Shown here piece by piece: positions 1 through 41,928 of a stretch of DNA of 41,928 bases (position 1 is the first letter of the stretch; the number at the start of each line of letters is the position of its first letter). Location of the stretch: the NCBI GenBank assembly GCA_016929445.1, contig JAFGIU010000035.1, positions 1-41,928 of the forward strand, written 5' to 3'. The notes under the pieces are model-generated. The model was not told the DNA's origin. It saw only the letters and a list, made by a program, of their open reading frames with translations, and made no database searches. The stretch is from Candidatus Omnitrophota bacterium (GTDB lineage: Bacteria; Omnitrophota; Gorgyraeia; JAFGIU01). A program made the position numbers and the translations under genes.

Positions 1-242
1 CGGATGCTTTTGGATTGACTGTGACAACGGGCAATGCCACGGATCCGGCGGGTGTGGATGTGGTTCTTTCCGCCTCGCTGTCCTTCCCGACGGTAGCAGG
101 TGAGGTTTACTCCCTGGAGTCCTCAGAGGATGGTATTAACTGGACCCCTGTGGATACGATCGTGGGTGATGGTAGTCCGATTTCCTTGACGGATGTTGCC
201 GGATTCGATGCCAGCAAGCTGTACAGAATTATTGCCCAGTAA
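1..242 (+). CDS. C-terminal end of a secreted/extracellular protein (5' truncated)
   Basis: The reading frame is open from base 3 at the window edge to a TAA at 240-242, so this is the 3' end of a larger gene. A TTG at 15 lies inside it and is probably not the true start. The visible ~79 residues are rich in Thr, Val, Asp and Gly. They end in a pattern (YSLESSEDGINWTPVD, then SKLYRIIAQ) that resembles the beta-sandwich modules closing many large secreted or autotransported proteins of PVC-type bacteria, where a 'Y-x-L-E-S-S-x-D-x-x-x-W' strand precedes a final 'Y-R-I/L' strand. The upstream domains, and hence the function, cannot be seen. A strong hairpin follows 40 bases after the stop, suggesting that transcription ends here. 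Confidence 0.6.
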   Translation, partial: DAFGLTVTTGNATDPAGVDVVLSASLSFPTVAGEVYSLESSEDGINWTPVDTIVGDGSPISLTDVAGFDASKLYRIIAQ

Positions 243-282
243 GCATCTTTACGCATCAGGTATCCGGATTGTGCAAGAGACG

Positions 283-319
283 ATTTGATGGCAGCGGCGC
301 TTCGCCGCTGCCATCAAAT
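283..319. terminator. 17-bp perfect hairpin, likely transcription terminator
   Basis: Bases 283-299 are exactly complementary to 303-319 around a 3-nt CTT loop. The core is GC-rich (GGCAGCGGCG) and the outer pairs are AT. It sits between the end of the first gene and the start of the TPR gene. There is no long T-run after either arm, so it is not a textbook rho-independent terminator, but the stem stability and position favour a terminator. A dispersed palindromic repeat is the alternative. Confidence 0.5.
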
Positions 320-345
320 ACGTTACCAGAAAGAATGAGCAAAAA

Positions 346-1548
346 ATGAATATGAAAGTCCGGTCCGTTCAACGCGTTATCATTTCCGCCATTTTTCTGC
401 CGCTCGTCTTCTGCGTTCAACAGGCTTGTGCGGCAAAGCAGGAGTCGGCGGAGTTCCAGGCAGAACTCCTGGAAATTGCTTTTGAAACGGCCTCAGCCAT
501 TCCCACGAAACCTCACATCAAAGACCGTTCCCGGGCCCAGGAGGCCGTGGCTGCCGCAAGTTTAGCGCTTGACCAGCCTCAGCAGGCGCTCGAGTATATC
601 GAACAAATAGGGAATTGGCGCAAGGGTTTGGGTTACGGCGATTTGGCTCGTTACTTCGCACAACACGGGAGTGGCGATGCAGCGCGGCAGTACCTGGATC
701 TTGCGGAAGAAGTGTCTGAGAGCGCCGAAGACTGGCGACGGGATCGTATCCGCGTCAAGGTCGCTCAGGCACATGCTCTTCTCGGCCAGAGCAGCCAGGC
801 AGAGGAATACGAAGAGGGCGTAGAGTTCGCGGAAATGGGGAAGGTTGCAGGAACCATGGCCAGCATTGCGCAAGAGGAGGACTTTGAACCGCAAATGGAT
901 GGACTGCGGGACCTGATTTCCAAAGGGAATTTTGACATTACGCGGAATGCGCTGCATTCTTGCGCTGTTCTTTTCGACCGTTTCTATAAGAACACAGAGC
1001 AACGAGGGCAGGCAGAGAAGTTAATAAGGGAGTCTTGGGGAAAAATGCCGCTTTTTGTGCGTATCGAACTCCTAATGGTTTTGACTGATGCAGCGCTTAA
1101 GCACTCGGATTTGTCGCAAGCATTCGGGTTTGTCAACGAGGCTCAGCAGTTAGTGGAAGGGGTGGAATGGCCTCCGGAAAAGCGCATGGAGCTGATATCC
1201 AGGATTGCTGAGTTGCGCTTCCGGGCGGGCGACACTGAAAATGCCAAGAGCGATATGGATGCCCTCCTGGTTTACTACGATTCCGAAGAACATCGCATTG
1301 TGAATATTTATAAAGCCGGGGCGCTCCGGCCGCTTGCAGAGGCCTATCAGGCTATTGGTGAAACATCAGCGGCATTGACGGTTTACAAGAGAGCCCTTGA
1401 ATCGGGGATTGAAAACCCGAATTCCAGACCGCAAGCAGAGGACTTGTCCGCCACTTGTGTCTCAATGGCCTTGCATGGCGTCGCTCCTGACGAGGAACTG
1501 TGGATGCGGATTCGAGAAATTAAGGGAAGCCTTGGAGAGCCGTGGTAA
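346..1548 (+). CDS. Secreted/periplasmic TPR-like repeat protein
   Basis: This 400-residue protein starts with a signal peptide: a basic start (MNMKVRSVQR), a hydrophobic core to about residue 25, and a likely cleavage after ACA. The rest is alpha-helical with degenerate TPR-type helix pairs, e.g. QQALEYIEQIGNWRKGLGYG near 85-105 and ALTVYKRALESG near 345. Such proteins usually scaffold protein complexes; the partner is unknown here. It is the first gene of a same-strand run leading to a TonB-dependent receptor and overlaps the next gene by 7 bases, so the two are probably translated together. No enzymatic motif is visible. Confidence 0.7.
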   Translation: MNMKVRSVQRVIISAIFLPLVFCVQQACAAKQESAEFQAELLEIAFETASAIPTKPHIKDRSRAQEAVAAASLALDQPQQALEYIEQIGNWRKGLGYGDLARYFAQHGSGDAARQYLDLAEEVSESAEDWRRDRIRVKVAQAHALLGQSSQAEEYEEGVEFAEMGKVAGTMASIAQEEDFEPQMDGLRDLISKGNFDITRNALHSCAVLFDRFYKNTEQRGQAEKLIRESWGKMPLFVRIELLMVLTDAALKHSDLSQAFGFVNEAQQLVEGVEWPPEKRMELISRIAELRFRAGDTENAKSDMDALLVYYDSEEHRIVNIYKAGALRPLAEAYQAIGETSAALTVYKRALESGIENPNSRPQAEDLSATCVSMALHGVAPDEELWMRIREIKGSLGEPW

Positions 1549-2471
1549 TACGTTTTGGTTTTATCCTCTATGCCATCGTTCTGCTACTGACAATTCTTGC
1601 TTCGGCACCTGGGTGGAGTGCGGAAAGATCACCTAAAAATCTTGAAGAAGTAGAGAGTTTTGCTAAAGAAGGAGACGCCGAGGCCCAGTTCCTGCTGGGA
1701 TGGTTGTATTACGGAGGCCAAGGTGTCCCCCAGGATCTGGATGAAGCAGGCGAGTGGTACAAGCGCGCTGCGGAACAAGCCTACGCCTTTGCTCAGAACA
1801 ACCTGAGCTTGATGTATTACCTGGGTGATGGCCGGCAGCCTGATTTTCTGGAAGCACAGAAGTGGTGCCGGCTTGCGGCGGAACAGGGAGTGGCGGAAGC
1901 CCGGTTCCTCCTGGGCTGGATGTACTCCAGAGGGGAAGGTCTCGCTCAGGACTATGAGCAGGCCGCGAAGTGGTTGGGCCTTGCCGCGAACCAGGGGGTA
2001 GCCGTGGCGCAAAGCAAGCTGGGCCTTATGTACATCAAGGGAGAGGGAGTTCCGCAGGAGTATGGGGAGGCTTTTAGATGGCTCAAGCTTGCCGCGGACC
2101 AGGGGGAAGCAACGGCGCAGCACAACCTCGGACTGATGTACATGAAGGGGCAGGGTGTTTCTCAGGAACCTGAATTGGCGTTTAAGTGGTTGCGGCGTGC
2201 CGCTAAGCAGGGGGTGGCCGAAGCGCAGTATCGATTGGGCATGATGTATGAATACGGGCGCGGAACTTCCCAGGATCCGGTGGCTGCCGGCATCTGGTAC
2301 AGCCTTGGGGCTTCCAACGGCAATGCTGCGGCTCAGGAACGGTATGACATCATTGGAAGAAATCTGACACCTTCTCAGAAAGCTGCGGTTCAAAACAGTG
2401 CCATAGAGTTGACGGAGAGCATCGGTGAGAGCGGGATTGGTAATAGAAACGTTGCTGCGGGCGGGGAATAG
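1542..2471 (+). CDS. Sel1-repeat (SLR) protein, exported
   Basis: The 309-residue protein starts at a GTG inside the end of the preceding TPR gene. It has a signal peptide (FGFILYAIVLLLTILASAPG, cleavage near SAER). From about residue 45 there are six consecutive 36-residue Sel1 repeats, each with the pattern A-x-A-Q-x-x-L-G-x-M-Y-x-x-G-x-G-V-x-Q-D followed by A-x-x-W-x-x-x-A-A-x-x-G. A half-repeat cap closes the array. Sel1 repeats form a curved alpha-solenoid that binds other proteins or cell-wall-associated partners. The gene overlaps the following receptor gene by 47 bases, which suggests a functional tie to that transporter, perhaps as a periplasmic accessory. Confidence 0.88.
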   Translation: MVIRFGFILYAIVLLLTILASAPGWSAERSPKNLEEVESFAKEGDAEAQFLLGWLYYGGQGVPQDLDEAGEWYKRAAEQAYAFAQNNLSLMYYLGDGRQPDFLEAQKWCRLAAEQGVAEARFLLGWMYSRGEGLAQDYEQAAKWLGLAANQGVAVAQSKLGLMYIKGEGVPQEYGEAFRWLKLAADQGEATAQHNLGLMYMKGQGVSQEPELAFKWLRRAAKQGVAEAQYRLGMMYEYGRGTSQDPVAAGIWYSLGASNGNAAAQERYDIIGRNLTPSQKAAVQNSAIELTESIGESGIGNRNVAAGGE

Positions 2472-5400
2472 GGTTGCTTTCTGGGTTGCCTTTACCGGGA
2501 CGTTGTTTCTTGTTTCTGCTGCTTCCGCCCAAATGATGGGTTCGATTCGCGGAACGGTACTTGATAGAGATTTCGATGTGCCTTTGGCTGCTGTGGAAAT
2601 TTCCATTGCGGAAACCGGCGAGAAGATTGTCGGGACCGATGAGGGCAACTTCGTATTCAAGGAGGTGCCTCCGGGAAAATACACATTGGTTTTCTCCAAA
2701 GATGGCTACACAAGGCAAGTTCAGGCCAATGTCGTGGTATCTCCGGCCCAAATGACAGATGTGGATGCCGCACTATCCGGTGAATTTACGGATATGGAGG
2801 AATTCGTTGTTCAGGACCTCCAAATCGGCGGGGGAACTGAAGCAGGTTTGCTCCAACTGCGCATCGAGAGCCCGGCACTGATGGATTCCATTAGTGCGGA
2901 CCTCATGAGCCAGGCAGGGGCCGGTGATGCGGCAAGCGCCCTGAAGCTCGTGTCGGGCGCCACTGTGCAAGACGGAAAATTTGCCGTGATACGAGGGCTG
3001 CCCGATCGGTACGTGAATTCCCAGATGAACTCCGTGCGTCTTCCTACCGCAGATCCGGACAAACGCGCCGTTCAGTTGGATCAGTTTCCCTCGGCAGTGA
3101 TCGAGAGCATTCAAGTCAGCAAGACCTTTACACCCGATCAACAGGGCGATGCCTCCGGCGGAGCCGTCAATCTCGTACTCAAGTCGATTCCCGAGGAAGA
3201 CCAGGTCAAGGCTAGGGTTAAAGCCGGTTACAACACTCAGACAACTGGAAATAACGATTACCTCACCTACAAGGGCGGGGGCGTGGGTTTTCTCGGAACG
3301 GATGATGGACGGCGGGAGCTGGATGGCAGTTTTCTGGGCGCGGTTGGTGTAAGCCGGGCCGATGCCCCACCAAATTTCGACATGTCTGTGACCGTAGGAG
3401 GAAAGCGAGAGATTCCATTTGACGCCAAAGTCGGAGGGTTTGCCAACGCTTATTACAAGCGGATGAATTCCTATTACTCGAACGGAATCGACAATTCTCT
3501 TTGGGTGGAGGATCCCAGCATTGGTGAAATGACGCCCCAGAAGAATCAGAATGGGGGAATTGACGATTTCAAGACAGCCCTATTTGATCAGCAGAAAGGT
3601 ACCGAAGAGGTGCAGTGGGGTACCTTGATCAAGGTGGGGGCGGAGTATGAACAACAATCTGTGGATTTCCTTTACATGGTTACCCGGGTTGCCGAGGACA
3701 CGGCTTTGCTTTCCGAAGATACCCGGGGCAAGGAGGTGTTCTTTCCCGGCCATGACCCTTCAGACCCTGATTCGCCGGGGCATGATTTTCCCGATGCAGC
3801 CCCCTATCTCAGAACGGAAACATTGGAATACACGGAGCGAACGACCACAACCATGCAGCTCAGCGGGGACCATGTCACTCCCTTCTTTCCGGATATCGAA
3901 TTTCACAGTTACTTTACGATTCTGCCGCCTGAGTTCGATTGGACCCTGGCTCTGAGCTCCTCCGAGCTGTATCAGCCGAACAAGGTTCAGTTCGGCAGCC
4001 TGTGGTGGCCGGAAGTGCCGGACGAAATTATCGATATCGGATTTGGGCCCATGATCATACCGGGCAAGCCGGAGCAACATCGTATTCTCAAGCCGGCTGC
4101 CAATTTCACCATGGGAAATCTTCAAAGAATCTGGAAAGAAATTGCCGAGGACAGCAATCAATTTATCTTCAATCTGAAAGTGCCGTTTGAGCAGTGGACC
4201 GAGGATCCGGGCTACATAAAGCTCGGGATGTTCCAGGACAGGGTGGATCGCAGTTACGACCAGGACTCCTTTAGCAATCTTGAGGACAACGCGGCTAATT
4301 ATGAGGCAGGCTACGAGGATTTGTGGAGTGCGGTCTTTCCATCCGAAGAACATGAAGTTAAAGCGGCGGATATCGATGTGGACTACAAGGGAGAGCAGGA
4401 AATCACGGCCTGGTATTGGATGGCTGATGTGCCCCTGACCTCATTCTTCAAGCTGACCGGGGGGATTCGCTACGAGAGCACCCAGCTGAGTATTGAGAAT
4501 GAAGCGGAGTCGGAGGTGCGTTGGGTGCCGCCGGGTGAAACCGCGGATACGGTTCTCAATGAAGGGGATGCTGATGTGTCCTTTAAGCAGGTCGACGAAC
4601 TGCCTTCGATTGGCTTCGAGTTTGCACCGGGCGCTGACTTCCTTCCCTGGATCCGCTTTAAGCCTCTCGAAAACTTCAAATTCAGGGGATCATACACAGA
4701 AACCGTAGCGCGCCAAACTTTTAAAGAACTTACCCCGATTCAGCAACAGGAGTTTCTGGGTGCCGATGTCTTTATTGGAAACCCCGAATTGGGCATGAGC
4801 TCCTTGGAGAACTACGACTTGCGTCTGGATTATACGCCCTATCCGGGGGGATTGGTTTCCCTGTCATGGTTTAAGAAGGATGTTGTGGATGCGATCGAGT
4901 ATGTGCAGAAGAGAAACGCTTCCTTTGGTTTTACAACGCCTGTGAACTATCCGAAGGGGAAGTTGAGCGGTTGGGAGTTCGAAGTACGAACTCAGCTTGG
5001 GCGTTTCTGGGAATTCCTGGATGGTATATCAATTGGAGGCAATGCCACCTTTATTCAGTCTCAAGTCATTTTGCCTACAGTTGAATCCGGCGATTTGGAA
5101 AGAGATTTCGGAGTATCCATGATTAGCCGCGAGATGTCGAATGCTCCGCAACATCTTTACAACCTTTTCCTGACCTATGACTTGGAGCGCTTTGGTACGG
5201 AAATCGGCCTGTTTTACACCGTTAGAGGAGATACGTTGATTGCGGGCGCGGGGCAGTCTAGCGGCAAATTCATCCCGAATGTATACGAAAAGGAATACGG
5301 CACGCTCAACTTCAATTTGTCACAGAAGATCGGGGAGGATTTTGAGCTTGTCTTCCAGGCCAAGAACCTCTTGGATCCGCTGATTCAGACAATTTACCGT

Positions 5401-5484
5401 GCCGAAGTCCTGAGTGAGGATAAGGTGAAGACCTCCTATCAAAAGGGTATCGACTACACGTTGAGTCTAAGCGGGAAATGGTAA
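2425..5484 (+). CDS. TonB-dependent outer-membrane receptor with N-terminal carboxypeptidase-regulatory-like domain
   Basis: This 1019-residue protein is an active-transport channel of the outer membrane. The GTG start at 2425 has a GGAGAG ribosome-binding site at 2414-2419. A signal peptide ends near residue 35 (SAASA|Q). Residues ~38-120 match a CarboxypepD_reg-like beta-sandwich (GSIRGTVLDRDF, then VPPGKYTLVFSKDGY). A possible TonB box (EEFVVQD) lies near 130. The plug domain follows (~150-250, with VIRGLPDRYVNSQMNSVRLP and GDASGGAVNLVLK), then a long beta-barrel ending in the aromatic tail LSLSGKW, typical of outer-membrane proteins. The size and the regulatory-like domain resemble receptors for large ligands such as oligosaccharides, but the substrate cannot be read from sequence. 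The genes downstream supply the energising complex. Confidence 0.92.
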   Translation: MRAGLVIETLLRAGNRVAFWVAFTGTLFLVSAASAQMMGSIRGTVLDRDFDVPLAAVEISIAETGEKIVGTDEGNFVFKEVPPGKYTLVFSKDGYTRQVQANVVVSPAQMTDVDAALSGEFTDMEEFVVQDLQIGGGTEAGLLQLRIESPALMDSISADLMSQAGAGDAASALKLVSGATVQDGKFAVIRGLPDRYVNSQMNSVRLPTADPDKRAVQLDQFPSAVIESIQVSKTFTPDQQGDASGGAVNLVLKSIPEEDQVKARVKAGYNTQTTGNNDYLTYKGGGVGFLGTDDGRRELDGSFLGAVGVSRADAPPNFDMSVTVGGKREIPFDAKVGGFANAYYKRMNSYYSNGIDNSLWVEDPSIGEMTPQKNQNGGIDDFKTALFDQQKGTEEVQWGTLIKVGAEYEQQSVDFLYMVTRVAEDTALLSEDTRGKEVFFPGHDPSDPDSPGHDFPDAAPYLRTETLEYTERTTTTMQLSGDHVTPFFPDIEFHSYFTILPPEFDWTLALSSSELYQPNKVQFGSLWWPEVPDEIIDIGFGPMIIPGKPEQHRILKPAANFTMGNLQRIWKEIAEDSNQFIFNLKVPFEQWTEDPGYIKLGMFQDRVDRSYDQDSFSNLEDNAANYEAGYEDLWSAVFPSEEHEVKAADIDVDYKGEQEITAWYWMADVPLTSFFKLTGGIRYESTQLSIENEAESEVRWVPPGETADTVLNEGDADVSFKQVDELPSIGFEFAPGADFLPWIRFKPLENFKFRGSYTETVARQTFKELTPIQQQEFLGADVFIGNPELGMSSLENYDLRLDYTPYPGGLVSLSWFKKDVVDAIEYVQKRNASFGFTTPVNYPKGKLSGWEFEVRTQLGRFWEFLDGISIGGNATFIQSQVILPTVESGDLERDFGVSMISREMSNAPQHLYNLFLTYDLERFGTEIGLFYTVRGDTLIAGAGQSSGKFIPNVYEKEYGTLNFNLSQKIGEDFELVFQAKNLLDPLIQTIYRAEVLSEDKVKTSYQKGIDYTLSLSGKW

Positions 5485-5526
5485 TAGGGTCGAACAGTGA
5501 GAATACACAAACAGGATAACTGAAGG

Positions 5527-6345
5527 ATGAAAAAGGTGATTCCGACAAACCAATTGCTGACTTGGGCGGTCTGTGTGCTGTGCTTCGCAAGTGTTCCGGC
5601 ATTTGCCCTGACAAGCGACGGCGCGGCCAATAACAGCCAAACATCGAATGGCGAGCGCGTTGAGATTGCGCGGACGGCATTAGAAAAATGGGTGGAGACA
5701 CGGCGTATCCTTTCGCAAGAAAGGAAGGACTTTGAAGTGGGGCGGGAGCTGGTGCAAGAACGGATCGAACTGGTGCAACGGGAAATTGAATCCCTGCGCG
5801 AGAAGATCGCGGAGGCTGAAGAGAGCATTACAGAGGCCGACAAGAAGCGCGGTGGTCTGCTGGAGGAGAATGAAAAGCTCAAAGAGGCCGCCGTATCCGT
5901 GAGCGCAACGCTGGTGGAGTTGGAAAGTCAAACCAAAGCGCTCCTGAAGAAATTACCGGACCCCATCCGTGAGCGCGTGAAACCTTTAAGCCAGCGTTTT
6001 CCGGAGGATCCCAAGGGGACTAAGCTCGGGTTGGGGGAGCGTTTCCAGAATGTGATCGGTGTTCTGAACGAGGTGGGCAAGTTCAACCGGGAAATCACAT
6101 TGACAAGCGAAGTGAGGGCCTTGCCCGATGGGACTTCTGCCGAGGTCACGGCCTTGTACGTGGGCATAGGCCAGGGCTATTACGCCGGTAACAATGGAGA
6201 GGTCGGGGGGACCGGAAAGTCCTCTGCTGAGGGTTGGATATGGACACCTGCAAACGAATTCGCAGCGGAGATCTTCGATACGATTTCGATTCTGAAAAAC
6301 GAAAAAGTGGCGGACTTTGTGAAACTGCCGGTCGAGATTAAGTAA
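5527..6345 (+). CDS. DUF3450 family periplasmic coiled-coil protein
   Basis: The 272-residue protein has a signal peptide (MKKVIPTNQL..., cleavage after PAFA). A long heptad-rich coiled coil (~45-135, Glu/Lys/Leu-rich) follows, then a compact C-terminal part with YVGIGQGYYAGNNGEVGG and a Trp-rich GWIWTP motif. This agrees with DUF3450, a family recurrently encoded next to long ExbB-like proteins, ExbD and TonB in gammaproteobacterial TonB2-type loci. Its role is undefined; a periplasmic part of the Ton complex is likely. It starts 42 bases after the receptor gene with an AAGGA ribosome-binding site and lies 19 bases before the long ExbB gene, consistent with one operon. Confidence 0.85.
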   Translation: MKKVIPTNQLLTWAVCVLCFASVPAFALTSDGAANNSQTSNGERVEIARTALEKWVETRRILSQERKDFEVGRELVQERIELVQREIESLREKIAEAEESITEADKKRGGLLEENEKLKEAAVSVSATLVELESQTKALLKKLPDPIRERVKPLSQRFPEDPKGTKLGLGERFQNVIGVLNEVGKFNREITLTSEVRALPDGTSAEVTALYVGIGQGYYAGNNGEVGGTGKSSAEGWIWTPANEFAAEIFDTISILKNEKVADFVKLPVEIK

Positions 6346-6364
6346 CAGGGGAAAGATAAATACC

Positions 6365-7843
6365 ATGAACAAAAAATACATTCTTCTTCTCCTAATGATG
6401 TTTCTGCTGGCAGGGTCCGGTTCCGGCCGTGCCCAGGGATCAACGGGATCTGAGGACAGCTCCTTTACTGAAGCGGCCGTCAAAGTGGACAAGCAGCTGG
6501 AGCAGAGTCTGGACGAACTAAGTGAGTTGCGCGCTGTGATCGCGCGCGAAATGATACCCTTGAGTCGTAAGCTCAGCGACCTCGAGAGCGAACTGGTGGA
6601 GATACGGCTGGATTACAAGAAGACATCCCGGTTGCTGGATAGCCGCACTTTGGATTTGAGTAATTTGCGTAACGAAATCAAATCGCGCCAGGAAGAATCC
6701 ACCTATTTGTCAAATCTCTTGAGCGAATACATCCGCAACTTTGAATCGCGGCTTCATATTGCCGAACTTCAACGCTATCAAGATTTCCTAGAGACCGCCA
6801 AGCTGGCGCCGGAGAACACCAATCTCTCCGCGGAAGAAGTCTACCAAGCTCAAACCGCTTTGGTTTCGGTTTCGCTCGAACGTTTGCACGATGCGTTGGG
6901 GGGAACCCGCTTTGAGGGGACGGCCGTGAACACCAGGGGCCTTGTGAAACAGGGAGCTTTTGTTCTGATCGGGCCTGCGGGACTTTTCCGGTCCCGGGAC
7001 GGGGAAGATGTCGGAACCGCGGAACAGCGCCTTGGGTCCCTGGAGCCCGCAGTGATAGGGTTCCAAAACCTTGAAGACCGGGAGGCAGCGGCCGGAGTCG
7101 TCAAAGACTCCAGGGGTCTATTCCCCCTGGATCCGACTCTGGGGAATGCCCATAAGATTGAGGCCACGAACGAATCGTTTTGGGAGCATATCCAAAAGGG
7201 CGGCCCTGTAATGGTCCCGATCTTCTTGCTGGCAGGGGTTGCTTTGTTTGTGGCGTTGTACAAGTGGGTTGTCCTTGCCTTTCTGCGGATCCCATCCCAC
7301 AAGCAGATCAGCGCTGTTCTTAACGCGGTTGGAGCGCGTGATCGACAAGCCGCGATGGAAGCGGCCGTGGCAATCAAGGGTCCGGCCGGCAAGATGTTAG
7401 CGGTGGGTGTGGAGCACCTCAAGGAACCGCACGAACTCATTGAAGAGGTCATGTACGAGACGATCCTGGCCACGCGTTTGAGGCTTCAGAGTTTTTTACC
7501 CTTTATCGCGATTAGTGCTTCCTCTGCGCCTCTGCTGGGTTTGTTGGGGACAGTTACCGGAATCATCAATACCTTTAAGCTCATTACGGTTTTCGGTTCG
7601 GGAGATGTGAAAATGCTTTCCGGAGGGATTTCAGAAGCCTTGATTACCACGAAATTCGGTCTGATTGTGGCGATTCCCTCTCTCTTGTTGCATGCCTACC
7701 TTTCCCGGAGAGCGCGCGGAGTCATCGATGAGATGGAAAAGGCTGCGGTGGCTTTCATCAATCAAGTCAGCAAGACTCCGGATCTTCCAGACCTTGTGCA
7801 GGTGAAAACAGATGCCCCGGATTCTCCAAGAGGAACGAAATGA
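6365..7843 (+). CDS. Long MotA/TolQ/ExbB proton-channel protein with periplasmic coiled-coil domain (TtpC-like)
   Basis: At 492 residues it is about twice the size of ordinary ExbB. A signal peptide (MNKKYILLLLMMFLLAGS) leads into a ~250-residue periplasmic region with coiled coils (~40-130). The ExbB module follows: a membrane segment at ~280-305 (PVMVPIFLLAGVALFVALYK), a second with SAPLLGLLGTVTGIINTF near 385-405, and a third with TTKFGLIVAIPSLLLHAYL near 430-450. The family forms the proton-driven stator that energises TonB. Long, two-domain versions such as Vibrio TtpC work together with a short ExbB, ExbD and TonB2, which is exactly the set that follows here. The stop overlaps the next start in an ATGA. 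Confidence 0.9.
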   Translation: MNKKYILLLLMMFLLAGSGSGRAQGSTGSEDSSFTEAAVKVDKQLEQSLDELSELRAVIAREMIPLSRKLSDLESELVEIRLDYKKTSRLLDSRTLDLSNLRNEIKSRQEESTYLSNLLSEYIRNFESRLHIAELQRYQDFLETAKLAPENTNLSAEEVYQAQTALVSVSLERLHDALGGTRFEGTAVNTRGLVKQGAFVLIGPAGLFRSRDGEDVGTAEQRLGSLEPAVIGFQNLEDREAAAGVVKDSRGLFPLDPTLGNAHKIEATNESFWEHIQKGGPVMVPIFLLAGVALFVALYKWVVLAFLRIPSHKQISAVLNAVGARDRQAAMEAAVAIKGPAGKMLAVGVEHLKEPHELIEEVMYETILATRLRLQSFLPFIAISASSAPLLGLLGTVTGIINTFKLITVFGSGDVKMLSGGISEALITTKFGLIVAIPSLLLHAYLSRRARGVIDEMEKAAVAFINQVSKTPDLPDLVQVKTDAPDSPRGTK

Positions 7844-8475
7844 CCCAGTACGCTGTTTCCTTGTGGGAGCAAGCAGTTTCTATTTGGATTTCAGGCGGGT
7901 GGGGCATGGTGGCACTGGCTGTCAACGCCTTTGTGCTGTTTGGCCTGGGAATGCATGTGTTTCTCAAATTAAATGAAAAGGGTTTCCGGACTGTGCCGGA
8001 AAGGGTCTGGAGGCACTGGATCAATCATCCCGAAGCACGCAGAGGGCCGATCGGCGAATTACTCGATTTTGCAAGCGGTGGCAACTCCCTGAAGGAAACA
8101 GCAATCTATTTTGAAGAGTTGCGCACCACCGAGATTGTCCCATTCGAAAGAGACCTGCGCGTCATGCATATTTGTGTGACGGCAGCACCTTTGTTGGGTT
8201 TACTGGGGACTGTCACCGGCATGCTTGCCACCTTTGGTGCTTTGGCCACGGGTTCCGGCGGGGACAAAACAATGGCGCTTGTCGCCGGAGGAATTTCCGA
8301 AGCATTGGTTACTACAGAAACCGGATTGATCATTGCGTTGCCGGGTTTGTTCTTCCAGTATCAACTGGCCCGTCAACACGAAAGGTATAAAAGTTTTTTG
8401 ACCCACCTGGAAACCATTTGCACTCAGAAGCTTTACAAGAAACTGCGAAAACAGGAGAAGCTCGCTCATGGGTAG
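7840..8475 (+). CDS. exbB: ExbB-type proton channel subunit
   Basis: This 211-residue MotA/TolQ/ExbB family protein has three membrane segments: ~13-40 (GGWGMVALAVNAFVLFGLGM), ~110-135 (TAAPLLGLLGTVTGMLATF) and ~150-175 (TTETGLIIALPGLFFQYQLA). The conserved GLLGTVTGM and the Thr-Thr-Glu-Thr-Gly stretch are hallmarks of the ExbB pore. It would form the inner-membrane ring around ExbD and convert proton flow into TonB motion. It overlaps the long ExbB gene by 4 bases and exbD by 8, so translation is probably coupled. Confidence 0.92.
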   Translation: MTQYAVSLWEQAVSIWISGGWGMVALAVNAFVLFGLGMHVFLKLNEKGFRTVPERVWRHWINHPEARRGPIGELLDFASGGNSLKETAIYFEELRTTEIVPFERDLRVMHICVTAAPLLGLLGTVTGMLATFGALATGSGGDKTMALVAGGISEALVTTETGLIIALPGLFFQYQLARQHERYKSFLTHLETICTQKLYKKLRKQEKLAHG

Positions 8476-8881
8476 ATTCCGTCAATACATGGCAGAAGAT
8501 GGCAACGGAGAAGGAATCGACATCTCTCCCTTGATCGACTGTGTGTTTATTCTGCTCATTTTCTTTATCGTGACGACAACCTTTGTTGAAGAGACCGGGG
8601 TCCAGGTGGATAAACCCCAGGCCGCTTCGGCTGTGCGTTTGGAAAAATCGAGCATCCTTGTTGCCTTAACCGATAAGGGGGAGGTTGTTTACGGGGGGCG
8701 TGAAATAGGCATTAGTGGTGTCCAGCCGCTTGTGAAGCGGATGCTTCAGAAGGAGGACATCCCGGTGATTATCCAGGCGGATAGTGCTGCCCAGTCCGGG
8801 TTGCTGGTGCGCATTATTGATGAAGCTAAGTTGGCCGGGGCAACCAAAGTATCTGTGGCCACGAGCCAACCCAAAGGTTAA
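8468..8881 (+). CDS. exbD: ExbD-type biopolymer transport protein
   Basis: The 137-residue protein has one N-terminal transmembrane helix preceded by the conserved DISPLIDCVFILLIFFIV. Asp24 matches the essential proton-carrying Asp of ExbD/TolR. The periplasmic domain (~45-135) has the usual ExbD pattern ending in LVRIIDEAKLAGATKVSVAT. It pairs with the ExbB proteins encoded just upstream in the inner-membrane energiser. Length and topology are normal for the family. Confidence 0.93.
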   Translation: MGRFRQYMAEDGNGEGIDISPLIDCVFILLIFFIVTTTFVEETGVQVDKPQAASAVRLEKSSILVALTDKGEVVYGGREIGISGVQPLVKRMLQKEDIPVIIQADSAAQSGLLVRIIDEAKLAGATKVSVATSQPKG

Positions 8882-8892
8882 ATGTTGACGCC

Positions 8893-9558
8893 ATGAGAAG
8901 GGGAATGCAGGCTTCGTTATTCAAGCAGGTCCGCCACCATTTATTGGTTATCTCCGGTGCGGTCTGTTTGACCTTGATTTTCTTTCTTGTGCTGCCGTTT
9001 ATGCAGACCATCAGCAAGCCGCCGGCCACAAATCTGATGGTTCAAGAGGTGAACACTGCCAATGTGCCTCCGCCACCTCCGCCGCCGGAAGAGGAGCCGG
9101 AGGAGGAGCCGGAGCCGGAGGAGCAACCCCCGGAGCTGTCGGAGGAAGCCCCTCCTTTGGATCTCAATCAGCTGGAACTGGCTCTGAATCCAGGATTCGG
9201 GGACGGATGGATGGCCGGTGATTTCGCGGTAAAGCTTAAGACCGTAGGCGCTGAGGACAGCAGCCTGGATGCCCTTTTTTCGCTTGCCGACTTGGACCAG
9301 AAGCCCAGGGTGACGTATCAGCCGGGCCCGATACTGGATGAGAAGGTTCGAAAGAAGGCTCCCGGCACTGTCTATGTAGTGTTTGTGGTCAGTAAGTCCG
9401 GGCGCGTGGAGAACCCTATCATTCAGAAATCAACGGACCCTGTATTTGAGAAACCGGCATTAGTCGCTGTCAAGCAGTGGCGCTTTGAGCCGGGCAAGAG
9501 GAAGGGGGAGGCAGTGCGGTTCCGTATGCGTGTGCCCATCACCTTTCCGAAAGGATAG
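8893..9558 (+). CDS. tonB: TonB-family energy transducer
   Basis: The 221-residue protein is built like TonB: an N-terminal membrane anchor (~15-40, LVISGAVCLTLIFFLVLPFM), a Pro/Glu-rich periplasmic spacer (~56-92, a run of prolines and then Pro-Glu repeats), and a C-terminal TonB domain (~150-221) with GTVYVVFVVSKSGRVENP, then AVKQWRFEPGKRKGEAV and the final RVPITF. TonB spans the periplasm and pulls the receptor plug using energy from ExbB/ExbD. The short spacer and terminal-domain type resemble TonB2 proteins. It lies 11 bases after exbD and 5 before the TPR gene. A second, later Met (GMQAS) could be the start. Confidence 0.93.
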   Translation: MRRGMQASLFKQVRHHLLVISGAVCLTLIFFLVLPFMQTISKPPATNLMVQEVNTANVPPPPPPPEEEPEEEPEPEEQPPELSEEAPPLDLNQLELALNPGFGDGWMAGDFAVKLKTVGAEDSSLDALFSLADLDQKPRVTYQPGPILDEKVRKKAPGTVYVVFVVSKSGRVENPIIQKSTDPVFEKPALVAVKQWRFEPGKRKGEAVRFRMRVPITFPKG

Positions 9559-9563
9559 CAGGT

Positions 9564-10955
9564 ATGAAACAGTTTTTGTTCCTGATCTTGGTTGCTATTG
9601 TTTTGTGTGACTCCGCACAGACTGCAAATGCCGCTTTGGAGTCTTCAGAACGGACACGCTTGAGTCCGTGGGAACTGCAGATATGGAATAGTCCTGCCTT
9701 TCAAAAGCAGTTTACCGAGAGCTACATCGCGGAGACCGATATTGAACCACTTGTCACTACCTCGGAGCGCGACCAAATGCAGGAAGTCCTGGAGCTCATT
9801 TCTTCAGACAAATTGGATGAAGCTGCCCGGGTTTTAGAGAAGAACCGGGGCGAAGCAGTGAGTGCGGTGTATGACTTTACTCTAGCGAATCTCTATTTCC
9901 GGCAAGAGAAGCTCGAGCAGTCCGCCGAAGCCTATGAAGTGGCCGTGGACAAGTATCCGAAATTCCTGCGCGCTTGGCGCAACCTGGGTTTGATCTACGT
10001 GCGCCAGAACGAATTTGAGAAGGCTTTGCCGGCACTTACGCGTGTGGTCGAACTGGGTGGCGGCGATGCGCTCACCTATGGCCTTTTGGGTTTTGCGCAT
10101 TCCTCCGTAGGGAATTACCTTTCTGCCGAGACGGCTTACCGGATGGCGGTTTTGGTGGATCCGGAAACGATGGACTGGAAGATGGGGTTGGCTCGCAGCC
10201 TGTTCAAGCAGGAGAGCTATTCGCAGGCTGTTGCTCTCTGTGCTCAGTTAATAGCGGAGGACCCCGATCGCGCGGATCTCTGGCTCTTGCAGGCCAATGC
10301 TTATGTTGGACTTGGTCAAGCTCTCAAAGCAGCCGAGAACTACGAGTTCGTGGACCGCTTAGGCAGATCCACCAAAGACAGCCTCAATATGCTCGGGGAT
10401 ATCTACATCAACCAAGAGCTTTACGAAATGGCTGTGGATTCTTACATCCGGGCCATGCAGAAGGACCCGGGCGGCAGCGCGGAACGCGGCATCCGGGCGG
10501 CTAAGGTGCTGGCTGCTCGTGGAGCCCTGAGTGAAACCAAACAGTTGGTTGAAAAAATTGAGCAACTTCGCGGGGATCAGATGGACCCCGCTGAAAAAAA
10601 AGATGTGCTGAAACTTCGTGCCCGTCTGGCTGTCGCAGAGGGTGCCGGTGAAGAGGAAGCCCGTGTTCTCGAGCAGATTGTCGAGATCGATCCTCTTGAC
10701 GGGGAAGCCTTGATCTTGCTGGGGCAGCACAGCGGCCGCGCGGGGGAGCCTGAAAAGGCTGCTTTTTATTTTGAGCGGGCCGCCAGCATCGAGGGATATG
10801 AAGCGGATGCCAAAGTGCGGCACGCTCAGCTGTTGGTCCGAAACGGCAAATACAGCGAAGCCTTACCGCTACTGCGCAGGGCTCAGTTCCTTGATCCCCG
10901 GGATGATGTGCAGGAGTACCTTGAACAGGTTGAGCGAGTGTCCAAAGCCCGGTAG
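9564..10955 (+). CDS. TPR-repeat periplasmic protein of the Ton system
   Basis: The 463-residue protein has a signal peptide (MKQFLFLILVAIVLCDSAQT, cleavage near ANA). A chain of tetratricopeptide repeats covers ~90-310 (e.g. AWRNLGLIYVRQNEFEKALP), with further repeats at ~350-455 ending in ALPLLRRAQFLDP. TPR solenoids bind proteins. A TPR protein placed directly after tonB is also typical of the DUF3450/TtpC-type Ton loci, so it probably assists that complex in the periplasm. It is the last gene of the operon; no clear terminator follows. Confidence 0.85.
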   Translation: MKQFLFLILVAIVLCDSAQTANAALESSERTRLSPWELQIWNSPAFQKQFTESYIAETDIEPLVTTSERDQMQEVLELISSDKLDEAARVLEKNRGEAVSAVYDFTLANLYFRQEKLEQSAEAYEVAVDKYPKFLRAWRNLGLIYVRQNEFEKALPALTRVVELGGGDALTYGLLGFAHSSVGNYLSAETAYRMAVLVDPETMDWKMGLARSLFKQESYSQAVALCAQLIAEDPDRADLWLLQANAYVGLGQALKAAENYEFVDRLGRSTKDSLNMLGDIYINQELYEMAVDSYIRAMQKDPGGSAERGIRAAKVLAARGALSETKQLVEKIEQLRGDQMDPAEKKDVLKLRARLAVAEGAGEEEARVLEQIVEIDPLDGEALILLGQHSGRAGEPEKAAFYFERAASIEGYEADAKVRHAQLLVRNGKYSEALPLLRRAQFLDPRDDVQEYLEQVERVSKAR

Positions 10956-11288
10956 GCTGTTTTGTCCTGCCTTATACCCCGCCACAATTTGCTAAGACAG
11001 GGTTTAACTGCTTTTCCTGCGCCAGAGGCCCCCCAGAAGAAGCCCGCCAGCCAGCATCTAGTCCTCCGACGGGTTCTGGCACGAGTTGATGTGAAAGGGG
11101 TAGGCGAGACCTGTCCCTAGGTTTGAAGATTCAAGAGCCGGTCCGGAGCAAGGTCGTTTATAACGTGTGAAATATCAGTTACTTACGGATCCATCTTTCC
11201 TCATAAATCCCTTACATTAGTCCCACATGGACGTTACAGTCGATTGTTAGGTTATAAGCACTGAAAAAGGGCTTCGGAGAGGGGTATC
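10956..11288. other. 333-bp non-coding stretch between the Ton operon and the exopolysaccharide locus
   Basis: No plausible plus-strand gene is present. The minus strand carries a PEP-CTERM-like tail split between frames (separate entry). The last ~120 bases are AT-richer and would be expected to hold the promoter of the downstream exopolysaccharide genes, but I cannot point to convincing -35/-10 or sigma-54 boxes. Confidence 0.5.
11006..11086 (-). pseudogene. Frame-broken remnant of a PEP-CTERM sorting tail
   Basis: Reading the minus strand from 11086 downwards, one frame encodes LVPEPVGG. The next frame, reached after one base shift, encodes MLAGGLLLGGLWRRKSS and then a stop. Together these give the layout of a PEP-CTERM protein end: Val-Pro-Glu-Pro, a short gap, a Leu/Gly-rich membrane helix, a Trp-Arg-Arg-Lys basic tail and a stop. 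In the actual sequence the two halves are out of frame, a TAG sits in the second frame between them, and a TGA lies 21 codons upstream of the VPEP, so no intact protein exists. PEP-CTERM proteins are substrates of exosortase, which is usually linked to exopolysaccharide loci such as the one next door. A chance match cannot be fully excluded. Confidence 0.45.
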
Positions 11289-12413
11289 GTGGACTTAACA
11301 GTCATTTCAACCTATCGCTGCAATTCCAAGTGCCAAATGTGCTACATCTGGCAGAATCCATCTCATCCCCAGGAGGAGGTTTCCCTGGCCACGCTTTCCA
11401 AGTTGCCGGGCGGCTTTGACAATCTGAATATCTCCGGTGGGGAGCCGACCTTGCGCAAGGACCTTCCGCAGCTTGTTGATCTTCTGCACTCCAAGGCGCG
11501 GATCACTGAGATTAGCTCCAATGGACTTTATCCGGAGCGCCTGGCCCCGATCATCAGGAAGTATCCCAACACCAAGGTGCGTTTCTCCCTCGAAGGTGAC
11601 GAGCTCACAAACAACTGCATTCGCGGGGAATCGGACGGATTTCAGATAAAGGTCAAGGGTCTTCAGATGCTGAAAGAGCTCGGAGGCACTGATCTGGGCT
11701 TTGCCCTCGTGATTCAGGACGAAAATGCCCCGCAGCTTACTTGGGTGCACGACCTTGCCGGAAAACTGGGCGTGGAGTTATCCACATCTTCATTGCATAA
11801 CGCTTGGCAGTTTCACAAGAACGACAATCATTTCTATGACCGGTTAAAAGCCGCGAAAGAAGTTGAGAAATTGATTACAGCCATGCTCAGGACGAATAGC
11901 GTCAAGAGCTGGTTCCGCGGCTATTTAAATCTGGGATTGATAAAAAACATTTTAGGGCAGGACCGTTTGATTAAGTGTACTGCCGGCAAGGATTTTGCCT
12001 TCATTGATCCCTGGTCCGATGTGTGGGCCTGCAATGTGCGCACTGATTTGCCGATGGGGAATTTGAAGGAGCAGAGCTGGACTGAGATCATTTCGAGCCC
12101 CGCAGCCCGGCAAAGCCGCGCCTTGGTTGCTGATTGCCGGCAAAACTGTTGGATGGTGACCACTGCCCGGACTGCGATGCGTTCGAATGCCTTCCCCGCC
12201 TTTCCGAAACTCGAGCCATTGAGGTGGGTTCTTGAAAATAAAATCAAAACAGCCTTAGGAATGGATATCGCCTTTGACCGGTACATCAACTATGAAGATG
12301 TCAGGAGCGCTCCGCAGGTTCAGAGGCAATCCTTTCTGGATAAGAGCTATAGATCCCGGCTCCAGAAAGCGACGGATCCTCACTATACCCAAAAGGAGTA
12401 TGTCAACCGATGA
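11289..12413 (+). CDS. Radical SAM protein with SPASM-like C-terminal cysteines
   Basis: This 374-residue protein starts at GTG 11289. The motif CNSKCQMC (residues ~12-19, CxxxCxxC) binds the radical-SAM [4Fe-4S] cluster, and NISGGEPTLRKD (~49-60) is the SAM-binding GGEP motif. The C-terminal region (~230-305) has KCTAGKDFAFIDPWSDVWAC, then GNLKE and CRQNCWM, as in SPASM/twitch domains that bind an extra cluster. The expected third cysteine after CWM appears to be Thr. Such enzymes are common in polysaccharide loci, but the substrate here is unknown; sugar, lipid or peptide modification are all possible. The stop overlaps the GT4 start (ATGA), implying co-translation. Confidence 0.85.
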   Translation: MDLTVISTYRCNSKCQMCYIWQNPSHPQEEVSLATLSKLPGGFDNLNISGGEPTLRKDLPQLVDLLHSKARITEISSNGLYPERLAPIIRKYPNTKVRFSLEGDELTNNCIRGESDGFQIKVKGLQMLKELGGTDLGFALVIQDENAPQLTWVHDLAGKLGVELSTSSLHNAWQFHKNDNHFYDRLKAAKEVEKLITAMLRTNSVKSWFRGYLNLGLIKNILGQDRLIKCTAGKDFAFIDPWSDVWACNVRTDLPMGNLKEQSWTEIISSPAARQSRALVADCRQNCWMVTTARTAMRSNAFPAFPKLEPLRWVLENKIKTALGMDIAFDRYINYEDVRSAPQVQRQSFLDKSYRSRLQKATDPHYTQKEYVNR

Positions 12414-13591
12414 AGATAGTCGTTGTGGGAACTCGAGGATTTCCGGATGTCCAGGGCGGGGTAGAAAGACACTGCGAAGAGCTCTATACGCGGCTGGCAG
12501 CCCTTGGCTGCGACATTACTGTGATCAGCCGGTCTCCTTACACGGGCGGGACCCCGTATGTGTACCGCGGAGTCCAGGTTTTGCCGGTCGATTGTCCTAA
12601 GCATAAGTTTATGGAAGCGCCGATCCACACCCTCCTGGGGGTTTTGAAGGCGAAGCAGCTCAAGGCGAAGATCTTGCATGTACATGCCATCGGCCCGTCG
12701 CTTTTTGTTCCCTTGGCGCGACTTCTGGGTATGAAGGTCGTGATGACTCACCACGGCCCTGATTATGAGCGAAAGAAATGGAACTGGTTTGCGAAGACAA
12801 TACTGAGGCTGGGAGAAAGACTTGGAGTTACCTGCTCTAACCAAGTCATTGCTGTTTCTCAGGCAATCGGCTGCTCCGTTCGCGCAAGATTCGGGCGGGA
12901 CTTGGCCGTTATTCCAAACGGTGTGGTTGTTTCAGAGCCCGCCCATGAGGAAGAGGTTCTCAAGAAGTACGATCTTGAGCGGGGAGAGTATATTCTTGCG
13001 GTCGGACGCCTTGTTCCGGAAAAGGGTTTCGACGAACTCATTGAAAGTTTTGAGCGCTTTGCCACGGCCGGGCAGAGCCGGGTGCTTCGAAAGAAGCTGG
13101 TGATCGTGGGTGACGCGGACCATGAGGATGAATACAGCAGGCAGCTCAAGAAGAAAAGCAGCCGCATTTCCGGCGTTGTCATGACCGGGTTTCAGACCGG
13201 GAAGCCGCTTCAGGAGCTTTACAGCCATGCAGGCCTTTTTGTGCTGCCGTCCTACCATGAGGGCCTGCCCATCACGCTTCTGGAGGCTCTGAGCTACGGT
13301 TCTTCATGTCTGGTCTCCGACATCCCGGCCAATCGCGAGGTGGGTTTGGAAAATGACCGGTACTTCAGACCTGGGGATATTGGTGTGATGACTCGCAAAT
13401 TGGAGCAGTTTGTCAATGAAGCTCCCGCTGGAGACGGGCCCCGGGCCAAGAGGATTCAGCAGGTCGTCCGCGACTACGATTGGGGCCAGATTGCCGCAAG
13501 GACTCTTGAGCTTTATGAAGGAATGCTCGGGTCAAACAATCATTGGCCTATGATCGAGATGAAGGAAAAGGCCCTGGCTTTTGCGGGCTAG
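12410..13591 (+). CDS. Glycosyltransferase family 4 (GT-B fold)
   Basis: The 393-residue protein opens with KIVVVGTRGFPDVQGGVERH, the glycine-rich acceptor-side loop seen in rhamnosyl/mannosyl-type GT4 enzymes. The C-terminal nucleotide-sugar domain has AVGRLVPEKGFDELI (~200) and the EX7E region YHEGLPITLLEALSYGSS (~282-298), characteristic of retaining GT4 transferases. It probably adds a sugar to the lipid-linked repeat unit on the cytoplasmic face. Donor and acceptor cannot be determined. It overlaps the radical SAM gene by 4 bases. A 219-bp gap with inverted repeats follows. Confidence 0.92.
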   Translation: MKIVVVGTRGFPDVQGGVERHCEELYTRLAALGCDITVISRSPYTGGTPYVYRGVQVLPVDCPKHKFMEAPIHTLLGVLKAKQLKAKILHVHAIGPSLFVPLARLLGMKVVMTHHGPDYERKKWNWFAKTILRLGERLGVTCSNQVIAVSQAIGCSVRARFGRDLAVIPNGVVVSEPAHEEEVLKKYDLERGEYILAVGRLVPEKGFDELIESFERFATAGQSRVLRKKLVIVGDADHEDEYSRQLKKKSSRISGVVMTGFQTGKPLQELYSHAGLFVLPSYHEGLPITLLEALSYGSSCLVSDIPANREVGLENDRYFRPGDIGVMTRKLEQFVNEAPAGDGPRAKRIQQVVRDYDWGQIAARTLELYEGMLGSNNHWPMIEMKEKALAFAG

Positions 13592-13684
13592 CAATACGGG
13601 TCTTGGGCGTTTCCCCGAATATGTCGTATAACTAATTGCCATCAAACAAGTTATACTGACACAAAAACTTACACAGCTCTTACT

Positions 13685-13703
13685 TAATCTCTGACTGAGA
13701 TTA
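13685..13703. promoter_or_regulatory. 7-bp inverted repeat in an AT-rich upstream region
   Basis: TAATCTC (13685-13691) and GAGATTA (13697-13703) are perfect inverted repeats around TGACT. The site lies 107 bases before the barrel gene start, in an AT-rich stretch followed by TTCTAAAATATAGTTTTAAA. It could be a dimeric operator or part of a weak terminator for the preceding gene. No known regulator site was recognised. Confidence 0.3.
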
Positions 13704-13739
13704 TTCTAAAATATAGTTTTAAAAAACAGCACGGATCAT

Positions 13740-13760
13740 GCGCCCCTCGCAGAGGGGTGC
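13740..13760 (+). promoter_or_regulatory. GC-rich hairpin in the probable 5' leader of the barrel gene
   Basis: Bases 13740-13748 and 13752-13760 pair over nine positions (one G-T wobble) around a GCA loop. There is no T-run, so a terminator is less likely than an mRNA leader structure. It ends 50 bases before the chosen start. It does not match the c-di-GMP riboswitch consensus I know. Confidence 0.3.
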
Positions 13761-13810
13761 GTGCGTCTCAGGGAACCTGCGGATGCGCTATGAAGCCCGG
13801 AGTTAACGCC

Positions 13811-14941
13811 ATGTGGAAAAGAAGAGACTGCTTAACAATACTTTGTTTGCTCGTGACCGCTGCTTCTGCCGGCACCGGAACCCTTTATGCCGGTGAGATC
13901 GATGTCAAGGTGAGCGCCTCGGCGAGCCAAGTCTATGACGACAACATCACTTATGCTCAACGGGATGCGCAATCGGATTTTGTTACAAGACTGAGCCCGG
14001 AGGTCCGCCTGAGCTACGAGAACGGAAGGACCCAGGCCTCACTCAGTGCCGACTTGTCGCATGAGGTGTATTGGCGGTATTCGGACAACGACCATACCTC
14101 GGAGCACGCCAAGGTCGATTTGCTGCACCAGCTATCCAAAAATGATTCAATCCGGGTTACCGATCGCTTCAGCCACAGCTATGAACCCGCAGCCTTTGAC
14201 GAACAACTCGCAAGAGTCGGAGGGCGCTACAGTTACTACAAGAATAGCTTTGATATTTCATATTTCAAAGAGTTCAGCCGTGATTGGCGCTTCAACTTTG
14301 GGTATGGCTATGATGTCGATACCACAAACAGGGCGGATCTGCTTGATTCCGAAGTGCACCGGGTGACCCTCGGAGCGGACTATATCCTTAGCTCGAGAGA
14401 CAGGGTTTTAGGCAAGTACGACTTTTTGCACAGAACACTGGACCCGGGCGGGGATGCGAACATCCATTCCCTGAGTTTGGGAGAGAGACACAACTTTAGT
14501 GAAAAACTGAGTATCGAGGGGTTTGCCGGGGTGGATATGATCGAATCTTATAACGGAGAGTCTATTGTAAAGCCATTGTGGACCGTCATGCTCAGTAACC
14601 GTATCACGGATCGAACCTCTGCAAGTTTGTCCTTCACTCAGAGATATTCAACAAATCCCTACACCAGTGATGTCTTTAATTCCTGGAGGGTATCAGGAGA
14701 GATAGGCAGCCAGATTTTAAAGAAGTTGAGAGGTTCTGCCTCCCTGTTTTATGCCCGTGGGGAATACGATTCACTGGATCTGAAGGACGAGTTTGTGGGG
14801 GCTGGCGTGGCTTTGAACTACGAGCTCAGGAAGGACCTGACCGGTAGTGTCAGCTACAACTATTCCCAGAGCATGTCAAATGTTGAAACGAGAGAATATG
14901 AAAAGAATGTTCTCTCTTTTGGGATAAGCTCAGAATTCTAA
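13811..14941 (+). CDS. Exopolysaccharide-locus outer-membrane beta-barrel protein
   Basis: I chose ATG 13811 because it has GGAG eight bases upstream and begins a clean signal peptide (MWKRRDCLTILCLLVTAASA, cleavage near LYAGE). The frame is open upstream to GTG 13757. The mature ~350 residues alternate polar and hydrophobic strands with many Tyr/Asp/Ser/Arg and end in LSFGISSEF; the terminal Phe is the usual beta-barrel assembly signal. It resembles the barrel proteins of exosortase/PEP-CTERM-type polysaccharide loci (BBP2_2-like), thought to sit in the outer membrane near the export pore. It lies 3 bases before the priming transferase gene. The exact role is unknown. Confidence 0.75.
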   Translation: MWKRRDCLTILCLLVTAASAGTGTLYAGEIDVKVSASASQVYDDNITYAQRDAQSDFVTRLSPEVRLSYENGRTQASLSADLSHEVYWRYSDNDHTSEHAKVDLLHQLSKNDSIRVTDRFSHSYEPAAFDEQLARVGGRYSYYKNSFDISYFKEFSRDWRFNFGYGYDVDTTNRADLLDSEVHRVTLGADYILSSRDRVLGKYDFLHRTLDPGGDANIHSLSLGERHNFSEKLSIEGFAGVDMIESYNGESIVKPLWTVMLSNRITDRTSASLSFTQRYSTNPYTSDVFNSWRVSGEIGSQILKKLRGSASLFYARGEYDSLDLKDEFVGAGVALNYELRKDLTGSVSYNYSQSMSNVETREYEKNVLSFGISSEF

Positions 14942-14944
14942 GAA

Positions 14945-16321
14945 ATGCTAAAAGAGCATTTTGCCTTTTTCCAAAAGCTGGAAATGTTGGGTGATCTGAG
15001 CCTTGCGCTGGTCGCCTTCCAATGGATTTATCCCTATGAAGGTTTGTCTCCGGTTCTGCCGGCCTGCCTTTTGATCTGGGCGGTGCTGCTGCATCTCTTG
15101 GGCGCTTATGAATCATTCAGGATAAAGCATGTTGGGGACATCCTGCTTGCGATATGGTCTGCGGCATTTATTGCAATTGGGATTTGCGGATTTGCGGCGT
15201 ATCTTTTGAAATATCAGGATTTGAGCCGGGTCTTTGTCATTTTGGGTTATCTCTCAACCGCCGGGATGGTGTCCTTGGAGAGAATTGCCGTGATGGTGTT
15301 CCTGAGGTCTATCCGGAAGAGGGGATACAATTTCAGGCATATCCTTATTGTTGGGACCGGGTTAAGAGCTCAGCAGTTCATGGAGCTGCTTGTGGAGCAT
15401 TCGGAGTGGGGTCTCAAAATCGTGGGGCTCGTTGACGAGGATAGATCTTTGATCGGAAAAAGGGTTCACGGCTTCGGCGTTATCGGTACTCTCAAGGACG
15501 TGCCGGAGATCGTCCACGACAGGGTTGTTGACGAAGTTGTCTTTGTCGCGCCGCGAAGCTGGCATCACAAGATCAAAGAGGTCGTTGCTTTTTGCGAAAC
15601 CGAGGGAATAAGAGTACACCACGCCTTGGATATGTTTGACCTGAAGTTTGCCAAGGCCAGACCCACGGACCTGGACGGTTTTTTGCTCCTTACGCTGGAC
15701 AGAACTCCGATGAAGGTTTGGCACCTTTTTGTCAAGGAGGTTTTCGACGTGTTGCTGGCCGGCGTGATGCTGCTTGTGCTCCTGCCGTTGTTCATCTTTG
15801 TTGCCGTAGCCGTTAAGATGACATCCAAGGGGCCAGTGTTTCACAAGCAGACACGGTGTGGCCTGAAGGGCAGGCCGTTCACTCTGTATAAGTTCAGGAC
15901 AATGGTGGAGAACGCAGAAGAATTATTGCCCCGGCTGTCCGAGAATAATGAGATGAGCGGGCCCGTCTTTAAAATGAAAAACGACCCCCGCATTACGCCG
16001 CTGGGGAAGATGTTGAGGAAGACCAGTATTGATGAATTGCCGCAGCTTTGGAATGTGCTCAAGCGTGACATGAGTATTGTCGGACCGAGGCCGCCTCTTC
16101 CCCAGGAAGTGAAGCGGTATGATAGTTGGCAGAGGCGCCGGCTCAGCATGAGGCCGGGGATCACATGTCTTTGGCAGGTTCAAGGGCGTAATAAAATATG
16201 GGATTTCGACGAATGGACTCGTCTGGATCTGCACTACATTGATCATTGGTCGTTTTGGAGCGACTTTAAGATACTGGCACGCACGGTGCCCGCCGTCATC
16301 TTTGGTGTCGGCGCAAAATGA
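14945..16321 (+). CDS. Polyprenyl glycosylphosphotransferase (priming sugar-phosphate transferase)
   Basis: The 458-residue WbaP/EpsE-type enzyme transfers a sugar-1-phosphate from a nucleotide sugar to undecaprenyl phosphate, the first step of polysaccharide assembly. It has several N-terminal membrane helices (~15-115), a Rossmann-like domain (~135-240, starting HILIVGTGLRAQQFMELL), then the catalytic membrane-hairpin domain from ~265. Catalytic motifs are visible: TRCGLKGRPFTLYKFRTM, DPRITPLGKMLRKTSIDELP and LWNVLKRDMSIVGPRPPLP, ending with RPGITCLWQVQGRN. The Asp-Glu pair in TSIDELPQLWN is part of the active site in this family. It should initiate synthesis of the polymer exported by the next gene's product. 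Confidence 0.93.
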   Translation: MLKEHFAFFQKLEMLGDLSLALVAFQWIYPYEGLSPVLPACLLIWAVLLHLLGAYESFRIKHVGDILLAIWSAAFIAIGICGFAAYLLKYQDLSRVFVILGYLSTAGMVSLERIAVMVFLRSIRKRGYNFRHILIVGTGLRAQQFMELLVEHSEWGLKIVGLVDEDRSLIGKRVHGFGVIGTLKDVPEIVHDRVVDEVVFVAPRSWHHKIKEVVAFCETEGIRVHHALDMFDLKFAKARPTDLDGFLLLTLDRTPMKVWHLFVKEVFDVLLAGVMLLVLLPLFIFVAVAVKMTSKGPVFHKQTRCGLKGRPFTLYKFRTMVENAEELLPRLSENNEMSGPVFKMKNDPRITPLGKMLRKTSIDELPQLWNVLKRDMSIVGPRPPLPQEVKRYDSWQRRRLSMRPGITCLWQVQGRNKIWDFDEWTRLDLHYIDHWSFWSDFKILARTVPAVIFGVGAK

Positions 16322-16331
16322 GGGAAGTCTG

Positions 16332-18017
16332 ATGAAACAAATTAGAACGCAAGACCGGAGTGCTCGAGCAGCGGTCGGACTAATTTTGGCGGCGGCTTTG
16401 GTGGCCGTATCGCCCGGGTATGGGTATGGCCAAACCAGCCCGGATGCCCGTTATTTTGAGCCGATGTCTGCTACACCCATCCAAGATACAGTATCAAGGG
16501 CGCGGGAGTATGAGGTCGGTGTCAATGATTTGCTGGACATCAGTATTCTAAAACCGGAGGAGATCCGCAGCACACTGACGGTGGCGGTGGCACCTGACGG
16601 AGCTATCACGGTTCCCTATATAGGGAATGTTCAGGCTAACGGACGCACTCTTCCGGTTATTCAGGATGAGGTCCAAAAGCGTTTGGCGGATGGATATGTC
16701 GAGTTTCCTGTTGTGTCCGTCTCACTGAGACAAACCCGGAGCAAGAAATTCACGGTTTATGGTCAAGTCGTTCATCCAGGCGCATATCCGGCCGAGGAGC
16801 ATATGCCGCTTCTCAACGCAATTACAGTTGCCGGCGGTCTCATCGTCCCGGGTTCGAAAGGACAGGTTAAGCTTCTGCGTCCTCATCCCGAAGGAGGTGA
16901 GGTTGAGATTCTGGAAACAGATATTTCGGACATTCTGATGGGAGCCCATCAGGACGTGCACGTTCTGTCCGGGGATTCAATAGTAGTGACGGTGGCCAGG
17001 TTTTTTGTCTATGGCCAAATCGCCCGGCCCGGCGCTTATCCGGTTGAAGAGAATATGTCCATATTGCATGCGATCACAGTCGCCGGGGGTTTTGTCGAGT
17101 CCGGAGCAACCGGCCGGATCAAGCTTTTGCGCCGGCAGGGAGCAAAGGAAGAGTTCGAAGTGCTGGAGTCGGATATTACCGCTATCTTGGAGGGAGCCCA
17201 TCAGGATATATACGTGTTGCCTTTCGACACCATCGTTGTGAGCGTCGATAAGTTCTTTCTTTATGGCGAAGTCAACCGCCCGGGCATGTATCCGTTGGAG
17301 AAAACGACTACCCCCCTTACAGCAATTGCTATGGCGGGAGGTTTTGTTCAGTCGGGGGCGACCGGCCGGATCAAATTGTTGCGGTCGAATACCCAAGGAG
17401 AAGAGTTCCACATTCTGGAATCTAATGTTTCAGCCATGCTGGATGGCACCAGCCAAGAGATGGCAATACATCCGGGTGACACGCTGGTGGTTTCGGCCGA
17501 CAGGTATTTTGTGTCCGGCGATGTGGTGCGCCCGGGCGCTTATCCGGTTGAAGAGAACATGACACTTCTGCACGCTGTCTCTGCCAGCGGCGGCTTTATC
17601 GAGTCCGACGCAACCGGTAGTGTAAAACTTTTGCGTCAAGGAGACTCGAATGAAGATTTCCAGATTATTGATTCGGATATTACTGCGATTTTAAGCGGTG
17701 CTCACCGGGATGTGAAAGTGCTCCCCGGCGATTCAATCGTTGTGTCTGTGGACAAGTTTTTTGTCTATGGTGAGGTGAACAGACCCGGGATGTATCCCCT
17801 GAGTAAGACGACGACGCCTTTGACAGCGATTGCGATGGCTGGTGGGTTTACAAAATTCGGGTCCGCCAGCCATGTCAAGCTGTTGAGGATGAACGAAAAG
17901 CTGGGAATGTATGACACGAAGAGCGTGAACATTAAAGATGTCATTTCCGGATACTCAAAAGCCGATTCTTTGCTTCACTCAGGTGATGTTGTTGTAGTTT
18001 CGGAAAGTGCGTTTTAG
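16332..18017 (+). CDS. Wza-like polysaccharide export protein with five tandem SLBB units
   Basis: ATG 16332 is chosen because GAGGGA lies six bases upstream and a signal peptide begins there (MKQIRTQDRSARAAVGLILA..., cleavage near YGYGQ). The 561-residue protein has an N-terminal Poly_export domain (~55-138: YEVGVNDLLDISIL, then VAPDGAITVPYIGNVQANG). Five SLBB units of exactly 84 residues follow, beginning at residues 140, 224, 308, 392 and 476, each with Y/F-x-V-x-G-x-V-x-x-P-G-x-Y-P and AGGF. Wza-type exporters form an octameric outer-membrane channel; usual versions have two SLBB units. There is no obvious cysteine for lipidation, so the outer-membrane link may come from the barrel protein encoded upstream. 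Confidence 0.92.
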   Translation: MKQIRTQDRSARAAVGLILAAALVAVSPGYGYGQTSPDARYFEPMSATPIQDTVSRAREYEVGVNDLLDISILKPEEIRSTLTVAVAPDGAITVPYIGNVQANGRTLPVIQDEVQKRLADGYVEFPVVSVSLRQTRSKKFTVYGQVVHPGAYPAEEHMPLLNAITVAGGLIVPGSKGQVKLLRPHPEGGEVEILETDISDILMGAHQDVHVLSGDSIVVTVARFFVYGQIARPGAYPVEENMSILHAITVAGGFVESGATGRIKLLRRQGAKEEFEVLESDITAILEGAHQDIYVLPFDTIVVSVDKFFLYGEVNRPGMYPLEKTTTPLTAIAMAGGFVQSGATGRIKLLRSNTQGEEFHILESNVSAMLDGTSQEMAIHPGDTLVVSADRYFVSGDVVRPGAYPVEENMTLLHAVSASGGFIESDATGSVKLLRQGDSNEDFQIIDSDITAILSGAHRDVKVLPGDSIVVSVDKFFVYGEVNRPGMYPLSKTTTPLTAIAMAGGFTKFGSASHVKLLRMNEKLGMYDTKSVNIKDVISGYSKADSLLHSGDVVVVSESAF

Positions 18018-18037
18018 TGGAGAGGAAATACAGTTTC

Positions 18038-19591
18038 ATGGAAGCACACAATGCTGCGATTGAATTGACGGTTCGGGATTATGTGAGGGTGGTGTTCCGC
18101 CAGAAGGGCGTTATCTTCGCGACGTTCGTCACTGTGATGGTTATGGCCGTGCTTGGAGCCTTATTGAAGACTCCGGTTTATGAATCCCAGGTCAAAATGC
18201 TGATTTCGGGGAGAAAACAGGCGCAGGCAGAGTATTACACGGACATCAGCATAAGCAGCTATCGAAGTGCGCAGATTACCCTGACCCAAACGGAAATCGT
18301 GACTTCGGATCCGGTGATCGAAAGAACCGTATCCGTGCTTGGCCTTGCAAAAAAGCCTTTTGATTACGAGAAGAGATTTTGTTCTGTACTGAAGAAGCCG
18401 CTTGTGAATCTCCGTAGGATGAGAGTTGAAAAGAAGCTGGACAGCTTGCCGGAAGACCAAAGAAATGCGCTTCTCTTTAGAATGGCTATGGAGGACCTCA
18501 GGAGGCGGCTTAACGTGGAGCCTGTGCGGGACACGGATCTTTTCCTTATTGAGGTAAGGGACTTTAATCCATTGGCCGCTGCGATTACAGCAAACGTGTT
18601 GAGCCGTTCCTTCGCCATATTTGATTTGGAACAGCAATTTGCGGAAATGAAGCTCAAGTACGGAGAGAAGAATCAGTCGGTCATACAGCTGAAAGAGGCC
18701 ATCGACAAGATGAGCCAGGGGCTTAACGGGGCTCCACTCTCTCCGATGGACGCAATCGGTCCCGCCTCCGTCAAGGTCATAGAGCAGGGGAAGGTGCCCC
18801 TGAAGCCGTCCGGTATCTCGCGGAAATTAATCGTCCTATTAGCCTTTTTCATGGGTCTGTTCTTAAGCTTGATGATGGGGTTTGCCTTTGAATACGCGGA
18901 CCAGAAGTTCAGGTCGCCCTCCGAGGCAGAAACGACTCTTGGAATGGATTATGTCGGTTCTCTGAGGAGAAAGCCCAAGAAGGATGATTACTATTCCCTC
19001 TCGGAAGAGCTATATCTTGTTCTCAGAGAGAAGGGTGCCAAGTCCGTTCTGTTCGCTTCAGCCACGGCATACGAAGGCGCCGTTCAGATTATTTCCCACT
19101 TTGGAGAATTCATTGCGGGGAATTTGCATAAGAGGATCCTGCTGATCGATGCCAATTTGCGCAAGCCGGTTTTGCCGCAGTTGCTGAAATTGGCGGAAAC
19201 GAGAGATTTGTTGAATGTGCTCGAGGGCAAGACTCCGTTGGAAAAGGGAGTAAAGAATCTCAGCAAGAATCTGGATGTGCTGGCGACGGGATCCATGGTG
19301 CTAAGCCCTGTTGAACTCCTTGAGTCCAACATGAAGAATCTGATCGACCTGGCGGTCTCGCAGTATGATCTGGTTTTGGTCAACTCGACACCCTTGAAAG
19401 AAGCTAAGGACGCCGCCATCATCTCGGGGATGGTGGACGGTGTGGTTGTTGTCGTCAATGAGAGAAGAACCCGGCGCCAGGTCATCAAAAACGCCTTGGA
19501 ACCTCTGAAGGCGCGGGGTGCCAGCTTCATAGGTGTTGTCTTGAGTAACCGCTGTTATCCTGTCCCGGGAATTATCTATGACCGATTGTAG
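18038..19591 (+). CDS. Wzz/polysaccharide co-polymerase with degenerate tyrosine-kinase-like domain
   Basis: ATG 18038 follows GGAGAGG (12 bases away); a GTG at 18017 overlapping the previous stop is the alternative. The ~517-residue protein has a Wzz domain between two membrane helices (~25-43, FATFVTVMVMAVLGALL, and ~260-285, LLAFFMGLFLSLMMGFAFEY), which controls polymer chain length. The cytoplasmic C-terminus has the CpsD/BY-kinase fold, but its ATP site is ruined. The Walker A position reads SATAYEGAVQ (no GK[S/T]), the A' motif is IDANLRKP instead of IDADLRRP, and Walker B reads LVLVNSTPL with Asn449 in place of Asp. A tyrosine-rich tail is absent. It is probably a pseudokinase regulator of export. 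Confidence 0.85.
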   Translation: MEAHNAAIELTVRDYVRVVFRQKGVIFATFVTVMVMAVLGALLKTPVYESQVKMLISGRKQAQAEYYTDISISSYRSAQITLTQTEIVTSDPVIERTVSVLGLAKKPFDYEKRFCSVLKKPLVNLRRMRVEKKLDSLPEDQRNALLFRMAMEDLRRRLNVEPVRDTDLFLIEVRDFNPLAAAITANVLSRSFAIFDLEQQFAEMKLKYGEKNQSVIQLKEAIDKMSQGLNGAPLSPMDAIGPASVKVIEQGKVPLKPSGISRKLIVLLAFFMGLFLSLMMGFAFEYADQKFRSPSEAETTLGMDYVGSLRRKPKKDDYYSLSEELYLVLREKGAKSVLFASATAYEGAVQIISHFGEFIAGNLHKRILLIDANLRKPVLPQLLKLAETRDLLNVLEGKTPLEKGVKNLSKNLDVLATGSMVLSPVELLESNMKNLIDLAVSQYDLVLVNSTPLKEAKDAAIISGMVDGVVVVVNERRTRRQVIKNALEPLKARGASFIGVVLSNRCYPVPGIIYDRL

Positions 19592-19603
19592 TACATCCTC
19601 CCA

Positions 19604-20821
19604 ATGTCTCTAAAGAAGAAGATCGGACTTGTCTTTGTTGTCTTCACAGCGGCCGCGGTCTGTGAGCTCTTGACGACTATTATCCTGGGTCGGACTCTGC
19701 CGGCAGACGAGTTCGGAAGATTCAAGTTTATCCACACAATTGTCATCGTTCTTGCCAGCCTGTTGGTGTTTGGGCAGAATATCGCGATTGTCCGTAATGT
19801 CGGAAAGATCAGCCCCGAAAGGTACAACTGGCGAAGGTACGTGGGCCTCTGCCTATTGATTTCGGCAGTGTGCGGGCTCTTCGGAGTCGTTTGGCTCGGG
19901 CACTACTACGGCCTTAGTGGCGCAATCCCTTTTGTCTACCTTGCCTGCGTCTCGGCCGTCGGTATTGAATATTATTCATCCGTGCTGCGAGCGCACGAAG
20001 AGTACAACACGTCTGTTATCCTTTCAAAAATCGCTCCGGTTGTCTTTTTCCTGGGTGTCCTCATCATCTTCTATGTTCTCCGGAGACCTCAGTTTTCCGT
20101 CATTCTATCGGTTTATGCAGCAGTGTTCCTGAGCGCTCTTCTGTTCGGCGTCTTTGCTTCCGGAAAGATCGAATGTGGGGCCGATCCTTTTCCTCCCGGA
20201 GGTGTAAAAGACGGTGTATGGCTCTTTCTGATCAGCCTCTGTTTTGTTGTCATGGGCAGGGTGGATCAGTTCTTTATTGCGAAGATGCTTGGATACGAGG
20301 CGCTTGCGGGGTATGCGGCCGTAATCGCGGCGGCTCGGGGATTCGAATTGGTCGCAATGGCGCTTTGGTTTGTGCTCATGCCCCATTATTCCAAAGGCCA
20401 CTCAAGATCCCTGAAGTCCGATACGCTCAAGGCCGGATTGGTTGCCGCCGTGCTTGTGGGAATATACCTGATGGGAGGCAGACTTCTGCTGCATGTCTTT
20501 TTCGGCGGTAAGTTTGATCATGTGATGTATCTAATGAATCTGTTTATCATCATTGGCTTCTTTCAGGTCATGCACACGATACCTTCCGGTATTATTGACG
20601 GTAGAGCCTCGACACGGTTCTTGCGCATCTTTTTCATGTGTTGCCTGTTTGGAATTCTGATCAGTATCATCGGCAATGCGGTGTTGATTCCGCTCTGGGG
20701 CTTAAAAGGTTCTGCATACTCAACCATGGCGGCATGGGCGTTTAGAGTTGTCACGGCCTACATCGTAGTGCTCAAAGAGCGAAACGTCACAGAGCTTACA
20801 GATACCTTACCTTCCTGTTAA
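19604..20821 (+). CDS. Wzx-like oligosaccharide flippase
   Basis: This 405-residue, very hydrophobic protein has roughly ten to twelve membrane helices. It starts SLKKKIGLVFVVFTAAAVCE, then LTTIILGRTLPADEFGRFKF, the typical first helix pair of the Wzx/MATE-like polysaccharide exporters (a G-R-x-L-x-x-x-E-F-G-x-F pattern). It would flip the undecaprenyl-linked repeat unit across the inner membrane. It lies 12 bases after the Wzz gene without a clear Shine-Dalgarno sequence and is the last recognisable gene of the exopolysaccharide locus. No Wzy polymerase is visible in the window. Confidence 0.85.
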   Translation: MSLKKKIGLVFVVFTAAAVCELLTTIILGRTLPADEFGRFKFIHTIVIVLASLLVFGQNIAIVRNVGKISPERYNWRRYVGLCLLISAVCGLFGVVWLGHYYGLSGAIPFVYLACVSAVGIEYYSSVLRAHEEYNTSVILSKIAPVVFFLGVLIIFYVLRRPQFSVILSVYAAVFLSALLFGVFASGKIECGADPFPPGGVKDGVWLFLISLCFVVMGRVDQFFIAKMLGYEALAGYAAVIAAARGFELVAMALWFVLMPHYSKGHSRSLKSDTLKAGLVAAVLVGIYLMGGRLLLHVFFGGKFDHVMYLMNLFIIIGFFQVMHTIPSGIIDGRASTRFLRIFFMCCLFGILISIIGNAVLIPLWGLKGSAYSTMAAWAFRVVTAYIVVLKERNVTELTDTLPSC

Positions 20822-20941
20822 GTTCCTAATACAGCTCTCCCCTATTCTTTCCTCAACCGGGATAAAACACGAGGCTTAGTCGGCGCAGTATGGCTCGTGA
20901 AGTGTCCGGGTGAACTTGGCCACAAGGAAAGAACTGAGTCT

Positions 20942-21472
20942 GTGATTCATCGTACATTGGTGAGTTTATTTCTTGCAGCAGGGTTGTTTCCGTTCTCCGT
21001 CGCCACAACGCTGGCCTTGGGGCCGGGGCCGTCGGTTTCAGTTCATCAGTGGGAATTCGACCAAGACGGCGACACAGAAGGATGGGGAGATTTGCGTGAT
21101 GCCCTGGCGACTCCCCAGGTGCGCGGCGGCACGCTCCAGACTGAGATCACGGGTTCCGATCCCTGGATGGCTCTCATTCCTCCACAGGTAATTAGCGCAA
21201 AGTCTTGTTACCGGGCAGTCATTAAGTACCGGATATCAAGCCCGGACAACACGGCCCAAATCATGTGGCAGACCCGCCAGAATCCTTCCTTTGGGCAAGC
21301 AGGACAATGGAAAGACTTTCACATTGTGGCAGACGGTACCTGGCAAGTTGCGACCGTAGATTTGTCCAGATTTCCCTCCTGGTCGGGCGAAGTGCTCGGC
21401 CTTCGTTTGGATCCCGCCAAGAACGCCATCCAAGGCAGTGTAGAAATTGATTACGTGCGGCTTGAAGGGTAG
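20942..21472 (+). CDS. Small secreted beta-sandwich (carbohydrate-binding-like) protein
   Basis: I place the start at GTG 20942, which has AGGAAAG ten bases upstream and begins a signal peptide (IHRTLVSLFLAAGLFPFSVA). A GTG at 20897 would add 15 charged residues. The mature ~150 residues (WEFDQDGDTEGWGDLRD, then GGTLQTEITGSDPWM, VATVDLSRFPSW, and a final VEIDYVRLEG) have the layout of jelly-roll domains attached to glycoside hydrolases and other secreted proteins. Here the domain stands alone with no enzyme. It may bind the polysaccharide made by the locus upstream, but that is inferred from position only. Confidence 0.65.
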   Translation: MIHRTLVSLFLAAGLFPFSVATTLALGPGPSVSVHQWEFDQDGDTEGWGDLRDALATPQVRGGTLQTEITGSDPWMALIPPQVISAKSCYRAVIKYRISSPDNTAQIMWQTRQNPSFGQAGQWKDFHIVADGTWQVATVDLSRFPSWSGEVLGLRLDPAKNAIQGSVEIDYVRLEG

Positions 21473-21498
21473 TTGAGTAGCGTCCAATATGCGAAAAA

Positions 21499-21531
21499 AA
21501 GACGGTCTTACAAAAAATATACACCCGTCTT
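21499..21531. terminator. Weak inverted repeat after the secreted-protein gene
   Basis: AAGACGG (21499-21505) and CCGTCTT (21525-21531) are perfect 7-bp inverted repeats around a 19-nt AT-rich loop, 27 bases after the stop. The plus strand has no T-run after it; the minus strand has one (the A-run at 21494-21500). It could be a terminator in the minus direction or a regulatory site before the giant gene. Confidence 0.3.
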
Positions 21532-21615
21532 ATCCAGTCCTTAACCTGTTTAATAAGATATTAATAGGCGGCAGGCTAATTCTCTTAACCGGTAATAGGA
21601 TGAAGTAGTTAACCG

Positions 21616-24600
21616 ATGTTAAATGATCTCCTCAGAATGAACTGGGTCCGGGCGATCGCATTTATGCTCTCCTATGCTCTCGTGTGGACCAGTTGTCCGG
21701 CCGGCTATGAAGTGCTCGCAGCTCCCGGACAGTACGCGCGTTTGTCCGCAGGCAAGCGCCTTTTCAATGCCAGATCAGATGCGTCTTCTGCGTCTCCCCG
21801 TCCCCTGGTTTCTTCGCCGCGTGAGCATTTCCAGAAGCATTCCGGAACAAATGGACTCGCAGTTCCCCCCGGCTTGGGCCGTGTGGCCGAAGTCTGGCAG
21901 CCTGAAGGTGTGCAGGCAAAGGGCATGCTCTTCTATGTTCAGGATGTCCATGCCCACTCCGGGGCACAGACGCATATAGCGGCTCTGGTCAAGTTCCTCA
22001 GCGAGGCCTCCGGCATCAAGACAGTTGCTTTGGAAGGAGGGGAGGGGCATTGTCCGACAGAAGCTTTTTCCAATTATCCATCCCCCCAGGCAGTGGAGCG
22101 GGTGGCTCAACTCTTCCTCAACGAATCTTTGTTTACCGGACCTGAGTACTTTGCTGTGGTCAATCCCGGTGAGGCGAAACTCTACGGAGTGGAAGACAGC
22201 TCCGCCTATCGGGAACATCTCCTTGTCCATCAGAAGTGTGGGGACTCGCGTAGCCGCACTTTGGCTTCTCTGTCCATAATTCAATCCGAACTGGATGCAC
22301 TGAAGGAGTCCTGGTATCCCGAAGATCTCAGGAATCTGCAGGAAAAGCGGCAGGCCCTGAATTCCGGCAACGAGGCTGCATTTGAAGACTATGTCGAGGC
22401 GCTGCTTCGCCTGGCCCAGGCCCAACGGCTCGATCTGCATGCTTATCCGCAGGTGGCCGGCTTGGGCGTGGCAGCCCGCTTCTCCAAGGAGCTGAAGGAG
22501 CAGGAAGTCAAGAAAGACATCAAAAATCTCTTGGGGGCATTGACCCCCCGGCTCAACGGCAGGGAAATCCGCGAGCTCAAGGATCTGATAAACGAAGGCC
22601 AGAAAAACGAGCTCAGTCTCAATTACTATTGCCAGGCCCTGGGGAAGCTTGCGTACTGTAAGGGATTGCGCATTTCCCCATTCGAACCTAAGACAGCCAT
22701 TGAATCCAGCCCTGAAAATCTGACGATTCTTAGGGAAGCCTTGGAGAACCCTCCCGTTTCCCGTTTCCCTGTGTTTTCTCAGTACGTGGTGCTGCATCAG
22801 TTGCAGGGTGCGGTGCATTCCGAAGAGGCCTTTCAGGAAATGAGAGGTTTGGAGCGGTCTGTGGAGGAGGCCTCCCTCAATACCGAGGGCCAGAAAATTC
22901 TGCATACGATCCTCTCCCAGGCAGAGCAGATCCAAGGGCTTGCCACACTTAGCCTTTCTCCCGAGGGATGGACCGAATTCCGGAGCGAAGCGGAAAGGGG
23001 GAAGCTTTCCGCAGCAACCTGGGAGACCTTGCTGCGGCAGTTGAACCTGTGGAAGGAGTCGCACAAGGCGCTATTGACCGGAATCTTTGAGGCGTTGCCC
23101 GATCACGAGCGCTATTACGAATTGGCCAATGAACGCGACCGGATTTTTGCCGCGAACACTCTGGAACTTCTGCGGAGGCAGCCCAAGCGCGGCCTGATCC
23201 TTGTCACCGGAGGTTTCCATACGCCTGGGGTGACGCAGCGTCTCCGGGAACAAGACATTGCCTATGCGGTGATTGCCCCGCGCTTTGAGGGAAAGCCGGA
23301 TGACAGAGTGTATGAGAGCCGCTTGAGAGGCGAGTACCCGAGCTTTGCGCAGCTTTCGAGCCGGCTTCATCGGCAGGCTCTGGGCCCTGCGCTCGCCACA
23401 TGGCCCGGAAATCCCGGTTCTGCAGAATTGGTTACTCAGTTTCTCAGGTTGGCAGGCGCTACACCGGTGTCTGCCCCTGTTCAGGCGGCTCCGGCGGATC
23501 AGGCGATGCCGCTCTTGAATCCCACCCGCGCGGCCACGGAACCTGCGCTGGATCCGGGGCTTGTCGAAGGCGTGGAGGCCGCGGTTTTGGCCACCACGGG
23601 CAGGACGCCCTTACCCTTGCTCACTTCCAAGCAGCGTGAAGATGCCCGGACGCTGCGGCCCATTCCCCGGACGGAAGGTTTGCCCACAGAGCCGTCTCCT
23701 CTGAGTCTCATGACCGCTCGCAATTCCCGGTCGCGCAAACCCGAACCGGCGCCGACGCGGGGGCAGTGGCTGGAGCAGGCCCGGCAGATCCGGCGCGCAG
23801 AAGCCGATGCCGAAGGTGCCGGGGTTGGGAACTTGACACGGGAAGAAGATAAAATTGCGCCTCCAGCCCTGGAAGCAGAACGGCCTGAAGTACCTGAAAT
23901 ACCTGAAATATTGGAGGAGCCGGACTTCTTGCAAGACTCTTTGGCGGCAGATCCGCCAGCAGATTCAAACATCATTGAGGAGCCTCGCCGCCGTGTGCCA
24001 CGGAGTCGTGCCCCTGCGTTGCGCATTGGAGGTCCTCGGCGGGTTATTAAGCAGGCGGCCGTGGTCGTTCTGTTGTGCGTGATGCTTTTCATGCCATTCC
24101 GCAGTCTGTTGCCTCCGGTGGGTCATTCAAATGGCTGGGCTGAGTCCGGTCCCGTTGCTTGGATGCTGGATTCAGTGGATACCGTCACCGACTTCATCGG
24201 TCTGGGGCCCCGAATAGTTGAGGCTCAAGGTGGGGGAGGGACAATTCAGGAATTCCCCGCACCCAGTGAGGCAACACCTCCTGCGGAAACAGAGGAGGCC
24301 GTATCTCTTGCTGCAGCAGAGCAGGGCCGGTATCCCGCTCCTGCCCGGGCAGCGACAGACGGCCGGGATTTGGTGGCGCGCAATGGGTCGGGGGAGGTTA
24401 TAGGCCATTTCGGAAACGGGCGGGCCTTTCAGGTTCTGCGCCTGGTCTTTATTCCCCAGGATGATGATTTCTTTGTGAATTCAGGGTTGGATGGGGAGGA
24501 TTACCCAATATGGGCGGTTGTCGAATTTGAGGATGGGGAAGCCTTGGTTGCCTGGGGTCTCACTGAGACTGATGATTCCATACAGATCGAGACCCAGATA

Positions 24601-27600
24601 AGAGAGTTGCCGCAAGCCCGAGTTGGCAATGTGAGTACGGCTGATGGGCTGGGTTTGCGAATTCGCGATTCTCAAGGGGTGATTGTTGGAGGCATCCCTT
24701 CCGGGACGCCCATCGAATGGGATCAAGAGGTGGAGCCCGGCGATGATTTCTTCTTTAACACGGGACTGGTCCGGGCAGATCATCCTCTTTGGCTTTCTGT
24801 GTCCTCCGGAGACGTTGATGGCTGGGTTAGCGCAACCTGGGTGGATGTAACGGAAGAGGCTTCCACTGCAGCGCCTGCGGATCCCTTGGATGCAGCAGCC
24901 GCATTCGATCCGCTGGATGTGCCAGCAGCAAGCGCAACACCGGATGCGTCCTTGCCACAAGCTGCAACACCGGCAGGGACGGCCCCACAAACATCATCCG
25001 CGACGCCACCACCGAACTCGACTGTTTTTGTCCAGCCCGGCGCCGGTGCGAGTCAGCCTGCAGCAAGCTCTTCTGCTGCAGCGCCTGCTGTAACGCCGAC
25101 AGGGACGGCCCCACAAACATCATCCGCGACGCCACCGCCGAACTCGACTGTTTTTGTCCAGCCCGGCGCCGGTGCGAGTCAGCCTGCAGCAAGTTCTTCC
25201 GCCGTGAGTGTCCCATTGACGGCCGCTTCTCTGACGAGCGTGAACCGTCCGTCTTCTGTAATGCCTGGGATTCTGCAAATTCCGCTTTTTGGTGCGATAG
25301 GGGCTTTTCTTGCATTTCCGGTCTTCTGGATGCGGGCTAGACGCAAGCATGTAAGAAAACAGTTCCGGGAGTGGGAGAAAGCCGCGGAAAGTGTGAACTA
25401 TGCGGATTCGCCTGGAAACCACCCCAACGAGATTTCTCTTAGCCTGCTGGAATCAAACATCGAAGAGCTGGAGCAGAATCTGGAAAAACTTACTCCTCTG
25501 GAAGTGATCGTGGGCTTGGAACGCCAGTTGCAATATGCTCTGAAAGTCATTACAGAAAATGAGTTGAACCTGGATTCCTTAACAGACGAAGCGATTCACA
25601 CAATCGAAGAGCGGCACCATAGGCTTACGCAGTGCGCGGTTCGCGCCAAGCGTCTGCTGGATCCCCGAATCGATCAATTAGAGGCCTTGAGTCCATCAGA
25701 GCGTCGCAGACTTGTTTTGGTGGGGAAGCAATGGAGCCTGATGGCAAGGTATGGTGTGACCGTCAGTGACAGCCTTCACTTTGCTTATAACCTGAGAATG
25801 ATGAGCGCTTATGACTTCTGGAGGCCTCTGAAGGTGGTCTGGGGCATTTCGGCCGATATCGTCCATTCAGAAAATATGTTGCGTAAGCGTTTGGCCGAAG
25901 CTGTAGAAATCGGAAGGACGATCGACAATGGCCTGTACCAGGATCGGAAAGAGCTTCAACGCATGCGTCTGGCGATCCCCACTCTGGCATTTAGGAATGG
26001 CAGAGAATTCCATGGTATAGACCGTTCTTGGGTCTGGCGGAAGGTGCTGACTCGCTTTGCGCCTTTGGCATTTACAGGTTGGAAGTTGATGGAGCTCAAG
26101 GAAACAATTTCCAAAGGAGCTAGTTCTTCGGAAATTGTTGTTGCAGGAGCCCAAGTGGTGATGATGGGTATCGGAGCCTCTGCCGGGCTTTCCTGGGCCG
26201 CATTGCTCATTGGTTGGAATATGCGGCACCGGGAGTATCAGAAGGTGGCTGGTGAAATTGAAACCTTTGATCGCCGCCTTGAAGGCTTTCAAGAACAGAA
26301 TTCAATCACTCTTTGGAGCGGTCTACGGAATGAATTTTTGAGAATGGAACTTCAGCAGGCACAGCGAGCTTTGCCACGGGCCTTAAATGCTGAAACGGCG
26401 GCTACACACCTTGTCGTGGTTGTGGTTGGACCGGATCCAGAGAGAAAAACTATTCTCGAAGGACTCGTGAATCAAGCGCGTGACGCAAGAGGGAACTCCA
26501 TACTCGTGCCGGAAGGCGTTGAAGTGGTGTTTGTGGAATCAATGCCGGGACATAGAGGGGACGGCCTTGCTGTGATGGCAGGCATTGATGCGATTGCCGA
26601 ATTTGCAGATCGCGCTGGGATGGATCCCTCGCGGATAAGGTCCTCTTTGATTCTCGCAGATGAAAGCACGGCATCCTTGGAGACTCTGTTGACCGCCCTT
26701 CCTATTGAATTTGATGGATTCGCAGGTCTTCAGCGAAAGTTGGAGATTGAAGGCATTGCTCCGATAAATGGAGTCACGGCGCTGGAAATGGCCTTTATCA
26801 ACGGGTACCGCTTCCACGAAAAACTCCAGGCCCAGGGTGACTCCGGCGGAATCGTGTTTTTGGATGGGGGAGAAATCTATATCGGACCGACCAAGTTGAG
26901 TCAGGAAGCGGGGATTTTTGTGGTGGGGACTCAAGCATCCGGCCATCAGGTCGAGGAGCAGGGACTCGATGTCGTGTTGGATGATCCGGAGACAGGGAGG
27001 ATCCGTAAGCTCTATACCGAGTTCTCTATGGACACTATCAGGAACTGGCTGGAGGCCAAGACTGTGGGGGATGCTTTTGATCTGGGCAATAACAGCCGGC
27101 GGCAGTACACCGCAGCCACTGAAGTGACAGTAGGGCGTTTTCGGAGTGCGAAGGAATTCGAAGAATTCCAGGGTATGTTGGCCGCTATGCGCGGGAGTAT
27201 GGCCCGGATGCAAGAACAGATGCACGGCAGGACAAACGGAGATTTTAAGGCGGACCTTGGCTGGAGAGCTCATGTATTAATTCCCGGCATTATGGTTGCC
27301 AACGGGGAGCATTTGGGTCCGTATGCCTCGGTCCGGTCAGGGCTAAACGGAGTGGACGATGCTGTCCCCGTTCTCGAGGTCACTGTGGAGCATACCCCGC
27401 TATGGGAGAGTTTGCATGTCCGCAGCGAAATGGCTTTGCCCTATGCGTGGCAGATTAGTTTAAGTGAGGATGAGCGACAGAAATCCCGCCAGCTATACGA
27501 ACTGGAAACCTTGGGATCCAAGACGGCTTTGATCGCATCAGGGCGTCTCTCATCCTCGGGAAGACTGAGAATAAACACAGCAGTACGCGAAGGTCCAAAC

Positions 27601-30600
27601 ACGGTTGAGGAACTCTCCGAACTGCTTTCCATATTGGTGCAAGAGATCGGTGGCCCCTATCATTGGGGGCGGACGGGTATCCAGTTTGTAGAAAACCATT
27701 CTGATTCGGCGGTAAGAATCATGGGGACCCAGGCCAAGCCTTTGCTGGTGTTGCCTGCAAGACTGCTCGATCCCAGAGTGTTTAGGGAGAATCCCGAACT
27801 ATGGACGGTTATAGCGGTTGAGCTGGCCCGCAGTCTCTGTGCCGTTGCTGGTTCGCACAACCGGAGAGGGCCTCCTTTTGTGGGTGGTTTGCTAACCCGG
27901 TCTTTTCCTCGCCGCTATACAGCCAAGACACTCCCCGAAGTTCTAAATCGATTCCCGGTTGTTCTTCCGCAATTTGCGGACAATCTTTCTGGATTATTGA
28001 AGCTTGCTGAGACCCCGTTTGATTTGGAAGAGCGGCTCAATAAGAGTATGCAACCGCTCAGTCTGGCGGTTTCGGATGCTGCGGTTGATGCTCTAGTCGA
28101 GGCAAGCGGTGTTGTGTTCGCGCCCGGGGAGGATCTCCCGGATACCATGGAGATTGCTTTGCAGGGGCTTGAGAATATCGCGGCTATTCCGGCTGAGTCC
28201 TTGGAGCTTGCTCATATTGACACCTTCTTGATTCGCATCAAACCGCTCCTTAATCACGAGCGGCTTCTTCCCGAACTCTTTGATGCCGCTATTTCTCCGG
28301 ATAATATTTCCGCTCAGGAGCGTGTGGAGACACTTTTTGAACGTTATAAGAGGTTGGCGGATGCAACGCTCGAACTTTTGAAGGTGGCTGAGGAAAGAAT
28401 CGAGAGCCGGGCAAGTGTGAACGACTATGAGAAGATCCGTCTCGAAAATCTAACCCGCGAGCTCTTTCCTATTGCGGAATATTGTCTCAAATACCGGTAT
28501 TCGATCCTCAACAATGCCTACAATTTGAGGCATTTTTCCGAAGACTATCGAGTCAGAAATCAACGTGGTTTGGGAAGGAGCTTGAGCTGGATTGTCACCT
28601 CTATCTGGGGAATGAACGACGAAGTGCAACACGCCCGATTCAAATTACACGAGGCCGTAGATGAATTGGTAGCCTTGGGGAATGAAATCGATGGGGGCCT
28701 TTACACAGATCCTGATTCAGCAGGCCGCTTGCACCGGGCAGTCGTTCAGTTGAGCCAATCGGAGTCCCGGCATATGGGTACGCGCACCCTTTGGATTATG
28801 CGCAAATTGATGTCTCGTGGCATCAGTCTCGTGTTTGCCGGAATGGCGGTCGCGCCCATTGTGTGGGGTCTTATTCATGCGGTTTATACGGGCCAAGCGC
28901 CGCCTAGTGCGGCAGAGACTTTCGCGTCTGTTTCTCAAGGATTGTTGGGTGTAGGTGTTTCTGTCGGGTTATCTTGGGGGGCTATTCTTTATGGCCGTTA
29001 TGATCAAGGGCGTGGATATCGTTTGGGAATGAGACGATTGAGACATTTGGAACAAAGGCTGAGTGAGTTAACGGACATTGAGTTGAGGGGTCCGGAAGTT
29101 CGCAGGCAGCTCCTTCGCTCTGAAATCGTGCGTACGGGCGAAGTGCACCAAATGATAATGAAGCAGCCGGAAAGTCCTGGGGAAAAGAAGCCTGTGGACC
29201 TGGTTTTGGTGATGTCCGGGAGTGAAGATTCACACGCGCAGAAAATCGAAAGACATATGAGTGACAACCACCAGGTGCTTGTGCCTCCCGGTGTGGCATA
29301 TGCTGTGCTGCGGAGTCCTGCCGGGACCGCAGGCAGTGGTTATGCAGCGTTGGAAGCGCTCAGAAACCTTGCTCCGGAGCAATTAGGCGTCCTGATGGAG
29401 GAATATCCGGAACTGCAAGGCCGTCCCCTGGACGATCTCAATGTCATTATCATCCTTGCGGATGGGCCGGACACAGAGGCCTTGATGACGGAGCTGCCGT
29501 TTGGAGATGCTCCGGGTCTTGGGAGGCCGGCCACGGTTTTAGACTATGCGTTCATGAATGCCTATCGGGGAATTGAAGCACTGGCATCAGAGGATGAGAG
29601 GGGCCTGGTCATTGTTAATCCCGATAGCCTCCATCTGGGTGCGGTGCAGCTTGCACGGGATCAAGAAATGACCTTGGTCGGTGCTTGGGCCAGCCATCGC
29701 CAAGTTGACAGTGAAGGTTTGGGAGTCATGCTTGCAGACGGCAATGGCCTCCTGAGAAAGCTCTATGACAAGTTTGATTTTGGCCAGATCCGGAACTGGT
29801 TGGAACGCAGAAGAGTGGGCCGTATCTTTGATCTGCGCGATGAAGACTTGGAGCAGATGGTTGCCCACTCGGGGATCACCATCATGCGATTGGGGGAAGG
29901 TAGAGGAGAGAAATTGTTGCTCTGGCAGAATGCCCTCCGGGCGGCTGTAGACAATCCGGGTGCCGATTTGGGACTGCGTGCGGAGGATGCAGGAACAGTG
30001 AGTCTTGGATGGACCCGCCATGCAGTCATTCCTCGAATTATGGCGATTCAGGATGAGCGCATTGATGCGTATATCCGCCGTGTCGAGGGGCTTGCTCCCG
30101 ATCCGGCCTACTTAGAGTTGGTGCGGGCGCACCAAGCGACTTACAAAAGCGGATTAGGCCCAGCGAGCGTCGGGACTGCGGTGACATGGGATGCCAAGAC
30201 CGTGCGCTTTGGAAAGGGAGACCCGCAAGGGCAGGTAGAAGCTCTCCAAGAACTCGCTGGGGGAGTTTGGGGTGAGGCTGCGGCACAAACGGCAACAGAG
30301 CCGCCTGATGCTTGGGGGCTCGGAACCTGGTCTGCTGCTGCGGGTGCTTTGGAGGGCGCTCTTGGCACAAGGCTGCTGCCTGCGGCCGCAGGTCCGTCTG
30401 ATGGAAGCGAGGTGCTATCATCGGCAGGAGCGCTGTTGCTTGAGCGCCTAAATGAGGCGGTTGCCGAAGATTTTCAAGCGGTGCCTGGGGTTACCGCAGG
30501 AATTGCAGAGCGCATAGTGATGGAGCGCGGGAGGACCGGCGGTTTTGAGACGATAGCGCAATTGACGGGGGTGAAAGGGATTGGTCCGGCTCGACTCATC

Positions 30601-30942
30601 TTGATCCTGCGGCAAGTGGCTCCTGATGAAATGGATCAGCTTCTCTCCCTCTTGAATTCGCCCTCTCTGGGAATCGGCAAGCTTCGGGAGATACCTGGTA
30701 TTGGACGTCAACTTGCGCGGGAGATAGTCCTGCAGCGCAAAGAGAATGACTTTGAATCCATGTATGATTTAATGACCCGCGTTAAGGGCATCGGATTCAA
30801 TCGAATGATGGCGATTCTGCTCCACCTGGCAGAGGAGCCTCCTGCCGTAACACTCACCGAATTGGACCTGCCTGAGCTAGTAGCCCCTCTTGGGGATGAA
30901 GAAGTACTCCAGCTTCAAGCACTCCTAGCAAGTCAATTGTAA
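21616..30942 (+). CDS. Giant multidomain membrane-anchored protein (3108 aa): Tiki/ChaN-like, SH3-like, duplicated nucleotidyltransferase-like modules, C-terminal helix-hairpin-helix
   Basis: The family is not formally recognised; it resembles giant Omnitrophota proteins. Order: anchor helix (~10-28). Tiki/TraB/ChaN-like domain (~100-560) with VQDVHAH (His112, His114), ALEGGEG (Glu140) and VTGGFHTPGV (His535). Disordered Pro/Glu-rich linker (~570-800). Membrane helix (~813-833). Two SH3-like domains (~915-995, ~1005-1082). Ala/Pro/Ser linker with a 42-residue tandem repeat. Membrane helix (~1216-1240). Module 1 (~1272-1895): helical bundle, membrane hairpin (~1484-1536) and alpha/beta nucleotidyltransferase-like domain. 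A ~350-residue spacer. Module 2 (~2200-2810), a diverged copy of module 1. Last, two ComEA-type helix-hairpin-helix domains (~2950-3003, ~3020-3075). The frame is unbroken over 9.3 kb, so it is under selection. Function unknown. Confidence 0.85.
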   Translation: MLNDLLRMNWVRAIAFMLSYALVWTSCPAGYEVLAAPGQYARLSAGKRLFNARSDASSASPRPLVSSPREHFQKHSGTNGLAVPPGLGRVAEVWQPEGVQAKGMLFYVQDVHAHSGAQTHIAALVKFLSEASGIKTVALEGGEGHCPTEAFSNYPSPQAVERVAQLFLNESLFTGPEYFAVVNPGEAKLYGVEDSSAYREHLLVHQKCGDSRSRTLASLSIIQSELDALKESWYPEDLRNLQEKRQALNSGNEAAFEDYVEALLRLAQAQRLDLHAYPQVAGLGVAARFSKELKEQEVKKDIKNLLGALTPRLNGREIRELKDLINEGQKNELSLNYYCQALGKLAYCKGLRISPFEPKTAIESSPENLTILREALENPPVSRFPVFSQYVVLHQLQGAVHSEEAFQEMRGLERSVEEASLNTEGQKILHTILSQAEQIQGLATLSLSPEGWTEFRSEAERGKLSAATWETLLRQLNLWKESHKALLTGIFEALPDHERYYELANERDRIFAANTLELLRRQPKRGLILVTGGFHTPGVTQRLREQDIAYAVIAPRFEGKPDDRVYESRLRGEYPSFAQLSSRLHRQALGPALATWPGNPGSAELVTQFLRLAGATPVSAPVQAAPADQAMPLLNPTRAATEPALDPGLVEGVEAAVLATTGRTPLPLLTSKQREDARTLRPIPRTEGLPTEPSPLSLMTARNSRSRKPEPAPTRGQWLEQARQIRRAEADAEGAGVGNLTREEDKIAPPALEAERPEVPEIPEILEEPDFLQDSLAADPPADSNIIEEPRRRVPRSRAPALRIGGPRRVIKQAAVVVLLCVMLFMPFRSLLPPVGHSNGWAESGPVAWMLDSVDTVTDFIGLGPRIVEAQGGGGTIQEFPAPSEATPPAETEEAVSLAAAEQGRYPAPARAATDGRDLVARNGSGEVIGHFGNGRAFQVLRLVFIPQDDDFFVNSGLDGEDYPIWAVVEFEDGEALVAWGLTETDDSIQIETQIRELPQARVGNVSTADGLGLRIRDSQGVIVGGIPSGTPIEWDQEVEPGDDFFFNTGLVRADHPLWLSVSSGDVDGWVSATWVDVTEEASTAAPADPLDAAAAFDPLDVPAASATPDASLPQAATPAGTAPQTSSATPPPNSTVFVQPGAGASQPAASSSAAAPAVTPTGTAPQTSSATPPPNSTVFVQPGAGASQPAASSSAVSVPLTAASLTSVNRPSSVMPGILQIPLFGAIGAFLAFPVFWMRARRKHVRKQFREWEKAAESVNYADSPGNHPNEISLSLLESNIEELEQNLEKLTPLEVIVGLERQLQYALKVITENELNLDSLTDEAIHTIEERHHRLTQCAVRAKRLLDPRIDQLEALSPSERRRLVLVGKQWSLMARYGVTVSDSLHFAYNLRMMSAYDFWRPLKVVWGISADIVHSENMLRKRLAEAVEIGRTIDNGLYQDRKELQRMRLAIPTLAFRNGREFHGIDRSWVWRKVLTRFAPLAFTGWKLMELKETISKGASSSEIVVAGAQVVMMGIGASAGLSWAALLIGWNMRHREYQKVAGEIETFDRRLEGFQEQNSITLWSGLRNEFLRMELQQAQRALPRALNAETAATHLVVVVVGPDPERKTILEGLVNQARDARGNSILVPEGVEVVFVESMPGHRGDGLAVMAGIDAIAEFADRAGMDPSRIRSSLILADESTASLETLLTALPIEFDGFAGLQRKLEIEGIAPINGVTALEMAFINGYRFHEKLQAQGDSGGIVFLDGGEIYIGPTKLSQEAGIFVVGTQASGHQVEEQGLDVVLDDPETGRIRKLYTEFSMDTIRNWLEAKTVGDAFDLGNNSRRQYTAATEVTVGRFRSAKEFEEFQGMLAAMRGSMARMQEQMHGRTNGDFKADLGWRAHVLIPGIMVANGEHLGPYASVRSGLNGVDDAVPVLEVTVEHTPLWESLHVRSEMALPYAWQISLSEDERQKSRQLYELETLGSKTALIASGRLSSSGRLRINTAVREGPNTVEELSELLSILVQEIGGPYHWGRTGIQFVENHSDSAVRIMGTQAKPLLVLPARLLDPRVFRENPELWTVIAVELARSLCAVAGSHNRRGPPFVGGLLTRSFPRRYTAKTLPEVLNRFPVVLPQFADNLSGLLKLAETPFDLEERLNKSMQPLSLAVSDAAVDALVEASGVVFAPGEDLPDTMEIALQGLENIAAIPAESLELAHIDTFLIRIKPLLNHERLLPELFDAAISPDNISAQERVETLFERYKRLADATLELLKVAEERIESRASVNDYEKIRLENLTRELFPIAEYCLKYRYSILNNAYNLRHFSEDYRVRNQRGLGRSLSWIVTSIWGMNDEVQHARFKLHEAVDELVALGNEIDGGLYTDPDSAGRLHRAVVQLSQSESRHMGTRTLWIMRKLMSRGISLVFAGMAVAPIVWGLIHAVYTGQAPPSAAETFASVSQGLLGVGVSVGLSWGAILYGRYDQGRGYRLGMRRLRHLEQRLSELTDIELRGPEVRRQLLRSEIVRTGEVHQMIMKQPESPGEKKPVDLVLVMSGSEDSHAQKIERHMSDNHQVLVPPGVAYAVLRSPAGTAGSGYAALEALRNLAPEQLGVLMEEYPELQGRPLDDLNVIIILADGPDTEALMTELPFGDAPGLGRPATVLDYAFMNAYRGIEALASEDERGLVIVNPDSLHLGAVQLARDQEMTLVGAWASHRQVDSEGLGVMLADGNGLLRKLYDKFDFGQIRNWLERRRVGRIFDLRDEDLEQMVAHSGITIMRLGEGRGEKLLLWQNALRAAVDNPGADLGLRAEDAGTVSLGWTRHAVIPRIMAIQDERIDAYIRRVEGLAPDPAYLELVRAHQATYKSGLGPASVGTAVTWDAKTVRFGKGDPQGQVEALQELAGGVWGEAAAQTATEPPDAWGLGTWSAAAGALEGALGTRLLPAAAGPSDGSEVLSSAGALLLERLNEAVAEDFQAVPGVTAGIAERIVMERGRTGGFETIAQLTGVKGIGPARLILILRQVAPDEMDQLLSLLNSPSLGIGKLREIPGIGRQLAREIVLQRKENDFESMYDLMTRVKGIGFNRMMAILLHLAEEPPAVTLTELDLPELVAPLGDEEVLQLQALLASQL
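24975..25193 (+). repeat. Tandem 126-bp repeat in the linker of the giant protein
   Basis: A 93-base segment at 24975-25067 recurs at 25101-25193 with a single substitution (CCACCACCG against CCACCGCCG), giving a 126-bp (42-residue) period. It encodes two copies of a Thr/Pro/Ser-rich linker containing STVFVQPGAGASQPAASS. The near identity at DNA level points to a recent slippage or unequal-crossover duplication that kept the frame. Confidence 0.9.
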
Positions 30943-30947
30943 AAAAA

Positions 30948-31005
30948 GATCAGGGACAGTTCTTACGCTCGATTCTCTGAGCAGAAAAAGAACTGTCCCC
31001 GATCC
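30948..31005 (-). terminator. REP-like hairpin; rho-independent terminator of the minus-strand glycosyltransferase
   Basis: GATC-A-GGGACAGT-T-TCTT (30948-30965) pairs with AAGA-ACTGTCCC-C-GATC (30989-31005), with one bulged T and one A/C mismatch. On the minus strand the hairpin is followed directly by seven T residues (the A-run at 30941-30947), as in an intrinsic terminator for the gene at 31099-32418. The core GGGACAGT...ACTGTCCC also resembles dispersed REP-type palindromes mobilised by RAYT transposases in many genomes. Confidence 0.65.
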
Positions 31006-31013
31006 AAAAAAGT

Positions 31014-31090
31014 TGGAGGGAGATGCCCTTCCTGCCGCCATCCAACAGGAAAGGGCTTTGGGTGGTAGGTTGTGTCTGATCTCCCTCCAA
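31014..31090. repeat. Nested inverted-repeat element between convergent genes
   Basis: TTGGAGGAGAT (31014-31024) pairs with ATCTCCCTCCAA (31079-31090) with one bulged base. Inside lies a second hairpin, GCCCTTCCTG (31025-31034) with CAGGAAAGGGC (31046-31056), again one bulge. The inner arm starts immediately after the outer arm, giving a branched or stacked fold of 77 bases. It lies 9 bases past the REP-like hairpin. A structured RNA, a mobile palindrome or a second terminator are all possible. Confidence 0.5.
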
Positions 31091-31098
31091 GGGGATTG

Positions 31099-32418
31099 TT
31101 AGATTCGTCGGCTCCTGCGAACAATTTCATCCAAAGCCCAGAAGTGCTCAGTTTCGGTGAAGCGCACCCGAATCAACTCGCGGCCAAATAGGACGAGCTC
31201 CCTGCGCAGATTCGCATCTTCGAGAAGCTGCTTGATGGCGCGCGCGAGGGTGGAGGAACTCTTGGGTCGAACCAATACCCCGGTCTTGTCCGGGATGATC
31301 CATGTGGCTAAGTCCCCCACATTGGATGCAATGATCGCGGCCCCGTGGGCCAGGGCTTCTGCACAGACTTTGCCGTGGGGTTCACTCCAAAGAGAGGGCA
31401 GCAGCACGATATCTGCCTTGCGGTAGAGTTCCTCGCTTTGGGTCTCATCAGGATTCCCCACATAGTGCAGGATGAGCCGGGGATTGAGCTGTTTGGCTTT
31501 GTGGATCAGTTTCTTGCAATGGGCCCAGTAACGCTCATCCTGGACCGGGCCTGCAATGGTGAAAAGAAGCTCTTGGGAAAACTCCAGCCGCATCAAGGCC
31601 TCCAGAGCGATATGCAAGCCCTTTTCAAAGGCAATGCGGCCGTTAAAAAGGAGACTCGGGTAATCCCTGTTGGCTGAGGGGAGTATTTCGCGCACCGGTC
31701 TGCTGACCGGGTGCGGGAGTACATGGATCTTGGATTTAAGCTCCGAAAGATTACGGATGAGTAACCCGCGCATGAACTGCGACGGCACAATGAGGGCGTC
31801 CGCGCGTTTGGCAAAACGCAAGAGGTCCAGACGGGACAGCAAGTCTTCCCCCAAATACTCCCTTTCCTTATGTTTCTGGATACAGTAACCCAGTTTGAGA
31901 TTTGAAAGGCATTTCTCTGAGAGAGGCGTCCGGCACTCGGGATTCACGGTGTCCAGACGGGCGCGGAGCTCTGACAGACAGGTGAGATGATGGTCGTGGA
32001 TGAACCACAGAAGACTGTATTTTCTGCCGGGAGACAGAAGTGCCTCTAAAATACCTATATCAAATATGTTATGAACAAAAACCAGATCTGGGGCCAGGGC
32101 CCGGACCGCCCTGGAGATCTGCTTAAATGCTTCTGCGTTGTCCCGGTTTTGGGACAAGGCACCCACACATTGAGTGGAGCGAAAAGTGTGCCCCAACTTG
32201 CCGCAAAGCTGTCCGTAGATCAGGTGGGATTCAATGCCGATAGAGAGAAGTGCCTTGGACGTACTGTCTATGTACTGCTCGGTGCTGCCCAATTGCCCCC
32301 CGTGGTCGTTGATATGCAGGACGGAGCGTACCCCTCTCAGCGCAGCAGATGGCCTGCCCTGCCCGAAGCGGAGTCCCTCTATTCCTTCGAACTCGTGTTG
32401 CTTTTCAGTCCATTGCAT
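31099..32418 (-). CDS. Glycosyltransferase family 4 (GT-B fold)
   Basis: This 439-residue protein is transcribed against its neighbours. The ATG at 32418 has a strong AGGAGG ten bases upstream. The N-terminal domain begins VLHINDHGGQLGSTEQYIDS (~33-52), an acceptor-side loop with a small insert. It also contains a Cys-rich stretch (~165-190: NPECRTPLSEKCLSNLKLGYC), seen in some GT4 enzymes that act on capsule or cell-wall glycans and perhaps a metal site. The donor domain has FNGRIAFEKGLHIALEAL and the EX7E region WSEPHGKVCAEALAHGAAII (~353-372). The ~30 residues before the first strand are not typical of GT4, so a later start is possible. Its substrate is unknown. It converges with the giant gene and diverges from the oxidoreductase gene. 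Confidence 0.88.
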   Translation of the reverse strand: MQWTEKQHEFEGIEGLRFGQGRPSAALRGVRSVLHINDHGGQLGSTEQYIDSTSKALLSIGIESHLIYGQLCGKLGHTFRSTQCVGALSQNRDNAEAFKQISRAVRALAPDLVFVHNIFDIGILEALLSPGRKYSLLWFIHDHHLTCLSELRARLDTVNPECRTPLSEKCLSNLKLGYCIQKHKEREYLGEDLLSRLDLLRFAKRADALIVPSQFMRGLLIRNLSELKSKIHVLPHPVSRPVREILPSANRDYPSLLFNGRIAFEKGLHIALEALMRLEFSQELLFTIAGPVQDERYWAHCKKLIHKAKQLNPRLILHYVGNPDETQSEELYRKADIVLLPSLWSEPHGKVCAEALAHGAAIIASNVGDLATWIIPDKTGVLVRPKSSSTLARAIKQLLEDANLRRELVLFGRELIRVRFTETEHFWALDEIVRRSRRI

Positions 32419-32649
32419 GGGGCAATCCCTCCTTCAGCTCATTCTGGATCTGCAAGTGTGGCTCTAGAGTGGGCCAGGCAAGTACTGATGATTTTTTTAA
32501 GCTGTAATGTGTGAGTAAGATAGGAAAAATGTAGGAGATAAGTGTATTTTGTGACAAGTATCATGTAGGATATGGAGATTCCTCTATAAAGTGGATCTTT
32601 TGAACCCATGGAACCAGCTACTAAGAATCCCCCAGTCGGAGAATCCCTT
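32419..32649. promoter_or_regulatory. Divergent promoter region between glycosyltransferase and nifJ
   Basis: This 231-base AT-rich stretch lies between two genes read in opposite directions, so it must hold both promoters. The strong AGGAGG at 32428-32433 belongs to the minus-strand gene. For nifJ, TTGTGA (32549) and TATGGA (32571) have a 16-bp spacing and are a possible weak sigma-70 pair. No operator was recognised. Confidence 0.35.
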
Positions 32650-35600
32650 ATGACTCGAACCCAGGTAACCATTGATGGGAACGAGGCGGTCGCCTACGTT
32701 GCGTATCATATCAACGAAGTCGTCGCCATTTATCCCATCACCCCTTCATCTAATATGGGGGAGTGGGCGGACCTCTGGTCCTCCCAACAGAAACCGAATA
32801 TTTGGGGCAGCATCCCCAGCGTTGTTGAAATGCAGAGTGAAGGCGGCGCGTCCGGCGCGCTTCACGGTTCACTGCAAGCAGGTTCCCTTACCACCACATT
32901 CACGGCCTCCCAAGGTCTTCTTCTGATGATTCCCAATATGTACAAGGTTGCCGGCGAATTAACGCCTGCCGTCATTCACGTGGCTGCGCGTTCGGTTGCG
33001 ACGCAGGCCCTCTCAATTTTCGGAGATCATAGTGATGTGATGGCCACGCGCCAGACAGGCTTTGCGCTGGTGGCCTCGGGCTCCGTCCAGGAAGCCATGG
33101 ATTTTGCTTTGATTGCCCAGGCAGCGACTTTGGAATCCCGGATTCCCTTTTTGCATTTCTTTGATGGATTTCGCACCTCGCATGAGGTGATGAAGGTGGA
33201 GCAGTTGAGCCCCGGGGATATGCGCGCCGTATTGGATGATGCCACAGTGCGCGCGCACCGGGCACGGGCCTTGTCCCCGGATCGCCCCTTTATTCGCGGC
33301 ACTGCGCAGAATCCGGACGTGTTTTTCCAAGGCCGTGAAGCGGTCAATCCCTATTACCTGGCTTGCCCCACGATCGTGCAGGCTGCGATGGATCGTTTTG
33401 CCGAAGTGGCCGGGCGCCGGTACCGCTTGTTTGATTATGTGGGCGCGCCGGATGCCGAGGACGTGATCGTGCTCATGGGTTCGGGCGCGGAAGCCGCGCA
33501 CGAGACAGTGGAACACTTGGTGCAGCAGGGCCACAAGGTCGGCGTGCTCAAAGTGCGTTTGTACCGTCCCTTTGATACCGAAGCTTTTGTGAAGGCTCTG
33601 CCCGGCAGCGTGCGCCGCATTGCCGTGCTGGACCGCACCAAGGAGCCGGGCTCCATTGGTGAGCCGCTTTACCAGGATGTGGTCACTGCTCTGAGCGAAA
33701 CGGTTCCTCAGGGCATTGCTCCCTTTGCCCAGATGCCCCGGGTGACCGGCGGCCGTTATGGTCTTTCCTCCAAGGAATTTACCCCGGGAATGGTCAAGGG
33801 TGTTTTTGACGAGTTGAGAAAAGACAATCCCCGCCAGCACTTCAGCGTGGGGATTCTGGACGATGTCACGCACTTGAGCATTGACTACGATCCGGGCTTC
33901 AACATCAAGGACCCCGAAGGTGTGCGGGGTGTGTTCTACGGTCTGGGTTCGGACGGGACCGTGGGCGCCAACCGCAACTCCATCAAGATCATCGGCGGTG
34001 GAACGGACAGCAATGCCCAAGGTTATTTTGTTTTTGATTCCAAGAAGGCGGGCTCGATCACGACCTCGCATCTTCGTTTTGGTCCCCGGCCGATTCACTC
34101 GACCTATCTTATTTCCGAGGCAAATTTTGTGGCCTGCCACCAGTTCACCTTTCTTGAGCAGATTGATGTGCTCAAGAGCGCGGAACCCGGATCCACATTC
34201 CTTTTGAACAGCCCCTATGGGCCGGATGAAGTATGGGCGCATTTGCCAAAGCGCGTGCAGGAGCATCTCATTCAGAAGAAGATGCGCTTTTTTGTGATCG
34301 ATGCGTACACCTTGGCCAATGAGACGGGCATGGGACGGCGCATCAACACCATCATGCAGACCTGTTTCTTCAAGATCAGCGGGGTGCTTCCCGAGGCTGA
34401 GGCCATTGAAGCGATCCGGGAGTCCATACGCAAGACCTACGGCAAGCGCGGCCAGTCGGTGGTGGACAAGAACCTGCAGGCTGTGGACCGCTCCCTGGAG
34501 CACTTGCATGAGGTGAAGGTGCCCGGTGAGGTGACAAGCACTTTCGATTTGCGCCCGCCGGTGCCTGCCGGGGCCCCGGACTTTGTCCAAAAGGTGACGG
34601 CCCAGATCATTGCGGGCAAAGGCGACGATTTGCCCGTGAGCGCCTTTCCTGTGGACGGCACCTACCCGAGCGGCACCACGCAGTGGGAGAAGCGCAACAT
34701 CGCTCTGGAGGTCCCGGTGTGGGACGAGGCCCTCTGCATCCAGTGCGGCAAGTGTGTGATGGTGTGTCCTCACGCGGTGATCCGCACCAAGATTGTGGAG
34801 CCTTCGGCATTGAAAAGCGCGCCGGATAGCTTTAGGACCGCGGATGCGAAGTGGCCGGGCTTCAAAGACCAGAAGTTTACGCTGCAGATTTCGCCCGAGG
34901 ACTGCACCGGGTGCAAGCTGTGCGTGGAGGTGTGTCCGGTCAAGTCCAAGAGCGAGGTGCGGCGCCGCGCCATCAATATGGAGCCCATAGAGAATGTGCG
35001 CGAAGAAGGAATCGCCCATTGGGAATTTTTCCTTGGACTGAATGAGGTGGACCGCACGAAGTTGGCTTTCAATCGCGTGAAGGACCTGCAGCTCTTGCAG
35101 CCCCTGTTCGAGTTCTCCGGGGCTTGCGGCGGCTGCGGCGAAACTCCTTATCTCAAACTCATGAGCCAGCTCTTTGGGGACCGCGCCTTGATCGCCAATG
35201 CTACGGGCTGTTCCTCTATATATGGAGGCAATCTCCCGACCACGCCCTGGTCTGTGAACCACGAGGGCCGCGGACCGGCCTGGTCGAATTCTCTGTTCGA
35301 GGACAATGCCGAGTTCGGGTTGGGCATGCGCTTGGCCGTGGATCAGCAGCGCGCCTATGCCACTCAGCTATTGCAGCAACTCGCTCCGGAGCTCGGCGAT
35401 GAGCTGGTCAATGCCCTGATCGGGGCGGACCAGGGGAGCGAACAAGGTATTATCGATCAGCGCGAGCGGGTCAAAGTGCTGCGCGATAAACTTCAGGGCA
35501 TGAATTCCGCCCCAGCCGAGGACCTCAAGGCCTTGGCCGATGTCTTGGTGGACAAGAGCGTGTGGATTATCGGGGGTGATGGTTGGGCCTACGATATCGG

Positions 35601-36231
35601 CTTTGGCGGGTTAGACCATGTGTTGGCCTCCGGACGGAATGTCAATTGCCTGGTTCTCGATACGGAAGTCTATTCCAACACGGGCGGTCAGATGTCCAAA
35701 GCCACGCCGCTGGGCGCGGTGGCCAAGTTTGCCGCGGGCGGAAAACAGACGGGCAAGAAGGACTTGGCGCTTATGGCCATGACCTACGGCAATGTGTATG
35801 TCGGCCAGGTGGCCTTTGGAGCCAACGATGCCCACACCCTCAAGACCTTTATCGAGGCTGAAAGGTACGACGGCCCTTCCCTGATCGTGGCCTACAGCCA
35901 CTGTATCGCGCACGGGTATGATCTGGTGCGGGGTCTGGATCAGCAGAGCGGCGCGGTGAACTCCGGGTATTGGCCGCTCTTCCGCTATAATCCCGATTTG
36001 AAGAAGGAAGGCAAGAACCCCTTCCAGTTGGATTCCAAACCGCCCAGTATTTCTCTCAAGAGTTATGCCTACAACGAGGTGCGTTACACGATCCTGGCGC
36101 ATTCTCATCCTGAGGCTGCGGAGGAGCTGTTGCATTTGGCTGAAAAGGATGTGCGCCGCCGTTTGCGCACGTATGAGTACTTGGCTGCCGCTAATAATGA
36201 AGAAAAGACAGGAGAGAAGGAAAATGCCTGA
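32650..36231 (+). CDS. nifJ: Pyruvate:ferredoxin (flavodoxin) oxidoreductase, single-chain
   Basis: I prefer ATG 32650 (GGAG eight bases upstream) over ATG 32608. The 1193-residue enzyme oxidises pyruvate with CoA to acetyl-CoA and CO2, reducing ferredoxin. Domain I starts TIDGNEAVAYVAYHINEVVA and AIYPITPSSNMGEW, the pyruvate/TPP-contact region. The ferredoxin-like domain carries two [4Fe-4S] motifs: CIQCGKCVMVCP (~696) and CTGCKLCVEVCP (~752). The TPP domain has ACGGCGET (~826), ATGCSSIYGGNLP and GGDGWAYDIGFGGLDH (~976), then TEVYSNTGGQMSKATP. Length and order match homodimeric anaerobe enzymes. It overlaps the next gene by 8 bases. The reduced ferredoxin could feed a hydrogenase, whose maturation genes lie downstream. 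Confidence 0.97.
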   Translation: MTRTQVTIDGNEAVAYVAYHINEVVAIYPITPSSNMGEWADLWSSQQKPNIWGSIPSVVEMQSEGGASGALHGSLQAGSLTTTFTASQGLLLMIPNMYKVAGELTPAVIHVAARSVATQALSIFGDHSDVMATRQTGFALVASGSVQEAMDFALIAQAATLESRIPFLHFFDGFRTSHEVMKVEQLSPGDMRAVLDDATVRAHRARALSPDRPFIRGTAQNPDVFFQGREAVNPYYLACPTIVQAAMDRFAEVAGRRYRLFDYVGAPDAEDVIVLMGSGAEAAHETVEHLVQQGHKVGVLKVRLYRPFDTEAFVKALPGSVRRIAVLDRTKEPGSIGEPLYQDVVTALSETVPQGIAPFAQMPRVTGGRYGLSSKEFTPGMVKGVFDELRKDNPRQHFSVGILDDVTHLSIDYDPGFNIKDPEGVRGVFYGLGSDGTVGANRNSIKIIGGGTDSNAQGYFVFDSKKAGSITTSHLRFGPRPIHSTYLISEANFVACHQFTFLEQIDVLKSAEPGSTFLLNSPYGPDEVWAHLPKRVQEHLIQKKMRFFVIDAYTLANETGMGRRINTIMQTCFFKISGVLPEAEAIEAIRESIRKTYGKRGQSVVDKNLQAVDRSLEHLHEVKVPGEVTSTFDLRPPVPAGAPDFVQKVTAQIIAGKGDDLPVSAFPVDGTYPSGTTQWEKRNIALEVPVWDEALCIQCGKCVMVCPHAVIRTKIVEPSALKSAPDSFRTADAKWPGFKDQKFTLQISPEDCTGCKLCVEVCPVKSKSEVRRRAINMEPIENVREEGIAHWEFFLGLNEVDRTKLAFNRVKDLQLLQPLFEFSGACGGCGETPYLKLMSQLFGDRALIANATGCSSIYGGNLPTTPWSVNHEGRGPAWSNSLFEDNAEFGLGMRLAVDQQRAYATQLLQQLAPELGDELVNALIGADQGSEQGIIDQRERVKVLRDKLQGMNSAPAEDLKALADVLVDKSVWIIGGDGWAYDIGFGGLDHVLASGRNVNCLVLDTEVYSNTGGQMSKATPLGAVAKFAAGGKQTGKKDLALMAMTYGNVYVGQVAFGANDAHTLKTFIEAERYDGPSLIVAYSHCIAHGYDLVRGLDQQSGAVNSGYWPLFRYNPDLKKEGKNPFQLDSKPPSISLKSYAYNEVRYTILAHSHPEAAEELLHLAEKDVRRRLRTYEYLAAANNEEKTGEKENA

Positions 36232-37252
36232 CCTCTCAACAGATTATCTGGGAATGACTCTGACAAGTCCTTTGGTGGTTTCCGCCGGGCCCATGTGTGA
36301 AAGCCTGGATGCTATCCGGCAGATGGAGGACGAGGGGGCGGGCGCCGTGGTTCTGCACTCTCTCTTTGAAGAGCAGATTCTTGTGGAGAGTGATGACTTG
36401 GACCGCCAGCTTTCTGCGGGCACCAATAGTTTTGCCGAGGCCATGGACTATTTTCCGGATCAGGGGATTTACCGCATGGGGCCCGAGGCCTATCTGGAAC
36501 ACATTAGCCGGGCTAAGGCTGCGGTGGATATTCCGGTCATTGCGAGCCTCAACGGTGTTTCGGCAGGCGGATGGGTGAAGTATTCCAAGCTTATTCAGGA
36601 AGCCGGTGCCGACGGGCTGGAGCTCAACATCTATTTTATCCCGACAGATACGGACCAGACTGCCACACAGGTGGAAGCAAACTATCTGGCGATTGTGGAT
36701 GCGATCAAAAAGGAAATCACCCTGCCCGTTGCCGTGAAACTGAACCCGTTTTTTACTTCCCTGCCGAACTTTGCCAAGCGGCTCGACGAGGCCGGGGCCG
36801 ATGCCATGGTCTTGTTTAACCGCTTCTACCAGCCGGACTTTGATCTGGATACCCTGGAGGTGGTGACCAAGCTGCGCATGAGTTCTTCCTATGAACTGCT
36901 CACCCGGCTGCACTGGATCGCCATATTGTTCGGGAAGGTCAAGGCGGATTTGGCCCTGACCGGCGGGGCGCATACCGGGGAAGATGTGCTTAAGTCCATG
37001 ATGGCCGGCGCCAGGGTGGCCATGATGACTTCGGCCCTTTTGGAGCGTGGGCTGAACCATTTGTCGCGAGTCAAAGCGCAGATAGAGTTGTGGATGGAAG
37101 AGCACGAGTATGAGTCGATCCGGCAGATGCAGGGCAGCATGAGTCTGCGTTCCATTGCCAATCCTTCTGCGTATCAGCGGGCAAATTATATGAAGGTGTT
37201 GAGGACCGCAGCGCTTCATAACTGGCCGGAGGAGAGTGGCGGAAGGCTTTAG
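36224..37252 (+). CDS. Dihydroorotate dehydrogenase-like FMN protein
   Basis: The start is ATG 36224, with an AAGGA-type site just upstream inside the end of nifJ. The 342-residue protein has the TIM-barrel pattern of class 1 dihydroorotate dehydrogenases: LSTDYLGMTLTSPLVVSAGP at the start, IPVIASLNGVSAGGWVKY (~107-124), GADGLELNIYF, LPVAVKLNPFF, and a phosphate-binding ALTGGAHTGEDVLKSMMAGA near 245. The catalytic loop Cys/Ser of true PyrD is not clear. Proteins of this group are often encoded directly next to nifJ and may not act in pyrimidine synthesis. The overlaps with nifJ (8 bases) and hypF (1 base) imply one operon. The substrate is unknown. Confidence 0.87.
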   Translation: MPDLSTDYLGMTLTSPLVVSAGPMCESLDAIRQMEDEGAGAVVLHSLFEEQILVESDDLDRQLSAGTNSFAEAMDYFPDQGIYRMGPEAYLEHISRAKAAVDIPVIASLNGVSAGGWVKYSKLIQEAGADGLELNIYFIPTDTDQTATQVEANYLAIVDAIKKEITLPVAVKLNPFFTSLPNFAKRLDEAGADAMVLFNRFYQPDFDLDTLEVVTKLRMSSSYELLTRLHWIAILFGKVKADLALTGGAHTGEDVLKSMMAGARVAMMTSALLERGLNHLSRVKAQIELWMEEHEYESIRQMQGSMSLRSIANPSAYQRANYMKVLRTAALHNWPEESGGRL

Positions 37253-39570
37253 TGTCCTTAGAACGTCTGCGCGTCTTTCTTCATGGGGCGGTTCAGGGTG
37301 TCGGTTTTCGTCCTTTTGTGTACGGGCTGGCACAGGAACACGGCCTCAGGGGCTGGGTAAGCAATACACCCGAAGGCCTTTGTATTGAGGCCGAGGGCCC
37401 CACACCCGGTCTCCAATCCTTTCTCTGTGACCTTTCCCTTAAAAAACCCGCACATGCCTTTGTCCTGGGTTTGGAATCCTCCTACTTGGATCCCGTAGGT
37501 TATGAAGGATTCGAGATTCGCGCTTCCGGGAAGAGCGGTCCGAAGAGCGCCCTGATCCTGCCGGATATTGCCACCTGTGCCGAATGTCTTAAAGAAATCC
37601 TGAATCCCGGGGACCGGCGGTTCCGGTATCCTTTCACGAACTGCACGCATTGCGGGCCGCGCTTCAGTATTGTGGAAGCCCTTCCGTATGACCGGTCCAA
37701 TACCACGATGCGCGGCTTTGAAATGTGTGATGAATGCCGGGCTGAGTACGGGGACCCGAAGAACCGGCGCTTCCACGCGCAGCCGGTTGCCTGTCCTCAG
37801 TGTGGCCCGTCATTGGAATTATGGAATCCGCAGGGCGGGGTTCTGGCGCAGGGACACGAGGCCCTCTGTGTGGCAGCCCGGGCCCTGGAAAAGGGCTTGA
37901 TCCTGGCGCTCAAGGGCTTGGGCGGTTTTCAACTGATGGTTGATGCGGCCCAGGAAGAGGCGGTCGCGCAATTGCGCGCGCGTAAAGAGCGCGAAGAAAA
38001 ACCCTTTGCACTGATGTTTCCTTCGATGTCTGTTCTGCGCGAAGTGTGTGAGGTTTCGGCTTTGGAGGAGCGTTTGCTGCTTTCACCCGAAAGCCCCATC
38101 GTGTTGCTGGAGCACCGTCAGTCAGACCGTAGTGTTGCCGCTGCTGTGGCGCCGGGCAATCCCTGTCTTGGGGCTATGCTGCCTTATACTCCTCTGCACC
38201 ATTTGCTTTTGGCCGAGGCTGCTATCCCTGTGGTGGCGACCAGCGGGAATCTTTCGGATGAGCCCATTTGCATTGATGAGCAGGATGCCTTGCAGCGCCT
38301 GGGTAAGATTGCGGATCTTTTCTTGGTGCACAACCGGCCTGTTGCGCGGCATGTGGATGATTCCATCGCGCGTGTGGTTCTGGGGCGGGAAATGCTTTTG
38401 CGCCGGGCGCGCGGCTATGCGCCCTTGCCCATTACGGTGAATGGTGAGGCTGGCGGGCCTGCCTTGGCCGTGGGCGCGCACCTCAAGAATGCGGTGGCCT
38501 TTTCCGTTCCGGCCGAAGGGGATAGGACCCGGGTCTTTCTGAGCCAGCACATCGGAGACTTGGATACGCCCCGTGCCGTCGAGGCCTTTGAGAGGACATC
38601 CGCTGACTTGCCTGCGGTCTATGAGGTGAAGCCGGAGCGTATTGTGTGCGACAAGCATCCGGATTACCGGTCCTCACAATGGGCTCAAGCGTGCGGTGCG
38701 GGAGTGATTGCAGTGCAACACCACGTGGCGCACGTGCTTTCCTGCATGGCCGAAAACGAACTCGAGGGTCCGGTTCTGGGCGTAGCTTGGGACGGCACAG
38801 GTCTGGGAGACGACGGCACAATTTGGGGCGGAGAGTTTTTGCGCGCAGAGAGTGGAGGCTGTTATGAGCGCGTGGCGCATTTGCGGCAGTTCCTTTTGCC
38901 CGGAGGGGAGGCGGCTGTGCGTGAACCCCGGCGCTCTGCCCTGGGTCTTCTGTATGAAATGTTCGGGGAGGAGCTTGTGCGGAAAAGGGAGCCGGCCCCG
39001 CTCCGGGAGTTTTCCGAGGCAGAGCTCAAGACCCTGGTCTCGGCCCTGAAATCGGGTGTGAATACCCCGCGCACCTCGAGTGCAGGCCGGCTTTTTGACG
39101 CGGTCTCTGCCTTGCTCGGGATCCGCCAGGTGCATGCCTTTGAAGGGCAGGCGGCCATGGAGCTGGAGTTTGCCGCAGCCGGGGCAAAGGCTGCGGGAAG
39201 CTATCCCTTTCCCTTGGGGCCCGCATCGCAGGGGGCTCCCGCAGTGCTCGATTGGGGGCCTGCCCTTGATCTGATACTGCGGGATGTGGACAATGGGAAG
39301 GCGTTTGGATCCGTGGCCCGGGCCTTTCACGAGGGCTTGGCCCAGGGGATTGTGAGTGTGGCGCAGTTCTGCGGGCTGGGAAAAGTGGTCCTCACGGGCG
39401 GTTGCTTCCAGAACCGCTTGCTCACCGAGCTCAGCGTAGAGGCCTTGAGGAAAGCCGGGTTCAAGCCCTATTGGCACCAGCGTGTGCCTCCCAATGACGG
39501 AGGCCTCGCCCTCGGCCAGATAACCTTTGTTTCACGGTGCCAGGCACCGGTGCCAGGCACCGGTGCCTGA
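37252..39570 (+). CDS. hypF: Hydrogenase maturation carbamoyltransferase HypF
   Basis: The 772-residue HypF uses carbamoyl phosphate and ATP to make the thiocarboxamide on HypE that becomes the CN ligands of [NiFe] hydrogenase. Its GTG start overlaps the preceding TAG. Domains: acylphosphatase (~4-90, FLHGAVQGVGFRPFVYGLA); two zinc-finger units (~107-190: CAECLKE, NCTHCGPRFS, CDECRAEYG, CPQCGPSLE); YrdC-like (~205-380, with LALKGLGGFQLMVDA); Kae1/HypF-like carbamoyltransferase (~395-770: HHVAHVLSCMAENELEG, AWDGTGLGDDGTIWGGEF, LTGGCFQNRLL). After the normal ending (NDGGLALGQ) the last ~11 residues (RCQAPVPGTGA) are encoded by a palindromic repeat, as is the stop. This tail is probably dispensable. 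Confidence 0.96.
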   Translation: MSLERLRVFLHGAVQGVGFRPFVYGLAQEHGLRGWVSNTPEGLCIEAEGPTPGLQSFLCDLSLKKPAHAFVLGLESSYLDPVGYEGFEIRASGKSGPKSALILPDIATCAECLKEILNPGDRRFRYPFTNCTHCGPRFSIVEALPYDRSNTTMRGFEMCDECRAEYGDPKNRRFHAQPVACPQCGPSLELWNPQGGVLAQGHEALCVAARALEKGLILALKGLGGFQLMVDAAQEEAVAQLRARKEREEKPFALMFPSMSVLREVCEVSALEERLLLSPESPIVLLEHRQSDRSVAAAVAPGNPCLGAMLPYTPLHHLLLAEAAIPVVATSGNLSDEPICIDEQDALQRLGKIADLFLVHNRPVARHVDDSIARVVLGREMLLRRARGYAPLPITVNGEAGGPALAVGAHLKNAVAFSVPAEGDRTRVFLSQHIGDLDTPRAVEAFERTSADLPAVYEVKPERIVCDKHPDYRSSQWAQACGAGVIAVQHHVAHVLSCMAENELEGPVLGVAWDGTGLGDDGTIWGGEFLRAESGGCYERVAHLRQFLLPGGEAAVREPRRSALGLLYEMFGEELVRKREPAPLREFSEAELKTLVSALKSGVNTPRTSSAGRLFDAVSALLGIRQVHAFEGQAAMELEFAAAGAKAAGSYPFPLGPASQGAPAVLDWGPALDLILRDVDNGKAFGSVARAFHEGLAQGIVSVAQFCGLGKVVLTGGCFQNRLLTELSVEALRKAGFKPYWHQRVPPNDGGLALGQITFVSRCQAPVPGTGA

Positions 39571-39574
39571 CACC
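39536..39574. repeat. Three 13-bp palindromic units (REP-like) over the hypF 3' end
   Basis: GGTGCCAGGCACC occurs twice in direct tandem (39536-39548 and 39549-39561) and is followed by GGTGCCTGACACC (39562-39574). The second and third units pair as a loop-free hairpin over 12 of 13 positions. Each first-type unit is itself palindromic around its central A. The hypF stop TGA (39568-39570) lies inside the third unit. The sequence resembles the CAGGCACC-type REP elements spread by RAYT transposases in many genomes. It lies 14 bases before the hypC start and could also affect RNA stability between the two genes. Confidence 0.75.
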
Positions 39575-39587
39575 AGAGTGGGGAATT

Positions 39588-39833
39588 ATGTGTCTAGGTA
39601 TCCCAGGAAAGATTGAAGCCCTTCTCGATGAAGGGGAACTCACCCGCAGCGGTAAGGTCAGCTTCGGCGGCATTACCAAAGAGGTGAATCTGGCCTATGT
39701 GCCCGAAGCCGGGGTGGGTGATTACGTGATCGTGCACGTGGGTTTTGCCATCTCCAAGGTGGACGAGGAAGAGGCGATGCAGGTCTTTGAATACCTGCGG
39801 CAAATCGAGGCGCTCGGTGAAATATCTGGATGA
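39588..39833 (+). CDS. hypC: Hydrogenase maturation chaperone HypC
   Basis: ATG 39588 is the start because HypC needs Cys as residue 2, and this gives [17 protein letters not shown]. The frame is open upstream only through the repeat. The 81-residue protein has the HypC fold: MCLGIPGKI, then [19 protein letters not shown] and [20 protein letters not shown]. With HypD it carries the iron centre on which the CN and CO ligands are assembled, then delivers it to the hydrogenase large subunit. It overlaps hypD by 17 bases, so translation is coupled. The hydrogenase itself is not in the window. Confidence 0.97.
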
Positions 39834-40914
39834 GTACCGCGACGCCGAAGTCGCCCAAAAACTGGCCGGCGCAATCCGCAAGATCGTGACGCGTCCCTGG
39901 GTGCTCATGGAGGTTTGCGGCGGCCAAACCCATTCGATTGTGCGCTACGGCATTGATACCTTCCTGCCCCAAGAGGTGGAACTTGTACACGGGCCCGGCT
40001 GCCCGGTGTGCGTGACGCCCCTGGAACTCATTGATCGCGCCTTGGCCATCGCCTCCAAACCCGATGTCATATTCTGCAGCTTTGGCGACATGTTGCGCGT
40101 GCCTGGCTCCAAAGAAGATCTCTTTAGTGTGAAGTCCCGCGGAGGCGATGTGCGCATTGTGTACTCGCCCCTCGACGCGCTGCATTCGGCAATCCAAAAT
40201 CCGGACAAGGAAGTTGTCTTTTTTGCCGTGGGCTTTGAGACCACTGCCCCGGCCAATGCCATGGCCGTGCATCAGGCTCAGCAGCAGGGGATCGAGAATT
40301 TCTCCATTCTGGTTTCGCACGTATTGGTGCCGCCCGCGATCCGAAGCATCCTGACGGCCCCGCAGAATCGCGTGCAGGCCTTCTTGGCGGCGGGTCATGT
40401 CTGCTCGGTGATGGGCTTTACGGAATACGAACCCCTGGCCGCGGAATTCCAAGTGCCCATTGTGGTCACGGGCTTTGAGCCCGTGGACATTCTGCAAGGC
40501 GTGTACTTGTGCGTGAAGCAATTGGAGGAAGGCCGGGCTGAAGTGGAAAACCAATACGCGCGTGCGGTTCAGCGCGAAGGCAACCGGCCGGCCATTGAAT
40601 TGGTGCAACGCGTGTTCCGGGTGGTGCCGCGGAAATGGCGGGGAGTGGGGGAGATTCCGTACAGCGGCCTGGCCCTGGCCGGTCCTTATGCGGGCTTTGA
40701 TGCGGAAAAACGTTTTGATGTGGGCGAACTGCACGCTGAGGAATCTCCGGAGTGCATTAGCGGCCGGATCTTGCAGGGCACGGTCAAGCCCCCCGATTGC
40801 CCGGCCTTCGGCACGCGATGCACACCGGAGCGTCCTCTGGGCGCGACCATGGTTTCCTCTGAGGGCGCGTGCGCGGCCTACTACCGCTATCGCAGGACCG
40901 GGGCCCATGTCTAA
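39817..40914 (+). CDS. hypD: Hydrogenase maturation protein HypD
   Basis: GTG 39817 gives the usual HypD start (VKYLDEYRD, read as Met) inside the end of hypC. The 365-residue iron-sulfur protein is the scaffold on which Fe(CN)2CO is built with HypC and HypE. Conserved parts: [17 protein letters not shown] (~28-44, catalytic Cys), [12 protein letters not shown] (~56-67, CPVC thiols), [14 protein letters not shown] (~141-154), [14 protein letters not shown] (~192-205), [20 protein letters not shown] (~216-235). The C-terminal cysteines for the [4Fe-4S] cluster are at [20 protein letters not shown] and [12 protein letters not shown]. Length is typical. It overlaps hypE by 8 bases. Confidence 0.97.
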
Positions 40915-41928
40915 ACCTGTTGCCCTCAACCTGTCCTGCCCCTTTCCTATCAGCGACTACCCCACGGTCCAACTGGCGCACGGCAGCGGCGGCAAACTCA
41001 TGCACCAACTCATCGAGCGCATGTTCCTCGCCGGCTTTAAAAGCCTTGAACTCGACGCGCGGCATGATGCGGCGTTGCTCGTGGCCCCGGGCACGGCGCT
41101 CTCCTTCACTACCGATTCTTATGTGGTGCAGCCCCTTTTCTTTCCGGGCGGGGATATCGGCAGCCTGGCGGTGTACGGCACGGTCAATGATTTGGCCATG
41201 AGCGGGGCGCGCCCCTTGTGGCTGAGCGCGGGTTTTATTTTGGAAGAGGGTTTTCCGATGGAGGACCTGTGGCGCGTGGTGCAGTCCATGCGCGCGGCGG
41301 CCGCGGCCTGCGGGGTGCGCATTGTCACAGGCGACACCAAGGTCGTGGATCGGGGCAAGGGGGACGGGGTCTTCATCAACACAGCAGGCATAGGTGCCCG
41401 GGAAAACGCGCTTGCGATCGGGCCGGCTCAAGTGCGGCCCGGGGATTCGGTGATTGTCAGCGGAGACCTGGGACGCCACGGCATGGCGATCATGGCCATG
41501 CGCGAGGGCCTGAGTTTTGAGAGCGCCTTGGAGAGCGACTGCGCTCCCTTGGTGGAGCCGGTGGCTGCGCTGCTGAATGCGGGCGTGCCCGTGCACTGCA
41601 TGCGGGACCTGACGCGCGGCGGATTGGCCAGCGCTTTGGTGGAAATCGCCGAAGCGTCCAAAATGCAAATTTCGATCCGGGAATCGGAGCTTCCCGTGTG
41701 TGCCGAGGTGCAGGGCGCTTGCGAGCTTCTGGGTCTGGACCCGATGTATGTGGCCAACGAGGGCCGCTTCGCGGCCTTTGTGCCGGCTGCCGAGGCCGGG
41801 CGCGCTTTGGAGATCCTCAGGTCCCATCCGGTGAGTGCGGGGGCCGTGCCTATCGGGGAGGTTGTCAAAGGCCGCCCCGCCGGGCTCGTCACCCTTGTGT
41901 CTCACATCGGCGCCGGGCGGATCGTGGA
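40907..41928 (+). CDS. hypE: Hydrogenase maturation protein HypE (3' truncated by window end)
   Basis: The frame is open from ATG 40907 to the last base, about 340 codons, with no stop in the window. HypE dehydrates the carbamoylated C-terminal cysteine supplied by HypF to a thiocyanate and donates CN to HypC-HypD. Motifs: [18 protein letters not shown] (~23-40, nucleotide-binding PurM-like loop), [76 protein letters not shown] and VANEGRF. The terminal Pro-Arg-Ile-Cys motif with the modified Cys lies just beyond the edge. Only about ten residues should be missing. The start overlaps hypD by 8 bases. Confidence 0.96.

Follow-up and report, generated by a model that had tools for sequence, protein, structure and literature searches.

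A 3108-residue Omnitrophota protein joining a Tiki-like leader, duplicated nucleotidyltransferase-like membrane modules and a ComEA-type tail

The window analysed here, a stretch of 41,928 nt that makes up the entire contig C35 of a 2.43-Mb Candidatus Omnitrophota genome in 137 contigs, contains an uninterrupted frame of 9.3 kb encoding 3108 amino acids (Table 1). Codon usage was compared with that of the neighbouring genes for each full 100-codon block, and the fit was better in the frame itself than in the two other forward frames in all full blocks except the P/T/S-rich stretch 1101–1200. Because the bias holds nearly throughout, an assembly join of separate genes or a chance frame is disfavoured, and an artefact of this kind was rejected as the main reading. 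The evidence that the frame reads as one gene, as the initial annotation had it, is strong; despite the continuous coding bias, it may contain an in-frame fusion within the single metagenome assembly. The gene follows an exopolysaccharide-export operon (Bac_transf, SLBB/Wza, Wzz and a Wzx-like gene), an adjacency seen in one genome only. Directly 3′ of its stop codon lies a strong hairpin with the arms GGGACAGTTCTT and AAGAACTGTCCC, whose 13-mer GGGGACAGTTCTT was absent from the compared loci on other contigs; an Rfam search of the window gave no match. The comparison set comprised 384 genomes of the phylum, with no other genome from the genus or order of the window genome.

Table 1 Features of the frame and its 3′ flank, in window coordinates
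Feature	Residues	Position	Strand	Basis
Whole frame, 3108 aa + stop		21616..30942	+	Translation without internal stop; coding bias
Hydrophobic signal-like segment, N-terminal	~12–34	21649..21717	+	Sequence; same in family members
Tiki/TraB/ChaN/EreA-like domain	~75–605	21838..23430	+	Alignment; model pLDDT 89.4; weak ChaN matches; ChaN/EreC among fold matches
QDVH motif	109–112	21940..21951	+	Q, D, H invariant in 28 sequences
GGFH motif	532–535	23209..23220	+	G, G, H invariant, F at least 90% (28 sequences)
P/E/R-rich linker, basic stretch at end	621–812	23476..24051	+	Sequence
Transmembrane segment; K/R 6 before, 0 after	814–832	24055..24111	+	Hydrophobicity, flank charge
Two related ~75-aa repeats, SH3b-like by eye only	916–1081	24361..24858	+	Repeat 1 versus 2, E 8.3e-9
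P/T/S-rich linker with recent 116-nt tandem duplication (95%)		24961..25202	+	Sequence
Transmembrane segment; K/R 1 before, 8 after	1219–1237	25270..25326	+	Hydrophobicity, flank charge
Module C1: helices, membrane hairpin, predicted pseudo-nucleotidyltransferase	1290–1950 (as aligned)	25483..27465	+	Alignment
Module C2: same build as C1	2190–2850 (as aligned)	28183..30165	+	Alignment; model pLDDT 81.3, fold matches
First ComEA-type (HhH)2 unit, PGVTAGIAERI ... VKGIGPARLI		30484..30600	+	Pfam, NCBIfam, PDB sequence search
Second (HhH)2 unit, PGIGRQLAREI ... VKGIGFNRMM		30694..30810	+	Pfam
Strong hairpin, terminator- or palindrome-like, directly 3′ of stop codon		30948..31004	+	Fold −30.3 kcal/mol, z −7.3

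The protein begins with a domain of ~500 aa, here called the leader, that belongs to a family present in 173 of the 384 phylum genomes, with up to several copies per genome. Leader-bearing frames span 464 to 23,964 aa, and the domain occurs either alone or at the head of long proteins; it was N-terminal in essentially all of the 108 frames examined, the remaining placements being contig-end cuts or split matches. Of the 89 family members whose 5′ side is complete, 85 have a hydrophobic segment ahead of the domain. As a single-protein query against GTDB contigs the leader found no match, whereas a search with the alignment found many and yielded 524 confirmed loci; nearly all of the 80 matches listed were titled Omnitrophota.

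The initial annotation had placed this region in the TraB/ChaN/Tiki fold, naming two histidines (H112 and H114), E140 and GGFH. In an alignment of 28 sequences, the Q, D and H of QDxH (the last being H112), E140 within LEGG, the G and E of GxED, R507 and the two glycines and histidine of GGFH were invariant, so that all the named residues are conserved or nearly so with the exception of H114. These elements occur in the order expected for the TraB/ChaN/EreA/Tiki superfamily (PF01963, PF04187, PF05139). The AlphaFold model of the leader opens with a beta-alpha-beta unit and ends with a strand, GGFH, a helix and a strand, and thus has in common with the superfamily an alpha/beta core and a terminal GxxH strand-helix-strand; it differs in a helical insertion of ~300 residues and in weak profile and fold scores. 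The best ChaN profile scores were 0.0027–0.0029 in leader members, 0.14 for the core of the window protein and 2.9e-4 in one relative, the TraB profile scored 0.14 in one relative, and Foldseek returned ChaN 2g5g and EreC 6xcq at E ~2 (prob 0.10) in a list dominated by helical matches. No Pfam match of the leader reached strict membership, and removing the insertion from the alignment did not raise the scores enough for it. Neither hhalign against a single sequence of E. coli YbaP nor a search of 58 phylum genomes for PF01963 gave a match, and a PDB sequence search with the leader and module profiles found nothing convincing. Together, the conserved motifs and predicted topology provide moderate evidence for a Tiki-superfamily-like N-terminal domain, and we consider it likely that the leader belongs to the TraB/ChaN/EreA/Tiki superfamily. 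Judged from the alignment, its set of conserved putative active-site residues is intact.

Further along the frame, the modules C1 (residues ~1300–1910) and C2 (~2200–2830), whose aligned stretches in Table 1 are somewhat longer, align with each other at 30% identity (E 2.5e-46), as anticipated by the description of duplicated membrane/nucleotidyltransferase-like modules, and both keep the fold-defining pattern despite this divergence. The AlphaFold model of C2 starts with an extended run of helices that includes a membrane hairpin and continues into an alpha/beta domain; the best PDB fold matches of the model were ADP-glucose pyrophosphorylase (prob 0.97 and 0.92) and HddC (0.63), with a best E of 8.8e-3. 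Distant members of the module family match Fucose_pyrophosphorylase (PF07959, 1e-11) and NTP_transferase (PF00483, 3e-6), and retain a GxGTR-type loop, NGDG and EKP. The modules therefore have a predicted fold in common with sugar nucleotidyltransferases (ADP-Glc pyrophosphorylase, HddC and the fucose-1-P guanylyltransferase of PF07959), whose motifs are intact in the distant members, and there is good support for regarding them as a membrane-associated nucleotidyltransferase fold. The window modules differ from these enzymes in carrying additional helices and a membrane hairpin in the same chain and in missing the catalytic GxGTR loop, a feature that we add to the initial description. The loop is absent from both window modules and from every closer relative; in total, 22 of the 26 members lack it when L052, with a variant loop, is scored as loop-bearing. 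Because it is lost, we regard C1, C2 and these relatives as pseudo-nucleotidyltransferases, and an active nucleotidyltransferase was rejected.

Searches of 384 class genomes found related modules in 31 of them; the frames concerned range from about 600 to 37,731 aa in length. The proteins of family f19 (~3000 aa, L063–L070) share a different leader, KAISLDPxDPFKINFLVDAG, and a tail, GGLDLS ... FRGFDF, which flank one module. A frame of 1054 aa (L078:6708-9869) carries, after a signal-like segment, a pyruvate kinase barrel (9e-71) and a fucose-pyrophosphorylase-like domain, and an open frame of 3156 aa (L076:3-9470) has glucan-synthase-like matches (6.9e-14) and two fucose-pyrophosphorylase stretches.

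Between leader and modules, the ~75-aa repeats gave no Pfam SH3 match, and among 193 genomes the middle segment was found only in the window genome. The membrane segments expected from the first reading of the sequence are present as the hydrophobic stretches 814–832 and 1219–1237 and one hairpin in each module. In 11 hand-picked hairpins, the mean number of K/R in 20 residues was 5.0 before the first segment and 3.8 after the second, and about 0.6 and 0.5 on the inner flanks. Since K/R residues are frequent outside the hairpin on either side and scarce on its inner flanks, the positive-inside rule assigns the module to the cytoplasm; the pseudo-nucleotidyltransferase modules and the C-terminal tail probably face that compartment. 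The basic N-side flank of segment 814–832 contradicts an exported leader, because a signal peptide would put that side outside; the same basic-flank pattern recurs in G083, G154, G263, G121 and G319.

The tail comprises four helix-hairpin-helix (HhH) motifs forming two (HhH)2 units, and the motifs first noted here, PGVTAGIAERI (2957–2967) and PGIGRQLAREI (3027–3037), indeed start 70 residues apart. Pfam HHH_3 matches the tail at 4.1e-16 and NCBIfam TIGR01259 at 1.6e-12, the latter below the family cut-off, and ComEA was closest in both the NCBIfam and PDB sequence searches. The sequence evidence for a tail of ComEA-type (HhH)2 is strong. With the ComEA (HhH)2 DNA receptor the window protein has the HhH sequence pattern and membrane attachment in common; ComEA is periplasmic, whereas the window tail consists of two tandem units that end a giant protein and are predicted to be cytoplasmic. 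None of the other leader or module frames examined carries an HhH tail, and what matches it in the rest of the phylum are small ComEA-like frames of their own, 108–155 aa long; conservation of the system therefore does not extend to the tail.

Giant ORFs have been described in Omnitrophota, with adhesion or predation proposed as their function (Nat Microbiol 2023, PMC10066038). The window protein resembles them, as they appear in the part of that report drawn on here, in phylum, multidomain build, membrane segments and scarcity of annotated domains. Its gene, at 9.3 kb, falls below the 20-kb cut used there (PMC10066038), yet shares leader and modules with frames of >10,000 aa. The protein is without adhesin domains, and neither the HhH tail nor the domain order of the window protein is among the features described in that part of the report (PMC10066038). 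In the collection of papers searched, none joined Omnitrophota giant proteins with a Tiki domain. The domain order, initially singled out as unfamiliar, was unique among the frames examined; giant proteins of mosaic build are nevertheless common in Omnitrophota, and so, in particular, is the leader.

The gene neighbourhoods of the module family point to phosphate uptake. Recurrent neighbours of 17 module genes (the window gene included, clustered) were PstS, PstC/PstA, PstB, a histidine kinase and a porin. Representatives of these neighbours scored above the NCBIfam cut-offs for PstS, PstC, PstA, PstB and PnpS, and the neighbouring response regulator was nearest to PhoB, below the cut-off. Genes of the pst/pho type stood beside the module gene on 14 of 26 other module contigs, in four families, as against 0 of 20 leader-only contigs, where a single ABC-ATPase match on one contig was counted as generic and not as pst; the Fisher p of 5e-5 is optimistic, as the contigs are related to one another and the pattern was already known when they were compared. 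Large module proteins adjoin pst/pho and Porin_5 genes on L063, L022, L018, L021 and ten further module contigs, in the Omnitrophota families f2, f9, f19 and f30. To our knowledge, the Pst/Pho components described so far do not include the module protein. Whereas phoR/phoB-like, porin and pstSCAB genes adjoin the genes of these relatives, the window gene lies outside any pst/pho locus. A phoB-phoR-porin-pstSCAB-like cluster does occur in the window genome, on a different contig and with no module gene near it, and a search for Pho boxes in the window gave hits at chance level. Because the window gene is not itself in a pst locus, its phosphate link is one by analogy.

These data bear on several explanations of the whole protein, some of them raised by the initial annotation. 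The two complete ComEA-type units and a C-terminal half assigned to the cytoplasm by the positive-inside pattern are what one would expect of an envelope–nucleoid linker, in which the tail binds chromosomal DNA, the rest ties this DNA to the envelope and the modules are mere spacers; we consider this unlikely, as the tail is absent from the other leader and module frames and its relatives are small separate proteins. A ComEA-like function in DNA uptake, for which the HhH tail would lie beyond the inner membrane, could draw on the same resemblance to ComEA, but flanking charges put the tail inside, no competence genes were recognised in the window, and the module relatives reside in phosphate and not in competence loci. 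For these reasons of location and topology the uptake proposal is not supported and appears very improbable. The suggestion of a secreted toxin-like process found no counterpart either, as nothing toxin-like was detected.

A role in cell-surface attachment or predation, which has been put forward for other giant ORFs of the phylum (PMC10066038), would agree with the occurrence of the leader and modules in frames of 10,000–37,000 aa; we rate it as improbable, as a search of the window protein for adhesin or polysaccharide-degrading domains found none and the phosphate-locus linkage of the modules points elsewhere. Alternatively, the protein could be a recent domain-shuffling mosaic whose combination has little selected function, so that only the leader hydrolase matters. 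That the combination was found once and that the P/T/S-rich linker contains a recent tandem duplication would suit such an origin, which nevertheless seems quite unlikely given a coding bias kept over nearly all 9.3 kb and a fold-defining pattern maintained in two modules so far diverged.

We favour, with a probability of roughly 40%, the view that the window protein belongs to the giant-protein class of Omnitrophota and works at the membrane as a scaffold or sensor, with cytoplasmic modules and tail, tied to phosphate or sugar-nucleotide status. In this arrangement the leader would be exported and act outside the inner membrane as a hydrolase or binding domain, and segments 814–832 and 1219–1237 would route the polypeptide through the membrane in such a way that modules and tail are cytoplasmic but stay close to it. 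Rather than catalyse a reaction, the pseudo-nucleotidyltransferase modules may bind a ligand, either a nucleotide sugar or a phosphorylated compound, or else a partner, and could signal phosphate or sugar-nucleotide status to the envelope. We suggest that the module gene was once part of a pst locus and that, in the window lineage, it moved out and gained the Tiki-like leader and the HhH tail. Control of the envelope or of exopolysaccharide would be the likeliest output, because the gene now stands behind an exopolysaccharide-export operon, and the tail would most likely anchor the complex to membrane-proximal DNA or, alternatively, serve as a protein-binding repeat.

For the family as a whole, a more far-reaching and doubtful proposal is that the hairpin pseudo-nucleotidyltransferases belong to Omnitrophota phosphate loci as a component not described before, facing the cytoplasm as a sensor or scaffold and coupling phosphate status to envelope polysaccharide. 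On this view the window protein would have branched off from the family, carrying a Tiki-like hydrolase that is exported and a tail that binds DNA, and its single chain would connect the envelope with the chromosome. The stand-alone copies of the Tiki-like leader, at about 516–580 aa, are small enough for expression and assay and offer a handle on the function of the giant proteins; the window genome itself encodes one of 576 aa on its contig C122. The most useful new lead is the association of the module family with phosphate loci: a dead-enzyme membrane module that stands repeatedly beside phosphate-uptake genes provides a first testable functional context.
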